Shown: positions 1 to 64,000 of the stretch, piece by piece
How positions within the stretch are numbered: the first letter of the stretch is position 1
Layout: each line of letters opens with the position of its first letter
NCBI GenBank assembly: GCA_903955385.1
Contig: CAJBNH010000189.1
Span: forward strand, 57,845 to 121,844
Direction: 5' to 3'
Source of the DNA: an uncultured Myxococcales bacterium
GTDB taxonomy: Bacteria > Myxococcota_A > UBA9042
Length of the DNA stretch: 64,000 bases
Program-made: the position numbers and the translations under genes
Notes under the pieces: model-generated
What the model was told of the DNA's origin: nothing
Seen by the model: only the letters and a program-made list of their open reading frames with translations
The model's database searches: none

Positions 1-1032
1 CATTACGGCGACTCGCACACGGCCAACGATGGCATCACCCACGTGGTTCGCCAGCTGCTGCAGCGTCGGTTCGGCGACGGCGGCCACGGCTTCACGCTGG
101 TCGAGGGCCGCACCCAGTGGTACGTGCACAAGGGCATCAAGCGCACGTCCTCTGGCGGCTGGGAGCTCGTCAACTTCCTGACCGGAAACGCGAAAGACGG
201 CGCCTACGGCTTCGGCGGCGTGGCAGCCGACGGCACGCCGGGTGCCACCTTCGGTCTGGCGACCGTGCCCAAGCACCCCGCGAGCCGTATGACGCTGTAT
301 TACCGAAGTCGGGGAAGGGCGACGATCACCGCGACCCTGAACAAGAAGGCGCTGGCACCGCTGGAGATCGACACCGCGCCCGGCACCGACGGCAGCTACA
401 CCTGGACGGCGCCCAATGGCGTGCAGGCGATGCAGTGGCGGGTCAAGGCCGGCCGTGTGCGCGTATACGGCGGGGCTCTGGAGCGTGACAGGGGGCTGAT
501 CTACGACAGCTTGGGAGAGGTCGGCGCGCGCGGCACCCGCTGGCTGAATGCCGACGCCAAGCATCTGGAGGGTCAGATGCGTGACCGTCCGGTGGACCTG
601 CTGATCCTCAACTACGGTGGCAACGAGCGCACGGACAAGCTGAGCGAGGCCGATTACCTCGACCAGATGAAGCAGTCGGTGGCCCGGATGCGTGCCGGTC
701 ATCCCCAGGGTGCGTGTCTGCTGTTGGGGCCCGGCGACCACGGCGTCAAGCGGCGGGGCAAGGTCGTCAGCGACGCCACCGTCTGGAAGATCAACCAGTG
801 GCAGCAGAAGCTGGCTGGACAGGTGGGCTGCGGCTATTTCGACGCCATCGCGCTGATGGGCGGTCAGGGCTCGATGGGACGCTGGGTGTCGGCGGGGCTT
901 GGCTGGGCGGACTATTCGCACTTCACGCCGCGGGGCGAGCAGGCGATGGGCGTCGGGATCTACCGGGCGCTGCTCAAGGGCCTCGAACAGCACCTGCAGC
1001 GCGTCAAGGGCACCACCGCCAAGGCGGATTGA
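1..1032 (+). CDS. SGNH/GDSL-family hydrolase, 5'-truncated by window edge
   Basis: The reading frame is open from the first base, so the gene begins outside the window. The visible part has the SGNH landmarks in order: block I as GDSHTA at the very start (nucleophile Ser), a block III-like LNYGGNE (about 60% along), and a C-terminal block V as DYSHFTPRG with the catalytic Asp/His. Proteins of this type are usually exported esterases or deacetylases acting on O-acetyl groups of envelope polysaccharide or peptidoglycan. The exact substrate cannot be read here. It ends 15 bp from the convergent paralogue on the other strand, with which it shares the GHGF and GSM(I/G)xW motifs. Confidence 0.8.
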   Translation, partial: HYGDSHTANDGITHVVRQLLQRRFGDGGHGFTLVEGRTQWYVHKGIKRTSSGGWELVNFLTGNAKDGAYGFGGVAADGTPGATFGLATVPKHPASRMTLYYRSRGRATITATLNKKALAPLEIDTAPGTDGSYTWTAPNGVQAMQWRVKAGRVRVYGGALERDRGLIYDSLGEVGARGTRWLNADAKHLEGQMRDRPVDLLILNYGGNERTDKLSEADYLDQMKQSVARMRAGHPQGACLLLGPGDHGVKRRGKVVSDATVWKINQWQQKLAGQVGCGYFDAIALMGGQGSMGRWVSAGLGWADYSHFTPRGEQAMGVGIYRALLKGLEQHLQRVKGTTAKAD

Positions 1033-1047
1033 GCAGCGGACGCGGTT

Positions 1048-2433
1048 CTACCGGTGCCCCTTTGTCGCCGGCCGCTTGGCCTTCTTCGCGGGTCGCGCGT
1101 TGGAGTGCACCGGCGCGTGTTTCTGCTTGTGGGCGGCCGGCTTCTTGCGCGTCACGCCGTAGTCCTTCATCAGCGCGTAGTGGAACAGCTCGGCCATCCA
1201 CGGATAGCCCTTGCGCGTCAGGTGCACGTCGTCCGAGGTGCCCAACCCCGCCTTCTGCCACTCGATCATGGAACCCGGGCCACCCATCGCGGCTACGGCG
1301 TCCCACCAGCCGCAGCCCAGCTCCTCTGCCGCCTGCCGGGAGGCCGCAATCACCGCAGGCGTCCGCGCCATGGGGCGTCGGGTACCGTCCGCTTCTTTGC
1401 TGAGCCGGTCGGTTGGGCCGACCAGCAGGCAGGCCGCGGTCGGTCGCGCTTCTCTCAAGCGGGTCAAGACCTTGCGCCAGGTGTCCAGATACGCATCGAT
1501 CGGTTGCCCCTCGTCGCCCACCGCGTTGGTGCCATAGGCGAACACGACAAGGTCGGGGCGGCGGTCGTTCAGCATCGCGCGCCAGGTGTCCTCACTCCAG
1601 TGCAGCATCACCTCGGCGTTCATGCCGGGAATACCCAGCTGGTCCAGGATCACGCCGGGCTGGCGGCGGTCGAATGCAAGGCCATACACCGTCACGGGTC
1701 CCGTGCCGGCCGGAGCGATGCGCACCGCGTGGCCTCCGTCAGGCACCCGCCAACCTAGCTTGCGCACTCGGGATTCAGTGTCTCGGGTGGCGACGACGTG
1801 GACGGTGCCATCGATGTCCACCAACAGGTCGCCACCTTGCGGAGAACCCCGCACCCACACGTCGATCTGGCCCACCCGGCGGCCGTGAGGATTGTCTTCG
1901 GTCGTGCGGACCAACGCGAAGTCGGCGGGGTCAGCGCTGGTCATCGTCAGCCCGGCCAGACCGTAGTCGCCGCTCAAATCGGGGTTGGTGGTCTTGTAGC
2001 GGTCGACCGCCCAGCCTTTGCTCGCGTCGACGTTGATGTCCTGGTGGCGATACCCGGCGTGCCACTTGGCGGGGAACACGAACCCGTGGCCCGCGTCGCC
2101 GTAGTGGTCTTGCAGGATCCGCCGCAGCTCACCCGTCCACAGGTCGGCCGCTGTGTGCGAGGCGCCGTAAAACGCGATGCGGGCTTGGCCTTTGCCCCGT
2201 GCCGCCCGCTTCACTGCCTTGAACCAGGGGTCCAGCGCCGCTTGGGACGGGTCGACGATCTCGATGGCTTTGCCGGGGCGTCCTTGGGGGTCTGGGGGCC
2301 GCAGGGGCGGGCCTGCGGACGCAGGGGCCGCAAGCAGCGCGCACGCGCACGTCAGGCCCCAGACGGCCACGCGAATAGCAGCACGGGGATTGTGTGTGGT
2401 GGGGCGGGCCGACGCGGTCATGGGCTGCTGCAT
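1048..2433 (-). CDS. Exported SGNH/GDSL-family hydrolase (paralogue of neighbour)
   Basis: 461 aa. An N-terminal signal peptide ends near LLAAPASA, followed by a Pro-rich linker and an SGNH fold: block I reads YGASHTA (Ala replaces the Asp of GDSH but the Ser and His remain), block III reads FAYGTNA, and block V reads DDVHLTRKGY. The C-terminus is Lys/Arg/His-rich. The ATG at 2433 was chosen because longer frames run into the htrA gene and lack a signal peptide; ATG 2421 is a possible alternative. It probably acts in the periplasm or at the surface on acylated glycans, by family analogy. It lies 70 bp downstream of htrA on the same strand. Confidence 0.78.
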   Translation of the reverse strand: MQQPMTASARPTTHNPRAAIRVAVWGLTCACALLAAPASAGPPLRPPDPQGRPGKAIEIVDPSQAALDPWFKAVKRAARGKGQARIAFYGASHTAADLWTGELRRILQDHYGDAGHGFVFPAKWHAGYRHQDINVDASKGWAVDRYKTTNPDLSGDYGLAGLTMTSADPADFALVRTTEDNPHGRRVGQIDVWVRGSPQGGDLLVDIDGTVHVVATRDTESRVRKLGWRVPDGGHAVRIAPAGTGPVTVYGLAFDRRQPGVILDQLGIPGMNAEVMLHWSEDTWRAMLNDRRPDLVVFAYGTNAVGDEGQPIDAYLDTWRKVLTRLREARPTAACLLVGPTDRLSKEADGTRRPMARTPAVIAASRQAAEELGCGWWDAVAAMGGPGSMIEWQKAGLGTSDDVHLTRKGYPWMAELFHYALMKDYGVTRKKPAAHKQKHAPVHSNARPAKKAKRPATKGHR

Positions 2434-2503
2434 AGCATCCCGGATCCGCCAGCGCCAAGAATCCGCCGCAACGACGGGCCACACGGTCGAGTCGCCGACC
2501 GGG

Positions 2504-4015
2504 TCAGGGCTGCAGCAGCGCGTAGCGAGAGTGGCCGTTGCGCAGCACGAACAGCAGCACCCGACCGCCCTGAGCCGCCCGCGCAAGCTCGTCCACCGAC
2601 ACAACCGGGTGGTGATTGACCTCCAGCAGCAAGTCGCCGCGCCGCAGCCCCGCCTTGTCCGCCGGGCAGTCTTCGGTCACATCGACGACGACCAGACCCT
2701 GCAGCTGGGGAGGCAGCCGCAGTCCACGTCGCAGCTGGGGGCTCAGCGGAGCGACCTGAAGTCCGGCGATGGCAGCACCGGCCTCCTCTGTACCGCGCTG
2801 GGCCGCCTGGGTGCCCGGTTGCTGGCCCAACACGACGGGAACGGTCAAGGCCTTGCCCGCCCTCACGAATTCTACCTTGATGTGGGTTCCTGCTTCGTGG
2901 CTGGCCACCAGGTTGCGCAGACGCCCGGAGGTGTCGACCGTGGTGGTATCCACCTTCGTCACGATGTCGCCCCGCATCAGCCCCGACTTGTCTGCGGGAC
3001 TGCCCGGCTGCACTTCCGAGACCAGAACGCCCTTGGCTGACCCGAAGGCCTGTTGCAGCTCGGTGTCCAGATCCTGAATCCCGACCCCAAGCCAACCCCG
3101 CGAGACGCGGCCGTTCTTGATCAGTGCCGACATGATCGGTCGAACCATGTTGGTCGGGATCGAGAAGCCGATGCCCTGGTTGCCGCCGGTCCGCGACAGG
3201 ATGGCGGTGTTGATGCCGACCAGCTCTCCGCGCAAATTCACCAGCGCACCCCCGGAGTTGCCTGGGTTGATCGCCGCATCGGTCTGGATGAAATCCTCGT
3301 AGTCCACGATGCGCATGTCGGCGCGGCCCTTGGCGGACACGATCCCCTGCGTCACGGTCTGGGCCAGCCCAAACGGGCTGCCGATCGCCAGCACCGTCTC
3401 GCCCAGCCGCAATCGGTCCGAGTCGGCCAGTGCAAGGGTTTGCAGCCCCTCGACTTTTCCCTGCAAGCGCAGCACGGCGATGTCGCTGCGGGGGTCGGCA
3501 CCGGCCAGCTTGGCCTCGAAGATTCGGCCATCGGCCAGCTTGACCTGAATCTCGGATGCCTGCTCGATCACGTGGTTGTTGGTCACCACGATGCCGTCGT
3601 CGCCGACGATCACGCCCGAGCCCAAGCTGTTCTCGCGACGACTGCGCTCTTCCGGGTCGCCGAAGAAGCCGCGGAAAGCCGGTTCGTCAATGGCGGCGGA
3701 GCGTTGGCGCACGATGCGGGTCGTCGAGATGTTGACCACACTCTGCACGGCGCGCTCGGCGATGTCCGACACGAGGTTCGACGCAGCGATGGGATCGAGC
3801 GCGGGCGTCGGTGCGGCGGGGGCTGGCGCGACCGGTGTGGGGGGGGCAATCGGCGGGGGCGTGGGCGCAGAAGCGGTGGCCATCGGCGCAGCGGCCGGCG
3901 GGTTCTGCACGGCGTGGCGGCACTGCCCCAGCGTCAGGACGGTCAGACCGAGCGCGACCGCCAGCAGCACGCGGGGGCGGCCAGACAGGGCGGAGACGAG
4001 GGGATTGGGGGACAT
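2504..4015 (-). CDS. HtrA/DegP-family periplasmic serine protease with two PDZ domains
   Basis: 503 aa. An N-terminal hydrophobic signal or anchor (residues 15-30) is followed by a Pro/Ala-rich linker (40-75) and a trypsin-like domain with the full triad: His148 in TNNHV, Asp178 in RSDIAVL, Ser254 in GNSGG. Two PDZ domains follow, the first starting at GWLGVGIQ and a shorter one at the C-terminus (ADKAGLRRGDLLLEV). Length and order are typical of DegQ/DegP/MucD proteases, which degrade or refold misfolded envelope proteins. The start is supported by a GGGAGGT ribosome-binding site at 4021-4028. No sigma-E-like promoter was recognised. Confidence 0.93.
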   Translation of the reverse strand: MSPNPLVSALSGRPRVLLAVALGLTVLTLGQCRHAVQNPPAAAPMATASAPTPPPIAPPTPVAPAPAAPTPALDPIAASNLVSDIAERAVQSVVNISTTRIVRQRSAAIDEPAFRGFFGDPEERSRRENSLGSGVIVGDDGIVVTNNHVIEQASEIQVKLADGRIFEAKLAGADPRSDIAVLRLQGKVEGLQTLALADSDRLRLGETVLAIGSPFGLAQTVTQGIVSAKGRADMRIVDYEDFIQTDAAINPGNSGGALVNLRGELVGINTAILSRTGGNQGIGFSIPTNMVRPIMSALIKNGRVSRGWLGVGIQDLDTELQQAFGSAKGVLVSEVQPGSPADKSGLMRGDIVTKVDTTTVDTSGRLRNLVASHEAGTHIKVEFVRAGKALTVPVVLGQQPGTQAAQRGTEEAGAAIAGLQVAPLSPQLRRGLRLPPQLQGLVVVDVTEDCPADKAGLRRGDLLLEVNHHPVVSVDELARAAQGGRVLLFVLRNGHSRYALLQP

Positions 4016-4168
4016 GGGCGTACCTCCCGAAGGGGTCGCGCGGCGCGGCGGAACGTCGGGTCGCGGGTGTCAGGCACGAAAGGACGCGCACCCCCGCAGG
4101 GCAAGGGCCGTTCGCGGGCTGCTGAGCCACCGGTCGCACCGTACGTCGAAGTCCGCAAGCCGGCGCGG

Positions 4169-5224
4169 CTATTCCCCTGCGGTCGCGAGCTTGCGCATGG
4201 CAGCGAGGATGTCTTCCTCTTGCGGCACGCTGTGGCGCTCGAGCTCCCAGGCCAGACCCACCCCGGGCACATCGGCACCCGCCAGCAGCACGGGTGGCAC
4301 CTGCAGGCTATAGAAGCAGCGCTCGACCAGCTTGCGCAGCAAATGCTCACCGAAATTGGTGACTTCGGTGTCCTCGTTGACGAGCAGCAGCCGCCCGGTC
4401 TTGTCCAGCGACCGCTGCAGCGTCGGCAGATCGAATGGAATCAGCGTCCGCAAGTCGATGACCTCGCAAGCGATTCCCTCTTGGGCCAGCACATCGGCCG
4501 CGCGCACGCACGCGGGCAGCAGGTGTCCGTAGCCGACGACGGTGACGCGGTCGCCGGTGCGACAGACCTTTGCCTCGCCGATCGGCACGGAAAAGTCGGT
4601 GACGGGCGGCCAGTTTGGCGTCCAGCCAGAGCGGTCGCCCAGCGGTGCATCAATCCTTCGGTGCAGCTCGCGCTCGTCCGCCGGCTCGCCGGGGATCAAC
4701 TCGTCGCCCTTGACCCGCAGCAGAGCCTTGGGCGCCATGTACAGCACGGGATTGGGGTCCTGTATCGCGGAGATCAGCAGGCCGTACGCATCCTTGGCGT
4801 TCGACGGCATCACGATCTTCCAGCCGGGCAGGTGCGTCGCAATGCTCTCGATCGAGTGCGAGTGGTAGATCGAGCCGTGGATGCCTGCGCCGACCGGCGT
4901 CATCACCACCATCGGCAGGTGCCAGCCGCCGTTGGTCGTCCAGTGGGCGTTGCCCGCCAGCTTCATCAGGTCGAGGGCGTTGAACATGTAGTCGCAGAAC
5001 TGGATCTCGGCGACGGGCTTGCCACCGGCGAGTGCGATGCCCATGGCCATGCCAAGGATGCCACGCTCGTCCAGCGGCGTGTTCCAAGTCTTGGTCAGGC
5101 CTTGGGTTGCCGTGAAGACGCCGCCCAGCGGAGGCCCGACGTCCTCGCCGAAGATGTCGGTGACGCCCAGATGGGTCTCGCCGTAGTGCAGCGCGAGGCG
5201 GATGGCTTGGGCCAGGTTGGCCAT
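4169..5224 (-). CDS. 2-oxoacid dehydrogenase E1 component, beta subunit
   Basis: 351 aa. It has the E1-beta hallmarks: an N-terminal region with GVTDIFGEDVG, the E(I/V)QFCDYMFNALD segment, the HSHSIES region that closes the active site, and a transketolase C-terminal domain with VVGYGHLLPACVRAAD. With the alpha subunit just upstream it should form the alpha2beta2 thiamine-diphosphate E1 of a branched-chain 2-oxoacid, pyruvate or acetoin dehydrogenase. The substrate cannot be fixed from sequence alone. The ATG at 5224 was preferred to an upstream in-frame start because AGGAG lies 8 bp before it and the alpha stop lies 23 bp upstream. Confidence 0.9.
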   Translation of the reverse strand: MANLAQAIRLALHYGETHLGVTDIFGEDVGPPLGGVFTATQGLTKTWNTPLDERGILGMAMGIALAGGKPVAEIQFCDYMFNALDLMKLAGNAHWTTNGGWHLPMVVMTPVGAGIHGSIYHSHSIESIATHLPGWKIVMPSNAKDAYGLLISAIQDPNPVLYMAPKALLRVKGDELIPGEPADERELHRRIDAPLGDRSGWTPNWPPVTDFSVPIGEAKVCRTGDRVTVVGYGHLLPACVRAADVLAQEGIACEVIDLRTLIPFDLPTLQRSLDKTGRLLLVNEDTEVTNFGEHLLRKLVERCFYSLQVPPVLLAGADVPGVGLAWELERHSVPQEEDILAAMRKLATAGE

Positions 5225-5247
5225 GGGTCGAAACTCCTGCGGGCGGA

Positions 5248-6210
5248 CTAGTCGGGGGCGCGGTAGAAGATGTGGGTGAAGACGTCGTCCTTGGTCGGCA
5301 TCGGCTCTTTCAGGACTTGGTGGACGGCGTCGCGCAGGTGCTCCCGCCAACGCTCATGGATCTGGGCTGCCTGCTGCGGGGAGAGCAGGCCCTGATCCGC
5401 AAGCTTCGCCTCGTACTCCGACAGGCAGTCGCGGCCACCCTCCGGGCGGGCGCCCGACGACGACGAGTGGCCGTACAGGCGCGACACGTCGGCCTGCAGC
5501 AAGAACGGGCGCCGCTCGGTGCGGACGTAGGCCATCGCCTCTTGCAGCGCAGCCCACGACGCCTGCGGGTCGTTGCCATCGACGCGACCATGGCGGATGC
5601 CAAACGGGATGGCGCGCTCGTGCAGGGCAGGCGTGTTCTGCACTTGGGCTGCGGGCGTCGAGATGCCGATGCCGTTGTGGGTCACGATCATCAGGATCGG
5701 CAGCTCTTGCCCCGGGCGCGACGACCAGTTCAGGCAGCTGGCGAAGTCGCCCTCAGCCGTGCCCGCGTCACCGCCGTTGACAATCGAGATGCCGGTGCCG
5801 CCGTGGCGTCGCTGCACCCACGCCGTGCCCAGCGCGGTGACGTACTGCGTTTCGATGGTCGAGGTGCCGGGGACGACGTTCCACTGCGGAATCGACAGGT
5901 GTCCCGCGAAGTTGCGCCCGCCCGAGAACGGGTCGGTGATCGTCGACCGCATCTGCCGCAGCAAGTCGATCGGCGCCGTGCCCATCGCCATCACCGTGCA
6001 GCTGGAGCGGTAGTGCAGGTGCAGGTAGTCGTGGGCGGGACCGGAGCCCTTGTCGACCAGCAGGCCCAGCGGCACGCCGAACGCTTCCTCGCCCGGTCCG
6101 CCGATCCAGAAGTAGCCGTGGCCAGACCGCATCATGCGGATCAGCGCCTCTTCGGTCTGGCGCGACTGGACCATCACGTCGTGGATGTGCAGCGCGAGCT
6201 TGGGATCCAT
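5248..6210 (-). CDS. 2-oxoacid dehydrogenase E1 component, alpha subunit
   Basis: 320 aa. The thiamine-diphosphate motif runs from GDAGTAEGDF to HNGIGIST (the GD-x(~25)-N form). The sequence GYFWIGGPGEEAF near residue 30 and the HLHYRS segment match the 2-oxoisovalerate/pyruvate E1-alpha family. The gene directly precedes the beta subunit with a 23-bp gap, so the two are co-transcribed. No E2 lipoyl acyltransferase or E3 gene is seen in this window, so the complex must be completed from elsewhere. ATG 6210 was chosen because the N-terminus then matches the family; the ribosome-binding site (GAGGA, 3 bp before the start) is close but acceptable. Confidence 0.9.
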   Translation of the reverse strand: MDPKLALHIHDVMVQSRQTEEALIRMMRSGHGYFWIGGPGEEAFGVPLGLLVDKGSGPAHDYLHLHYRSSCTVMAMGTAPIDLLRQMRSTITDPFSGGRNFAGHLSIPQWNVVPGTSTIETQYVTALGTAWVQRRHGGTGISIVNGGDAGTAEGDFASCLNWSSRPGQELPILMIVTHNGIGISTPAAQVQNTPALHERAIPFGIRHGRVDGNDPQASWAALQEAMAYVRTERRPFLLQADVSRLYGHSSSSGARPEGGRDCLSEYEAKLADQGLLSPQQAAQIHERWREHLRDAVHQVLKEPMPTKDDVFTHIFYRAPD

Positions 6211-6456
6211 CGGTCCTCGGGGGCAGGGCGTGCAGGTCCGGTCGGGGGGCGGAGGTGGCGTGAAAGGTGCCGAGTCCGCCAGGCGGGAAAGGGCCAACAG
6301 TATAGTCCAGTGCGTGTCGCGCGCGGGGCCGCAGCGTGGAATTTACCGCAGCGCCTCGTGATTCCGCGCGCACGGGGTTGGGCTGGCGCCCCGCGCACCT
6401 TTTCGGGTACAAGCCGCGGGCCGACCCAACGGCTGCAGCGCATCGGGGAGACTTTC

Positions 6457-7122
6457 ATGCCGGGCAAGACGTTCGACGACCTGACACGAAACTGGCCACA
6501 GCGCGAGCGACAAGTGCTCGAGACCCTGCGCGATCCGTTCGCCATCCAGGTGTTTCTGGACGAAACCCCTTACAGCACCGAGTCGATCTACCGGTCGCCG
6601 CTGTCGGTGCTGCGCGACCGCCGGGCCCACTGCTTCGATGGCGCCTTGCTGGCCGCCGCGGCCCTGCGCCGCATGGGCGAACCGCCGCTGATCCTCGACC
6701 TGCGCGCCCATGACGACGACGACCACGTGCTGGCGATCTTCAAGCGCGACGGCCACTTCGGCTGCATCGCCAAGTCCAATACCTCGGTTTTGCGCTATCG
6801 GGAGCCGGTGTACCGCAGCTTGCGCGAGCTCGCGATGTCGTTTTTCGACCTCTACTACAATCTGGACCGCAAGAAGGCGTTGCGCGAGTACTCACGGCCG
6901 CTGGACCTGAGCGTATTCGACCGCTTCGACTGGATGGGGTCCGATGCCGGGCTGGAGCGGATCGCGACTCGACTGGACACGATCCACCACGAGCGGCTGC
7001 TGACACCCGCGATGATCGCTGGGCTGTCGCTGGTGGACGAGAAGCTGTACGCGGCGGGGTTGCTGGGTTCGGATGCCGCGGGTCTGTTCCAGCCGACGGG
7101 CAAGTCCGAGGAAGCGAAGTAA
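6457..7122 (+). CDS. Transglutaminase-like superfamily protein (putative)
   Basis: 221 aa, cytoplasmic by appearance (no signal peptide). It has a plausible transglutaminase-like core: Cys in RAHCFDGALLAAAALRRMG followed by His in DDDHVLAIF about 35 residues later, the spacing of a Cys-His-Asp triad. The helical region after the Cys and the strand around the His fit this fold. No substrate can be assigned; members include peptidases and amidases. The start is supported by GGGGAG 6 bp upstream. It is divergent from the E1 operon (246-bp shared upstream region) and convergent with the DsbA-like gene. Confidence 0.6.
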   Translation: MPGKTFDDLTRNWPQRERQVLETLRDPFAIQVFLDETPYSTESIYRSPLSVLRDRRAHCFDGALLAAAALRRMGEPPLILDLRAHDDDDHVLAIFKRDGHFGCIAKSNTSVLRYREPVYRSLRELAMSFFDLYYNLDRKKALREYSRPLDLSVFDRFDWMGSDAGLERIATRLDTIHHERLLTPAMIAGLSLVDEKLYAAGLLGSDAAGLFQPTGKSEEAK

Positions 7123-7141
7123 CGACGCCGACTTCGGCAGG

Positions 7142-8515
7142 CTACAGGCCAAAGTAGACGCGCGCGACGGCTTCCAGCCCCTCGGGCGGATAGCCGCGCG
7201 GGCCCTGATAGCGCATGCCGTTGATGAAGACCGACGGGGTGCCGGTGACACCGGCCTGCCCGCCCTCGTTGTTGTCGCGCTGGATCAGCTGCTTGCCGAC
7301 GCCCGCGGCCAGATCCGCCTTGAACTTGTTGACGTCAAGGCCTGCCTGCTGGGCATACCGCTCGAGATCGGGCTGGGTCAGCGCCTGCTGATTCGCAAAC
7401 AGAATGTCGTGGTATTCCCAGAACTTGCCCTGAGCCGCAGCGGCCATCGAAGCCTCGGCGGCGATCTGCGCGTTGTCGTGGATGGTCAGCGGCATGTGCT
7501 TGTAGATGACCTTGACGTCATTGGGGAATCGCTTCTGGAATGCTTCGATGCTGGGGCTGAGCTTGGAGCAGAACGGGCACTGGAAGTCCTCGAACAACAC
7601 AACCGTGATCTTGGCGGTCGGGTTGCCCTTGACCGGGCTGCCCTGGGTCTGGAACTGCACTGCGGGTCCGCCGGTCTGCTCGAAGAACTTGCCGGTGCTG
7701 ACGGTCGACTCGTACAGCCTGGCAGCAGGCGTGCCGGATGCGACCGCCGACTTGGCCTTGACCAGCTGCTCATCGATCAGGACCTTGAGCTGGTCGAAGT
7801 TCTTGGGCGGCTTGATGCGTACGCCGTTGGCCAGAATGTTGGGGAAGGTGTTGGCCGCCACCTCATTGGCGAGCAGGCTGTCGCGCAGCACCTGACCGCG
7901 GAACTTTCCGGAATCCAAGTCTTTCTTGAAGCGCGCGACGTCCAGACCCACGCCGGCGGCGACGGACTCCATCGTGCCGCGGTCGATGGCCTGCGACGCC
8001 ATCAGCTTGTCGTGGAACGGCCAGAACTTGCCCTGCGCGTTGGCGGCCAGCGAGGCCTCTGCCGCGGTGGCGGCGTCGGGGTGCGGCGCGGCGATCACCT
8101 TCTGCTTGAAGCGGAATTGCACCTTGTCGCCGTACTCCTTGGCGGCCTTGGCGATGGCCGGGGCGAAGTCGGAGCACTCGGGGCATCCGAACGCCGAGAA
8201 CACGACGACCTTCACCAGTGCCGAATCAGGACCCAGCTTGGGGTCGTCGGCGTGGATCTGCACGCGCCAGACCTGGTTGGGATCGGCGGGCGCGCTGGGG
8301 GCGGCCGTGGGTGCCGACGGCGCGGGCATCGCAGAGGGAGCCGCAGCGGACGTCGGCTCGGATGTCGTCGGGGCCTGTGCCGTCACGGTTTGCGCAGCAG
8401 CCGCGTCGGCAGCGACGCCGGGGGCTTGCGTGGCGTGCCGGGTGGAGATCCGGCCGCCCACGTAGCCGGCAATCACCAGGGCCAAAAGGACGATCAGGGC
8501 ATGGTCGCGTTTCAT
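7142..8515 (-). CDS. Envelope-anchored protein with two DsbA-like thioredoxin folds
   Basis: 457 aa. Residues 6-22 form a single membrane anchor, followed by an Ala/Pro/Thr-rich linker to about residue 80. Two consecutive DsbA/DsbG-like thioredoxin folds follow, one with CPEC at 111-114 and one with CPFC at 313-316. The second half carries the DsbA-like GVTGTPSVFING cis-Pro loop; the first half has a diverged NTFPNILANG loop. Both halves share QGKFW(P/E)(F/Y)HD, which suggests internal duplication. It probably oxidises or isomerises disulfides in the Cys-rich exported proteins encoded around it (inference). GAGG lies 5 bp before ATG 8515. Confidence 0.87.
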   Translation of the reverse strand: MKRDHALIVLLALVIAGYVGGRISTRHATQAPGVAADAAAAQTVTAQAPTTSEPTSAAAPSAMPAPSAPTAAPSAPADPNQVWRVQIHADDPKLGPDSALVKVVVFSAFGCPECSDFAPAIAKAAKEYGDKVQFRFKQKVIAAPHPDAATAAEASLAANAQGKFWPFHDKLMASQAIDRGTMESVAAGVGLDVARFKKDLDSGKFRGQVLRDSLLANEVAANTFPNILANGVRIKPPKNFDQLKVLIDEQLVKAKSAVASGTPAARLYESTVSTGKFFEQTGGPAVQFQTQGSPVKGNPTAKITVVLFEDFQCPFCSKLSPSIEAFQKRFPNDVKVIYKHMPLTIHDNAQIAAEASMAAAAQGKFWEYHDILFANQQALTQPDLERYAQQAGLDVNKFKADLAAGVGKQLIQRDNNEGGQAGVTGTPSVFINGMRYQGPRGYPPEGLEAVARVYFGL

Positions 8516-8759
8516 ATCGCCTCGTTGCGGAAAGAATCGACAGCAGATGAGGAGCAGCGTCGCGGCAGCTGCGGCCGCGAACTCTCCCAACACGGCGCCG
8601 CGATACCGCATTCCGGATCGCGATGCAACTGCTCCGACCACGGCGAGGGCCGGCATTTGTCTCAGCCGGGCGGGTCTGGCATCGTGCGGCCCGCACAGAT
8701 CGACCGGGAGTTTCTGTTCTCGCCGGGAACCGCGCGAATCCCTTGCAGGAGCGTTGCAG

Positions 8760-9659
8760 ATGTCAAGCCGAAACCGTTGGACCGCCGTGCTGGCGTGCGC
8801 GGCACTCACAGCGACGCTAGGGTGCGACTCGGGCTTCATCGACACGGGCGGCTACCTCGTGTCGAACGAGCAGGAGGTCGAGCTCGGCAAGGGCGTCGAT
8901 GTGGAAATCGAGAAGGAATACAAGATCGTCGACGCGAGCGAGCCACTGGCTCAGTGGGGCGTGCAGCTTGCCGCCAAGCTTCAAGCGGCGTCGGTCGGCT
9001 TCCGCGACCCGGCCGAGTTCGGGGGCTACAAGGTCGAGGTGATCGCCGACGACGAGCTGGTCAACGCGTTCGCGGCCCCGGGCGGCTACACCTACGTCTC
9101 GACGGGCCTGATCCTGTCGGCCAGCAGTTGCGCCGAGATCGCGGGCGTGTTGGGGCACGAGATGGGGCACGTCGCCCACCGCCACGGCGTCAAGGCGCTG
9201 GAGAAGAGCTATCTGGCGACCGAGCTGGCGACGGCTCTGCTGGGAGAGGGCACCGGCAGCGATCTGGCGGTGTTGGCGTGGGAGTTTCTGGCGTCCACCA
9301 AGTTCAGCCAGATTCAGGAGAAGCAGTCCGACTCGACCGGTCTGCAGATCGCGTTTGACGCGGGCTACAACCCCTACGCGCTGGTCGACTTTTTCCAAGT
9401 GCTGTTGGCGCAGGAGCGGGCGGCGGGCGTGGCCATGCCGGAGTTCCTGTCGTCGCACCCGGAGACTCTGGACCGCATCAACGCGATCACGGCCGAGATC
9501 GAGAGCCGGTACGGTGCCGCGGCGAATCCCAAGACGACCCAGAGCTACGAGTGCCAGGGCACGCAGCTCAAGCTGATCGACGTGCAAAACGCGATCAAGG
9601 CCAAGCAGTACAAGATCAAGGCGGGCACAGGCACGCAGCCCCGGCAGCGCGGGAACTGA
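8760..9659 (+). CDS. M48-family zinc metalloprotease, lipoprotein
   Basis: 299 aa. A signal peptide ends in ATLGC, a lipobox-like site. The zinc motif HEMGH lies at residues 133-137, and the third ligand is probably Glu187 in EKQSD. The order matches BepA/LoiP-like M48 peptidases, which act in the periplasm on outer-membrane proteins. The C-terminal part is short and lacks recognisable TPR repeats. The start at 8760 has GGAG 9 bp upstream and gives a proper signal sequence. It diverges from the DsbA-like gene across a 244-bp shared upstream region, consistent with an envelope-quality role for both. Confidence 0.88.
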   Translation: MSSRNRWTAVLACAALTATLGCDSGFIDTGGYLVSNEQEVELGKGVDVEIEKEYKIVDASEPLAQWGVQLAAKLQAASVGFRDPAEFGGYKVEVIADDELVNAFAAPGGYTYVSTGLILSASSCAEIAGVLGHEMGHVAHRHGVKALEKSYLATELATALLGEGTGSDLAVLAWEFLASTKFSQIQEKQSDSTGLQIAFDAGYNPYALVDFFQVLLAQERAAGVAMPEFLSSHPETLDRINAITAEIESRYGAAANPKTTQSYECQGTQLKLIDVQNAIKAKQYKIKAGTGTQPRQRGN

Positions 9660-9669
9660 CAAAGCACGC

Positions 9670-9867
9670 TCAGAATCTCATGCCCCACTTGGCGCGATAG
9701 CTGAACCAGCTCCACGTCAGCCAGACGGAGATTCCGATCCCGACGATGACCAGAAACGCGCTGTGGCTAAACAGCAACGCCAACAGCGTTACACCCCAGC
9801 CGCCCAGTGCGATTCCCCCCTTCTTGGCGGCTTCGCTGCGTTGCTTGGAAAGCGGTCCTCCGGACAT
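9670..9867 (-). CDS. Small two-helix membrane protein, unknown function
   Basis: 65 aa. A basic N-terminus (KQRSEAAKKGG) is followed by two hydrophobic segments at about residues 21-34 and 36-55, then a basic tail rich in Trp and Tyr. No family was recognised. ATG 9867 was chosen because AAGGAG sits 7 bp before it; an in-frame ATG 21 bp further upstream lacks a good site. It is convergent with the M48 gene, 10 bp away, and has its own upstream region shared with the Cys-rich lipoprotein. Confidence 0.6.
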   Translation of the reverse strand: MSGGPLSKQRSEAAKKGGIALGGWGVTLLALLFSHSAFLVIVGIGISVWLTWSWFSYRAKWGMRF

Positions 9868-10063
9868 CTCATGCTCCTTGCCCGGCAACAGATCGCGGGC
9901 GTTTGCGGCAGGATAGCGCGGACCGCGTCGGATGCGATACCGGGAGTCACGCGCTTGGCGGGTAAGGAAGCTTGCCAGCAGACCCGGGTGACTGGAAACT
10001 TCGCGCCAAGCGGTCCACTGCGGCCGCCAGCCCGTGCCGCTGCTGCGGCCAACAGGACTTGCC

Positions 10064-12334
10064 GTGAAGCGCCTCCTCCCGACCTCTCGTGACTGGACCC
10101 TTGCCCTCTCTCTGACGGCCTTGATGGCGGGGATGCTCGCGTGCGGCTCATCCGCGGGGGGCGGCGGCGGCGGCTATGTTCCAACGGACACCGATGCCTC
10201 GTACGACCTGTTTGGCGACGTCTCGCCGTTCGACAGCCAGACCGACACGACGCCCGACGTGAACCCGCTGTCGTGCGCCGGGCGCTGCGGGGCCTACGAC
10301 TCGGTCGCCGCTTGCCAATGCAATCCCGAGTGCTTGCAGACCAATACGTGCTGCACGGACTACGACAAGTTCTGCGCGACGACCTGCAACGTGGCGGGAA
10401 ACTGCGACGATGGCGACCCTTGCACGTTCGACGACTGCAACGACGGCAGCTGCGTGCACTCCGCCGACCTCAGCTGCTGCAAGCTGGACTCGGACTGCGG
10501 CTCGCCGATGGGCTGCTCGATGCCCACCTGCGAGAACAGCAAGTGCGTCGAGAAGCCCAAGCCGGGCTGCTGCGCATTCGGCGAGTGCTGCGACTTCGAC
10601 AAGAGCCAGATCAAGCCAGCCGGAGCGCCGTGCGGCACGCAGCTGCTGGCGACCGAGACCCAGTGCAACGACAACCTGATCCAGCAGCGCGAGAAGGTGG
10701 CCGGCTGCGACGGTCAGATTGCGGAAGTCTGCAGCCAGGACCCGAATGACGGCGTGTGGTCCGAGTGGAAGACCATCAGCGTGTGCGACAAGACCGCGGG
10801 CTGCATCCCGGGAGCTCCGGGCGAGCTGCCCACCTGCAAGGACGGCAAGCTGGCCGAGTGCGTCGACAATGCCGGCTGCGCCGACAAGAATCCCTGCACC
10901 ACAGATATCTGCAAGGATACCAAGTGCTTGTACGGACCGGCCGCTGCGGGTGTCGCGTGTGGCACCAAGCCCCTGAAGTCCGAGTACAAGTGCAGCACCC
11001 CGGGGGCGGACGGCGACGTGATGGTGCGCAACTCCGTCGCGGGCTGTGACGGGTCAGAAGCCATGCAGTGCACCGAAGCCAGCCCCGCCTGGGGTCAGTG
11101 GCAGATCGCCAAGGCCTGCTCGTGGGACCAGGTGTGCAAGGTGACGGACCCGAACACGATTGGCACTTGCGTCGCCAAGCCGGCGTGCACGCCGGACACC
11201 ACCTGCTGCACCCCGGAAGGCACCTACGCCGCGGAAGGCTCTGCGTGCGGCAAGACCACGCTGGACACCGAGACCAAGTGCGAGACGACCGAACCCGGCG
11301 GCAAGATCCTGACGCGCAAGGCCGTTGCCGGCTGTTCGGGCTACTCGACCTACTGCCAGAACTCCAGCAGCTCCTACTCGTGGGGGCCGTGGGAGGTCAC
11401 CAAGTCCTGCACCCAGTTCCAGGCCTGTCAGGAGTCCTGGAACGGCGCGGAGTGCATCTCGCCCTGCAAGGCTGGCGCCACCTGCTGTACCGCAGACGGC
11501 ATCTACGCGGCGCTGGGCACCAAGTGCGGCAGCTACGAGTTGGACAAGGAACAGAAGTGCAGCGGCCCCGAGAAGGGCGGCAAGATCCTGTCCCGCAAGT
11601 CCTACCAGGGGTGCACGGGCGACTCGACCTCATGCTCGTCGCAGGACGCGTACCTGGCGTGGACGGACTGGGCGGTCGAGAAGACCTGCGGCTCCACTCA
11701 GGTGTGCGAGGTGCAGTGGGGCTCGGCCAGCTGCGTGTCGGCCATCAAGTGTCAGGCGGGGTCGACTTGCTGCACCGCAGACGGCGCTTGGGCAGCCAAG
11801 GGGAGCAAGTGCAGCTCGTACGCCAGCGAGACCCAGTACAAGTGCGACTCGACGGCCAAGGGCGGCAAGATCTTGGTTCGCAAGGGCTATGACGGATGCA
11901 CGGGCACCGGATCGTCCTGCTCGTGGGACAGCATCGACACCTGGTGGGACGTCTGGACCGACTCCGAGACCTGCGGCGCGACAGAGAAGTGTCAGGTCAA
12001 CGCAAGCGGCACCTCGGGGTCTTGCGTCAGCGCGATCGTCTGCAACGCCGGGACGTCCTGCTGCACACCCGATGGAGACTACGCTCCGAAGGGCGCCAAG
12101 TGCGGAGATTACGTCAAGAAGTCCGAGTACAAGTGCGCCGGCGTCGACAAGGGCGCGGAGATCCTGGTGCGCGAGTCCTACAGCGGCTGCACCGGGTCGA
12201 GCACGTGGTGCTCGTTCGACGCCGCCGACGACTGGTGGTCCGACTGGAAGATCTACAAGACTTGCAGCGCCGCCCAGTATTGCAGCGTGTCCAGCCCGAA
12301 CTTCCCCGGCACCTGCACCTCGACGGCACCCTGA
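10064..12334 (+). CDS. Cys-rich repeat lipoprotein with somatomedin-B-like domain
   Basis: 756 aa from a GTG start (AGGA 7 bp upstream; another GTG at 10034 is less likely). The signal peptide ends at GMLAC, then comes a Gly-rich and Asp/Thr-rich linker. Residues 71-104 hold eight cysteines at 71, 75, 84, 86, 90, 96, 97 and 104, with CC-T-D-Y, the spacing of eukaryotic somatomedin-B domains. The rest is a series of Cys/Trp-rich repeats. The four clearest begin at bases 11186, 11465, 11750 and 12041 (93-97 residues each) and share CCT-x-(D/E)-G, GGKIL-x-RK, GC(T/S)G and W-x-x-W. It is probably surface-displayed and disulfide-bonded. The role is unknown. Confidence 0.85.
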   Translation: MKRLLPTSRDWTLALSLTALMAGMLACGSSAGGGGGGYVPTDTDASYDLFGDVSPFDSQTDTTPDVNPLSCAGRCGAYDSVAACQCNPECLQTNTCCTDYDKFCATTCNVAGNCDDGDPCTFDDCNDGSCVHSADLSCCKLDSDCGSPMGCSMPTCENSKCVEKPKPGCCAFGECCDFDKSQIKPAGAPCGTQLLATETQCNDNLIQQREKVAGCDGQIAEVCSQDPNDGVWSEWKTISVCDKTAGCIPGAPGELPTCKDGKLAECVDNAGCADKNPCTTDICKDTKCLYGPAAAGVACGTKPLKSEYKCSTPGADGDVMVRNSVAGCDGSEAMQCTEASPAWGQWQIAKACSWDQVCKVTDPNTIGTCVAKPACTPDTTCCTPEGTYAAEGSACGKTTLDTETKCETTEPGGKILTRKAVAGCSGYSTYCQNSSSSYSWGPWEVTKSCTQFQACQESWNGAECISPCKAGATCCTADGIYAALGTKCGSYELDKEQKCSGPEKGGKILSRKSYQGCTGDSTSCSSQDAYLAWTDWAVEKTCGSTQVCEVQWGSASCVSAIKCQAGSTCCTADGAWAAKGSKCSSYASETQYKCDSTAKGGKILVRKGYDGCTGTGSSCSWDSIDTWWDVWTDSETCGATEKCQVNASGTSGSCVSAIVCNAGTSCCTPDGDYAPKGAKCGDYVKKSEYKCAGVDKGAEILVRESYSGCTGSSTWCSFDAADDWWSDWKIYKTCSAAQYCSVSSPNFPGTCTSTAP

Positions 12335-12390
12335 CGCCAACGGGCCGCAGGCATCGACTGCCGTGAGTCAGCTCGGGAGGTTGCGCGACT

Positions 12391-13026
12391 TCAGGTCGAC
12401 GGGGCGACCGGTTCCTGATCGGTGTTGACCAGAGCGGCGCCGAACAGCTGCACCACTTCGCGCGCCACGGGCCACGGGTCGTCGGGCAGGTGACCACAGA
12501 GCCACGCATACACCAGCCGGTCAATGGCGCCCAGGATCGCCAGAGCGACGAAGCGGTCGTCGGTCTTGCGGATCAGGCCGCGCACCATCAGCGACGACAG
12601 CAGGTCCGCCACGAACGCGTCCAGCTGGGCACCACGCGAACGCAGCCAGTCGCCCACGGAGCCCGGATTGCGTTGCTCGCGGTAGAACAGCAGCGTCGCC
12701 TCAGGATTCTGAGACACGGCCTCGATCAACGCTTGGGCCAGCACCAGATACGCGGCCTGGGTGCCGTCCTCGTCCATTGCCTCGTCCAGTGCCTTGCGGG
12801 CATCGACCAAGGCGTCCACCGCGGGGTCCAACACGGCACCGACCAGTGTGCGGAAGATCGTCTCCTTGTCGTCGAAGTACAGGTAGAACGTGCCGCGCGC
12901 GACGCCCGCCTCGGCCGCGATCTGCTCGATGGTGGTGGCGTGGAAGCCCTGTCCCAGAAACAGCCGCAGGGCCGCAGCCTCCAGGTCCGTGCGCTTCTTG
13001 GCCTTGTTGTCTTCCCGTCTACCCAT
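12391..13026 (-). CDS. TetR/AcrR-family transcriptional regulator
   Basis: 211 aa. The N-terminal helix-turn-helix is classic TetR: AALRLFLGQGFHATTIEQIAAEAGVARGTFYLYFDDKE by segments (residues about 16-55). The C-terminal ligand domain is all-helical and unassigned. Members usually repress neighbouring transport or metabolic genes in response to a small ligand; no target is evident. ATG 13026 was chosen because frames extending upstream lack family similarity; a weak AAGGGCGG lies before it. It sits 86 bp downstream of the 151-aa gene on the same strand and may share its transcript. Confidence 0.9.
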   Translation of the reverse strand: MGRREDNKAKKRTDLEAAALRLFLGQGFHATTIEQIAAEAGVARGTFYLYFDDKETIFRTLVGAVLDPAVDALVDARKALDEAMDEDGTQAAYLVLAQALIEAVSQNPEATLLFYREQRNPGSVGDWLRSRGAQLDAFVADLLSSLMVRGLIRKTDDRFVALAILGAIDRLVYAWLCGHLPDDPWPVAREVVQLFGAALVNTDQEPVAPST

Positions 13027-13112
13027 GTCGACCGCCCTTTGCGTGGACGCGACTTGTAACAGGCCCTCGGGGTTGGCGCCAACAGGGTCACACTTGGCGC
13101 GGGAACGGGCGG

Positions 13113-13568
13113 CTATGCGATGCCGAAGGCCACGACGCGCCACTGTTCTTCCTGCAGACGAAACGCATTGAAGAACAACGGGGTGTGGGGTTGGGCGGTG
13201 GCGGCCAGCCAGACCACGACGTCGGATTCTGCCAGGTGGCGGAGCGCACCCTGTAGCTGCGGCCTTGCGGTGACCCAGCCTTCGAGCGCCAGGGAGCGCA
13301 GGCTGCCGACGTCGCACCACCCCGCCGCGCAGAACGTTGGCGGCGCCAAGCGACCGGCGCGGGCGTTGGCTGTGAGAACGGGCGCAAAGCTGCGGCGCAC
13401 GGCGTCACGTCCCTGCACCGGACGGCGTCCTTCGTCGGTGAACAGGTCTCCCAGGTGATCCAGAAATGCGACGGACCCCGTGTAGAACGCCGCGGCCTGA
13501 TGCGTCGCCACGGCAGCCAGTGCCGCCGGCAGTGTGTCGGAAGGATGCAGCGGTGAAGCGACCGGCAT
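13113..13568 (-). CDS. Hypothetical protein, possibly NTF2/SnoaL-like
   Basis: 151 aa, no signal peptide. The pattern of an N-terminal helical part (THQAAAFYTGSVAFLDHLGDLFTDEG), then GRDAVRRSFAPV, and a C-terminal strand ending QWRVVAFGIA recalls NTF2-like folds, in which a short beta-sheet follows helices. This is weak and no active site can be named. The start at 13568 has GGGGA upstream. It lies between the large Cys-repeat gene and tetR on the same strand, so regulation by or with TetR is possible. Confidence 0.5.
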   Translation of the reverse strand: MPVASPLHPSDTLPAALAAVATHQAAAFYTGSVAFLDHLGDLFTDEGRRPVQGRDAVRRSFAPVLTANARAGRLAPPTFCAAGWCDVGSLRSLALEGWVTARPQLQGALRHLAESDVVVWLAATAQPHTPLFFNAFRLQEEQWRVVAFGIA

Positions 13569-13628
13569 GAAGGTCCCCGTACGCCAAGCCCCCGGGAAGC
13601 GACGGGGGGCGTGGCGCAGCGAAGGGGA

Positions 13629-16600
13629 TTACTTGAGCTTGATGCGGGCGACCAGCGGGCGGCGCTGGGTCGGGCTGTTGGTGACCACGGTGCCACTGTC
13701 GTTGGTGCCCTGCGACCCGACGACGTACAAGGACCCGGTGACACCATCGAGCCAGATGCGACCCACCGACGTCTGCTCATTGGGCGAGCCGCAGGTGATC
13801 AGGTTCTTGTCGTAGATCAGCAGCTTGTCCCACACCCACTTGGTGCCGTCGTAGGTGCCGTGCAGCACGAACACCGCGCGGCAGACGCCCAGCGAGTAGT
13901 ACTCGCCAGCCACCCAGGCGGTCTTGTCGGAGACCTCGATGGAGCGAACGTCGAACGCGGCGCTCCAGACCACAGGCATGCCGACGAAGTTGGGCGTTTC
14001 CGAGGCCCACTTGCCGCCCTCGAAGCTGAGCAGCGTGCCGTAAGCACCACCGGCCAGCACATGGTCAGCTGCCGAACCGTCGATCGCACGCAAGGCACCG
14101 ATCGACGGGCTGCCGACCGGATTGATCGGCGCGACAAAGGGCTCCTTCAACGTGTTCGATTCGATCAGCGCCAGGCCGCTGAACCCGGCCGCGCCGCCAC
14201 ATGAGCTCACGGCGTTGCCGTCCCAGAACGCCACGCCTGCATACGTCGGCGATCCGTTGGCATCCAGCACCGAGCCAGCGATAAAGACCGCCTTGTCCGA
14301 CGCAGCGAAGATGTCCGCGACATCCATGCGCACCTGACCGCAGGACAGCGAGGTCTGCGAGCCGATCGCCATGCGGGTCGCGCCGACCCAAGCATTGTTG
14401 GCGCCGTGGCTGACACGACCAAGCGTGCTGACGAGGCCCTGATTGTACGACGGACCACCGTACACATACATCCAGTTGTTGTTCGCGGCGTAGACGTCGA
14501 CGGCTGTCAGACCACGCGGATAGAAGCTGAACAAGTTCCAGAGTTGCGGCGAGTTGTTTGAGGACCAGTAGCCGGGTGCGCCCGCTGGCTCCATCGTCAG
14601 GGGGTACTGATTGTTGTAGTAGTCCCCGACGGAGAGCCGATTCGCCATGGCGTTCATCGACGTGTACCACCCGGAGTTGAATCCTTGGGTGCCGCGAGCA
14701 GAGATGGTCAGGTTCGTCTCCGCCGTCTCGACCATCGAGCCAACTTTGTAGGAGAGCGTGGTTCCGTTGTAGTAGCCGCTCCACGCCGACAGGTTGACCG
14801 GAGCCTTGTCGCCGGTTCGGCCAATGCCCGTCAGCATGCCCTGCACCGTACCGCCCGGCATGGCCTGGACGGAGATCTCGAGGCCCGTGCACAAGCTGCC
14901 GGAGCAGAACTGCCCGATCGTGTTGGGCGCACCGGACTTGCACACGGTGCCAAACGCCTTGTCCACGGCACCGCAACCGGCCTTCGGGTCGCAGACGTCG
15001 GTCGTGCACTCCAGACCGTCGTCGCAGGTCTTCGGCGCGGGCGGCACACACTTGCCCGAGATGCAGGTAGACACCGGCTGGTACTGCGTGCCGGCGCACA
15101 AGCCATCGGCACACGGCACGCCGTCGGCCCACGGCAAGTGCACGCAGCCCTTGACGGCGTCGCACAGGTCGTTGGTGCAGAAGTTCTTGTCGTCGCAGTC
15201 CGGCGGGACGCTGCCGACGCACAAACCGACCGCGCAGACGTCCTTGGTCGTGCAGGCGTCGTTGTCGTCACAAGCGGCGGTGTTGTTGGCGAACACGCAG
15301 CCCTTGCCGGGGTCGCAAGAGTCGTTGGTGCACACCTTGTTGTCGTTGCACACCAGCTTGGGGCCGCCGACGCAGGAGCCGTTGGCGCAGGTGTCCTTGG
15401 TCGTGCACGCGTCGTTGTCGCTGCAACTCAGGACATTGTTGGTGAACACGCAGCCCTTCACGGTGTCGCACTTGTCGTCCGTGCACGCGTTCTTGTCGTC
15501 GCAGGTCGGGGGCACGCCGCCCACGCACTTGGTGGCGGCGCACTTGTCGTTGGTCGTGCAGGCGTTGCTGTCATCGCAGGTCACGGTGTTGGCCGTGTAC
15601 ACGCAGCCCTTGACCGGGTCGCAGGTGTCGTTGGTGCAGATGTTCTTGTCGTCGCACACCACGGCCTCGCCGCCGCACTTGCCCGCGCTGCAAACGTCCT
15701 TGACGGTGCACAGGCTGTTGTCGTTGCAGGCGTTGGTGTTGTTCTGCTGGATGCAGCCGGTCTGCGGGTTGCACAGGTCATTGGTGCAGACGTTGTTGTC
15801 GTCGCAGCTCTTGGGGGCCGGCGGCGCGCCGCAGACCTTGTCCGTGCAGACCGGGGCGCCCTGGAACTGGCCGTTGCCCGTGCAGCTGGTCTCGCCGCAA
15901 GACGTTCCGTTCGCCACGGTGAGGTTGATGCAGCCGCCCTGTGCGTCACACGAGTCGGTCGTGCACAGGTTGTTGTCGTCGCAGTTCTTGCCGCCGGTGC
16001 CCTTGCAGACGCCACCCGCGCAGAAGTCGTCGGTGCTGCACTCATTGCCGTCGTTGCACGCGACCGTGTTTGGCGTTGTGGTGCAGCCCTTGGTGGGGTC
16101 GCACTTGTCGTCGGTGCAGGGGTTCTTGTCGTCGCAAACCAGCGCGGCGCCAGACTTGCAGACCCCGTTGGCGCAGGCGTCGTTCACCGTGCACAGCGAG
16201 CCGTCGTCGCAGGCCGCCGTATTGTTGACGGTCTTGCAGCCGACCAACTTGTCGCACGAGTCGTCGGTGCACGGCAGATTGTCGTTGCAGATGACGATGT
16301 TGCCGCCCTTGCAAAGGCCAGCAGAGCACGCATCTTGCGTCGTGCAGGCGTCGCCGTCGCTGCAGGCGACGGTATTGTTGACATGACCGCAGCCGCCAGA
16401 GGGGTTGCACGAGTCGTCGGAGCACGGGTTGTTGTCGTTGCAGTTGATCGGGTCACCCGTCTTGACGCAGGTGCCTGCGGTGCAGGTCGATGCGGGAACC
16501 TGGGTCAGGCCGTCGCAAGCCGCCGCGATGCAGGTGGTGCCGTCGGTCGCGCTGGCGCTCTGGCAACCCTTGGTCGGGTCACAAGAATCGACCGTGCACG

Positions 16601-18893
16601 CGTTGCCGTCGTCGCACACCACGGGCTGGCTGGCGGTGCAGGCGCCGTCTTTGCACGTGTCGCTCTTGGTGCAGGCTGAGCCGTCGTTGCAGGATGCAAC
16701 GTTGTTTGTCGCGCTGCAGCCCTTCGCCGGGTCGCACGCGTCGTCGGTGCAGACGTTGCCGTCGTTGCAGTCCTTCTTGTCGCCCGGCACGCAGGTGCTG
16801 CTCTGGCACACGCCGGCCGAGGTGAAGGTCAAGCCACTGCAGCCTGCCGCGACACACACCGCGCCGTCCGCCAAAGGCTTGGCCGCGCAACCGGTCTTGG
16901 GGTCGCAGGTATCCTCCGTGCAGGGGTTGTTGTCGTCGCAGGTCAGCGCGGCGCCGGGCTTGCAGGTGCCATCGATGCAAGTGTCGCCCTTGGTGCAGGC
17001 GTCGCCGTCGTCGCAAGCGGACGCGGTCACTTCGTGCTTGCAGCCCGTCGCCGGGTCGCAAGCGTCCGTCGTGCAGGCGTTGGAGTCGTTGCACACCTTC
17101 TCAGCGCCTGTGCAAACGGCCGAGATGCATGTGTCGTCCGTGGTGCAGGCGTTGCCGTCGTCGCACGAGCCCTGAAGCTCCTCGTACATGCAGCCCTTCA
17201 CCTGGTCGCAGCTGTCCTTGGTGCAAGGGTTCTTGTCGTCGCAGGACTTGACTGTGCCGGTCTTGCACTCGCCGGTGCCGCAGTAGTCGCCCTCCGTGCA
17301 CGGGTTGCCGTCCTCGCACGAGCCGCTCTTCGGCGAGTTGCCGCAACCCGAGCCAGGGTCACAGCTGTCGTTGGTGCACTGCATGCCGTCGTCGCAGTTG
17401 GTGACGCCGCCACCCTGGCACTTGCCCTCCTTGCACGCATCGTTCGAGGTGCAGAAGTCGTTGTCGTTGCAGGGGGTCGTGTTGGGCGTCGTCGTGCAGT
17501 TGCCCGTCTTGACGTCGCACGCGTCGGTCGTGCACGGATTCTGGTCGTCGCACGCCTTGGCCTTGCCCGGCAGGCACTCGCCCGACTGGCAGGTGTCGTC
17601 CACCGTGCAGCTGTTGCCATCGTTGCAGGCCTTGCCGTTGCCGGCGGGCTTGCTGGCGCACTTGCCGGCCACACAGGCGTCGTCGGTGCAGTCCAGACCG
17701 TCGTTGCAGTCGGCGTCGGCCTTGCACTCGCAGAACGGGGTGCCCAGGCACTTGCCGTACGAGCAGGCGTCGCCCTGCGTGCAAGCGTTACCGTCATCGC
17801 ACACGTCGGCGTTGAAGCCGGCTACGCAGCCCAAGCCGGGGACGCACTTGTCCGTGGTGCAAGCGTTGTTGTCGTCGCAGATCTTGGCGGTGCCGGGCTT
17901 GCACTTGCCCTCGAAGCACTTGTCGTCCTGAGTGCAGGCATCGCCATCGTCGCAGGGATTGTCGGAGGCGGCGTCGAACTGGCAAACGCCCTGATTGCAC
18001 GTGTCGAACGTGCAGGCGTCCTTGTCATCGCACTCCTTGTCCTCGGTGCAGCTGCAGCTGGGCTTGCCGAAGCAGAGGCCGGCCGAGCACGCGTCGCCCG
18101 TGGTGCAGTCGTTGCCATCGTTGCAGGCGCCGGTGTTTGGCTTGTAGGCGCAGTTGCCGGTGTCCGGGTCGCACGAGTCGTCGGTGCACGGGTTGTTGTC
18201 GTCGCACGTCACGGCGCTGGAGCCGGGCTCGCACTTGCCTGCCGCGCACTTGTCGCCCTTGGTGCAAGCGTTGCCGTCGGTGCACGCGGTCGTGTTGGGC
18301 AGATAGGTGCAGCCGGTGGCCGCGCTGCACTTGTCGTCGGTGCAGGGGTTGCCGTCGTCACAGGTCAGGGCCGCGCCGTTGCCGCACTTGCCGTCCTTGC
18401 AGACATCGTTCTGGGTGCAGCCGTCGCCGTCGTCGCAGGCGCCCTCGAACGCGGTGTGGACGCACCCCGTGGCCTTCTCGCACGAGTCGGTCGTGCAAGG
18501 AGAGCCGTCGTCACAGTTCGCCGCGCCGCCGCCCACGCACTTGCCAGCACTGCAAGCGTCGTTGGTCGTGCACATGTCGCCGTCGTCGCAGGCGACCGTG
18601 TTGTTTACGTGCTGGCAGACTCCAGCAGCATCGCAGGTGTCGGTGGTGCAGGGGTTCTGGTCGTTGCAGTCGGCCGGCACGCACGTTCCCACGCCATCGG
18701 CCGTGACCGTGTCGGGCAGCGCGACGTCCGCAGTGTCGCCCACGACCGCATCGACGGCGTCGGCGAGGACGTCCCCTTCTTCCCCTTCAGGTCCGATCAC
18801 AATGTCATCGCTGCCGCAGGCAGAGAGCAGGAAGATCGGAACCAGCACCAGAAATCCGACGGTCGTCGAGCGAAGGCGAAGACGTCGACACAT
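13629..18893 (-). CDS. Giant Cys-rich repeat lipoprotein (Dictyostelium CTDC-like repeats) with C-terminal propeller-like domain
   Basis: 1754 aa. The signal peptide ends at FLLSAC (lipobox); an acidic linker (EGEEGDVLADAVDAVVGD) follows. From about residue 70 to 1335 there are roughly two dozen double units of about 52 residues. These alternate CDD-x-NPCT-x-D-x-CDP-x-x-GC with C-x-DG-x-x-CT-x-x-D-x-C-x-x-G-x-C, the spacing of Dictyostelium CTDC repeats. The last ~420 residues are low in Cys and rich in Gly/Trp/Tyr, with propeller-like strands (for example WVAGEYYSLG and LYVVGSQG). It is probably a long disulfide-stapled surface fibre or stalk presenting a C-terminal head. ATG 18893 has AAGGGGG 6 bp upstream. 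Confidence 0.88.
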   Translation of the reverse strand: MCRRLRLRSTTVGFLVLVPIFLLSACGSDDIVIGPEGEEGDVLADAVDAVVGDTADVALPDTVTADGVGTCVPADCNDQNPCTTDTCDAAGVCQHVNNTVACDDGDMCTTNDACSAGKCVGGGAANCDDGSPCTTDSCEKATGCVHTAFEGACDDGDGCTQNDVCKDGKCGNGAALTCDDGNPCTDDKCSAATGCTYLPNTTACTDGNACTKGDKCAAGKCEPGSSAVTCDDNNPCTDDSCDPDTGNCAYKPNTGACNDGNDCTTGDACSAGLCFGKPSCSCTEDKECDDKDACTFDTCNQGVCQFDAASDNPCDDGDACTQDDKCFEGKCKPGTAKICDDNNACTTDKCVPGLGCVAGFNADVCDDGNACTQGDACSYGKCLGTPFCECKADADCNDGLDCTDDACVAGKCASKPAGNGKACNDGNSCTVDDTCQSGECLPGKAKACDDQNPCTTDACDVKTGNCTTTPNTTPCNDNDFCTSNDACKEGKCQGGGVTNCDDGMQCTNDSCDPGSGCGNSPKSGSCEDGNPCTEGDYCGTGECKTGTVKSCDDKNPCTKDSCDQVKGCMYEELQGSCDDGNACTTDDTCISAVCTGAEKVCNDSNACTTDACDPATGCKHEVTASACDDGDACTKGDTCIDGTCKPGAALTCDDNNPCTEDTCDPKTGCAAKPLADGAVCVAAGCSGLTFTSAGVCQSSTCVPGDKKDCNDGNVCTDDACDPAKGCSATNNVASCNDGSACTKSDTCKDGACTASQPVVCDDGNACTVDSCDPTKGCQSASATDGTTCIAAACDGLTQVPASTCTAGTCVKTGDPINCNDNNPCSDDSCNPSGGCGHVNNTVACSDGDACTTQDACSAGLCKGGNIVICNDNLPCTDDSCDKLVGCKTVNNTAACDDGSLCTVNDACANGVCKSGAALVCDDKNPCTDDKCDPTKGCTTTPNTVACNDGNECSTDDFCAGGVCKGTGGKNCDDNNLCTTDSCDAQGGCINLTVANGTSCGETSCTGNGQFQGAPVCTDKVCGAPPAPKSCDDNNVCTNDLCNPQTGCIQQNNTNACNDNSLCTVKDVCSAGKCGGEAVVCDDKNICTNDTCDPVKGCVYTANTVTCDDSNACTTNDKCAATKCVGGVPPTCDDKNACTDDKCDTVKGCVFTNNVLSCSDNDACTTKDTCANGSCVGGPKLVCNDNKVCTNDSCDPGKGCVFANNTAACDDNDACTTKDVCAVGLCVGSVPPDCDDKNFCTNDLCDAVKGCVHLPWADGVPCADGLCAGTQYQPVSTCISGKCVPPAPKTCDDGLECTTDVCDPKAGCGAVDKAFGTVCKSGAPNTIGQFCSGSLCTGLEISVQAMPGGTVQGMLTGIGRTGDKAPVNLSAWSGYYNGTTLSYKVGSMVETAETNLTISARGTQGFNSGWYTSMNAMANRLSVGDYYNNQYPLTMEPAGAPGYWSSNNSPQLWNLFSFYPRGLTAVDVYAANNNWMYVYGGPSYNQGLVSTLGRVSHGANNAWVGATRMAIGSQTSLSCGQVRMDVADIFAASDKAVFIAGSVLDANGSPTYAGVAFWDGNAVSSCGGAAGFSGLALIESNTLKEPFVAPINPVGSPSIGALRAIDGSAADHVLAGGAYGTLLSFEGGKWASETPNFVGMPVVWSAAFDVRSIEVSDKTAWVAGEYYSLGVCRAVFVLHGTYDGTKWVWDKLLIYDKNLITCGSPNEQTSVGRIWLDGVTGSLYVVGSQGTNDSGTVVTNSPTQRRPLVARIKLK
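14985..18690 (-). repeat. Coding tandem repeat array (about 156-bp double units)
   Basis: Degenerate tandem repeats encoding the Cys-rich CTDC-like units of the 1754-aa lipoprotein. On the + strand the recurring words are GTCGTCGCA, GTGCA and TTGTCGT. Units have diverged at third codon positions, so this is an old expansion under protein-level selection. Such arrays are prone to recombination and assembly collapse. Confidence 0.85.
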
Positions 18894-19284
18894 GGGAACC
18901 CCCTTATTAGGGCAAATTGGGTCTCGAATTGAAGCGATCACGAGATCCGGCAAGGTTCGGTTGGACGCGCTGCAGGCGAGTCCCTGGGGAGAGCACGGCG
19001 ACGCAAACAAAGATTCAACGTGCCGTGGTGTTGGCTAGGATACTGCGAACGATCCGGTTCTGCGAGTGGTTCGTCGAACTTCGTTTCTCCTGCGCCGAAA
19101 GCCGTGACGCTTGAGCAAGGGCCCGGAAATTCGCACGAGTTTGCGAAATCTCGGCTGACCCGGAACGGGACAATCCTGCTCCGGCATTCCGGGACTGGCC
19201 GGTCGCGCGGGGGGCTGCTATCGTCGCGGCCGCCCAAGACCTTGGCCCCAGAGCCTCCCCCCGGACCCTCCGCCAGGACCTGCC
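18894..19284. other. Intergenic region between divergent genes (391 bp)
   Basis: Upstream region for both the giant lipoprotein (leftward) and yqeB (rightward). It contains an AT-richer patch around 19010-19080 that is the likeliest place for promoters, but no -35/-10 pair, palindrome or small gene could be supported. Confidence 0.4.
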
Positions 19285-20139
19285 GTGACCCCCGATCCTG
19301 CCGAACAGCCTGCGTCTCTCGTCAGCGTCGTCGTCGTGCGCGGTGGCGGTGACTTGGGCAGCGGCGTGGTGGTGGCGCTTCGTAGGGCGGGCTGGCCGGT
19401 GGTCGTTCAGGATCTGCCGCGTCCGACTGCCCTGCGCTTGACCGTTGCGTTTGCATCGGCGGCGCTGTCCGGCCGCGTGCAAGTGGGCGAGTTCACGGGA
19501 GTGCACGCGCCGACGCTCGACGCCGTTCATCAGTCGCTACAGTGCGGCGACGTGCCCGTTTGGACTGGCGATCTGACAGAATTGCTTGCGCAGTTGAGCC
19601 CGCACGCGTTGGTGGATGCGCGGTTGCGGGGCTTGAGCGACGCCGACCTGACCCCCGTCGTCGCGCCCGTGGTCGTTGCATTGGGTCCCGGCTGGCGCGC
19701 TGGCGAGCACTGCACCTACGTCATCGAAACCCAGCGGGGACCCGACTTGGGCCGCGTCCTCGACCACGGAACGGCGCAGTTGCACACGGGCATTCCCGGT
19801 GACGTGCAAGGGCTCACCAATGAACGACTTCTTCGCAGCCCTACGGCGGGCGTGCTGCGGCGCCGCAAGGAAATCGGCGACCTTGTCGAGGCTGGCGACG
19901 TGGTGGCCACCGTGGACGGGCAGCCTGTCGTGGCGGCGATCTCCGGCATGATTCGAGGCTTGCGACTCGACGGGCTGTGGATCGAGCAAGGTCGCAAGGT
20001 CGGTGACGTGGACCCGCGGAGGGACCGCACGCTGTTGGACGTGCCCAGCGACAAGGCAGAGCGGGTCGGCGCCGGCGTTGTCGAGGCGCTGCGCCGAGGC
20101 CCAGTGGACCCTAGCGATCGACACACAGCGAAGCCTTGA
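19285..20139 (+). CDS. yqeB: YqeB/EF2563-family selenium-dependent molybdenum hydroxylase accessory protein
   Basis: 284 aa, GTG start with AGGA 7 bp upstream. The N-terminal VVVRGGGDLGSGV and the downstream QDLPRPTALRLTVAFASA are the signature of the family defined by E. coli YqeB and Enterococcus EF2563. These occur with selenium-dependent molybdenum hydroxylases and XdhC-like factors. The C-terminal half has TPTAGVLRRRKEIGDLVEAGDVVA-like segments. The biochemical role of the family is unproven (cofactor maturation is assumed). It precedes an amidohydrolase by 106 bp. No molybdenum hydroxylase subunit is visible in the window, so its client must be elsewhere. Confidence 0.82.
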   Translation: MTPDPAEQPASLVSVVVVRGGGDLGSGVVVALRRAGWPVVVQDLPRPTALRLTVAFASAALSGRVQVGEFTGVHAPTLDAVHQSLQCGDVPVWTGDLTELLAQLSPHALVDARLRGLSDADLTPVVAPVVVALGPGWRAGEHCTYVIETQRGPDLGRVLDHGTAQLHTGIPGDVQGLTNERLLRSPTAGVLRRRKEIGDLVEAGDVVATVDGQPVVAAISGMIRGLRLDGLWIEQGRKVGDVDPRRDRTLLDVPSDKAERVGAGVVEALRRGPVDPSDRHTAKP

Positions 20140-20245
20140 CGTCGCAAGGGACTTGTCGCACGGTGCTGCGCCGCGACCCCAGACCCGACCCAGCCCGACG
20201 AACTTCGGGCAGGTCCGGCGGACTGCCGACCAGGAGAATCCCCCC

Positions 20246-21715
20246 ATGCCCCGTTTCCTCCGCTCGCGTTACCTGCTGCCCTTGGGCGACACGCTCGGCC
20301 GCTCCACGCGCATCCAAGACGGCTACGTGCTGTGGCAGGGCGATCGCCTGCTGGAGGTCGGCGCGTACACGCCCGAGGTCGGTGAGCGTCTGGTGGCCGC
20401 ACACGGGCCGACGCTTGAGGTGATCGGTCGCAAGGACGCGCAAGGTCCCGCCACGCTTGCGGATCTGGTGCAGCTGCCGGGCGTCGTGCTGCCGGGCTTC
20501 GTCAAGTGCCATGGCCACGACCACGAGCCGCCCATCATCGGTCTGGTCAAGGACGTGCCGCTGACCAAGTGGCTGGACGGTATCGTCAATCCGTTCACGC
20601 GCTTCATGACCGAGGAGCGCGATCGGCTGGTCCAGCTGTTGGGTCGCACGCCGCAGCAGGTGTCGTACTTCAAGGCGCGGCTGGACGACCTGTCCTACGG
20701 CATCACTACCGCGATGACGCACCACTGCAACTACTCGAAGTATTTTGCGGATGATCTGGTGGCGTCGGCGGAGGCCGCGGGCACTCGCCTCATCGCGGCG
20801 GTCGGCAGTCAGGATCGGCACTACTACGCCGCCATCCTCGACACGCCAGCGCAGGCGGTGGCCCGACTCGACGGCTACCACGCCAAGCACGCGGGCAAGG
20901 CGCGCATCCAGGTGATCCCCGGCCCCGACCAGCTGTTTTCGAATGGCCCCGAGATGCTGCAGGCGCAGAAGGCTTGGGCACGCGAGCACGGCACGCTGTT
21001 TCACTGTCACAGCGCCGAAGAGAAGGCGACGACCGCGTGGTTCCGCCAGACGTACGGCGAGACAGAGGTCGAGTACGCGTTGCGGATCGGCATCCTGGAC
21101 GAGCACACCGTGCTGGCCCATCAGGTGCACACCACCGACGGCGACCTGGAGATCCTGGCCCGCACCGGCACGCGCATCGTCCACAACCCGCTGGCCAACA
21201 CCATTCTCGGGTCGGGCATGCCGCCCATCATGGGGATGCTGGAGAAGGGCATTCCGGTCGCTGTCTCGACCGATGGCTCTGGCAGCGCCGACAATCAGAA
21301 CATCCTCGCGGCGGCACGACTGGCCTCGCAGTATCAGAAGGCCCTGCACTGCAACGCGGAATTCCTGCCGGCGCAGCAGGTGCTCGAGATGATCACGATC
21401 GACGCGGCGGCGGTTCTGGGCGTGAACGCCGGTAGTCTCGAGCCCGGCAAGGCGGCGGATCTGGTGCTGCTGGGCCTCGACAAGCCGAACATGGTGCCCA
21501 CGCGGCTGAACAACGTCGTCGAGAACCTGATCTGGGCTTCCGACGGCAGCGAAGTGCGGTTGGTCGTGGCAGGTGGTGAGGTGGTGCGCGAGGGCGACCG
21601 CTACCTGACGCTCGATGCCGACCGCATTCTGCGCGACGTGACCGTGCTGGCTGAGGAATACGACCGCTGGTCTGCCACCGCGCCCGCGCTCAGCGGCACC
21701 GGCGTCAACGTCTGA
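20246..21715 (+). CDS. Metal-dependent amidohydrolase (SsnA/TrzA-like)
   Basis: 489 aa, ATG with AGGAG about 9 bp upstream. The metal site is clear: HGHDH in LPGFVKCHGHDHEP replaces the usual H-x-H, followed by His in LFHCHSAEEK, His in VLAHQVH and Asp in VAVSTDGSGSADNQN. The C-terminal composite beta-domain (LEPGKAADLVLLGLD) is typical. Relatives deaminate or hydrolyse purines, pyrimidines and N-heterocycles. With yqeB upstream and ssnA/ygfK nearby, nucleobase breakdown is a reasonable guess, but no substrate is fixed. Most sequence outside the metal motifs differs from the second amidohydrolase at 33.4 kb. Confidence 0.85.
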   Translation: MPRFLRSRYLLPLGDTLGRSTRIQDGYVLWQGDRLLEVGAYTPEVGERLVAAHGPTLEVIGRKDAQGPATLADLVQLPGVVLPGFVKCHGHDHEPPIIGLVKDVPLTKWLDGIVNPFTRFMTEERDRLVQLLGRTPQQVSYFKARLDDLSYGITTAMTHHCNYSKYFADDLVASAEAAGTRLIAAVGSQDRHYYAAILDTPAQAVARLDGYHAKHAGKARIQVIPGPDQLFSNGPEMLQAQKAWAREHGTLFHCHSAEEKATTAWFRQTYGETEVEYALRIGILDEHTVLAHQVHTTDGDLEILARTGTRIVHNPLANTILGSGMPPIMGMLEKGIPVAVSTDGSGSADNQNILAAARLASQYQKALHCNAEFLPAQQVLEMITIDAAAVLGVNAGSLEPGKAADLVLLGLDKPNMVPTRLNNVVENLIWASDGSEVRLVVAGGEVVREGDRYLTLDADRILRDVTVLAEEYDRWSATAPALSGTGVNV

Positions 21716-21816
21716 CCGTCCGACAGTCCGAACGTCCCGCCTCGACAGCGTTGACCCGCCCAGACTGCCGGGCCACCATCCAGCTCTCCGTAGCGTCAAG
21801 GGTTTTGGACACGACG

Positions 21817-23751
21817 TCAGACGCCGTGGCGGCGCATCCCGGCCCTGCGCCGAAGCAGTCTGGTCAGGCCCGCCAGTGCAAGCAGCAGCAGCGCGCCATC
21901 CGGCAAAGCGGAGTGGGATGCGGAGCAGCCAGCGCCGTTCGACGCCACCAGCGCGTTCACCGGCACACCACTTCCGCCGCCGTCGCCCGTAGGCAGCCCG
22001 TCGCGCAGCGATCCATCGGTCGTTGTCGTGGCATCGCCAGAGGGCGGGAAGAAGTCGTTCGGATCGAAGGACAAACCACCGCACAAACCGAACTTGCACG
22101 GCGAGTCCTCGGGGCAGGGCAGCAGCTTGGCCTCCCCGCCCGTACAGGGGCTGGTCAACTGCACCGCGCTGCCCACGCAGCTGGCCTTGATGGGCTGGTC
22201 GCCGCCCGAGTGGGTGCAGGCGCCGTCCTCGCAGCCGTCCTGCGTACACGTCTCGCCGTCGTCGCAGCTCTGTGCGGCGCCAGCGGTACATGCGCCGGCA
22301 AAGCAGCTGTCGCCCACGGTGCAGCCGTCGCCGTCGTCGCAGGCCCCGTCGGTGGCGATGGCGGTGCAGGTTCCGTCCTGGCAGCTGTCTGAGGTGCACG
22401 GGTTGGCGTCGTCGCAAGGCTTGGGGGCGCCCGCGCACACGCCGTCCGCGCACGCGTCGGCGTAGGTGCAGGCGTTGCCGTCGTTGCAGCTGCCGGTTTG
22501 CGCGACGTGGGTGCACTGCCCTCCCAGACAGGCGTCGCTGGTGCAAGGATTGCCGTCGTCGCAACCGAAGCTGGGGCCAGCGAGGCAGCCGCTGTTTGCG
22601 CACATGTCACCGGCCGAGCAGGGGTTGCCATCGTCGCACGGGGCCGCGTTTGGGACGTGCTGGCAGGTACCATTGACGCACGGGTCGTCTGTGCACGGGT
22701 TGCCGTCGTTGCAGTCGGCGCACGCGGGCACCCCGCAGACGGCGCTGCCTGGGCCGGACTGTCCCGGCAGCTGGGAGCACGGTTGGTCTGGCGGGCAGGG
22801 GACCTCGGTCAGGCCACCCTTGGCATCACACCGCAAGCGCTTGCCCTGGAAGCAGAGGTCGCCCGCGGTGGGAACCGTGCTGGGGCTGGCCGCGCAGAAC
22901 GCCGAGATGCAGGTTGCGGGGCCGCCCAGCACGGTCGAACACCACGCACCGTAGGCACCGCAGTCGCCGGGGTCCTTGAGGCTGCCGTTGTCGCAGGTCG
23001 CAAACGTCCCGCCTTTCTCATCCGGCGTGCACACTTGCGTCACGCCCGTGGCGGGGCACAAGCTTGACACGCAGCGCACGCCCAAGCTGTCAGCGACACA
23101 ACTGGCGGCCGATGCGGCGCAGTCGACCTTGTCGCACTTGGCGTCGACGGTGGCGGTGCCCTCACAGTGGGGTTGGCAGGTCGCTGCGGTCTGCAGCAGC
23201 TTGCGCTGGCGGGCGCCGTAGTCCGCGCTGACCGACCGCAGGCCGTACACGCAGCCCGACGCGCAGCCCTTGCACTCGTAGGCGTACACGCTGCCCCACG
23301 GATCTCCCTTGTGATACAAGAAGATATGCCCTGCACCGTTCTTGTTGTAGGTAAACGCGTCGGCCTTCTGGACGTCGCCTTTGGCGATTTTGCTCCACCA
23401 GGTCTCTTGGTTGGTGAAGTTGGCGGTGCTGTACGGGTGGTAGTACGTGTCCAGCGCAGTAGGCTTGTCGACCTGCCACGCCTTGCCCACGAAGCCGCTG
23501 CAGTCGGCGCCCCAGGGTCCCGAGTGGGTGCAGTCCGGGCAGCCGTCGGCCCCAGTCGGGGTGCATGTTCCCTTCGCGGTCGCCCCCGGCTGCCACTTGG
23601 CGCCGCCCCACCAATAGCTGAAGCCGACGACGGTCTTGCCCAGGGCCATGACTGCGTCGCGCGTCATCGGCTCGGGCTTGGCCAGGGCGGGCGGCGTCCA
23701 CGTGAGCGCCATCGCCACCAGCAACAAAAAAGCCAGGCGTTTTGCGATCAT
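21817..23751 (-). CDS. Exported NlpC/P60-like peptidase with Cys-rich repeats and MYXO-CTERM-like tail
   Basis: 644 aa. A signal peptide (residues 1-24) is followed by an NlpC/P60-like domain with Cys84 in GADCSGF and His142 in GAGHIFLY, the positions of the Cys/His pair. Cys-rich modules follow, including CTDC-like units similar to those of the giant lipoprotein. The C-terminus is CSASHSALPDG, a Leu/Ala-rich helix and then RRRAG, a MYXO-CTERM-like sorting signal. I infer a cell-wall amidase or endopeptidase held at the surface. ATG 23751 overlaps the stop of the upstream lipoprotein gene (ATGA) and has AGAGGTGG before it. Confidence 0.8.
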   Translation of the reverse strand: MIAKRLAFLLLVAMALTWTPPALAKPEPMTRDAVMALGKTVVGFSYWWGGAKWQPGATAKGTCTPTGADGCPDCTHSGPWGADCSGFVGKAWQVDKPTALDTYYHPYSTANFTNQETWWSKIAKGDVQKADAFTYNKNGAGHIFLYHKGDPWGSVYAYECKGCASGCVYGLRSVSADYGARQRKLLQTAATCQPHCEGTATVDAKCDKVDCAASAASCVADSLGVRCVSSLCPATGVTQVCTPDEKGGTFATCDNGSLKDPGDCGAYGAWCSTVLGGPATCISAFCAASPSTVPTAGDLCFQGKRLRCDAKGGLTEVPCPPDQPCSQLPGQSGPGSAVCGVPACADCNDGNPCTDDPCVNGTCQHVPNAAPCDDGNPCSAGDMCANSGCLAGPSFGCDDGNPCTSDACLGGQCTHVAQTGSCNDGNACTYADACADGVCAGAPKPCDDANPCTSDSCQDGTCTAIATDGACDDGDGCTVGDSCFAGACTAGAAQSCDDGETCTQDGCEDGACTHSGGDQPIKASCVGSAVQLTSPCTGGEAKLLPCPEDSPCKFGLCGGLSFDPNDFFPPSGDATTTTDGSLRDGLPTGDGGGSGVPVNALVASNGAGCSASHSALPDGALLLLALAGLTRLLRRRAGMRRHGV

Positions 23752-24881
23752 GGCGCCCACCTCTCGATGCGCAGGCCAGACTCACCGCGGCACATGCTGT
23801 ACAGGGCGCCGTCGCCTCCGATGCGGGCGGTGCGGAACTGCTCCTCGGGGCCGATGGGAGGGCACAACGTCAGGCGCTGCACCTCGCGACCGGTCGCATC
23901 GACTGCGACGGCCATGCGACCTCGCTCGACCGGAGCGTCCTCTCCCGGCACAAAGCGAGCCAGGTCGACGACCACCCACGTTCGCCCCGTCGCGTCAAAG
24001 GACACGTCGGCGATGGCCCAGATCGGCAGCGGCAGCTTGAGGTCCGCCACCCACTTCGGCGCGGTCTGGGGGCGGTGGGGCAGTGCAAGCGCCTGCAGCA
24101 CCACACGATTCGGCGGCACCCGCAGCGCCTTGACCGCGCGCTGCCCGCCCGGCGCCACCCGTCCGGGCAGCAAGGGCCGCACCGGATCCGGCACCCCGGC
24201 AGAGTTCGACACCCGCACCAAGGTTGCGTGTTCAACCTCGACCCACAGACCATCGCCGCGCTGCCACAAGGCCGACACCGCGCCGGGCTCAGCAATGCCG
24301 CTTCCCGACAGGGCTACATCGGCCCGTGTCACTCCCGTCGCCGCGTCGACCAGGCGCGCCGACTTCGACACGAAGCGATCCAGCAGCCAAAGACCGTCCG
24401 TCGGGGTCAGCGCAAGATCTTGAGACGTCGCAGATACTTGTACAGACCCCAGCTGGGTCACGCCGCCGTCGGTTGCCACACGCAGCCGCTGCACCCGCCC
24501 GTTGACCTGGTCCAGCAGCCACACAGCGCCGTCCGGGGCGACGTCGAGGGCCATCGGCGCCTCCGGGTTCTGCTCGGCGGCCCAGCGCCGCCCCGCCTGA
24601 CCGGGGGCAGCTCCCCAAGGCAGGTCGGCAACCCAGGACCGATGCCACGCGCCCTGAGACGCGAGGGCCGGGGTAGGCTTGGCGGCAATCGTCGCAGCGC
24701 CCGGACCCAGCGTCGGCGTCGCGGAGGGCCCATGGACAGAGGCAGCCGGTGCGCCGACGTTGGTGGTCGGTGGCGTTTGGGAGGGCACCGAGGCCCGCGG
24801 TTGACACGAGGCGAGCGCGAGTCCGGTGACCAGCGCCAATACCCAGTGCAGACGGCGGGTTCCAAAGGCTGGCGCGGCCAT
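23748..24881 (-). CDS. Lipoprotein with beta-propeller-like repeats
   Basis: 377 aa. The signal peptide ends at ALASC (lipobox). A Pro/Thr/Ala linker runs to about residue 75. The remainder contains repeated strands such as ALDVAPDGAVWLLDQVNGRVQRL and LALTPTDGLWLLDRF, resembling NHL/SMP-30-type propeller blades. No catalytic residues are evident. Its TGA stop overlaps the ATG of the NlpC-like gene by ATGA, so the two are translationally coupled and may act together at the surface. AGGAG lies 8 bp before ATG 24881. Confidence 0.72.
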   Translation of the reverse strand: MAAPAFGTRRLHWVLALVTGLALASCQPRASVPSQTPPTTNVGAPAASVHGPSATPTLGPGAATIAAKPTPALASQGAWHRSWVADLPWGAAPGQAGRRWAAEQNPEAPMALDVAPDGAVWLLDQVNGRVQRLRVATDGGVTQLGSVQVSATSQDLALTPTDGLWLLDRFVSKSARLVDAATGVTRADVALSGSGIAEPGAVSALWQRGDGLWVEVEHATLVRVSNSAGVPDPVRPLLPGRVAPGGQRAVKALRVPPNRVVLQALALPHRPQTAPKWVADLKLPLPIWAIADVSFDATGRTWVVVDLARFVPGEDAPVERGRMAVAVDATGREVQRLTLCPPIGPEEQFRTARIGGDGALYSMCRGESGLRIERWAP

Positions 24882-24905
24882 GCGTGACTCCTGCCGGGCA
24901 AAGGG

Positions 24906-26486
24906 CTAGTCGAGGTTGTAGAACAGCTGACACAACGGCTTTTGACAGGTCGGATCGGTCATGCCCTTGTCGCAGTACAGGCCGGGGCTGCAGTCGAACA
25001 GGCAGCCTTCGCCTTGCTTGGGCATGGGCGCGCACCGCAGCGTCCCAACGCCGTCCGGCACGCAGGAGCCTTGCGGGCCGCATTCGTTGCCGTCCTTGCA
25101 CTTCTCGCCCGTTGCCAGGACCTTCGCGCACTTGCCGAGCGTGTAGCTGCAGAACAGGCCGTCCTGACACGCATCGTTCTCACACTTGTCGCCTTCCGCC
25201 AGCTTGAGCACGCAGAAGCTGCCGGACGGCCCGAACGCGCACGCCAAGTCGCCGCCCTTGCCGTCGCCGGTCACGTCGGCCTGGCTGCACTTCGACGGAT
25301 TGGCACACGCTTCGCCCTTGCCCGGCGGGGGCTTGCAGACAAACGTGTCGGCCTGACAGGCAAGGCCCTCACCGCACACGAATGGCCCCATCTCGCCCAT
25401 CGCACACGGCTGGCCGTCGCTGGGCATCGCCTCGCAGGTCTGCTTCTCCTGACTGCAGGCCAGACCGTTCGCGCAGCCGGTGCCATTCGCGCACGGCAGT
25501 CCCAACCCGGGCAGCGGCTGGCACTTGCCCTCCTGACACGTCAGGCCCGACAGGCACTCGCCGTCCTGGGTGCAGGGCGCCCCGTCCGCCTTCTGCGGCG
25601 CGCACGCGTTGTAGTACGGCCCCAGACACTTGCCGCCGTTGCCGCAGGACTCGCCCGCAGTGCAGGTCGTCTGAGGAATCGCGCACTTGCCCTCGATGCA
25701 CGCGAGCATCAAGCCGCAGTCCTCGTCTTGGCCGCAGGTCGCGCCCGCCTCGCTGGGGGCGGTGCACTTGCTCGAAAGGCACTGCGTCAGTGGGGGGCAT
25801 TCGGCGTTCGTCGTGCAGGGTTCGCCCACGGCGTGGGTGCTGATGCACACGTGGGTGTCCGGATAGCACACCCGCGACGCGCACTCACCGTGGCTCTGGC
25901 ACGGGCTGCCGTCGGCCAGGCCCGCAGCCCCGCACTTGCCGGACACGCAGCCGGTGCCGTCGGCGCACGGAGCTTCGGTGCTCATGCACGCTTCGGAGCC
26001 CTTGGCGGTCCACACCAACATGCCGCGGCAGGCGGTATAGGGGATGGCGTCTTTGGCGGCGACCATGCAAGCCGGCAGCGTCTTGTCCAGCCATTCCAGA
26101 CACTTGGAGACTTCAGCGGGGTCAAATCCGAGGGCCTGCGATTGGTCGACCATCTGACCGACCTTGTCCATGTCCTTTTGGCAAACGGACTGCATCTTGG
26201 CCAGGCAGTCCGCCGTCGACAGCGCGCCGCCCTTGGGAGCGCCGCAGCCGCAGCTCGCCGCCCGGTCGCACGCCCACTGGGCCCACGGGTCGCAAAAGGC
26301 CGAGAGGTTCAGCACCAGCGCAGGCGTCGTCGCGTCGGCATCGGTCGTTGCGTCTGCGACGTCCTGAACTGTCTCTTGCGCGGTGTCGGCCACCGTGTCG
26401 GTCGCATCCGGATTGGTGGAGGCCGTCGTGCTGCCCCCTGAACACGCCGCGAACAAAATCGTGCAGATGAACCAGACCTTGCGCAT
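24906..26486 (-). CDS. Cys-rich (Dickkopf/EGF-like spaced) lipoprotein
   Basis: 526 aa. The signal peptide ends at LFAAC. An acidic Thr/Asp linker follows (TDTVADTAQETVQDVADATT). A globular region spans residues 60-160, with CDPWAQWACDRAASCGCG and CLAKMQSVC typical of myxobacterial lipoproteins. About ten short modules follow, of the form G-x-PC-x-x-x-x-C-x-x-x-x-x-C-x-x-x-x-C. Surface location and disulfide bonding are inferred; the function is unknown. The gene is 24 bp upstream of the propeller lipoprotein and probably heads a three-gene operon ending with the NlpC-like gene. GGAGG lies 7 bp before ATG 26486. Confidence 0.78.
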   Translation of the reverse strand: MRKVWFICTILFAACSGGSTTASTNPDATDTVADTAQETVQDVADATTDADATTPALVLNLSAFCDPWAQWACDRAASCGCGAPKGGALSTADCLAKMQSVCQKDMDKVGQMVDQSQALGFDPAEVSKCLEWLDKTLPACMVAAKDAIPYTACRGMLVWTAKGSEACMSTEAPCADGTGCVSGKCGAAGLADGSPCQSHGECASRVCYPDTHVCISTHAVGEPCTTNAECPPLTQCLSSKCTAPSEAGATCGQDEDCGLMLACIEGKCAIPQTTCTAGESCGNGGKCLGPYYNACAPQKADGAPCTQDGECLSGLTCQEGKCQPLPGLGLPCANGTGCANGLACSQEKQTCEAMPSDGQPCAMGEMGPFVCGEGLACQADTFVCKPPPGKGEACANPSKCSQADVTGDGKGGDLACAFGPSGSFCVLKLAEGDKCENDACQDGLFCSYTLGKCAKVLATGEKCKDGNECGPQGSCVPDGVGTLRCAPMPKQGEGCLFDCSPGLYCDKGMTDPTCQKPLCQLFYNLD

Positions 26487-26685
26487 TCCCCGTCCTCCCG
26501 TCCCGGCCCCCGGGAGGACCGCAGCTTGGCAGAAACTGGCCAGTGACGTCCACGGTCCACCGGTGCCTGTCATCCAACGGAGGTCTCGCCGCGGGAAATG
26601 ACTTGCGGGAAATCGTCGCCTTGCCGCGAGCTTGGCCGTCAGCTACAACCGTCGCAAGGGACAACTTGGCTAGAGGAGGCTCGCA

Positions 26686-28809
26686 ATGGCACGGCTGGGG
26701 TTGCGTTCTTGGACGTTGGGGTGTTTGGCGCTTCTGGTGGCGGTGCTGGCGGCAGCTCCCTCCAGCGCGGGCGTGCCGGGTCGGGTGCTGGTCGAGGGTT
26801 TGCTGACGAGCACCGGCGGTGGCCCGGCAGCCGACGGCAAGTACGAGATGACCTTTCGGATTTACGGTCAGGCGCAGGGCGGCGCGGCGCTGTGGCAAGA
26901 GGCGGCGCAGGCCGTGGATGTGGCGAACGGCAGCTTCTCTGCCGCCTTGGGTGCGACAGCCGCCATCGACCCGGCGCTGCTGGCCAACAACACATGGCTG
27001 GGGCTGCAGGTTGGCGAGGACCCGGAATTGACGCGCAAGCCGCTTGCCTCCGTGTTTCTGGCGCTGCGGGCCGCAGTGGCCGAGAACCTGTCGTGCACCG
27101 GGTGCGTGACCGAAGCGATGCTGGACCCGAAGCTGGTGTCGGACCTTGCGCGCAAGTCCGAGCTGTCCAACGTCGCCACCTCCGGCAAGTACGCCGACCT
27201 GCAAGGGACGCCCGACCTCTCGGGGTTCGCCCAGACCGCCTCTCTAGCCGACATCGCCACGACCGGTGCTTACGCCGACCTGACCGGCACGCCCAAGCTG
27301 GCGAAAGTGGCGACCACAGGTGCGTACGCCGATCTTGCCAGCCTGCCGACCCTGCCTGAGTTGGGCAAGGCATGTGGAACGGGCTTGGTCGTCAAGGGGT
27401 TGAAGGCAGACGGCAGCTATGAGTGCGTCCAGGCGTTCGACGCGGCGTCGGTGCCCAAGGACCTGCTGGATGAGGTCTCGAACGGCCTGCTGACCAACCA
27501 GTTCAACGAGGTCGCCGCCAGCACCAAGACCCCCGTCGAGATCACGGACAACAACCCGGTTGGCATCAGCGACCTGATCGAAGTGCCGGACTTCGGCACC
27601 GCGCAAGCGCTGACCGTCACGGCCGACATCGCCAACAGCGACACGACCAACCTGGTGGTCAACCTGATCGACCCGGCGGGGACCAAGTTCGTGCTGTGGA
27701 GCAAGACCGCCAAGGGCACGGCGGTAAAGACCACTTGGCCAACCGACACCAAGACCGTGTCGGGCGACCTGACGACTTGGGTGGGAAAGAACCCCAAGGG
27801 CAAGTGGTACTTGGAGGTCATCGATACGGCATTCCTCAACAACGCCAAGGACGGAGTCCTGAAGAGCTGGAGCATCCAGGTGCAGGTCATGGCCTCCAGC
27901 AAGGTCGGTGTGGGCGGCGGTCTGGTGCTGAAGAACGGCATCGAGCCGCCCTATGCGTGCGGAGCCACGGTTGCCGGGTCGCTGTACTTCGATACGAAGA
28001 TCAAGGCGGTGCGCTACTGCGACGGTGCGGTGTGGCGCAACCTGGCGGACAGCTGCGGCAACGGACTGCTGGACGCGAACGAGGAGTGCGACGACGGCAA
28101 CAACGCAGACGGCGACGGCTGCTCGTCGGTGTGTGCGGCCTCGACGGGGTACGCAAAGTCCAAGCCAGGCAGCTCATGTCTCGACATCCTGACCAAGGCC
28201 AAGGCTGAGGCGCTCACGCCCAAGAGCGGCGCGTACTGGATCAAGATCGGCGCAGGCAACCCGTTCCAAGTCTACTGCAACATGGTGGACTACGGTGGCG
28301 GCTGGACGCTGGTGCTGAAGGCGGGCCTCGGCGCCGACTTGGCCTCCGTCGACCGTGCAGGCGCCTTCGACGTGCCGGCAACGGACGCCGATCAGCCCAA
28401 CAACGGCGTGCTCCAGAAGATCTCCGACGCCAACATCAACCTGCTGCGCAAGGACTCAGGCGCGGCCATCGGCTACTGGGTCACGACGCCGGGCAGCGGA
28501 ACCGGCAAGTACGGTGCGGAGATCTTCCACCGCTCAGATTGCGTGTTCAAGATGAACCAAAACAGCTCGCAAGTGCGCGCGACATCGTGCCACCAGTGGA
28601 CGGTTTCCTATGCCGACTCGCCGAGTTGGAGTCAGGGCTGGCACTGGCACGCAAGCGATACCCAGGGCTACTCGTGGGCGTTCGGCTATGCCAATACGCT
28701 TACGTGCAACCAGGACGGCCGCGACTTGGGCACCCACGAGGGCGGGCACGCTCCGTTCCACCGCGGCTGGTGCGGCACGCAGGCATGGGGCATGGTCTAC
28801 GCGCGCTAA
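26686..28809 (+). CDS. Exported multidomain protein: P-domain, Myxococcus Cys-rich repeat, fibrinogen-like C-terminus
   Basis: 707 aa with a signal peptide (1-29) and GAGGAGG 6 bp before ATG. Residues 30-200 resemble the Ala/Gly-rich, coil-forming start of fibre-like proteins, with three tandem copies of ATTGAYADL-like segments. Residues 289-402 look like a proprotein-convertase P domain (SDLIEVPDFGTAQALTV; GKWYLEVIDTA). Residues 458-484 are a Myxococcus Cys-rich repeat (CGNGLLDANEECDDGNN). Residues from about 490 contain YCNMVDYGGGWTLVLKAG, the signature start of fibrinogen-related domains, with Trp/His/Cys-rich ends. Probably a secreted or surface adhesin or lectin. Confidence 0.8.
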   Translation: MARLGLRSWTLGCLALLVAVLAAAPSSAGVPGRVLVEGLLTSTGGGPAADGKYEMTFRIYGQAQGGAALWQEAAQAVDVANGSFSAALGATAAIDPALLANNTWLGLQVGEDPELTRKPLASVFLALRAAVAENLSCTGCVTEAMLDPKLVSDLARKSELSNVATSGKYADLQGTPDLSGFAQTASLADIATTGAYADLTGTPKLAKVATTGAYADLASLPTLPELGKACGTGLVVKGLKADGSYECVQAFDAASVPKDLLDEVSNGLLTNQFNEVAASTKTPVEITDNNPVGISDLIEVPDFGTAQALTVTADIANSDTTNLVVNLIDPAGTKFVLWSKTAKGTAVKTTWPTDTKTVSGDLTTWVGKNPKGKWYLEVIDTAFLNNAKDGVLKSWSIQVQVMASSKVGVGGGLVLKNGIEPPYACGATVAGSLYFDTKIKAVRYCDGAVWRNLADSCGNGLLDANEECDDGNNADGDGCSSVCAASTGYAKSKPGSSCLDILTKAKAEALTPKSGAYWIKIGAGNPFQVYCNMVDYGGGWTLVLKAGLGADLASVDRAGAFDVPATDADQPNNGVLQKISDANINLLRKDSGAAIGYWVTTPGSGTGKYGAEIFHRSDCVFKMNQNSSQVRATSCHQWTVSYADSPSWSQGWHWHASDTQGYSWAFGYANTLTCNQDGRDLGTHEGGHAPFHRGWCGTQAWGMVYAR

Positions 28810-28918
28810 GTACGCCCATCGCCGCGTGACACGCAGGTGATGATCTCGTCTTGGCCGCCTTGCTGCACCCGTGGTAGCCTCCGCCGCCCCCGTTCGGGGT
28901 CCAGCCGAGGTTCTGTTG

Positions 28919-31900
28919 ATGTCCGACCGTTTCCGCCCGCTTTCGATGGAACAATTGACCGCCTGGGTGTTCGACGAGCTCGAGCGCAAAGACGCGATCT
29001 TCGGCATTCCGCGCAAGGCCTTCTTCCGTCCCACGCCGACGGACCCGTTTCGCCGCGCGCAGTACGGCCAAACGCTCGACACGCCGTTCGGTGTCGCCGC
29101 GGGGCCGCACTCCCAGCTGGCCCAGAACATCATCGTCGCCTGGCTGTGTGGCGCGCGCTTCATTGAACTCAAGACGGTGCAGACGCTCGACGAGCTCGAG
29201 ATCTCCAAGCCTTGCATCGACATGCAGGACGAGGGCTACAACTGCGAGTGGTCGCAGGAGCTGAAGGTCCACGAGTCGTACGCCGAGTACTTGCGCGCTT
29301 GGGTGCTGATCCACGCCCTGCACAGAAAGCTGGGCCTGCCGGGGGACCGGCCGGGCATCGTCTTCAACCTGAGCGTGGGCTACAACCTGCAGGGCATCCA
29401 GAACCCCAACGTTCAGGACTACTTGCGTCGCGTGCGGGACACCGCTGCCGACCAGAAGCCGCTGATCGACATCGTGGCCAAGTACCTGCCCGAAGTGCGC
29501 CAGCTCCAGATCCCGTCGACCTTGTCCGACAACATTACGCTGTCGACCATGCACGGCTGTCCGCCAGCTGAGATCGAGAGCATTTCCAAGTACCTGCTGG
29601 CCGACTTGGGCTTCCACACCAGTGTCAAGCTCAACCCGACGCTGCTGGGGGCCGAGGGCGTCCGCGGTCTGTTGAACACGCAGCTGGGATTTGACGACGT
29701 CACGGTGCCGGACGAGGCGTTCGGCCACGACCTGAAGTACGTCGACGCGGTACCCATGCTGACCCGTCTGCGGGCGCTGGCACTGGAGCGTGGTCTGACG
29801 TTCGGCGTCAAGTTGACGAACACGCTGGAAGTCGTGAACCACCGCAACGTCTTCCCGGCCAACGAAAAGACGATGTACCTGTCAGGCCGACCGCTACAGG
29901 CGATCTCCTCCAGCTTGGCCGCCAAGCTCTCGGCGGAGTTCGACGGCGACCTGCCGATGTCGTACGCGGGCGGCGCCGACGCGTTCTTCATGCCGGGCCT
30001 GTTGTCCGCGGGCATGAAGACCATCACGGTCTGCTCCGACATCCTGAAGTCCGGCGGCTACTTGCGGATGCTGCAGTACATGCGGGAGACGGCGCGGGCC
30101 ATGGACGCCTTCGACGCCAACGATCTGGACGCTTACGTCGTGCGGACGGCCGCGATCAGCAACGAATTCGCAGAGCAGTTCGCTCCTGTGCTGGGCCACC
30201 GCTTGGCCGGTCCGTTTGCCACGAGCAACGGTGTGGCGCTCGATGCCCAGGACTTCGACACGCTGGCGGCTGCGTTGACCGAAGCAGGAGGCCAAGGCGT
30301 TGCCGCGGCGCGCTTGTTTGCCAAGCAGCACGGTCTGGACCCGGTCGCGTTTGCCGACGATGTCGTCAAGGCCTGCGCCCGCCTGAATCTGCAAGTACAC
30401 GCCGACGCCGTGACCCGCGCACCCACGCTGCACAAGTCGGGGATGGCCACGGCGAAGACCAAGACACCGCGCAAGCTTGGCCTGTTCGACTGCGTCGAGG
30501 CGCCGTGCGTGGACGAGTGCCCCATCGACCAGAAGGTTCCGCAGTACATGCGGGCGGTTCGAGAGGGTCGCTTCGCCGATGCCGTCGAGGTCATGCGCAA
30601 GGACAGCGCCATCCCTACCGTGCTGGGCCGGATTTGCGACCGCAAGTGCCAGGACACGTGCATTCGCAGCCACTACGACGATGCGCTGGCGATTCGCGAG
30701 GTCAAGCGCTTCGTGATGGCGCAGGAGCACAAGCCCGCATTCCGTCCGCAGGCCCCACATCGCAACGTCCGGGTCGCGATTGTCGGCGCCGGTCCCTGTG
30801 GCCTGACGGCGGCGAGCTATCTCGCCCAAGCGGGCTATACCTGCACGGTGTTTGAACAATTCGAGAAGACCGGCGGCATGGTGTCGGGCACGATCCCGAT
30901 CTACCGGCTGCCGCAGGCCAGCGTCGATCAGGACATCGCCATCGTGCAGAAGTTGGGCGTCGAGTTCCGCTTCGGTCAGAAGGCCGGGCGCGACTTCATG
31001 CTCAGCGACCTGCGTCAGCAGGGCTTCGAGTTCGCCGTCGTGGCGACCGGCGCGCAGGTTGGCAAGCAGCTGGGCTTGGTGGGGGAAGACGCCGAGGGCG
31101 TGATGGATGCGATCTGGTTCCTGCGCCAGGTGCGCGATGGCGCCAAGGTCGAGATCGGTCCCAAGGTCTTGGTGGTCGGCGCCGGCGACGTCGCCATCGA
31201 CGCTGCGCGCACCGCCCACCGCTTGGGCGCTGACGTGACGGTCGCCTATCGGCGCACGATGGACCAAGCGCCCGCAGACCCGATGGAAGTGCAAGGGCTT
31301 CTCGAAGAGGGCCTGAAGGTTGCCGAGCTGGTCTCGCCCAAGGCGGTGCACGTCGAGGGCGGCAAGTCGGCCGCCCTGATCTGCCATCCGATGAAGCTGG
31401 GAGAGCGCGGCAAGGACGGGCGGCGCGAGGTAGTGCCCGCAGACGGCGACGACTTGGTGTTCCCCACCGACGCGGTGCTGTTGGCCGTCAGTCAGCGGTC
31501 GGTGCTGGACTTCTTTGGCGCCCAAGAGCCCGAGCTCTCGCGCCACGGCGCCATTCACGCCGATCCGACCACGCTCGAGACGTCGGTGTCGGGCGTCTAC
31601 GCGGGGGGCGACACCGCGCTCGACGGTCCGTCGTCGGCGGTCAAGGCGTGTGCCGACGGCAAGACCATCGCAGCGGCCATTCGACGCAAGGTCGAGGGGT
31701 TCGAGCCTACCAAGGGCCGTGGATTGGCCGAGGCCAACTTGTCCGACCTCGTGATCCGCCGCGCACATCGGACTTTCCGCGTGCCGGTGCCCGAGCGTCC
31801 GGTCGAGGAGCGTCAGAACTTCGGCGAAGTCATCCTGCAGTACTCTGAAGAGGACGCCCGCGCGGAAGCCGAACGGTGCCTCGACTGCGATCAGGTCTGC

Positions 31901-32506
31901 AGCCTTTGCGTCAGCGTGTGCCCCAACCTCGCGTTCCTGACCTACCAGACGGCACTGCTGGACGCCCAGCTGCCGGGTCTGGTGCTCAGCGGCGGCAAGT
32001 GGACGCGCGGATTGGGACAGACCGCGCGCATCGACCAGCAGGTGCAAGTCGCCGTGCTGACCGACTTCTGCAACGAGTGCGGCAACTGCACGACCTTCTG
32101 CCCGACGTCGGGAACGCCGTACAAGGACAAACCGCGGCTGTACCTGCACCGCGCCGACTTCGAGGCTCAGCAGGACAACGCGTTCATGCTGTTCCGCAAC
32201 GGCACCACCGTCGCCATTCAGGCGCGCTTCGGTGGGCAGACCCACGAAGTGGTGCTCGACGGTGCGATCCGGTACCGTACGCCGCAGCTCACGGCAGCCT
32301 TCGATCCCGCGACCTTTGCCCTGCAGGACGTTCAGGTCGTCGGCAAGCCCGCAGACGGCCTGGCGGTTTCGCTGCAACCCGCCGTGATCATGACGGGCCT
32401 CTTGCGCGGTCTGTCGCAGTCGATGCCGCACCTGCCCGCGGCTCCTGACGGGCCCGGCACGCCCTTTGCTCGCCAAGCTGGCAAGACCCCGGCTGAGGTG
32501 GCGTAA
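28919..32506 (+). CDS. ygfK: YgfK-like iron-sulfur/FAD oxidoreductase (putative selenate reductase subunit family)
   Basis: 1195 aa; GAGG lies 9 bp before ATG 28919. The N-terminus has the YgfK-specific segments AAGPHSQLAQNII, FIELKTVQTLD, NLSVGYNLQGIQ, STMHGCPPAEIE and FGVKLTNTLEV. The centre has a GltD-type part: Cys clusters (CVEAPCVDECP, CDRKCQDTC), an FAD site VAIVGAGPCGLTAASYL and an NAD(P)H site VLVVGAGDVAIDAA. The C-terminus has two 4Fe-4S motifs, CLDCDQVCSLCVSVCP and CNECGNCTTFCP. The E. coli homologue lies in the purine-catabolism island and is linked to selenate reduction and uric-acid metabolism; the reaction itself is unproven. Confidence 0.93.
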   Translation: MSDRFRPLSMEQLTAWVFDELERKDAIFGIPRKAFFRPTPTDPFRRAQYGQTLDTPFGVAAGPHSQLAQNIIVAWLCGARFIELKTVQTLDELEISKPCIDMQDEGYNCEWSQELKVHESYAEYLRAWVLIHALHRKLGLPGDRPGIVFNLSVGYNLQGIQNPNVQDYLRRVRDTAADQKPLIDIVAKYLPEVRQLQIPSTLSDNITLSTMHGCPPAEIESISKYLLADLGFHTSVKLNPTLLGAEGVRGLLNTQLGFDDVTVPDEAFGHDLKYVDAVPMLTRLRALALERGLTFGVKLTNTLEVVNHRNVFPANEKTMYLSGRPLQAISSSLAAKLSAEFDGDLPMSYAGGADAFFMPGLLSAGMKTITVCSDILKSGGYLRMLQYMRETARAMDAFDANDLDAYVVRTAAISNEFAEQFAPVLGHRLAGPFATSNGVALDAQDFDTLAAALTEAGGQGVAAARLFAKQHGLDPVAFADDVVKACARLNLQVHADAVTRAPTLHKSGMATAKTKTPRKLGLFDCVEAPCVDECPIDQKVPQYMRAVREGRFADAVEVMRKDSAIPTVLGRICDRKCQDTCIRSHYDDALAIREVKRFVMAQEHKPAFRPQAPHRNVRVAIVGAGPCGLTAASYLAQAGYTCTVFEQFEKTGGMVSGTIPIYRLPQASVDQDIAIVQKLGVEFRFGQKAGRDFMLSDLRQQGFEFAVVATGAQVGKQLGLVGEDAEGVMDAIWFLRQVRDGAKVEIGPKVLVVGAGDVAIDAARTAHRLGADVTVAYRRTMDQAPADPMEVQGLLEEGLKVAELVSPKAVHVEGGKSAALICHPMKLGERGKDGRREVVPADGDDLVFPTDAVLLAVSQRSVLDFFGAQEPELSRHGAIHADPTTLETSVSGVYAGGDTALDGPSSAVKACADGKTIAAAIRRKVEGFEPTKGRGLAEANLSDLVIRRAHRTFRVPVPERPVEERQNFGEVILQYSEEDARAEAERCLDCDQVCSLCVSVCPNLAFLTYQTALLDAQLPGLVLSGGKWTRGLGQTARIDQQVQVAVLTDFCNECGNCTTFCPTSGTPYKDKPRLYLHRADFEAQQDNAFMLFRNGTTVAIQARFGGQTHEVVLDGAIRYRTPQLTAAFDPATFALQDVQVVGKPADGLAVSLQPAVIMTGLLRGLSQSMPHLPAAPDGPGTPFARQAGKTPAEVA

Positions 32507-32507
32507 C

Positions 32508-33230
32508 ATGGCTTCGCTGGTCGACCTTTCGAGTCCGGCCTTTACCCGCGGTGCAACGCTGCCGGTGCGCTTTACCGCTGACGGCACCGACGTGTCGCCA
32601 CCGCTGGTCTGGCGCGGCTGTCCCCACGGCACCCGGTCGTTCGCCTTGGTCGTCGAGGACCCCGACGCGTTGCGCCCGGTCGAGCGTGGCGGCTGCGGCG
32701 GGGCCTGCGGCGGCAAGTGCGGTGGCAAGTGTGGCGGCAAGTGCGGCGGCAAGTGCGGCGGACACGGTGAGGGCACGGGCGGTTGCAAGTCCAGCGGCGT
32801 GCCCGGCTGTGACGGCAAGGGCGGCTGCGGTGGCAAGGGCGGCTGCGGCGGCAAGGGCCACAGCCACGACGACAGCGCCGGGGCAGCCGGCCGCAAGCGC
32901 GTCAAGGCCAAGGACCAGCGTCCGTGGATCCACTGGCTGGTCTGGAACCTGCCGGTCGATGCCCGCGAGCTGCCCGAGGGGCTGTCGTCGCGCGCCACGT
33001 CACCCCGCCAAGGGTCGAACGACTTCGGGCGCGTGGGTTGGGGCGGCCCTTCGCCACCGGCCGGCCAGGGCGCCCACCGCTACGTGTTTCGTCTGTACGC
33101 CCTCGACTGCGAGCTGGACCTCCCCATCGGCGCCACCGTCGCGGAAGTCACCGGCCAGCTGCAAGGCCACGTGGTGGGCTCGATCGATCTGATGGCCAAG
33201 TATGCGAGATCACGCGTGACTCCCGGCTGA
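32508..33230 (+). CDS. PEBP-family (YbhB/YbcL) protein with Cys/Gly/Lys-rich insertion
   Basis: 240 aa, against 150-180 for the family. The PEBP signatures are present but separated: LVVEDPDA at 47-54 and WIHWLVWNLP at 140-149, with GGPSPPAGQGAHRYVFRLYAL further on. Between them lies an insertion of about 80 residues with ten cysteines at 63, 67, 71, 75, 79, 83, 93, 101, 107 and 113. The first six sit in CGGK/CGGA steps, ending in GHSHDD. The insertion is next to the PEBP ligand pocket and looks metal-binding (inference). ATG 32508 begins 1 bp after the ygfK stop; GAGGTG inside ygfK is the likely binding site, so the genes are coupled. Confidence 0.85.
   Translation: MASLVDLSSPAFTRGATLPVRFTADGTDVSPPLVWRGCPHGTRSFALVVEDPDALRPVERGGCGGACGGKCGGKCGGKCGGKCGGHGEGTGGCKSSGVPGCDGKGGCGGKGGCGGKGHSHDDSAGAAGRKRVKAKDQRPWIHWLVWNLPVDARELPEGLSSRATSPRQGSNDFGRVGWGGPSPPAGQGAHRYVFRLYALDCELDLPIGATVAEVTGQLQGHVVGSIDLMAKYARSRVTPG
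32706..32762 (+). repeat. Coding 12-bp tandem repeat (TGCGGCGGCAAG)
   Basis: Nearly five consecutive copies of a 12-base unit encoding Cys-Gly-Gly-Lys inside the PEBP gene, with only third-position changes (GGT for GGC, TGT for TGC). A related ggcaagggcggctgc word follows at about 32814-32862. Copy number may vary by slippage. Confidence 0.85.
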
Positions 33231-33307
33231 CCGTCGGTCGTTTTCGCCGCTTGCCTGTGCTTTTCGGCTGGACAGGGCCAAAGAAATCGCGACCGCGAGC
33301 GCACGCG

Positions 33308-33338
33308 TTGACATTGACGAGGCGCGCTTCGCAGGATA
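33308..33338 (+). promoter_or_regulatory. Weak candidate vegetative promoter upstream of ssnA
   Basis: A perfect TTGACA lies at 33308-33313 with AGGATA at 33333-33338. The 19-bp spacer is long and the -10 box is poor. The 208-bp gap between the PEBP gene and ssnA is large enough for an internal promoter. Low confidence. Confidence 0.3.
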
Positions 33339-33438
33339 GACGCCCCTTTCGACGTCGCGCGGGACCGCCCCCAGACCGGGCCATGACCGCCAGCGCGGCT
33401 GCTGGACACTCCCCCCCCTTCCTGCTTGAGGACCCGTC

Positions 33439-34788
33439 ATGACAAAGGACCCGAAGATTCTGGTGGGCAACGGCGTGGTGCTGACCCTGGGTGCCGACAA
33501 CCGCGTCATTCACCAAGGTGCCGTGTTGATCGAGGGCGGCAAGATCGCGGCGATCGGCGACTCGGCCGGCCTGCGGCGCGACCACCCCGACGCGGACTGG
33601 ATCGACGCGGGCGGCAAGACCATCCTGCCCGGCTTCATCTGCGCCCACCATCACCTGTACAGCACGTTTGCCTGCGGTCTGGCGCCCAAGCCCGCCGCCA
33701 ACTTCGTAGAGACGCTCGAGAATTTGTGGTGGAAGCTGGACCGCGCCCTGGACATGAACGACGTGCGCCTGTCGGCCCTGATTCCGCTGGTGCGCTGCAT
33801 CCGCTCGGGCACGACGACGATCTTCGACCATCACGCAAGCCCGTCGGCCATTCGCGGCAGCCTGGACGTCATCGCCGACGCCGTGCTCGAAAGCGGCATT
33901 CGCGCTTCGCTTTGCTACGAGATCACCGACCGCAACGGCCAGCAGGGCACCGACGACGGCATCGCCGAGAGCGAGGCGTTTCTGCAGCGCGCGGCTGCGG
34001 ACACGAGCGGCCGCCTGCACGGTCTGGTCGGTCTGCACGCCGGCATGACCATCAGCCCCGAGACGTTGGACCGCTGCGTGGACCTGGCCAAGCGCTATGA
34101 CACCGGCCTGCACGTTCACGTCGCAGAGGACAAGGCCGACCAGGTCGACAGCGTGGCCAAGTACGGCATGCGTGTGCTCGAGCGGCTGTACGTCGCGGGC
34201 GGTCTGGGCCCCAAGACGCTGTCGGTCCACAACATCCACATCGACGACGCCGAGATGGAGCGCCTGGCCGAGACCCACACCAACGCCGTGCACAACCCGC
34301 AGTCGAACATGAACAACGCCGTGGGTGCCGCCCGCGTCGTCGACATGGCCGCCAAGGGCATCCGCGTGGGCTTGGGCACCGACGGCATGACCAGCGACAT
34401 GAAGGAAGAGGTTCGCGCCGGTCTGTGGCTGCGTCACCACGTTGCCGAGGATCCGCGCGTGGGCTTCATGGACATGGCCAACATGCTGGTCACCGCCAAC
34501 CCCGCGATCGCCACGCAGTTCATGGGGCGCAAGCTCGGCGAGCTGTCGGTGGGCGCCGCGGCCGACGTCATCGTGTCCGACCACATCCCGTTCACGCCGC
34601 TCGACTCGAACAACGTGCTGGGTCACCTGATCTTCGGCGTGTCGGCATCCGCGGTCGACACCACCATCGCTGACGGCAAGATCCTGATGCGCCACAAGGA
34701 ATTGCAGACGCTAGACTGGGCGGCCATCTGCCAGCAGGCAGCCAAGGCGGCACCCCAGACCTGGCGGAGGTTTGCGGCGATCGACTGA
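33439..34788 (+). CDS. ssnA: SsnA-like putative aminohydrolase
   Basis: 449 aa; GAGGA 7 bp before ATG. Metal ligands: H-x-H as AHHHLYS near residue 72, then His in GLHVHVAED, His in LSVHNIHI and Asp in GLGTDGMTSDM. Segments ENLWWKLDRALD, IFDHHASPSAI and AVHNPQSNMNN closely match E. coli SsnA, encoded next to ygfK in the ygf/yqe island. SsnA belongs to the guanine deaminase/chlorohydrolase group; a nucleobase or related heterocycle is the expected substrate but is not demonstrated. The gene lies between the PEBP gene (208 bp) and preTA (60 bp) on one strand, supporting a common pathway with ygfK. Confidence 0.92.
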   Translation: MTKDPKILVGNGVVLTLGADNRVIHQGAVLIEGGKIAAIGDSAGLRRDHPDADWIDAGGKTILPGFICAHHHLYSTFACGLAPKPAANFVETLENLWWKLDRALDMNDVRLSALIPLVRCIRSGTTTIFDHHASPSAIRGSLDVIADAVLESGIRASLCYEITDRNGQQGTDDGIAESEAFLQRAAADTSGRLHGLVGLHAGMTISPETLDRCVDLAKRYDTGLHVHVAEDKADQVDSVAKYGMRVLERLYVAGGLGPKTLSVHNIHIDDAEMERLAETHTNAVHNPQSNMNNAVGAARVVDMAAKGIRVGLGTDGMTSDMKEEVRAGLWLRHHVAEDPRVGFMDMANMLVTANPAIATQFMGRKLGELSVGAAADVIVSDHIPFTPLDSNNVLGHLIFGVSASAVDTTIADGKILMRHKELQTLDWAAICQQAAKAAPQTWRRFAAID

Positions 34789-34848
34789 GGCGCGCGCCCC
34801 GTCCCGACATCCTTCAAGGTATCATCGACCCCCCCTGAGAGGTTACCC

Positions 34849-37338
34849 ATGAAGCACGAATTGTTCCTTTCCGACGCCCAGTTGGCGACGGAGCTGGCCC
34901 GCTGCGAATTTTGCGAGGAGAAGCCCTGTCGCGAGGCGTGCCCGGTGCACTGCTCGCCCGCCGACTTCATCATGGCCGCACGCCAGGGCAGCCCCGTTGA
35001 CGTCCAGCGCGCCGTTGCCGAGATCATGACGGCCAACCCCATCGGCGGCGTGTGCGGTCTGGTCTGCCCCGACCGCTTCTGCCAGGCCAAGTGCGTCCAC
35101 GCCAAGTTCGACCGCCCGCTCGAGATCCCCGCCATCCAGGCCACGCTGGTCGAAAAGGCCAAGCGCGGCGGGTACATGCCCAAGCTGACGCCGCAGGCCG
35201 TTGCCACCGGCAAGAAGGTCGCGGTCGTCGGCGCCGGACCCGCCGGTGTGGCCGCGGCCGCCGTCCTGGCCCAGCGCGGTCACGCCGTCACCGTGTTCGA
35301 GCGCGATGCCACCCTGGGCGGTGCCTGCAACGTGATCCCGGCCCACCGTCTGCCGCGCGCCGTGATCCAGAGCGATCTGGCCTTCGTGCTCTCGCTGCCC
35401 AACGTGACGGTGCAGACGGGCAAGGCCGTGGCCGACCCCGACGCGCTGCTGGCCCAGGGGTTCGACGCCGTGCTCGTGGCGGTGGGGCTCTGGAATCCGA
35501 TCGCGCTGGGCGTGCCGGGCGAGGACCTGGCAGTGGCTGGCCTGAAGTACCTGAAGACGCCCGAGGCCTTCCCGATGACGGGGCGGGTCGCGGTGGTCGG
35601 CGGCGGCGCAACCGCGGTCGACTGCGCGGTGACGGCGGTGCGGGCGGGCGCGGCTGGCGTCGAGATTCTGGCGCTCGAGAAGCTGGGCGAGATGCCGTTG
35701 ACGCACAAGGAGTTGGCCGAGGTGATGGAGTACGGCGTGGCCGTGACCGGTCGCGTTCGCGTCACGGGTGTCTTGGGCAGCGCGGGTCGCATGGCGGGGC
35801 TCGAGACGGTCAAGGTCGCCTTGGAGGAGGGCCAGCCCTTCACGCTGCGCGGCCTGTCGGAAGTGCCCGGCACGGCGCAGACCCGCGGCGACTTCAACCA
35901 CGTGATTGTCGCCATCGGCGCGCGCTCGGGCCTGACGCGCTCGCAGAACCCGGCCGTGTTTGCCGCCGGCGACTGCGACACGGGGCCCTCGACGGTGGTC
36001 GAGGCGGCGGCGGGCGGCAAGAACGCAGCGGTTGCGGTCGACGCCTTCCTGGCGAAGCAGGCCGTTCCGGTGGTCGAGCGCCCGCGCAAGAGTACCGTCG
36101 TCATCCCGGGTTATGATCGGTTGCCGGTCTCGCTCGAAACCGACTTCTTCGGCCGCAAGCTGATCTCGCCGTTCCTGCTCTCGGCCGCGCCGCCGTCTGA
36201 CGGCTACGAGGCGATGCGGCAGGGTCTGGCGGCAGGCTGGGCTGGCGGCATCATGAAGACGGCGTTCGACAACGTGCCGATCCACATCCCGGCCGACTAC
36301 ATGTACGCGTTCGACAGCGTGACGTGGGGCAACTGCGACAACGTGTCGGGCCACTCGCTGCAGCGCGTCTGCCGCGAGATCGCCTTGCTGCGCGCGGAGT
36401 TTCCTGACCGCCTGATCGCCGCTTCCACCGGTGGCCCGGTCACGGGAGACGACGACTTCGACCGCAAGGGCTGGCAGGCGAACACCCGCAAGCTCGATGC
36501 GGCGGGCGCGATGGCCGTCGAGTACAGCCTGTCGTGTCCGCAGGGCGGCGACGGCACCGAGGGCGCCATCGTGTCGCAGAACGCGCGCGTGACCGCCAAG
36601 ATCATCGACTGGGTTCTCGAGGTCAGCGACCCGACCGTTCCGAAGCTCTTCAAGCTCACAGGCGCGGTCACGTCGGTCGAGGTCATCGTGCGCGCGATTC
36701 GCGAGGTGTTCCTGCGCCACCCCGGCAAGGCGGCGGGCATCACGCTCGCCAACACCTTCCCGTCCTTGGGTTTCCGCCCCGGCAAGAAGACGACCTGGGA
36801 CGAGGGCATCGTGCTGGGCATGAGCGGCGCGGGCGTGGCCCCCATCAGCAACCTGACGCTCGCGAGCGTGGCGCATCTGGGCGTCTACGTGTCGGGCAAC
36901 GGCGGCACGATGGACTACAAGAGCGCGGCGCACTTCCTCGCGCTCGGCGCCGGCACCGTGCAGTTCTGCACCGCGCCCATGAAGTACGGCGTGGGCTACG
37001 TGCAAGAGCTGCACTCGGGGCTGTCGCACCTGATGGCTGCGCGGGGGATGACTTCGGTGCAGCAATTGATCGGCGCGGCGTTGCCTGAGCCGATTACCGG
37101 CTTCATGGATCTCACGCCCGTCAAGCGGATTTCGAGCCCGGTGCCTGAGTTGTGTACGAGCTGTGGCAACTGCACGCGGTGCTCTTACGGGGCGATTGCG
37201 TTGGATGCGCAGGGGATTCCGCACGTGGCGGCCGAGCACTGCGTAGGCTGCTCGATCTGCTCGCTGATGTGCTTTGCCGGTGCGCTGCAGATGCGCGACC
37301 GCACGGCGCAGGAATTGGCGGCGCTGCAGGAAGATTGA
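34849..37338 (+). CDS. Fused PreT-PreA (dihydropyrimidine dehydrogenase-like) Fe-S flavoprotein
   Basis: 829 aa; GAGAGGT before ATG. An N-terminal PreT/GltD-like half has CEFCEEKPCREACP, an FAD site (VAVVGAGPAGVAAAAVL) and an NAD(P)H site (VAVVGGGATAVDCA). A C-terminal PreA-like FMN half starts at about residue 425, followed by two Fe-S motifs (CTSCGNCTRC, CVGCSICSLMC). The fusion resembles eukaryotic dihydropyrimidine dehydrogenase but is shorter. Catalytic Cys563 and Ser562 (SLSCP) and Asn635-Thr636 (LANTF) are kept. By my alignment two pyrimidine-contact Asn residues are replaced (Thr532, Ser560). Reduction of a pyrimidine-like or other heterocycle with NAD(P)H is likely, but the substrate is uncertain. 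Confidence 0.88.
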   Translation: MKHELFLSDAQLATELARCEFCEEKPCREACPVHCSPADFIMAARQGSPVDVQRAVAEIMTANPIGGVCGLVCPDRFCQAKCVHAKFDRPLEIPAIQATLVEKAKRGGYMPKLTPQAVATGKKVAVVGAGPAGVAAAAVLAQRGHAVTVFERDATLGGACNVIPAHRLPRAVIQSDLAFVLSLPNVTVQTGKAVADPDALLAQGFDAVLVAVGLWNPIALGVPGEDLAVAGLKYLKTPEAFPMTGRVAVVGGGATAVDCAVTAVRAGAAGVEILALEKLGEMPLTHKELAEVMEYGVAVTGRVRVTGVLGSAGRMAGLETVKVALEEGQPFTLRGLSEVPGTAQTRGDFNHVIVAIGARSGLTRSQNPAVFAAGDCDTGPSTVVEAAAGGKNAAVAVDAFLAKQAVPVVERPRKSTVVIPGYDRLPVSLETDFFGRKLISPFLLSAAPPSDGYEAMRQGLAAGWAGGIMKTAFDNVPIHIPADYMYAFDSVTWGNCDNVSGHSLQRVCREIALLRAEFPDRLIAASTGGPVTGDDDFDRKGWQANTRKLDAAGAMAVEYSLSCPQGGDGTEGAIVSQNARVTAKIIDWVLEVSDPTVPKLFKLTGAVTSVEVIVRAIREVFLRHPGKAAGITLANTFPSLGFRPGKKTTWDEGIVLGMSGAGVAPISNLTLASVAHLGVYVSGNGGTMDYKSAAHFLALGAGTVQFCTAPMKYGVGYVQELHSGLSHLMAARGMTSVQQLIGAALPEPITGFMDLTPVKRISSPVPELCTSCGNCTRCSYGAIALDAQGIPHVAAEHCVGCSICSLMCFAGALQMRDRTAQELAALQED

Positions 37339-37613
37339 GCTGGCGCGGGATGGTGATGGAGACTGGCGGGCGCGGTCCGGCGCGTTTGCCGATCGGTCTT
37401 GCGTTTGACATGGGGGGGTGCTGCTTCCGCCGTCCTCCTCCTCCCCGCCTCGTCGATCGAACGTTCAGGTTGGTTCGAAGGCCGTCGACGGCCGCCGGTC
37501 GTGCCGGGGCTGCACGCATGGGGGCGTTGCGCTGGCTGGTCCTGTTGAGGTCGGCTTGCGGTCGACGGGGAGCTGGCGAGCCAAGCCGTGGGAATTTCGG
37601 TCCATGCCGGTTG

Positions 37614-37634
37614 GGCGGGGGCTTGTCCCCCGCC
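37614..37634. repeat. Hairpin repeat, copy 1
   Basis: GGCGGGGG-CTTGT-CCCCCGCC, an 8-bp perfect stem with a 5-nt loop. The preceding CCGGT(T/A)GG and following GC are shared with copy 2, 42 bp downstream. It could be a short interspersed palindrome or a transcription end after preTA; it is followed by TTTT. Confidence 0.7.
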
Positions 37635-37655
37635 GCTTTTGGTCAATACCGGTAG

Positions 37656-37676
37656 GGCGGGGGCTTGTCCCCCGCC
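37656..37676. repeat. Hairpin repeat, copy 2
   Basis: Same 21-base hairpin as copy 1 with an identical stem and loop. The flank differs only in TACCGGTA against TGCCGGTT. It is not followed by a T-run. Confidence 0.7.
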
Positions 37677-37808
37677 GCGGTCGCGTGGCATCGCGCAGGT
37701 GACGATCCAGGCGCACGCTGAAGTGCCCTCCCTGCTAGCGCGGCGGTCATCTGGACGAGGCTTGCCCACCGAAGACCCAAAGCGTAGCTTGGCGGCCGGA
37801 GGTCGAGC

Positions 37809-39017
37809 ATGCCACTGAACCGATGGTTCCCGGTTGCGCTTCTCGCTGGCGCGATGGTCGCTTGCAGTCCGGCGACCTCGGACAAGGCAGATGTTCAGGA
37901 CTCGGATGCCGACCCGTGCGTCGCGTCGCCTGGTGCGGCGGGTTGCCCGTGCACTTGGCTCAATTCTGCTTGCGACTCCGGGTTTTGCATCGAGACGCAA
38001 GATGGCGAGCGATGTGCAGCCTTGTGCTCGTCTGCGTGCTCGGCGGACTCCAAGTGCACGACGGCCTCAGGTCCCGGTGCGAACGCCATCTACATCTGCG
38101 TGCCGAAGTACGCCAGGCTGTGCAACCCATGCGACCACAACGGGGCTTGCGAGGCGCCCGGCAACGGGGGGGCCCGATGCGTCGACTTCGGCGACGACGC
38201 TTTCTTCTGCGGGGCGTCGTGCGAGGTGAACGAAGACTGTCCCGCAGCGTACGTGTGCCAGCAGTCGCTGGACGTATCCGGACAGACATCGAAACAGTGC
38301 GTCCCCGCCATGGGCGCAACCTGCCCCTGCTCGCCCTACGCCATCCAGCAGAAACTCAGTGCAACGTGCTACGCCTCGTTTCCCGGCGCCAAGTGCAAGG
38401 GCCTGCGCTCCTGCCTGCCCGCCGGTGCCCCGGACGCACCCCCGGGCGGCGGACTGTCGGTCTGCCTGGCCGACGCCCCGACCGCGGAAGTCTGCGACGA
38501 CCAGAAGGACAACGACTGCAACGGCGAAACGGACGAGGGCTGTCCGACGCTGCCTCGCCCAGACAATGTCTTCGTGACAGAGGTGTTCGCCTGCTCCGAC
38601 AACGTCGATGACGCCTACGGCGAGTGGATCGAACTGCGCAACTCCGGCTCGACGCCGATGCCGCTCGCCGGCGTGACGGTCAAGACCTACAAGCACGGCG
38701 TCTGGATGATTCCGCTCGACTCGACCCTGACGATCCCGCCCGACAGCTACTACGTGATCGGCGCCTCGACGAACAAGCTGTTCAACGGCGGGGTCGACGT
38801 GGCGGCGCAGTGGCAGAACCTGACGTTGGACGACGTCGGCGACACGATCGAGCTGTGGTTCGAGGGCAAGGTGAGCGAGCAGGCCATCTACACCGTCGCG
38901 CAGTGCGGCAAGTCGCAGCAGCTCGGGCCGGGTTGCTACCCCGCAGGGTACATGTGCTGGTGCACCGGCGACCCCATGTCCCCCGGCGCGGCGAACCACG
39001 CTTGCCCGAAACCCTGA
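37809..39017 (+). CDS. Lipoprotein with MopE-type motif and lamin-tail domain
   Basis: 402 aa; GGAGG 6 bp before ATG. The signal peptide ends at AMVAC. A Cys-rich region (CPCTWLNSACDSGFC and others) covers residues 35-225. EVCDDQKDNDCNGETDEGC is the MopE-type metal-binding motif common in Myxococcota. Residues about 255-385 look like a lamin-tail (LTD) domain: VFVTEVFACSDN, GEWIELRNSGSTPMPLAG, YYVIGAS. The C-terminus has a further Cys cluster. Surface location is inferred; the role is unknown, and copper or other metal binding is possible by analogy with MopE. The gene is convergent with the following one. Confidence 0.8.
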   Translation: MPLNRWFPVALLAGAMVACSPATSDKADVQDSDADPCVASPGAAGCPCTWLNSACDSGFCIETQDGERCAALCSSACSADSKCTTASGPGANAIYICVPKYARLCNPCDHNGACEAPGNGGARCVDFGDDAFFCGASCEVNEDCPAAYVCQQSLDVSGQTSKQCVPAMGATCPCSPYAIQQKLSATCYASFPGAKCKGLRSCLPAGAPDAPPGGGLSVCLADAPTAEVCDDQKDNDCNGETDEGCPTLPRPDNVFVTEVFACSDNVDDAYGEWIELRNSGSTPMPLAGVTVKTYKHGVWMIPLDSTLTIPPDSYYVIGASTNKLFNGGVDVAAQWQNLTLDDVGDTIELWFEGKVSEQAIYTVAQCGKSQQLGPGCYPAGYMCWCTGDPMSPGAANHACPKP

Positions 39018-39027
39018 CGCCCGACCC

Positions 39028-40293
39028 CTACGGCTGCACCGCATCCGGATACCCGGCAAGCACGGGCAAGTGCGCAGGATAGCTCTCGATCGGCATCGTC
39101 CCCTGGTCGCCCTTGTTCGGTCCGATCAGCCACACATTCGCCTTGGCCACGCCCGCGGCCAGGTACGCGCCCGCGTCGGTCGTCGCATTGCCATACGCCG
39201 CCACCGGCACCACCGCCACGTCCTGCTGCAGCGCCGTCAGCCAGTCGCCCTTGAACTTCTGCACGCCGCTCTCGGTGGGCAAGACTTCCGCAGCCGTCTC
39301 GGCCAGTTGCAGGGGGCCGAGGGGAAAGCCGTGGTCCGCCAGCCACGTGCGCGAGTACCGGTTCACGGCCTGGGGGCGCCCCGTCAGGTACACGAGCCGC
39401 AGGCCTTTGGTCTCCCACGCCTGCATCACCTGATCGGCGCCCGGCCACATCTGCGCGTCCTGGCTGGTCAGGACGTCCTGGAACAGCTCCCAGTCGCTCG
39501 TCGTCAGCGTGCCATCCACGTCCGTCACGATGACCTGCACGCCCTTGGGCCACACCGCCAGCACCCCGTCGGCCACCGTTGTGTCGCCCAGCACCACCAT
39601 CTTCACGCGGTAGTCGCCCTGGGGCAGGTTGGCCGGCACGTCGAACCACACGATGCCGTCGCCGTCGGTCGTTCCCTTGCCCCACGACACCCAGGTCGGG
39701 CAGGTCTGCACCCACAGCTCGACCGCCTCGTCGCCCAGGTCCTTGTCGATGATGCCGTACGTGAACCGCCCGCGCAGCTTGCCGGCGGTGCCGACCGGAA
39801 GAATCAGGTCGCGAATTCGGTGGTTGGGTGCGGCCAGCGCGATGATGGGACTGGCGATCGTGTGCTTCCACGGCTGCTCGGCGGGCATGGCGAAGGCGGC
39901 GTTGCAGTGGCCGGCGTAGAGGCCTGGTTGCGGTTGGACGGTGTCGGTCGTTTCGGCAGTGTCGTCCGCCGTGTCCTGCGCCACTTCGGCGACGGCGTCC
40001 TCGACCGCATCCCCGGCCGTGTCGTCGGCGGCGTCGGGCGGCACGTCGGGCACGTCCGCCACCACCGCGTCCGTCGCTGCGTCCGCGGCCCCGTCGAACT
40101 CCGCGTCTGCCCAGGTGTCTTGGGTCGCGTCAAGCGCCGTATCGACCGGCGGGGCCGTGTCGTCCAGCTGGGCACCGTCGACCAGCGCGTCGCTGTCGGC
40201 GGTTGGCGTGGCCGTGCCTTCCTCCGTGCCGCTGCAGGCTGCGAGGACCGGTAACAGCACAGCCAGGAACAGGATTCGTGGCGTCAGCGACAT
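39028..40293 (-). CDS. Lipoprotein with lipin/LNS2-like HAD phosphatase domain
   Basis: 421 aa; GGAGG 5 bp before ATG. The signal peptide ends at VLAAC. A very acidic Asp/Ala/Thr/Val linker runs to about residue 125. An Ig-like region (KLRGRFTYGIIDKD, NLPQGDYRVKMVV) follows. The C-terminal domain has VIVTDVDGTLT, the D-x-D nucleophile motif of HAD enzymes, then LRLVYLTGRPQAV and ANVWLIGPNKGD, the lipin/LNS2 arrangement. Eukaryotic lipins dephosphorylate phosphatidate. A bacterial exported form may act on extracellular or membrane phospholipid, which is inference. Confidence 0.8.
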   Translation of the reverse strand: MSLTPRILFLAVLLPVLAACSGTEEGTATPTADSDALVDGAQLDDTAPPVDTALDATQDTWADAEFDGAADAATDAVVADVPDVPPDAADDTAGDAVEDAVAEVAQDTADDTAETTDTVQPQPGLYAGHCNAAFAMPAEQPWKHTIASPIIALAAPNHRIRDLILPVGTAGKLRGRFTYGIIDKDLGDEAVELWVQTCPTWVSWGKGTTDGDGIVWFDVPANLPQGDYRVKMVVLGDTTVADGVLAVWPKGVQVIVTDVDGTLTTSDWELFQDVLTSQDAQMWPGADQVMQAWETKGLRLVYLTGRPQAVNRYSRTWLADHGFPLGPLQLAETAAEVLPTESGVQKFKGDWLTALQQDVAVVPVAAYGNATTDAGAYLAAGVAKANVWLIGPNKGDQGTMPIESYPAHLPVLAGYPDAVQP

Positions 40294-40389
40294 CGGTCCC
40301 TCCGCGCGGACGGCAGGTGCGAGGTCCGGCGCAAGGCATCGTGGCAGCGCGTGGGGGTGAAGTCGAGGCGGCGCGGTAGGCAGCCAGGC

Positions 40390-42072
<1,683 letters not shown>

Positions 42073-42167
42073 GGGTTCCTTCGGGGCGCCGGCGGCGGGG
42101 CCGGGGCGGGGGACTCGCAGCAGCGGCGGGTCGCGGGTTGGGCGCGGAGTCTAGCCGGAACAGGGGA

Positions 42168-42193
42168 GTCAGGACTAGACACTTGACATCTTT
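42168..42193 (-). repeat. REP palindrome 1 (left arm of REPIN 1)
   Basis: On the minus strand it reads AAAGATGTCAAG-TGTCTAGT-CCTGAC, the family core. The outer stem base is degenerate (GAGTC instead of GGTGTC on the + strand). Inverted relative to the copy at 42303. Confidence 0.85.
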
Positions 42194-42302
42194 GCTTCGG
42201 ACAGGACTCACGCAGTACGCGCACAACGCTTTCCAAGACATTGGTTCGAAACAGATTTCCGGAGCGGCGTGCGGGATACCCTTGGGCGGGTGCGGGCAGA
42301 AA

Positions 42303-42328
42303 GGTGTCAGGTGTCTAGTCCTGACACC
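42303..42328 (+). repeat. REP palindrome 2 (right arm of REPIN 1)
   Basis: GGTGTCAGG-TGTCTAGT-CCTGACACC: a perfect 9-bp stem with an 8-nt loop, preceded by GAAA. Confidence 0.9.
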
Positions 42329-42381
42329 CTCGTCGCGCTATCGTCCGACCCGCGCTCGAACCGCGACTCGCCAGGAGCCCG

Positions 42382-43092
42382 ATGCGGCAACGAAGACGGT
42401 ACACGATCGCGATGAGTCTCGCGTGGTTCGCCACGGTCGCCACCCTGCTGGCCTCGACCGCGCGCGCCGAGCATTGGGAGCTGCTGTACCGCGAAGGCAA
42501 CGTCCGCGTGTGGGAGGACACCGACGCCGAGCGAGCGACCTTCAAGGCCGAAAGCGTGATCGATGCACACCTGTTCGACGTGCTGGCAGTCCTGTCCGAC
42601 ACCGCGCGGCGGCCGCAGTGGGTCGGCGACTTGGACGAATCGCGCATCGTGGCGGGCGACATCCAGACCAAGGTCGTGATCTACGAGCGCTTCCACCTGC
42701 CGTGGCCGCTCGACGACCGGGATTCGATGGTCGAGTCGGTGATCACGCAGAACCTGAAGCAGCTGGAAGTGGCCGTCCACTATCGGGAAGTGACGCACCC
42801 CAAGGCCCCGCCCCGCGACGGCGTGACGCGGATGCCGGTGGTGCGCGGCAGCATGTTCTTTCGCTACGTCGACAAGCAGCACGCCTTTGCAAGGATCGTG
42901 ATGACGCTGGATGTGGGCGGGATGCTGCCGGATTTTGCGGTCCAGCGCTTCGTGCGCAAGGGGCCGGCGCGGACGCTCGAGGGCCTGGTGCGGCAGGTGG
43001 GCAGGACGCGGGGGCGTTATGCGGCGTTTGTGCAGGCGCTGGTCGAGCTTGCGCGGGTTCAGGCGGTTGTACCTTTCGAGCCGCCGGGGTGA
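42382..43092 (+). CDS. Exported START-domain (SRPBCC) protein
   Basis: 236 aa; AGGAG 5 bp before ATG. The signal peptide ends near STARA (residue 29). The rest fits a START/StAR-like lipid-binding fold: WELLYREGNVRVWEDT, then SVIDAHLFDVLAVLSDTARRPQWV, DRDSMVESVI and a C-terminal helix RYAAFVQALVELA. Bacterial exported START proteins are thought to bind hydrophobic ligands, but no ligand is known. It is flanked by REPIN 1 upstream and the DUF4160/DUF2442 pair downstream on the other strand. Confidence 0.8.
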   Translation: MRQRRRYTIAMSLAWFATVATLLASTARAEHWELLYREGNVRVWEDTDAERATFKAESVIDAHLFDVLAVLSDTARRPQWVGDLDESRIVAGDIQTKVVIYERFHLPWPLDDRDSMVESVITQNLKQLEVAVHYREVTHPKAPPRDGVTRMPVVRGSMFFRYVDKQHAFARIVMTLDVGGMLPDFAVQRFVRKGPARTLEGLVRQVGRTRGRYAAFVQALVELARVQAVVPFEPPG

Positions 43093-43118
43093 TGGGTGAC
43101 CGCCCCGCTCCCCACGGC

Positions 43119-43376
43119 TCAAGCGGCGTGGACACGGCTGGCAAGTACCCGTTCGTACAGGAACTCGGGCGCGAGGTCGGCGCCATTGGGCCAGGCGAGC
43201 GTGCGACGGACCTCGAAGGCAGCGAACGCCGCCGGGTCGGCCAGGGGCGCGAAAACCGGGCCCCAAAGCTCGTCCTGCAAGTCGACCTCGCCCTCGACGC
43301 CGTCGTCAAAGCGCAGCCAGACGCGGTGGTCGCCGAGATGTCGGGCTTCCTTCACGTAGCGGTGTGCACTCGACAT
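43119..43376 (-). CDS. DUF2442 protein
   Basis: 85 aa; GGAG 6 bp before ATG. VWLRFDDGVEGEVDLQDELWGPVFAPLADPAAFAAF and LAWPNGADLAPEFLYER, read as separate segments, are the DUF2442 signatures. The gene starts 3 bp after the DUF4160 stop. DUF4160-DUF2442 pairs recur in bacterial genomes and look like a toxin-antitoxin-type couple, but activity is not established here. Confidence 0.85.
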   Translation of the reverse strand: MSSAHRYVKEARHLGDHRVWLRFDDGVEGEVDLQDELWGPVFAPLADPAAFAAFEVRRTLAWPNGADLAPEFLYERVLASRVHAA

Positions 43377-43379
43377 GGG

Positions 43380-43637
43380 TTACTCCAGGGGGCGGATGGG
43401 CAAGAGCGGCTCGCGGCGGGCGGCCAGGTGCCAGTCGGCGAGCAACTCGTCTCGGTGCAGGTCCAGCCACTCGTGGACGAGCTGCAGCGCTCGTCGCGGA
43501 AAGCGTCCGTCGATGGCGCCGGTGGTGATGTCGATCGTCGCATGCCACTCGCCATACTCCACATGCATGTGCGGCGGATCGTGGTCGCGGTAGTACATGC
43601 GGACGATGATTCCGAAGAAGCGACTGATTTCTGGCAT
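43380..43637 (-). CDS. DUF4160 protein
   Basis: 85 aa; GGGGAG 7 bp before ATG. The family signature is present: PEISRFFGIIVRMYYRDHDP, PPHMHVEYGEWHATI, then a C-terminal helix AL-x-LVHEWLDLHRDELLADW. First gene of a two-gene unit with DUF2442. Function unknown. The pair sits next to REPIN 2 in the repeat-rich stretch. Confidence 0.87.
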   Translation of the reverse strand: MPEISRFFGIIVRMYYRDHDPPHMHVEYGEWHATIDITTGAIDGRFPRRALQLVHEWLDLHRDELLADWHLAARREPLLPIRPLE

Positions 43638-43721
43638 CGTTCGCTCCCCGTCGTCAGCCTCGATCGCATCCTACCAGCCAGCCGAGGCGGGGTCACTCTG
43701 CATTGCGCCAAGGGCGTCAAG

Positions 43722-43750
43722 GGTGTCAGGACTAGACACTTGACATCTTT
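43722..43750 (-). repeat. REP palindrome 3 (left arm of REPIN 2)
   Basis: On the + strand GGTGTCAGGACTAGACAC followed by TTGACATCTTT. It is the inverted orientation of the core and matches palindrome 1 closely. Confidence 0.88.
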
Positions 43751-43860
43751 GCTTCAGACGAGACCCAGAGAGCACGGGTGTTGTGCGATCCAAGCCACTG
43801 CTTTGACAAAGGTTTCTCGATCGGCGCATGGGCTTCCCTTGGGCCGGCGCGGGCCGAAAA

Positions 43861-43886
43861 GGTGTAAGGTGTCTAGTCCTGACACC
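43861..43886 (+). repeat. REP palindrome 4 (right arm of REPIN 2)
   Basis: GGTGTAAGG-TGTCTAGT-CCTGACACC: one stem mismatch (A for C at the sixth base) relative to palindrome 2. Confidence 0.88.
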
Positions 43887-43969
43887 GTCGCCGGTGTGGT
43901 GTCCAAGCCCCGCAAACAAGGGAATCGCCTGCGCGAGTCGCGGCGTCCTCCCGCAGCGAACGAAAAGAG

Positions 43970-43998
43970 GGTGTCAGGACTAGGCATTTGACACCTTT
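43970..43998 (-). repeat. REP palindrome 5, directly upstream of the RAYT gene
   Basis: On the + strand GGTGTCAGGACTAGG followed by CATTTGACACCTTT. It is a diverged copy in inverted orientation, 27 bp before the transposase start. With palindrome 6 it brackets the gene. Confidence 0.85.
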
Positions 43999-44025
43999 CG
44001 ACCCACACACAAGGAACGTGATCCC

Positions 44026-45105
44026 ATGCGCTACCCCAGAATCGACTACCCGAACGCCCGCCACCACGTCATGAACCGCGGCGCGCGGCGCGAAACGATC
44101 TTCCCCGACGACGTCGCCCGGCGCCTCTTCCTCGACCTGCTCGCACCGCTGCCCGAGCGCTTCGGCGTCGACGTCCACGCCTACGCGCTGATGCCGAACC
44201 ACTACCACCTGCTCGTCACCTCCCGCAGCGGCCGGCTCGACCGCGCCATGCGGTTCGTCGGCGCCGAGTTCACCCGCCTGACCAACGCGCGCATGGGCTG
44301 GGACGGGCCGTTGTTCCGCGGCCGCTACAAGAACCGCCTGGTCGAGACCGACGACCACTGGCACTACCTGCTGCTCTACCTCCACGCCAACCCCGTGCGG
44401 GCAGGGCTTGCCGATGCCGATGGCGCCGATTGGACCAGCCACCGCGCGTACCTCGGCCTGGAGCCGGCGCCACCCTGGCTCGAGACGGCTTCGCTGACCC
44501 GCGGTTACGGCTCGGTGGCGGCCTACGCCGAGACCTGGCGGGACCACGTAGGCGGGACGCTCGCGCCTCCGTCCGGCTTCGACGCCGACCGGCTCTGGAC
44601 GCACCAGCACTCGGCCGGTACCGAGGCGATGCCGGCGCCGGATATGCGATTCGAGGTTGCGCGGGTGTTGGAGCGAGTGGTGGAGGTCACTGGTACGCCG
44701 CGCGAGCTGCTTGTGGGGCCGACGGGTCGTGGGGTGCGGGTGCCGGCGCGGTGGCTGGCGATGTGGTGGCTCAGTCGCAAGCGGGGCGTCGAGCATGGGC
44801 GCATTTGCGCGGCGTTTGGGGTCGGGCATGACGGCTTGACCCGGGACATCCGGCGGTTCGAGGCGCGGCGGGTTGTCGAGGCGCGGTTTGCTGGGTGGGT
44901 CGAGGCCTTGGGGGGGGGAGGTGACGGACGGGGATCGACGCAAGAGGCTGCGGCAAGCAGGAGCGAAAGATGTCAGGTGTCTAGTCCTGACACCGTCACC
45001 CACCTGGTCTGCACGCTGGCGAATGGCCGCCTTGACGGCCGCTTGGCGTCGGCGTACAGGCTTGCCCGACACTGCTGGCGCGCTTGGGCCGCATCTGTGA
45101 CTTGA
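44026..45105 (+). CDS. REP-associated tyrosine transposase (RAYT, Y1/HUH family)
   Basis: 359 aa. The HUH motif is His59-Tyr-His61 in MPNHYHLL; the probable catalytic Tyr is Tyr118 in LLLYLHANPVRAGL. Residues 1-130 are the Y1_Tnp core (RHHVMNRG, LFRGRYKNRLV). A C-terminal extension (about 225-290) has a DnaA-C-like helix-turn-helix (RELLVGPTGRG, GRICAAFGVGHDGLTRDIRRFE), found in longer RAYTs. The frame then runs through REP palindrome 6, encoding RCQVSSPDT at residues 315-323, and ends at 45105. RAYTs cut single-stranded REP hairpins. AAGGAA lies about 10 bp before ATG. Confidence 0.93.
   Translation: MRYPRIDYPNARHHVMNRGARRETIFPDDVARRLFLDLLAPLPERFGVDVHAYALMPNHYHLLVTSRSGRLDRAMRFVGAEFTRLTNARMGWDGPLFRGRYKNRLVETDDHWHYLLLYLHANPVRAGLADADGADWTSHRAYLGLEPAPPWLETASLTRGYGSVAAYAETWRDHVGGTLAPPSGFDADRLWTHQHSAGTEAMPAPDMRFEVARVLERVVEVTGTPRELLVGPTGRGVRVPARWLAMWWLSRKRGVEHGRICAAFGVGHDGLTRDIRRFEARRVVEARFAGWVEALGGGGDGRGSTQEAAASRSERCQVSSPDTVTHLVCTLANGRLDGRLASAYRLARHCWRAWAASVT
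44969..44994 (+). repeat. REP palindrome 6, inside the 3' end of the RAYT gene
   Basis: GATGTCAGG-TGTCTAGT-CCTGACACC (one G-T change at the stem base), preceded by GCGAAA as in palindrome 7. It lies in frame within the transposase coding sequence. Confidence 0.9.
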
Positions 45106-45179
45106 ATGTCACGCCTCGTGGCCTCAAGCGCCGGCGCACCGGCAGCATCTGGTCGAGCATCAGCCGGGGAGAATTGCAG

Positions 45180-46862
45180 ATGCTACGTCGGCGTTCCCTC
45201 TTCGGTTTCGTGGCCGCGGGTGTGCTGGCGTGCTCCGGCCCACGCGATGACCAAACCGCCGCCCCTGTCCCGGACGTTGCGACGCCGGGTGACGCGGTGT
45301 CCGACCTCACTGTGCCGGGAGACAGCGCTGAACCGTACGATGCCGTCGAAACCGACGTGCCGGCGCCGACAGAGCTGGAGGACGGTTTCGAAGACTCGCA
45401 ACTCTCCGAATTGTTGGACATGCCTGTCCCGGACGCGCCGGACCTGGCTGAGACGGCGGAGATTCTGGACGCCGAGGTGGCGCCGGACGTGCCATCAGAC
45501 GCCGGGGCCGACGCGGCCGACTCCGCGCCGCAAGGGGTCGTGTCGCCTGCGCCGACGTGGACGGCCGCGTTCGGCTGCGCATACCCCGTTCCTTGGATTC
45601 CGCCTGCGTGCGAGGGCAAGACTTGCCCGACCGGAACGGTGTGCATGGGCACTCACGGTCTGTGTCTGCCCGACTCGCCCCAGCTGCTGCCGGCCCCGAT
45701 TGGCACCGCCCACTCGCCAGCGCTCGCTACCCGGGCCGACGGCGCGTGGGCCCTCGCCAACTCGACCGGCGTGTGGCCCAAGGGCAGTCTGTATTTGCAG
45801 GTGTTTCCCGGCGGCGACCTCGCTGGCCTGCCCCCTGTGTTGTTGAGCGGTGGCTTGCCGGGCCATCACTTTGGCTCGGCGGTCACGCGACTGACCGACG
45901 GCTCGTGGCTCGTCGCATGGCGGATGCAGGACGAGGCCACCCAGACCATCGCCTACTACTTGCGCCGGGTGGCGGCTGACGGTTCGACCGTGTTGGGCGA
46001 GCCGCGGCAGCTCAACACGACCCCGTTGGGTCTGGGCGAGAGCAGTGGTCCCTCCAACATCGTGGCGCCCGTGCTTGTCAGGACGCGGGATGACGGGGTG
46101 CTTGCCGCTTGGGCCGGCGGGGCAAAGGGGCAGGGCATCAAGCTTGGCATCTACCTTCGGCGGTACGACGGCGAGGGCGAGGCCCCGTCGGGCGAGCTCG
46201 ACACCGGCACGGTCGTCCAAGGGCAGAGGGTGATGTCACCGGCCATCGCGCCACTCGCTCTCGGCCGGGCCGCGCTCGCGTGGGAGATGTGGCCGGATGG
46301 CAAGCAGGGCGATCCGTTTGCGCAGGGGCGGGTGTTCGAGACTACTGGCGAGCCGTCCGGCGCGGCGTTCGCGCTGAGCCCAAAGGTCAAGATCTACGAG
46401 GCGCTGCCCGGCCTTGCGGCCTTCGACGACGATTCGCTGCTCGTGACCTGGAAGTCGGGCTCGGTCAAGGAAAAGACCGATGCCGTGAAGGTCTTCGCCC
46501 GCCGCGTGGCCGCTGGGTCCCCACCTGGCAGCTTCGGCACGACGCATCTTCTGGATCAGGACGGAACGGGGCAGTACCCGGGTCAGGCACCAGTTGCCGT
46601 CGCCCACGACGGTCGTGCCATCGTGGCCTGGCACAACGCCACCCAGCCCAAGCACGCGGTGCGCCTGAACCGCTATTACCCCGCCGACGACGCGTTCGAT
46701 TGCGCGCCGACCGACGTCGCGGGTTCGCTCGCGGGTACGGGCGCGCCCGTGGTCGCGACGTTTCCTGACGGACGCATCCTCGTCGCGTGGAACACCCAAG
46801 TCGTGCCCGCTCCGGGCGAGGTGGCCGTGTCGCGGATCGCCGTGCGGTTCTTCGGGTGGTAG
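45180..46862 (+). CDS. Lipoprotein with acidic linker and propeller-like repeats
   Basis: 560 aa; GGGGAG 8 bp before ATG. The signal peptide ends at GVLAC. An acidic linker (residues 20-125, about one third Asp/Glu) is followed by a short Cys knot (CAYPVPWIPPACEGKTCPTGTVC). The rest contains repeated WLVAWRM, LVTWKSGS, AIVAWHN and ILVAWNT strands at intervals of about 60 residues, probably a beta-propeller. No enzyme motif. It is convergent with the IgGFc-binding-like gene, leaving 9 bp between stops. Confidence 0.7.
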   Translation: MLRRRSLFGFVAAGVLACSGPRDDQTAAPVPDVATPGDAVSDLTVPGDSAEPYDAVETDVPAPTELEDGFEDSQLSELLDMPVPDAPDLAETAEILDAEVAPDVPSDAGADAADSAPQGVVSPAPTWTAAFGCAYPVPWIPPACEGKTCPTGTVCMGTHGLCLPDSPQLLPAPIGTAHSPALATRADGAWALANSTGVWPKGSLYLQVFPGGDLAGLPPVLLSGGLPGHHFGSAVTRLTDGSWLVAWRMQDEATQTIAYYLRRVAADGSTVLGEPRQLNTTPLGLGESSGPSNIVAPVLVRTRDDGVLAAWAGGAKGQGIKLGIYLRRYDGEGEAPSGELDTGTVVQGQRVMSPAIAPLALGRAALAWEMWPDGKQGDPFAQGRVFETTGEPSGAAFALSPKVKIYEALPGLAAFDDDSLLVTWKSGSVKEKTDAVKVFARRVAAGSPPGSFGTTHLLDQDGTGQYPGQAPVAVAHDGRAIVAWHNATQPKHAVRLNRYYPADDAFDCAPTDVAGSLAGTGAPVVATFPDGRILVAWNTQVVPAPGEVAVSRIAVRFFGW

Positions 46863-46871
46863 CCGGGGCCG

Positions 46872-48680
46872 TCACAGGTCGCCCAGATTCAGGCCCCCCG
46901 GATACCAGTAGCTCGTGTATTGGCCATAGCCGTAGACGCTGATTCCGACTTTCGACTCGGACTGGACGCGGTGCGTGCCGTTGCCGGTGTTGGTGAACTT
47001 CACGCGTGCAGCGGAGTAGCCCGTGCCACCGATCGGCTGAAAGGCGACGACCGGCACCGCGACCCCGTCGAGCGTGACCTGTGCGCCGGACGGGGCGACG
47101 ATATTCACGTAACTTTGCTCGTAATTCACGGGCGCATGGAACAGGTACTGGGCCAGATACTGGCCTACCGGTACCGCCAGCGCCATCGCTGGGTCGCCCG
47201 CCCCGCCGCCTGCCTCTTGCCCCACCATGAACTGGGCCACCAGGACGCGCTTGTCTGCGGTGACCCGAAACGCCTGCGCCGCATTGACGTCGAAGAACGA
47301 CCCCACGCCGTCGAGCACCGTCGGCGCGTCCATGGGCGGGTCATATTTCAGAACGGTCGGCCCCTCGGCGGCGACGATGCGGACGACATGCGTTTGGGGC
47401 GCGGTGGAAGACGGTACGGCGGGTGCGGCGACGAGGTAGTCCTTGCCCAGTGTATCGATAGGAAACATCGCGTCTTCCAAGTGGTCGGCGGCCGGGGTGT
47501 CTTCGGGCACATTGCACGCGTGGTGTCCGGCGATGACTTGCACCGGCCGGTCGGCCAACACGAGGGTGCCGGTCGGGTCCCCACCCGCGCTCAACACTTG
47601 CAGCACGTCGCCACGGTCAAGAAGCACCTGTCCGGTCCCGTCCGCGGCGACCCCTGCGCCCGGGCGGATATTCCAGCCAGAAGGGCTCGGCTGCAGGGTC
47701 ACCGTGGTGCCGTCGACGTTTGCGGTCACGGCGTAGAAGGCCGGGAAGTCCTTCTTGGCCCAGTGCGGCCGCGTCGCCACCATGTAGGTCAGCCGCCACG
47801 CGGTTGTCGGCAGCAGCAGCGAAGCATCGTTCGAGTACGTGTAGTCGTTCCCCACTTGGTACTCGAGTGGATTGAACTGGTAGACGGTCACAGGCCGGGT
47901 CGACCGCACTCGGTATGCACCTTGGGGCACGAGCGCGGTCGTGGACGGCTTGAAGAGCGCCTCGACCCACGGCAAAGGCACGAGCTCGACGGAATTCGGC
48001 GCCACCTGCCGAACCTCCAGGATGTCGTCACCCCTGCTCACCGTCACGGTCGCCTCGTCGGGCGTCGTGTTCGACACGGCCACGGCGAAGTGCGCGGTCT
48101 GCAGCGGCATTTCGTTCGTTGTCACGGTTGGGAAGTAGTCGCATCCGACGTAGCTGCGGCCGACGGCCTCGGGCGCGCATGGACCCGTGCATCCACCATC
48201 CACGCACGCGCTGCCGAGCAGCGGGTCGCAGTCCTCGTCCTTGAAACCCGAGCCATCCGGCTTGCACTTGTGGGCGACGTCGCCTTGGCAAAACCGGGTG
48301 TCCGGCGTGCAAATCATGCAGCCGAACGAGGGGTTGCACGACCCTGCGCCACAGTCTTCGGGCGGTTGCCAGATGCCGTCGGAGGAGCACACTTGCACCG
48401 CGTTGCCGACGCACCGCATCTCCCCACGCGACAGGCACTCGGCGTCGTTGGCCGCTGTGTCGCCGTCGCTCTCGAAGGCAACGTCCCCGTCTTCGGTGTC
48501 GGGCGAGACCTCGGCATCCATGCCGCCAAGCTCCTCAGGCATGTCCGTAACGTCTTCGATTTCTTCCGTGTTTGCGTCGTGGACATCGTCTGCCGTCGAG
48601 GGCGAGGCCGGCTGCCCCGGGCCGCTGGGCGAACTGCACGCCGTCAGGGCGAGCACGACGAAGGCAGCCGGAAGGCGCAT
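46872..48680 (-). CDS. Lipoprotein with IgGFc-binding-like domain
   Basis: 602 aa; GGAG 6 bp before ATG. The signal peptide ends at ALTAC. An acidic linker spans 20-80. A Cys-rich segment follows (CLSRGEMRCVGNAVQVC; CPDTRFCQGDVAHKC-like). The large C-terminal part matches the IgGFc-binding N-terminal type: RPVTVYQFNPLE, NDASLLLPTTAW, YMVATRPHW, VQVIAGHHACNVP and HVVRIVA. In metazoans this domain occurs in mucin-like IgGFc-binding proteins; in Myxococcota it is a common surface module of unknown ligand. Confidence 0.83.
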   Translation of the reverse strand: MRLPAAFVVLALTACSSPSGPGQPASPSTADDVHDANTEEIEDVTDMPEELGGMDAEVSPDTEDGDVAFESDGDTAANDAECLSRGEMRCVGNAVQVCSSDGIWQPPEDCGAGSCNPSFGCMICTPDTRFCQGDVAHKCKPDGSGFKDEDCDPLLGSACVDGGCTGPCAPEAVGRSYVGCDYFPTVTTNEMPLQTAHFAVAVSNTTPDEATVTVSRGDDILEVRQVAPNSVELVPLPWVEALFKPSTTALVPQGAYRVRSTRPVTVYQFNPLEYQVGNDYTYSNDASLLLPTTAWRLTYMVATRPHWAKKDFPAFYAVTANVDGTTVTLQPSPSGWNIRPGAGVAADGTGQVLLDRGDVLQVLSAGGDPTGTLVLADRPVQVIAGHHACNVPEDTPAADHLEDAMFPIDTLGKDYLVAAPAVPSSTAPQTHVVRIVAAEGPTVLKYDPPMDAPTVLDGVGSFFDVNAAQAFRVTADKRVLVAQFMVGQEAGGGAGDPAMALAVPVGQYLAQYLFHAPVNYEQSYVNIVAPSGAQVTLDGVAVPVVAFQPIGGTGYSAARVKFTNTGNGTHRVQSESKVGISVYGYGQYTSYWYPGGLNLGDL

Positions 48681-48817
48681 GGACACTCCTCGCAGATGCG
48701 CGACACGGGCGGAACGGCAACCTTGCTCACGGCGATCTGCCCAGCCATCTGACAAGCCCGCCACCGGTCCGAATTGTTCAAGGGCGAGGGCGTGTAGGCG
48801 CTTGGCAGGCGGCGAAA

Positions 48818-48843
48818 GATGTCAGGTGTCTAGTCCTGACACC
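48818..48843 (+). repeat. REP palindrome 7 (solitary)
   Basis: GATGTCAGG-TGTCTAGT-CCTGACACC, preceded by GCGAAA, identical to palindrome 6 over 26 bases. It lies in the gap between the IgGFc-like gene start and the kinase stop, 17 bp from the latter. Confidence 0.92.
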
Positions 48844-48859
48844 CCCCGCCCACCCCCCG

Positions 48860-51025
48860 CTAATACTCAAACCCGCTCCCCCCAATGAACTCGCGCAAAA
48901 TCGACGTCGGCGGCACGTGATCCGGGTAGATCGTGACAAACCGATCGATCAACTGCCGCAGCCGATACGCCGTCATGTAGCTGGGGTGGGTCTGGTCGAC
49001 CTCGAGCAAGTACCGTTCCGCAAACACCTTCAGCACCGACAGCTCGTAGATCAGCGACGAGTCGAACACCACGTCGGCCTGGGGCAGGAACGGAAAGATG
49101 TGCAGGCTCTCGCCCCGGCGCACCGACGGCCAGCGCGCGATGTTGTCGGCGGCACTGTAGCCGCGCTGGTGGCGGTCGCGGACGATGCGGCGCAACAGCC
49201 GCAGATCCGACACATTTACCCGGTTCAGCCGGTCGAACGGCAGCGCCGTCTGCGGGTTGATGAAGATGCGGTACACCAGATCGCGGTCCACGGCGTCGCC
49301 CAGCAGCCCCGGATTCAAGCCGTGGATGCCCTCGAGCATCAGGATGTCGCGGTCGTCGAGGTGCAGCTCGGGGCCGCCCTCTGGCAGGCTTTTGCCCAGC
49401 TTGAAGTCGTACTTGGATGTCTTGACCGTCTCGCCGGCCATCAGTCGTCGCAGGTGGTTCTGCAGCAGCCCCAGGTCGATGGCCTCCAGCGCCTCGAAGT
49501 CGTATTCGCCGTGTTCGTCCTTGACGGTCTTTTCGCGGTCCACGTAGTAGTCGTCCAGCGAAATGCCGATGGGATTCAGCCCGTTGACCTGCAACTGAAC
49601 CGTCAGCCGCTTGATGAAGGTCGTCTTTCCCGACGACGACGGCCCCGCCACGCACACCACCCGCACGCCGGTGCGCTGGGCGATCTCGTCGGCCACTGCT
49701 CCCAGGCGCTTCTCGTGGAAGCCCTCGCTGATGCGGATGATGTTCGACACCTTGCCCGAGATGCAGAATTCGTTGAAGGCGCCCGCACTTGTCACGCCCA
49801 GCCGGTCGGCCCAACGCTCGTGCTCGGTCACCATGCGCGCGTCGGTGGCGGCATGGGCGACCGGCGCCTCCTCGCCATGCGCGTGGACCTGCTTGTCGTC
49901 GTCGCCGAAGTACAGCATCAGCTCGCGACCCTGCTCGACCAGAGAGAAATTGCGGATGATGCCCGCACTTGGCAGCAGCGGCCCCAGGCCCAGCGCATAC
50001 ACCTTGCCGCACGACACCAGGGGCACCGTCGACTCGCGGTGGCTGCGCAACAGGTGGGCGGCGTCGTCCCACATCTGCTCGCCAAAGTGGATCATCGCCT
50101 CTTCGACGGTCCACAGCTCGACACGGAAGGGCACGTCGCCGGCCGCCAGCTCGCGCATGGTCTTGGCCAGTCGGTCGGCCAACGCTTGCAGATCTCCGGG
50201 GTTGTCGTCGACCACCTCGACCCGCTGCGCGTAGCCCAGCGAGGGCCCGATGCGGATCTCGACGCCCTCGGACTTGGCCGCCTCCAGCAGCAGTAGCGCC
50301 ACCGACTGGCGAAACACCGCACGCCCCTCCCAGTGCTGCGTCGTCAGCGGCGCCAGATGCGCGTCCGACGTCAGCGGCGTGTTCAGCGACACCGGCTTGT
50401 GGTCGATCAGGCCTGCCACCACCGGATAGCCGTCCACGTCGACCGGCAGGATCGCGTGCAGCGGCGTGCCCGTGCGCACCCGGTGCAGCCGGCCGTTCAA
50501 CTGCACATGCACGGCCGACCGGCGCGGCATCGACCGCTCTTTCAGCAGCAGGTCCACGCGGTCCGTCATCTCGGTCAGGCGGTGGGCGATGCGCGAAACC
50601 AGCGACTGCACCAGCCGCAGCGCCTCGTTCGGGCACTCTTGGGCCATCGCGCGCCAGCGGTCATGGGTCAGGCGCAGTACCGTCACCTGTGTTTCGGCCG
50701 ACACCGTTGCCGCACGCGGCCGGCCGGTCAGCAGTCCCAGCTCGCCAAAGTGCTCTCCCGGCCCCTGGCGCCCCAGGTCCATGGCGTTGCGGCGCAGGCG
50801 CACCTGGCCGTCGCCGATGAAGTAGAGGTCCCGCCCGGTGTCGTCCTGCCGCACGATGACGCCGCCGGGCTCAAAGGTCAGGGGCTGCATGTAGGGCAGC
50901 AGGACCTCCAGGTCGTCGCCGCACAGGGCAGCGAGGATCGGGTCACGGCTCAGGGCGTCCCGAAGCGCGGGAAGCAGAACGGCTGCGGTACCTTGGGAAG
51001 GGGACGGGAAGGACTCGACGACCAT
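48860..51025 (-). CDS. cNMP-binding domain fused to a nucleoside (uridine)-kinase-like protein
   Basis: 721 aa; GAGGT 5-6 bp before ATG. Residues about 25-145 form a CRP-type cNMP-binding fold (GGVIVRQDDTGRDLYFI, GEHFGELGLLTGRPRAATV). Residues about 170-420 resemble the TGS and threonyl-tRNA-synthetase-like accessory region found before bacterial uridine kinases. The kinase domain has Walker A GPSSSGKTT (near residue 457), ISLDDYYVDREKT and DILMLEGIHGLNP, the PRK/Udk pattern. It presumably phosphorylates a nucleoside under control of a cyclic nucleotide or related ligand. The N-terminal sensor is unusual for this family. Confidence 0.87.
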   Translation of the reverse strand: MVVESFPSPSQGTAAVLLPALRDALSRDPILAALCGDDLEVLLPYMQPLTFEPGGVIVRQDDTGRDLYFIGDGQVRLRRNAMDLGRQGPGEHFGELGLLTGRPRAATVSAETQVTVLRLTHDRWRAMAQECPNEALRLVQSLVSRIAHRLTEMTDRVDLLLKERSMPRRSAVHVQLNGRLHRVRTGTPLHAILPVDVDGYPVVAGLIDHKPVSLNTPLTSDAHLAPLTTQHWEGRAVFRQSVALLLLEAAKSEGVEIRIGPSLGYAQRVEVVDDNPGDLQALADRLAKTMRELAAGDVPFRVELWTVEEAMIHFGEQMWDDAAHLLRSHRESTVPLVSCGKVYALGLGPLLPSAGIIRNFSLVEQGRELMLYFGDDDKQVHAHGEEAPVAHAATDARMVTEHERWADRLGVTSAGAFNEFCISGKVSNIIRISEGFHEKRLGAVADEIAQRTGVRVVCVAGPSSSGKTTFIKRLTVQLQVNGLNPIGISLDDYYVDREKTVKDEHGEYDFEALEAIDLGLLQNHLRRLMAGETVKTSKYDFKLGKSLPEGGPELHLDDRDILMLEGIHGLNPGLLGDAVDRDLVYRIFINPQTALPFDRLNRVNVSDLRLLRRIVRDRHQRGYSAADNIARWPSVRRGESLHIFPFLPQADVVFDSSLIYELSVLKVFAERYLLEVDQTHPSYMTAYRLRQLIDRFVTIYPDHVPPTSILREFIGGSGFEY

Positions 51026-51203
51026 GTCGACCTCGAAGGCGTGCGGGGGGAAAGGGACGAAAGAGCACCCGGATCGGGACAGGCAGAAGCCATGCGACGC
51101 GCCATCCTACGCCCGTTGAGGCAGGGCGTGAATCCTTCGGGAGGGTCGCGGCTCAGACGGTTTGGAAGACGCACTTCCCCGAACCACGCAGGAGAGAGAA
51201 CCC

Positions 51204-51578
51204 ATGAGTACCGTCAACTTGACCGAGTCCACCTTTGCCCAGACCGTCCAGAACGGCATCGTCTTCATCGATTGGTGGGCGCCCTGGTGCGGCCCGTGCC
51301 GCTCGTTCGGCCCGATCTACGAGAAGGTCGCCGCGGCCAACCCCGACGTCACCTTCGGCAAGATCAACACGGAAGAAGAGCAGGGCCTGGCGGGCGCATT
51401 CGGCATCCGCTCGATCCCCACGCTGATGATCTTCCGCGACGGCATCCTGCTGTTCAGCGAGCCCGGCATGGTGCCCGCTGAGGGATTGAACGACCTGCTG
51501 CGGCAGACCAAGGCGCTGGACATGGAAGACGTGCGCCGCAAGACCGAAGCGGCCAAGGCGCAGACCCAGGCTGCCTGA
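51204..51578 (+). CDS. Thioredoxin
   Basis: 124 aa. The active site WAPWCGPC and the cis-Pro loop IRSIPTLMIF are intact; a charged C-terminal helix is longer than in E. coli TrxA. There is no signal peptide, so it is a cytoplasmic disulfide reductase. ATG 51204 was chosen because GGAGAGAG lies before it and the N-terminus then matches the family. It diverges from the kinase gene and converges with the PFOR gene across a strong hairpin. Confidence 0.95.
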   Translation: MSTVNLTESTFAQTVQNGIVFIDWWAPWCGPCRSFGPIYEKVAAANPDVTFGKINTEEEQGLAGAFGIRSIPTLMIFRDGILLFSEPGMVPAEGLNDLLRQTKALDMEDVRRKTEAAKAQTQAA

Positions 51579-51608
51579 GCCTCGCAACACGGCACGCGAC
51601 AAGCACAA

Positions 51609-51660
51609 AACGCACGAAGCCCCGCTGCCGGCCGGAACCGACAGCGGGGCTTCTTGCGTT
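51609..51660. terminator. Bidirectional terminator between thioredoxin and PFOR
   Basis: AACGCA-c-GAAGCCCCGCTG pairs with CAGCGGGGCTTC-t-TGCGTT: a 12-bp perfect GC-rich stem extended by six more pairs across one mismatch, with a 14-nt loop. No U-run follows, but it sits exactly between two convergent genes, 31 bp after the thioredoxin stop and 23 bp after the PFOR stop. Confidence 0.82.
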
Positions 51661-51682
51661 CATCACCTAGGGTCCGACCGGG

Positions 51683-55264
<3,582 letters not shown>

Positions 55265-55619
55265 GGGGTCAGTCTCCTATGCAATCCACCTGAGCGGTGG
55301 GGACTTCGCGCTCGCACGCCGGGCTCGGAAAGGAGGAGGGCGCGGGGGCGGTCCGGGGCGGGGCGATAGGCGCTCGCAGGCAGGGGGAGTGCGACGAGGC
55401 CGGGTCGCCCCTGTGGGGGGCAGAGGGCGGGGCGGTGAATCCGAGCCGCGTGGACTCGAGTTCAGGTCGGCGACACCTGCCGTCGGCCGCCTCGCCGATC
55501 GCGCGCTGTATAGGTCAGGCAGCGCGAACGCGCAAGGCGGACCACCAGATCGGTCCTGACAACCGTCCGGCAGGCGGCCCGTCGGTGTCGGAATTCGGTG
55601 ACGGGAAACGGCAACATGT

Positions 55620-55637
55620 TGTCGGAGAATCCCGACA
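55620..55637. promoter_or_regulatory. Putative enhancer palindrome A (TGTCGG-N6-CCGACA)
   Basis: TGTCGGAGAATCCCGACA, an 18-bp inverted repeat with perfect 6-bp arms. Its end lies 138 bp upstream of the -24/-12 promoter. It has the same arms and spacing as sites C and D before the cytochrome operon. Confidence 0.75.
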
Positions 55638-55775
55638 CGCATGATAAGCTCATGAAATAACATGGTCTTGTGCGAAAGTCTGCCGTCGCCCCCCGTCGGG
55701 TGTCCCGGAAGCCCGACGACCCGTGTAGACCGGTGAAAATCGATAACCTGTTGAAAGTACATCTGTTGATCAAGT

Positions 55776-55791
55776 TGGCACGGACCTTGCT
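55776..55791 (+). promoter_or_regulatory. Sigma-54 (-24/-12) promoter of the small membrane protein
   Basis: TGGCACGGACCTTGCT is an exact match to the consensus TGGCACG-N4-TTGC(A/T). Transcription should start near 55802, about 80 bp before ATG 55883. Confidence 0.85.
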
Positions 55792-55882
55792 CAATAGGTG
55801 GTCATCGAGGGCGCGACGCCCCACCGAACCCGGAAGAAGACAACCGGTCCCCTGCAACCCGTTCTACCCAAGGAGATTCCTC

Positions 55883-56224
55883 ATGAGCACCAAGCGCAAC
55901 CACAAGGCCCTGCTTCCCACCTACGTCGGCGCGGCCGTCAGCTTCATCGCCTACCTGTTCATCGGCGCGGTGCCCGGCACCCTGTACGGCGGCTACATGG
56001 GCCTGATCATGACGGGCGCCCTGTTCGGCACGCCGGTCGAGCCGACGATGATGGCCAAGGTCATCACCACGGGCGGCATGGCCCTTGGCCTGTTCGCCTC
56101 CCTGTTCCTCTTCCTGGTCGCCGGCGCCTTCATCGGCACGCTGCTGGGCTGGCCGTTTGCCCCCATGCTCCGCGCCGAAGAGAAGACCGAGACCCCGACC
56201 GAGACCGTCGAAGTGACCCGCTAG
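55883..56224 (+). CDS. Small glycine-rich membrane protein under sigma-54-type control
   Basis: 113 aa; AAGGAG 7 bp before ATG 55883. Two or three hydrophobic segments, at about 13-47 and 62-92, are rich in Gly and Ala (GGYMGLIMTGALFG; GMALGLFASLFLFLVAGAFIG), followed by an acidic Thr/Glu tail (EEKTETPTETVEVTR). No family was recognised. The exact -24/-12 promoter and matching upstream palindrome put it under the same control as the downstream cytochrome operon, so it may be an accessory of that pathway. Confidence 0.72.
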   Translation: MSTKRNHKALLPTYVGAAVSFIAYLFIGAVPGTLYGGYMGLIMTGALFGTPVEPTMMAKVITTGGMALGLFASLFLFLVAGAFIGTLLGWPFAPMLRAEEKTETPTETVEVTR

Positions 56225-56401
56225 TCCCGCGAAGTCGTCCGGCCGGGGCATCCTCCCCCCCGGCGCATCGGTCCGCTCCTCCCCCCCCCAAGCGGTCCGC
56301 TGCAGTCCCGGTCCCGGACGTGGCCACCGACAGCCGCCCCTCCTCCTCTCCCCGGAAGGCGGCGGCTGCCGGTGGCCAAGAAACCCAGAACAAATTCCAT
56401 G

Positions 56402-56419
56402 TGTCCAGAATTCCCGACA
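56402..56419. promoter_or_regulatory. Putative enhancer palindrome B (imperfect)
   Basis: TGTCCAGAATTCCCGACA. The right arm is perfect; the left arm has two changes. It is 24 bp upstream of site C, so bound dimers would sit a little over two helical turns apart. Confidence 0.6.
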
Positions 56420-56425
56420 CCGGCT

Positions 56426-56443
56426 TGTCGGAAGAACCCGACA
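56426..56443. promoter_or_regulatory. Putative enhancer palindrome C
   Basis: TGTCGGAAGAACCCGACA with perfect 6-bp arms, matching sites A and D. Confidence 0.75.
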
Positions 56444-56489
56444 GTCGAACGGCGCCAAGTCGTTGAAATTGCGTGACGCCGCACTTGGC

Positions 56490-56507
56490 TGTCGGGGAAT
56501 TCCGACA
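56490..56507. promoter_or_regulatory. Putative enhancer palindrome D
   Basis: TGTCGGGGAATTCCGACA with perfect 6-bp arms. It ends 131 bp before the -24/-12 promoter at 56639, nearly the same distance as site A from its promoter. Confidence 0.77.
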
Positions 56508-56638
56508 GATACCATGGCCGAGTGCCGTTTCTGGGCGTAGAGTGGTGGCCGGGGGCTGGGTGAACTGACGCACCGAGTGTGTTGCAACACTTGAAGATCC
56601 ATCGAGAAGTCACTCCCATTTCGGCCAAGACGGTCGGC

Positions 56639-56654
56639 TGGTACGGAAATTGCT
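56639..56654 (+). promoter_or_regulatory. Sigma-54 (-24/-12) promoter of the cytochrome operon
   Basis: TGGTACGGAAATTGCT differs from the consensus TGGCACG-N4-TTGC(A/T) by one base (T for C). The GG and GC dinucleotides are correctly spaced. The expected start is near 56665, 81 bp before ATG 56746. Confidence 0.82.
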
Positions 56655-56745
56655 TTGGTCTGCGCCGACCCTTCTGGGCCTCCCACCCACTCCTCCCGCT
56701 TGTTTCAGTCCCGTCCGCACGGAAACCACCTCGCAAAGGTAGCCC

Positions 56746-58383
56746 ATGCTCGCCCACCTTCCCGCCCGCCTTCTGTGGTCCGCCGCCCTGCTGGGTGCGC
56801 TGTTGACCGTTTCGCTTCCCGCCACGGCCAAGACTCCGAACCCGTCGGATGATCCGAAGTGGTGCCGGGTTTGCCATCAGGATGCAGTGTTTGCGCCGGC
56901 CGAGGTCTCAGCGACCGCGCACGCCGACGTCTCGTGCCGCGAGTGCCACAAGGGCTTTCACTTCAATCCGCACGAGAAGGTGATCTCGCCCGAAGGCGAG
57001 CCCGCCCAGGCGCTGAAGGACCGCGGCCTTCGGGTGCCCGACGCCTGGACCGCTTGCGGCGACTGCCATGAGGTCGGCGAGAACCCCGGTCACCTGCCGC
57101 ACGGCAAGGACAAGGACGGCGCCAAGGCCGGTCTGCCCTACTGCAAGGACTGCCACGGCAGCCCGCACACGATTCGGCTCGCCAAGGAGCTGGAGCCCAA
57201 CGCCCATCGCGCAGAGATGAACGAGAAGTGCATCACCTGTCACGGTGACCCCAAGCACATGAAGCCGTTCAAGATCCCGACGGACGTCGTCGAGGGTTAC
57301 GAGCACACGATGCACGCGCGGCACCTGCACCTGGGCTCCAAGGAGTCGCCGGGTTGCGCGGACTGCCACGGTGGCCACAAGCCGATCGACCGCAACGCCG
57401 TGACGGCCCAGCCCTGCATCAAGTGTCACGAGAACGCGACCCCGGAGTTCCGCAAGAACGCCAAGCACGCAGCGATGACGGCAGACAGGCGGCCGATCAG
57501 CTTCTGGACCGTCAAGTTCTTCGCCTGGCTGACCTTCCTGACGATCTTGGGCCTGTGCCTGCACGTGCTGCTCGACCTCGCCGCGACCTTCCGGGCTGCG
57601 CGCAAGGGGGCCGCCCACGGTCACGTCGACCACGGTGCCAACCTGCTGGCCAAGGCGGGGCTGGTCGGCAAGGACCGCCGCGTCGTCCGCTTCGACATCC
57701 ATCAGCGGATCATGCACGGCATCATGGCGTTCTCGTTCACCACGCTGGTGCTGACGGGCTGGCCGCTGAGCGCACACGGTTTCGGCGCCTCGCGCTTCCT
57801 GGTCGACCTGTTCGGGGGCCTGCAGACGGCGGGGCTGTGGCACCGCATCGCCGCGATTGGCCTTGTGATCACCAGCGTCTACCACCTGACGTATCTGGTC
57901 GTGCTCGCGTTCTCGCGCAAGCTGCCGTTGTCGATGGTGCCGATGCCGCGCGACCTCTTCGACGCGATCGGCAATATCATGTATTTCCTTGGCTTGAAGA
58001 AAGAGCGCCCGAAGTTCGCGCGGTTCTCCTACTTCGAGAAGTTCGACTACTGGGCGGTGTTCTGGGGCGTCGTGATCATGGTTGGCTCGGGCACGATCCG
58101 CTGGTTCCCGGCAGAGTTCGCCAAGATCGCTCCCAACTGGCTGTACGAGGTCGCCTTCCTGGCCCACGCCGACGAGGCGCTGCTGGCGGCGATGGCCATC
58201 TTCGTGTGGCACTTCTACAACGTGCACCTGCGTCCCGCCGTCTTCCCGATGTCGTGGGTGTTCCTGCACGGCAAGCTGACGGTCGAGGAGCTGGCTGAGG
58301 AGCACGGCGCCGAGTACGACGCGCTGGTCGAGAAGGCCAAGTCCAAGGTTGCCAAGAGTGACGACGGCAAGGAGGGCGCATGA
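56746..58383 (+). CDS. CbcL-like fusion: 7-haem c-type cytochrome plus b-type membrane cytochrome
   Basis: 545 aa with a signal peptide (1-28). Seven CxxCH sites lie between residues 40 and about 225 (CRVCH, CRECH, CGDCH, CKDCH, CITCH, CADCH, CIKCH). From about residue 240 there are several membrane helices with conserved His (QRIMHGIMAF, LWHRIAAIGLVITSVYHLTYL, VWHFYNVHLRP), like the HydC/FdnI cytochrome-b family. This layout is that of Geobacter CbcL, an inner-membrane quinol oxidase that sends electrons to periplasmic cytochromes. CbcL has more c-haems by my recollection. The stop overlaps the next start (ATGA). AAAGGTAG precedes ATG. Confidence 0.88.
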   Translation: MLAHLPARLLWSAALLGALLTVSLPATAKTPNPSDDPKWCRVCHQDAVFAPAEVSATAHADVSCRECHKGFHFNPHEKVISPEGEPAQALKDRGLRVPDAWTACGDCHEVGENPGHLPHGKDKDGAKAGLPYCKDCHGSPHTIRLAKELEPNAHRAEMNEKCITCHGDPKHMKPFKIPTDVVEGYEHTMHARHLHLGSKESPGCADCHGGHKPIDRNAVTAQPCIKCHENATPEFRKNAKHAAMTADRRPISFWTVKFFAWLTFLTILGLCLHVLLDLAATFRAARKGAAHGHVDHGANLLAKAGLVGKDRRVVRFDIHQRIMHGIMAFSFTTLVLTGWPLSAHGFGASRFLVDLFGGLQTAGLWHRIAAIGLVITSVYHLTYLVVLAFSRKLPLSMVPMPRDLFDAIGNIMYFLGLKKERPKFARFSYFEKFDYWAVFWGVVIMVGSGTIRWFPAEFAKIAPNWLYEVAFLAHADEALLAAMAIFVWHFYNVHLRPAVFPMSWVFLHGKLTVEELAEEHGAEYDALVEKAKSKVAKSDDGKEGA

Positions 58384-58880
58384 CCCCCGCCCGCCGCATC
58401 CTGATCGGCCTCGTGGGGATCCTGGTGGCGACGGGGACCGTGGTCCTGTTGAGCCCCGACGTCCGCATCGAGGTCCGCAACGGCGCGTTGGTAGTTCCGG
58501 CGGCCGAGGGCCTCGGCGCTGGCCACGGGCCCGAAGCGACCGCGCTGCCTGAGGCTGCCACGACCGCTGTTGCCCTTGCTGACGCTGCCACCTCGGCCGT
58601 GCCTGCCGCCGAGGGGGCTACCGCGACCGAGGGCGAAGAAGCCGAGGCCGCCGACGCACCCGCGGAGTCGACCGAGACCCAAGCCAAGCTCGCACGGCTG
58701 GCGAAGCTGCCCTGCTTCGAGTGCCACACGATCAAGGACTACAAGGAAGGCGAGGACTTTCCGCACGTCATGCACGAACAGGAGCAGGGCGTCGGCGGTC
58801 ACTGCCACAAGTGTCACGCGTTCGAGGGGCACTTCCAGGTGACGGTCCGCAAGGAGGTCTGTGCCGAGTGTCACGACTGA
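58380..58880 (+). CDS. Membrane-anchored 3-haem c-type cytochrome
   Basis: 166 aa. An N-terminal anchor (residues 6-24) precedes an Ala/Glu-rich linker of about 80 residues and a compact C-terminal domain with three CxxCH sites (CFECH, CHKCH, CAECH) plus distal His residues (HVMHEQE). Its ATG overlaps the preceding stop by four bases. Its last codons contain the ribosome-binding site of the next gene. It is a likely electron-transfer link between the CbcL-like protein and the 12-haem cytochrome. Confidence 0.87.
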   Translation: MTPARRILIGLVGILVATGTVVLLSPDVRIEVRNGALVVPAAEGLGAGHGPEATALPEAATTAVALADAATSAVPAAEGATATEGEEAEAADAPAESTETQAKLARLAKLPCFECHTIKDYKEGEDFPHVMHEQEQGVGGHCHKCHAFEGHFQVTVRKEVCAECHD

Positions 58881-59853
58881 GACTCCCCCGGGAGGAGGCC
58901 GACGCGGGCTCTTCCTGAAGGTGGCGTTTCTGTGCGGGGTTCCGGCCCTGCTGGGGCTGGGCTTTGCCTCGTTCCGGTCGTTCGAGCACTACGTCCAGCA
59001 CGACCCCGACTTCTGCGCCCAGTGCCACGTCACGCAGGACCAGTACGCTCTGTGGGCAGAGGGCGAGCACCACAACGTGCCGTGTCAGGCGTGCCACGAA
59101 CAGACCACGGCACAGGCGCTGGACTCCCTGCGCGGGTTCATTTCCTCAGAGCCAGCCAAGGGTTCCGGGCCGCACACCAAGGTCCACACGCCCAAGGTGC
59201 CGGTCAACGCCTGCATTCGCTGTCACGAGAAGAACGTGGGCGACTGGCCGCAGATCGGCAAGTCGATCGGCCACAAGCTGCACCTCAAGCAGGGCGAGAT
59301 CACCTGCAAGAGCTGCCACGCGCGCACGATCCATAAGTTCGGCGCGGCGTTGGACGCGTGCCCGGACTGTCACAAGGGGCAGGCCGTGCGCACCACGGGC
59401 ATGGAGAAGCTGCACTGCAACGCCTGCCACAACTTCCTGAACACCAATGACACCTTGATCCCGACCCGCCGCGTCTGCTTGGACTGCCACGCCGCACGCG
59501 GCGTGTCGATGCCAGAGCGCGCCCAGAACGAGCACATGGCGCGCTTCTCGTGCGGGGTTTGCCACTTGCCCCATCAGGACAAGAAGACTGCGCATGGTCA
59601 GTGTCTTTCATGCCACGAGGGCATCCAGCAGCACCCAGGCCTGCACTCGGTGCCGGACCACGCGGCCTGTCAGGACTGCCACCAGGCGCACACCTGGCTG
59701 CCGCAGCGCAAGCTGTGCCTCGAGTGCCACGACGACAAGGACAAGCACCACTCCGAGCAGGCGAACTGCTGGAGCTGCCACAAGACCCAATCCCCAGCGG
59801 CCGACCTCGCTTCGCCCCCCACGGCGGACGGCGCGTCGGAGGCGCCGCCATGA
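58861..59853 (+). CDS. 12-haem NapC/NirT-like c-type cytochrome
   Basis: 330 aa from a GTG inside the previous gene (20-bp overlap), with AAGGAGGT just upstream. The N-terminal membrane helix (residues 16-36) and the following HDPDFCAQCH resemble NapC/NirT quinol dehydrogenases. Twelve CxxCH motifs are visible: CAQCH, CQACH, CIRCH, CKSCH, CPDCH, CNACH, CLDCH, CGVCH, CLSCH, CQDCH, CLECH, CWSCH. The family usually has four or five, so this is an extended haem wire. It may pass electrons across the periplasm to an outer-membrane conduit not present in this window. The stop overlaps the kinase ATG (ATGA). Confidence 0.9.
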   Translation: MPSVTTETPPGGGRRGLFLKVAFLCGVPALLGLGFASFRSFEHYVQHDPDFCAQCHVTQDQYALWAEGEHHNVPCQACHEQTTAQALDSLRGFISSEPAKGSGPHTKVHTPKVPVNACIRCHEKNVGDWPQIGKSIGHKLHLKQGEITCKSCHARTIHKFGAALDACPDCHKGQAVRTTGMEKLHCNACHNFLNTNDTLIPTRRVCLDCHAARGVSMPERAQNEHMARFSCGVCHLPHQDKKTAHGQCLSCHEGIQQHPGLHSVPDHAACQDCHQAHTWLPQRKLCLECHDDKDKHHSEQANCWSCHKTQSPAADLASPPTADGASEAPP

Positions 59854-61799
59854 CATCGCCGACCCCCAAGCTGCGTCGGCCTCGCTTCAGCTTGCGGATT
59901 CGTCTCGTCCTGCTCCTGTCGGGCATCATCTGCCTGATTCTGGCTGGGCAGACGCTGTTCTGGCTGTCGAGCGAGGTCACCGATCTGGACCACCGGATCG
60001 CCACGCAAGGGACCATCCACGCCCAGGGAATCGCCAATGCCTGCGCCGGGTTGATGGGCGGATCTGACCCGCATCGCTTCGACTTCGTGATGGGCAGGAT
60101 TCGACGGACCGTGGACCTGATCGAGCTGGCTGTCGTCGACCCATCCGGCAAGGTGCTGGCCCACAGCGACGCCACCCAAGTCGGCCACCAGCGCACCGAC
60201 CGTCGCCACGGCGTATTCGGTCCTCCGCGGTCAAGTCCGGGTCTCGTCGGTCTTTTCGGCAACGCCTTGGCCTATCAGGTCTCGGCTCCCGTGCTGCGGG
60301 GCAGCGACGTGCTGGGCTTCATCTACCTCGAGTTCCGCTCCAACGAGATCGCCGAGCGTGCCGGTCGGCTGATGCGGTCGGCGGCGACCATGGCGCTGTT
60401 CTGGCTGATCGTCGGGGCCGCGGCCGGCACCGTCTACGTTCGGCGCATCACCAAGCCGCTCGCGGTGCTGACCCAGGCGGCGCAGAGCATCACCGAAGGG
60501 CGACTGGATGCCGTGCCGGTGGGTCCGCCCACGTCTCACGACGAGGTGGGGACGCTGCAGGCGAGTTTTCGCCATCTGCAGGCAGGGTTGCGGGCCCAGC
60601 GCGCAGAGAACGCCGAGCTGTTGGACCGATTGCAGCAGCTCAACGACAAGCTGCAGCGCCGCGTCAACGAGGTCACGGCAGAGCTACGCCAGACCGCCGC
60701 CTATCTGGAGTCGGTGTTTCGTTGCATGGAGGTCGGCCTTGTCACCGTCGACGCCCACGGCGACATCGTGCAGGCCAATCAGGGCGCGGACCGGCAGCTG
60801 ACCGGCCTTGGACGTCCGGAGGCCGGCAAGCACGTCAGCGCGCTGATTCCCGACGGAGAAGCGCTGGGGACGATGGTCGAGACCGTGGTGCGTTCGGGCG
60901 CCGCGGCAACGCTGGAGGTCGTGCGCAGCTGCGAGGTGGGGCCTTGGCACGAGGGGGGGCCGGTCTCTTCGGCGCCGTCCGGCGGCCAGCGCACCTTGGG
61001 CTTTCGCATGTATCCGCTGCGGGGGCCTTCTCGCACGACGCTGGGGGCCGTGATCCTCGTGACCGACCTGACCGAAGAACGGTTGGTCGAGTCGCGTCTG
61101 CGCCGTCACGATCGGCTGGCGTCGCTGGGCACCATCGCTGCGGGGCTGGCGCATGAGCTTGGCAACTACATGCATGGTATCGGAGGGTTCTCGTCGATCC
61201 TGCTGAAGTCGCTGCCCCCCGACAGTCCGCACCGCGAGGACGTGCAGACCATCCACGACGACAACGCCAAGGCCGTCGCACTGCTGGAGCGTTTCCTGCA
61301 GTTCGCCCGGCTGGGGCAGGTGCGCTACCAGACCGAGCCGGTGGGGACAATCCTGCGGGAGGCGACCGGTATCGCCTCGTATCGCCTGCGGAAAGCCAAC
61401 GTGCAGGTCGTCGACACCATCGAGGACGAGGGACCAGAGGCGCGGTGCGACGCCCGGCTGCTGACGCAGGTGTTCGTCAACCTGGTTCTGAATGCCGTCG
61501 ATGCGATGGAAGGTCGCGCAGAGCGCCGCCTGACCCTGAGCGCCAACCTGTCCGGCCAGGACCGCGTGGTCCTCCGCGTCGAAGACACCGGCGGCGGCAT
61601 CGACCCGGCCCACGTCGAGCGGATCTTCGATCCGTTCTTCACCACCAAGGGCGCGACCGGCACCGGCCTCGGGCTGTCGATCGCTCACCAGATCATCGAG
61701 CGTCACGGCGGCACCATCACGGTGCAGAGCCGTCGCGACCAAGGCACCACCTTCGTGATCGAACTGCCCTGCTCGGGACCCCTCGAGCAGGACGCTTGA
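59850..61799 (+). CDS. Membrane sensor histidine kinase (HAMP-PAS-HisKA-HATPase)
   Basis: 649 aa; GGAGG 8 bp before ATG, which overlaps the cytochrome stop. Two membrane helices (about 20-38 and 170-195) flank a periplasmic sensor. Then come HAMP (ITKPLAVLTQAAQSITEGRLD), a coiled coil, a PAS domain (FRCMEVGLVTVDAHGDIVQAN), the phospho-acceptor His435 in AGLAHELGNYMHG and an ATPase (VNLVLNAVDAME, DTGGGIDPAHVERIFDPFFTTK, GTGLGLSI). It belongs to the NtrB/ZraS type that partners with sigma-54 regulators. It probably senses redox state or an electron acceptor, since it is co-encoded with cytochromes. Confidence 0.93.
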   Translation: MTSPTPKLRRPRFSLRIRLVLLLSGIICLILAGQTLFWLSSEVTDLDHRIATQGTIHAQGIANACAGLMGGSDPHRFDFVMGRIRRTVDLIELAVVDPSGKVLAHSDATQVGHQRTDRRHGVFGPPRSSPGLVGLFGNALAYQVSAPVLRGSDVLGFIYLEFRSNEIAERAGRLMRSAATMALFWLIVGAAAGTVYVRRITKPLAVLTQAAQSITEGRLDAVPVGPPTSHDEVGTLQASFRHLQAGLRAQRAENAELLDRLQQLNDKLQRRVNEVTAELRQTAAYLESVFRCMEVGLVTVDAHGDIVQANQGADRQLTGLGRPEAGKHVSALIPDGEALGTMVETVVRSGAAATLEVVRSCEVGPWHEGGPVSSAPSGGQRTLGFRMYPLRGPSRTTLGAVILVTDLTEERLVESRLRRHDRLASLGTIAAGLAHELGNYMHGIGGFSSILLKSLPPDSPHREDVQTIHDDNAKAVALLERFLQFARLGQVRYQTEPVGTILREATGIASYRLRKANVQVVDTIEDEGPEARCDARLLTQVFVNLVLNAVDAMEGRAERRLTLSANLSGQDRVVLRVEDTGGGIDPAHVERIFDPFFTTKGATGTGLGLSIAHQIIERHGGTITVQSRRDQGTTFVIELPCSGPLEQDA

Positions 61800-61833
61800 A
61801 CGTCCCCCACCCCCCAGGGACGAGTGTGACCGG

Positions 61834-63201
61834 ATGAAGAAGCCCACAATCCTGTTCATCGACGACCAGAAGTCGGCGCGCGACCTGTTCTCGCGTCAAC
61901 TGGACCCCGAGCGCTTTCGGCCGCTGACGGCGCCCGGCGTGCTGGCGGCCGAGGAGATGATCCGTCAGGAAGCGCCCGACGTGATTGTCACCGACCTGCG
62001 CATGCCCGACATCGACGGACTGGACGGCCTTGAGCGGTTCCACGCCCTGGACCCCGAGCTGCCCGTGATCTTGATCACGGCGTTCGGCACGGTCGAGACC
62101 GCCGTGGAGGCGATGAAGCGCGGCGCGTTCGACTACGTGCGAAAGCCGTTCGATACCGGAGAGTTGGAGATCGTCATCGACCGCGCCCTTGGCCACCGCA
62201 ACCTGCTGCGAGAAAACGCACGGCTGCGATCCGAGGTGGCGCGCAAGTCTGCGTCGGACGACATCATCTGTCGGGCCCCGGCGATGATGTCGGTGATGGA
62301 CCTGGCGGCACGCGTCGCGCCGTCGGACTTCTCGGTGCTGATTCTGGGAGAGAGCGGCACAGGCAAGGACCTGTTCGCCAAGCGCATTCACCAGTTGAGC
62401 AACCGCGCGACGGCACCGTTCGTGTCGCTGAACTGCAGCGCGATCCCGGAGCACCTGCTGGAGAGCGAGCTGTTTGGCCACGAGAAGGGCGCGTTCTCAG
62501 GAGCGACCAATGCACGCGCCGGCTTCTTTGCCGAGGCGGACGGCGGCACGCTATTCCTGGACGAGATCGGCGACATGAGCCCCAACCTGCAGCCCAAGCT
62601 GTTGCGCGTGCTGCAGAACGGCGAGTACTACCGCGTGGGCAGTCGGCGCCTGACCAAGACGGACGTTCGTCTGGTTTGCGCGTCGAACCGTCGCATCGAA
62701 GAGCTTGTCGAGAAAGGGCAATTCCGCCAGGACCTGTACTACCGCATCAACACTGTCCGCATCGCCTTGCCGCCCCTGCGCCAGCGCACTGAAGACATCC
62801 CGTTGCTGGTCGAGCACTTCCTGCAGAAGCTGCGCAAGACCTTTCCCCATGTGCCCTCGCGGCTGAATGCTCAGGCGGTGCGCCACCTGCTGGACTACGG
62901 CTGGCCGGGCAACGTGCGAGAGCTGGAGCATGTGATGGAGCGGTCGTGTCTGGTCTGCGATGGCGACGAGCTGCGGGCCGACGACCTGCCGCCGGAGATT
63001 CGCGGCACGGCGAGCTCGGGCGTCGCCGTTGCGGAGCGGCCCTACAAGGACGCGCGCCGCGACTTCGAGCGCAACTACTTCCTGCAGCTGTTGGCCAGTG
63101 CCGAGGGCAACATCCAGAAGGCCGCGGAACTTGCCGGGATTCATCGCAGCACGCTGTACGAGAAGCTGGCTGCCCTGCAGATCGCGGTCGAACGGGAGTA
63201 G
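61834..63201 (+). CDS. NtrC-family sigma-54-dependent response regulator
   Basis: 455 aa. The receiver domain has acidic pair Asp10-Asp11, phospho-acceptor Asp54 and Lys in VRKPFD. The AAA+ domain has Walker A GESGTGKD at 172-179 and the sigma-54 contact loop GAFSGA at 219-224 (Ser in place of the usual Thr). Walker B is GGTLFLDEIGDM. The C-terminal Fis-type helix-turn-helix is GNIQKAAELAGIHRSTLYEKL. It is the likely binder of the TGTCGG-N6-CCGACA palindromes. The gap to the kinase gene is 34 bp; the ribosome-binding site is weak. Confidence 0.95.
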   Translation: MKKPTILFIDDQKSARDLFSRQLDPERFRPLTAPGVLAAEEMIRQEAPDVIVTDLRMPDIDGLDGLERFHALDPELPVILITAFGTVETAVEAMKRGAFDYVRKPFDTGELEIVIDRALGHRNLLRENARLRSEVARKSASDDIICRAPAMMSVMDLAARVAPSDFSVLILGESGTGKDLFAKRIHQLSNRATAPFVSLNCSAIPEHLLESELFGHEKGAFSGATNARAGFFAEADGGTLFLDEIGDMSPNLQPKLLRVLQNGEYYRVGSRRLTKTDVRLVCASNRRIEELVEKGQFRQDLYYRINTVRIALPPLRQRTEDIPLLVEHFLQKLRKTFPHVPSRLNAQAVRHLLDYGWPGNVRELEHVMERSCLVCDGDELRADDLPPEIRGTASSGVAVAERPYKDARRDFERNYFLQLLASAEGNIQKAAELAGIHRSTLYEKLAALQIAVERE

Positions 63202-63320
63202 CCGGGTCGCCATCCGAGCGACGGGCAGGCGCAGTGGGCGTCGGCAGTGACAGGTGGAGACAAGGCGGCTAACCTCCCGCCGGTCCCCCCGCCAATCACC
63301 CACTGCTGTCGAGGCGCGCC

Positions 63321-64000
63321 ATGGACGAAAAGACCCCCCTCACCGATGCCCTCCGCTACCACTCGGAAGGCCGACCCGGCAAGATTGAGGTCGTCCCGAC
63401 CAAACCCTGCATCACCCAACGGCATTTGTCGCTCGCGTACTCGCCTGGCGTCGCCGAGCCCTGTCTCGAGATCGCCCGCGACCCCGACCTCGTCTACGAC
63501 TACACGGCCAAGGGCAACCTGGTGGCGGTGCTGTCGAACGGCACGGCGGTCTTGGGCTTGGGCGACATCGGCGCACTTGCGGGCAAGCCAGTGATGGAAG
63601 GCAAGGGCGTGCTGTTCAAGAAATTCGCGGACATCGACGTGTTCGACATCGAGGTCAACGAGAAGGACCCGAAGAAGCTGATCGAGATCGTCGCCGCGTT
63701 GGAACCCACGTTTGGCGGCATCAACTTGGAGGACATCAAGGCCCCCGAGTGCTTCGAGGTCGAGCGTGAGCTGAAGAAGCGGATGAACATCCCGGTCTTC
63801 CACGACGACCAGCACGGCACCGCGATCATCACCGCGGCCGGCGTGATGAATGCCGTCGAGATCCAGGGCAAGAAGATCGGCGAGATCAAGGTGGTCGTGT
63901 CCGGTGCAGGCGCCAGCGCGATCTCGTGCATGAACCTGTGGCAGATGGTCGGCGTCAATGCCGAGAACATCACGATGTGCGACTCGCGCGGCGTGATTCA
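63321..64000 (+). CDS. maeB: NADP-type malic enzyme, 3'-truncated by window edge
   Basis: 226 complete codons are visible; the frame is open at the right edge. GAGG lies before ATG 63321. The N-terminus matches Mae[73 protein letters not shown] and the dinucleotide site [16 protein letters not shown]. It converts malate to pyruvate, CO2 and reduced nicotinamide. Whether the phosphotransacetylase-like tail is present cannot be seen. It has its own 119-bp upstream gap and is not obviously part of the cytochrome operon. Confidence 0.93.

Follow-up and report, generated by a model that had tools for sequence, protein, structure and literature searches.

The best-known inner-membrane gates of extracellular respiration are those of Geobacter (ImcH, CbcL and CbcBA) and Shewanella (CymA), and the regulator BccR is said, after Joshi et al. 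2021, to belong to CbcBA. CbcL of Geobacter sulfurreducens is described as combining nine c haems with a di-haem b domain, and a range of 3-23 haems is given for the CbcL/MtrH/MtoC family (PMC9129911, PMC6295460). The Cbc5 cluster, cbcEDCBA, is reported to encode the 7-haem CbcA, the b cytochrome CbcB, CbcC/OmcQ with 11-12 haems, the 1-haem CbcD and the membrane protein CbcE (PMC10470525, PMC11434368).

We identified a module that spans 55620-63201 of the window (the whole stretch of 64,000 nucleotides that was analysed) and comprises six genes once a small upstream gene, g0 (55883-56224), is counted. From sequence features we predict, at a probability of roughly 0.6, that it is a menaquinol oxidase feeding periplasmic cytochromes, with its synthesis switched on by its own regulator. 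As in CbcL/MtrH/MtoC proteins in the wide sense, the first cytochrome, g1, has an N-terminal multihaem c domain fused to a C-terminal b domain of the FdnI type, and its seven haems lie within the published range. It differs from them in having seven haems and a clade of its own, and in an operon that holds 3-haem and 12-haem partners (g2 and g3), g0 and a private two-component system.

The likeness to Cbc5 is one of layout only: a 7-haem c, a b and a 12-haem c component occur together with a small membrane protein, a sigma-54 regulator lies nearby, and in some module members c and b are likewise separate genes. The contiguous 7-b-12-1 order was found in two of five Geobacter-lineage Cbc5-type loci (the labels CbcL and Cbc5 denote Geobacter-lineage genes named by haem count and layout, not by record annotation, and Geobacter sulfurreducens is not among the genomes listed or searched). 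The module is set apart from Cbc5 by a b domain not recognisable as CbcB (best pairwise E 0.045) and separated from it in the tree, by a 12-haem protein that matches OmcQ only at E 0.002, and by a regulator whose clade and recognition helix are both different. The 7c-b-12c layout resembles that of Geobacter Cbc5 (CbcBA), apparently without clear descent from it.

Gene content and conservation of the module

In the ORF list of the window, five genes at 56746-63201, all on the plus strand, overlap or nearly abut (Table 1). The overlaps are 4 bases between g1 and g2, 20 bases between g2 and g3 (the g3 start being uncertain) and 4 bases between g3 and the kinase gene, and a 34-base gap separates kinase and regulator. 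The kinase start is taken as the ATG at 59850; a longer listed ORF begins further upstream, within the 12-haem gene. The tight five-gene arrangement described in the initial annotation is thus present as described, with a single transcript as a prediction, and its total of 22 c-type haems agrees with our count of CxxCH motifs (7 in g1, 3 in g2 and 12 in g3). Its boundary was drawn too narrowly, however: g0, with a promoter match of its own, and a set of palindromes had been missed. No CxxCK was found in the module cytochromes, every haem motif being CxxCH. Pfam domains are Ni_hydr_CYTB in g1; HAMP, PAS_4, HisKA and HATPase_c in the kinase; and Response_reg, Sigma54_activat and HTH_8 in the regulator. 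Neither a terminator-like site on the plus strand nor a sigma-70-like site was identified within 55200-63700, and the window has no Rfam matches.

Table 1. Positions of genes, domains and predicted regulatory sites of the module in the window.
Feature	Position	Strand	Basis or remark
Predicted regulator-binding palindrome before g0	55620..55637	.	exact
Predicted -24/-12 promoter of g0, TGGCACGGACCTTGCT	55776..55791	+	exact consensus, 107 bases before ATG
g0, 113-aa predicted membrane protein, two hydrophobic segments	55883..56224	+	ORF list; no family match above cut-off
Predicted regulator-binding palindrome	56402..56419	.	2 mismatches; first of pair 24 bases apart
Predicted regulator-binding palindrome	56426..56443	.	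exact
Predicted regulator-binding palindrome	56490..56507	.	exact
Predicted -24/-12 promoter of cytochrome operon, TGGTACGGAAATTGCT	56639..56654	+	exact consensus, 107 bases before ATG
g1, predicted signal peptide, 7 CxxCH, then FdnI-type b cytochrome	56746..58383	+	Pfam and motif count
g1 b domain, residues 311-532	57676..58341	+	
g2, 3-haem cytochrome, predicted N-terminal membrane anchor	58380..58880	+	motif count
g3, 12-haem cytochrome, predicted N-terminal anchor, weak NapC/NrfH-like start	58861..59853	+	start codon uncertain
Histidine kinase, two TM segments, extracytoplasmic PAS/Cache-like sensor, HAMP, PAS, HisKA, HATPase	59850..61799	+	
NtrC-type sigma-54 response regulator, Fis-type HTH	61834..63201	+	

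Distant relatives, Anaeromyxobacter among them, keep five or six of the six genes together. Of the relatives with contigs extending past the 12-haem gene, all 15 have the kinase-regulator pair behind it; they come from five sampled families and from Anaeromyxobacter (two species). This supports the proposed unit of cytochromes with its own regulator. The 7c and b parts are fused in some relatives and are adjacent separate genes in others. Among 22 family genomes, g0 was identified in 10, all of them among the 11 with g1 (Fisher 1.7e-5, kinship not corrected); there are 17 homologous protein clusters for g0, and A. soli and A. terrae carry versions of it that match at 37% and 36%. Behind g1 in these two species lies a g3 homolog (38-39%) with 12 CxxCH. 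For g2 no meaningful PDB relatives were found; in L167, and by a 10-motif reading frame also in L044, it is joined to the end of g1 as a fusion.

Predicted regulation

The initial annotation had placed a -24/-12 promoter before the cytochrome genes, and the match at 56639 is an exact consensus. The number of such sites is in itself no evidence, because three with at most one mismatch occur in the window against 1.8 expected in shuffles, and a count of three or more was reached in 26 of 100 shuffles. What counts as promoter evidence is that both exact matches sit 107 bases 5' of a start codon and that sites of this kind are found again in the corresponding two gaps in seven of ten family relatives. 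The g0-type match was found again before g0 in L035, L039, L042 and L043, and the g1-type match before g1 in L035, L036, L039, L040 and L041; L037, L038 and L045 lack a consensus -24/-12 site in their target gaps.

Palindromes of the form TGTCGG-N6-CCGACA stand upstream of both -24/-12 matches. They recur in the gap before g0 in family relatives, with one-mismatch versions in A. soli and A. terrae. When the window is taken together with ten family relatives, 8 of the 11 loci contain pairs spaced 23-25 bases apart. In these 11 loci the target gaps hold 41 sites in 6.4 kb, compared with 39 in 198.7 kb elsewhere, an approximately thirtyfold higher density (about 6.1 sites per kb, rather than 6.4, with some 0.3 kb added at the contig ends of L040 and L041). 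The patterns used found no palindrome before L167, L169 or L171. Genome-wide, it is only the position of the palindrome, not its count, that separates module-bearing from module-less genomes: 17 family genomes contain 32 exact copies, 19 in the 11 with the module and 13 in the 6 without, and five of the six searched genomes lacking the module have it. When 19 of the 32 were placed, 8 fell in the module and 10 inside called ORFs, some of them weak; the remaining one precedes a second g0 copy (L229), which also has a sigma-54 match. In the whole 5.3-Mb genome studied here there are four exact palindromes, the 55620 site among them; another, outside the module at C189:35645, precedes a nuoC-like ORF; it falls within a weak ORF and has no sigma-54 match.

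The conserved palindromes together with the sigma-54 sites support the predicted self-regulation of the module, as the initial annotation had suggested. The regulator has the receiver, AAA+ sigma-54 domain and HTH of a sigma-54 two-component system, alongside the -24/-12 promoters and conserved upstream sites. The kinase-regulator pair, promoters and upstream palindromes are shared with NtrC/AtoC-type systems; unlike these, the pair is linked to cytochromes, and the closest curated models, AtoS and AtoC, match far below their cut-offs. Module regulators form one clade against eight other sigma-54 regulators (support 95/94) and keep their recognition helix, and the regulator tree agrees with the b-domain tree in its main forks. 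A structure model of the kinase sensor shows the PAS/Cache-like fold known from the sensors of WalK, CitA and DctB, and no CxxCH was found in the kinase. On these two grounds we rejected a redox-sensing kinase with a bound c haem, and the redox sensing proposed earlier finds no backing.

The b domain and the identity of g1

All seven CxxCH motifs of g1 are invariant across 30 aligned homologs. Its sole significant PDB fold match is FdnI (1kqf_C; TM-score 0.75 by target), with which it shares the four-helix b fold and four histidines at matching positions (H324, H366, H474 and H489, aligned with H18, H57, H155 and H169). Unlike FdnI, it lies on a separate branch, is fused to c haems and has no catalytic partner. 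A tree of 66 rows, rooted on the FdnI/CbcB side (where the program warns of long branches) and including no hydrogenase b subunit, separates the b domain from FdnI and CbcB, with a split support of 96/97, and puts it within the CbcL superfamily. The 7-haem module proteins form their own clade with moderate support (89/76). The CbcL clade (100/100) takes in 9-haem genes of two sister genomes, G009 and G016, each of which holds both the module and this separate CbcL-type gene. The CbcL-like character given to g1 in the initial annotation, which had set it against a grouping with formate dehydrogenase or hydrogenase subunits, stands as regards the bc fusion and the superfamily, but the protein is not CbcL.

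Tree and pairwise comparison led us to reject three identities for g1: CbcL ortholog, CbcBA homolog and formate dehydrogenase subunit. It is highly improbable that the module is simply the lineage's CbcL ortholog with a BccR-like regulator. The shared superfamily and fusion favour that reading, as do b domains 37% identical between g1 and the 9-haem protein of Geobacter argillaceus (c domains 30%) and a sigma-54 regulator that abuts cbcL in one of three Geobacter-lineage CbcL loci (Geomonas sp. Red32, L153). Opposed to it are the separate clade, the seven haems (all ten Geobacter-lineage CbcL-type matches have nine), the coexistence of the module with a gene grouping with Geobacter CbcL in G009 and G016, and five CbcL-type loci (L049, L050 and L151-L153) in which no g0, g2 or 12-haem partner was found at E 1e-6. 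Scarcely any weight falls on a formate dehydrogenase or hydrogenase subunit, for which the FdnI fold match and weak formate dehydrogenase gamma subunit family matches, far below cut-off, could be cited: FdnI lies across the 96/97 split, and no catalytic gene of either enzyme is present in the operon.

Proposed electron route and acceptors

In the predicted menaquinol oxidase, electrons would pass from quinol through two membrane b haems to the seven c haems of g1; the anchored proteins with 3 and 12 haems would then hand them on to cytochromes of the periplasm or the outer membrane. An extracytoplasmic signal could lead the kinase to phosphorylate the regulator, which would bind the TGTCGG-N6-CCGACA sites and activate sigma-54 RNA polymerase at both promoters, such that g0, cytochromes, kinase and regulator rise together. 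We guess that g0 either belongs to the complex as a subunit or helps to assemble it.

Extracellular acceptors are plausible for these electrons, as is the Myxococcota host that the initial annotation suggested. Rather unlikely, in our estimate, is that through g3 this complex instead supplies a soluble acceptor in the periplasm (e.g., nitrite, nitrous oxide or peroxide), as the weakly NapC/NrfH-like start of g3 and the small-molecule binding of the CitA and DctB sensors might suggest. The same reading is favoured by the search for a nearby porin-cytochrome conduit, which the initial annotation had proposed: none was seen beside the operon in window positions 28000-64000 (the contig ends at 64000), and the genome has no MtrB/PioB match (PF11854). 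Such an acceptor is, however, at odds with the lack of any reductase gene among the module genes of 15 relatives, with the uniform CxxCH motifs and with the many multihaem cytochromes of the genome, including a 9-haem/barrel-like/13-haem lipoprotein cluster. Electron direction is not readable from the sequence, and the same family runs both ways in the account of PMC6295460. There, CbcL/MtrH/MtoC homologs are described also from Fe(II) oxidisers, with no feature given that separates the directions, and CbcBA is proposed to run backwards in syntrophic sulfate reducers (PMC10553843). MtoC-like use of the module as a quinone reductase taking electrons from periplasmic cytochromes is nevertheless less probable still: no electron-donor oxidation genes were found beside it in window positions 28000-64000, and the neighbours, named from sequence as pyruvate:ferredoxin oxidoreductase and malic enzyme, suit organic-carbon oxidation.

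As a menaquinol oxidase, the module would be a separate, self-contained gate in two cultured, named Anaeromyxobacter species and uncultured relatives. It appears to bring its own switch, with the likely binding site readable in the DNA, and offers a test of which acceptor or potential turns such a gate on; it is also usable as a metagenome marker for such gates, and the small membrane proteins of the g0 family are testable as a gate subunit. More tentatively, it may represent a third class of quinone-to-periplasm gate, in which, independently of Geobacter, a Cbc5-like 7c-b-12c complex arose around a b domain of the CbcL type, with g0 as a new membrane subunit and under the control of a private sigma-54 switch, providing an on-demand electron exit at a set potential in Anaeromyxobacter and its kin.

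The genome as a whole is rich in multihaem cytochromes, with 40 PF14522 matches on 14 contigs, and the candidate 9-haem/barrel-like/13-haem lipoprotein cluster lies on a contig other than that of the module.

Genes of the module and identity of the bc protein

The five genes proposed in the initial annotation as a CbcL-like operon are found at the positions claimed, and the CxxCH motifs of the three cytochromes (7 + 3 + 12) give the 22 c-type haems counted there; its -24/-12 promoter is an exact match ahead of g1. The unit exceeds these five genes, as a sixth, g0, encoding a predicted small membrane protein, lies between g1 and a divergent pyruvate:ferredoxin oxidoreductase gene. We refer to the six genes with their predicted sites as the module.

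Features of the module in the window (palindrome, TGTCGG-N6-CCGACA)
Feature	Position	Description
Palindrome	55620	exact
Predicted promoter of g0	55776	exact -24/-12 match
g0	55883-56224	113 aa, two hydrophobic segments
Palindrome	56402	two mismatches
Palindrome	56426	exact
Palindrome	56490	exact
Predicted promoter of g1	56639	exact -24/-12 match
g1	56746-58383	seven CxxCH, C-terminal Ni_hydr_CYTB domain
g2	58380-58880	three CxxCH
g3	58861-59853	twelve CxxCH
Histidine kinase	59850 (start)	
Sigma-54 regulator	61834-63201	

A tree built from 66 b domains places that of g1 with the CbcL type, as initially annotated, and apart (96/97) from FdnI of E. coli, further FdnI-like proteins from Geobacter and five proteins of CbcB type. 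Grouping with formate dehydrogenase was not found, FdnI lying across this split. Within the CbcL-type group, the module proteins form a clade with moderate support (89/76); another clade (100/100) comprises ten Geobacter-lineage 9-haem proteins and two from the sister genomes G009 and G016, both of which therefore hold the module and a 9-haem CbcL-type protein. In the genome that the window comes from, no 9-haem CbcL-type gene was identified at E <= 1e-20; its contig C1 carries a second b domain, of split type. Four g1 histidines align with H18, H57, H155 and H169 of FdnI, which we take to be ligands of its haems, and FdnI alone matched an AlphaFold2 model of g1 (mean pLDDT 78) at E <= 0.001.

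Fusion of c and b parts is not new, because CbcL-family proteins have already been described in 15 phyla (PMC6295460); their haem motifs number 3-23, and they may operate in both directions. A third arrangement of the family is a 9-haem c gene adjoining a separate CbcL-superfamily b gene (L137 and L138 of Anaeromyxobacter; L172, L173). In Geomonas sp. Red32 (L153:7196-10584, minus strand), a sigma-54 regulator 37% like that of the window abuts a 9-haem CbcL-type gene.

Distribution and gene order

Close relatives of g1 occur in 11 of 22 genomes of the family and g0 in 10, every one among those 11 (Fisher 1.7e-5, kinship not corrected). Across a phylum sample of 377 genomes, 24 have g1 at E <= 1e-60: 18 of module type (including the window's genome), five of an 8-haem type and one of a split 9-haem type. 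Those g1 relatives that carry a name belong to Myxococcales, Myxococcota or Anaeromyxobacteraceae, which is the sole ground for describing the host as Myxococcota-like.

We compared 19 module loci besides the window, including two Anaeromyxobacter genomes reached via named records. A related kinase and sigma-54 regulator follow g3 at all 15 loci whose contig extends beyond it (L036, L044, L045 and L168 end too early to show them). The c and b parts are on separate genes at L168-L171; g2 is joined to the end of g1 at L167 and, judged by its 10-motif frame, at L044, and is absent from Anaeromyxobacter soli and A. terrae. At L037, L038, L169 and L171, g0 was not found at the locus. In G009, a second g0 follows the regulator and is preceded by a separate sigma-54 match; G010 also has an additional copy, at another place, accompanied by a palindrome and a sigma-54 match. 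Extra copies away from the operon start lie at L035 (3784-4122, minus strand), L229, L175 and L179, preceded at L035, L175 and L229 by a -24/-12 match and at L229 additionally by an exact palindrome.

As far as open-literature searches go, what is new is a clade of 7-haem proteins whose conserved operon also holds g3, g0 and a two-component system of its own. The layout is strikingly like that of Geobacter Cbc5, described in PMC10470525 and PMC11434368 as CbcA (7-haem), CbcB (b-type), CbcC/OmcQ (11-12-haem), CbcD (1-haem) and CbcE (membrane). Loci of this type were found in the Geobacter lineage; two of five fetched are contiguous as 7-b-12-1, and all five have sigma-54 regulators 36-41% like the window's within 20 kb. 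However, pairwise matches reach only E 0.045 for the b proteins and E 0.002 for the 12-haem proteins, and are so weak that we call the resemblance a likeness of layout; any common origin may be too old to detect. The regulator recognition helix is alike among module members, whereas that of two Cbc5-adjacent regulators is unlike it.

Predicted regulation

Both exact -24/-12 matches start 107 bases ahead of an ATG, and a scan of 55200-63700 found no plus-strand terminator-like site and no sigma-70-like site. The palindrome, the predicted regulator-binding site, has only one exact copy in the 5.3-Mb genome besides the three in the module; the reversed pattern, as a control, has one match. Over 11 loci, those of the window and of ten relatives in its family, the gaps ahead of g0 and of g1 total 6.4 kb and contain 41 palindromes at two mismatches or fewer, versus 39 in the other 198.7 kb; with the window left out, the counts are 37 versus 19. 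Palindrome pairs 23-25 bases apart occur at 8 of the 11 loci, and a consensus -24/-12 in these gaps in seven of the ten relatives (none at L037, L038 and L045). In A. terrae and A. soli, a one-mismatch palindrome lies ahead of g0 and the -24/-12 is poorer, and L170 has nine sites, five of them around g0; the patterns used found no upstream palindrome at L167, L169 and L171. This conserved site, predicted from sequence, also appears to be new within the open literature searched.

Exact palindromes are also present in five of six searched family genomes that lack the module. Ten outside sites examined all lie inside called ORFs (13 further sites exist beyond these). One genome without the module, G017, has five near-identical palindromes (TGTCGG-A-R-T-A-Y-K-CCGACA) on five contigs, probably the site of another regulator.

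The kinase contains no CxxCH, and a model of its sensor (mean pLDDT 79) matches extracytoplasmic domains of WalK, CitA and DctB (14 chains, E <= 0.001). These features favour a small molecule or protein partner, rather than bound haem, as the signal.

Proposed electron route and other cytochromes

Quinol electrons would probably pass via two b haems to the seven c haems of g1, and from there to the anchored partners with 3 and 12 haems and on to other cytochromes. We infer this flow, the way in which it runs and the acceptor that it reaches, and likewise what the regulator does. Such other cytochromes are numerous in the window's genome, where one c7 family has 40 matches over 14 contigs, including proteins with 36, 38 and 22 motifs. 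L257 (8481-11318, minus strand; 10683 region) encodes 36 CxxCH in 945 aa with a 13-haem protein alongside, and L258 (3126-10516, plus strand) 38 CxxCH in a 2463-aa frame running off the contig.

MtrB/PioB (PF11854) is absent from this genome. Contig C43 (L254, 1-10378) encodes, in a row, a 9-haem protein truncated where the contig ends, a 516-aa barrel-like protein, a 13-haem predicted lipoprotein, a PilS-like kinase and a sigma-54 regulator. This cluster is a candidate outer-membrane porin-cytochrome conduit that carries a switch of its own. On contig C125 (L253, 4000-22000), genes for a ferredoxin-like protein and a 6-haem protein lie near those for a kinase and a sigma-54 regulator, a further cytochrome cluster provided with a two-component system.

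Elsewhere in the window, cyclic-nucleotide-binding and phosphoribulokinase/uridine-kinase domains occur in a single chain (48860-51025, minus strand), and the gene at 39028-40293 (minus strand) matches eukaryote-type PITM/LNS2 phosphatidate-phosphatase-like domains.
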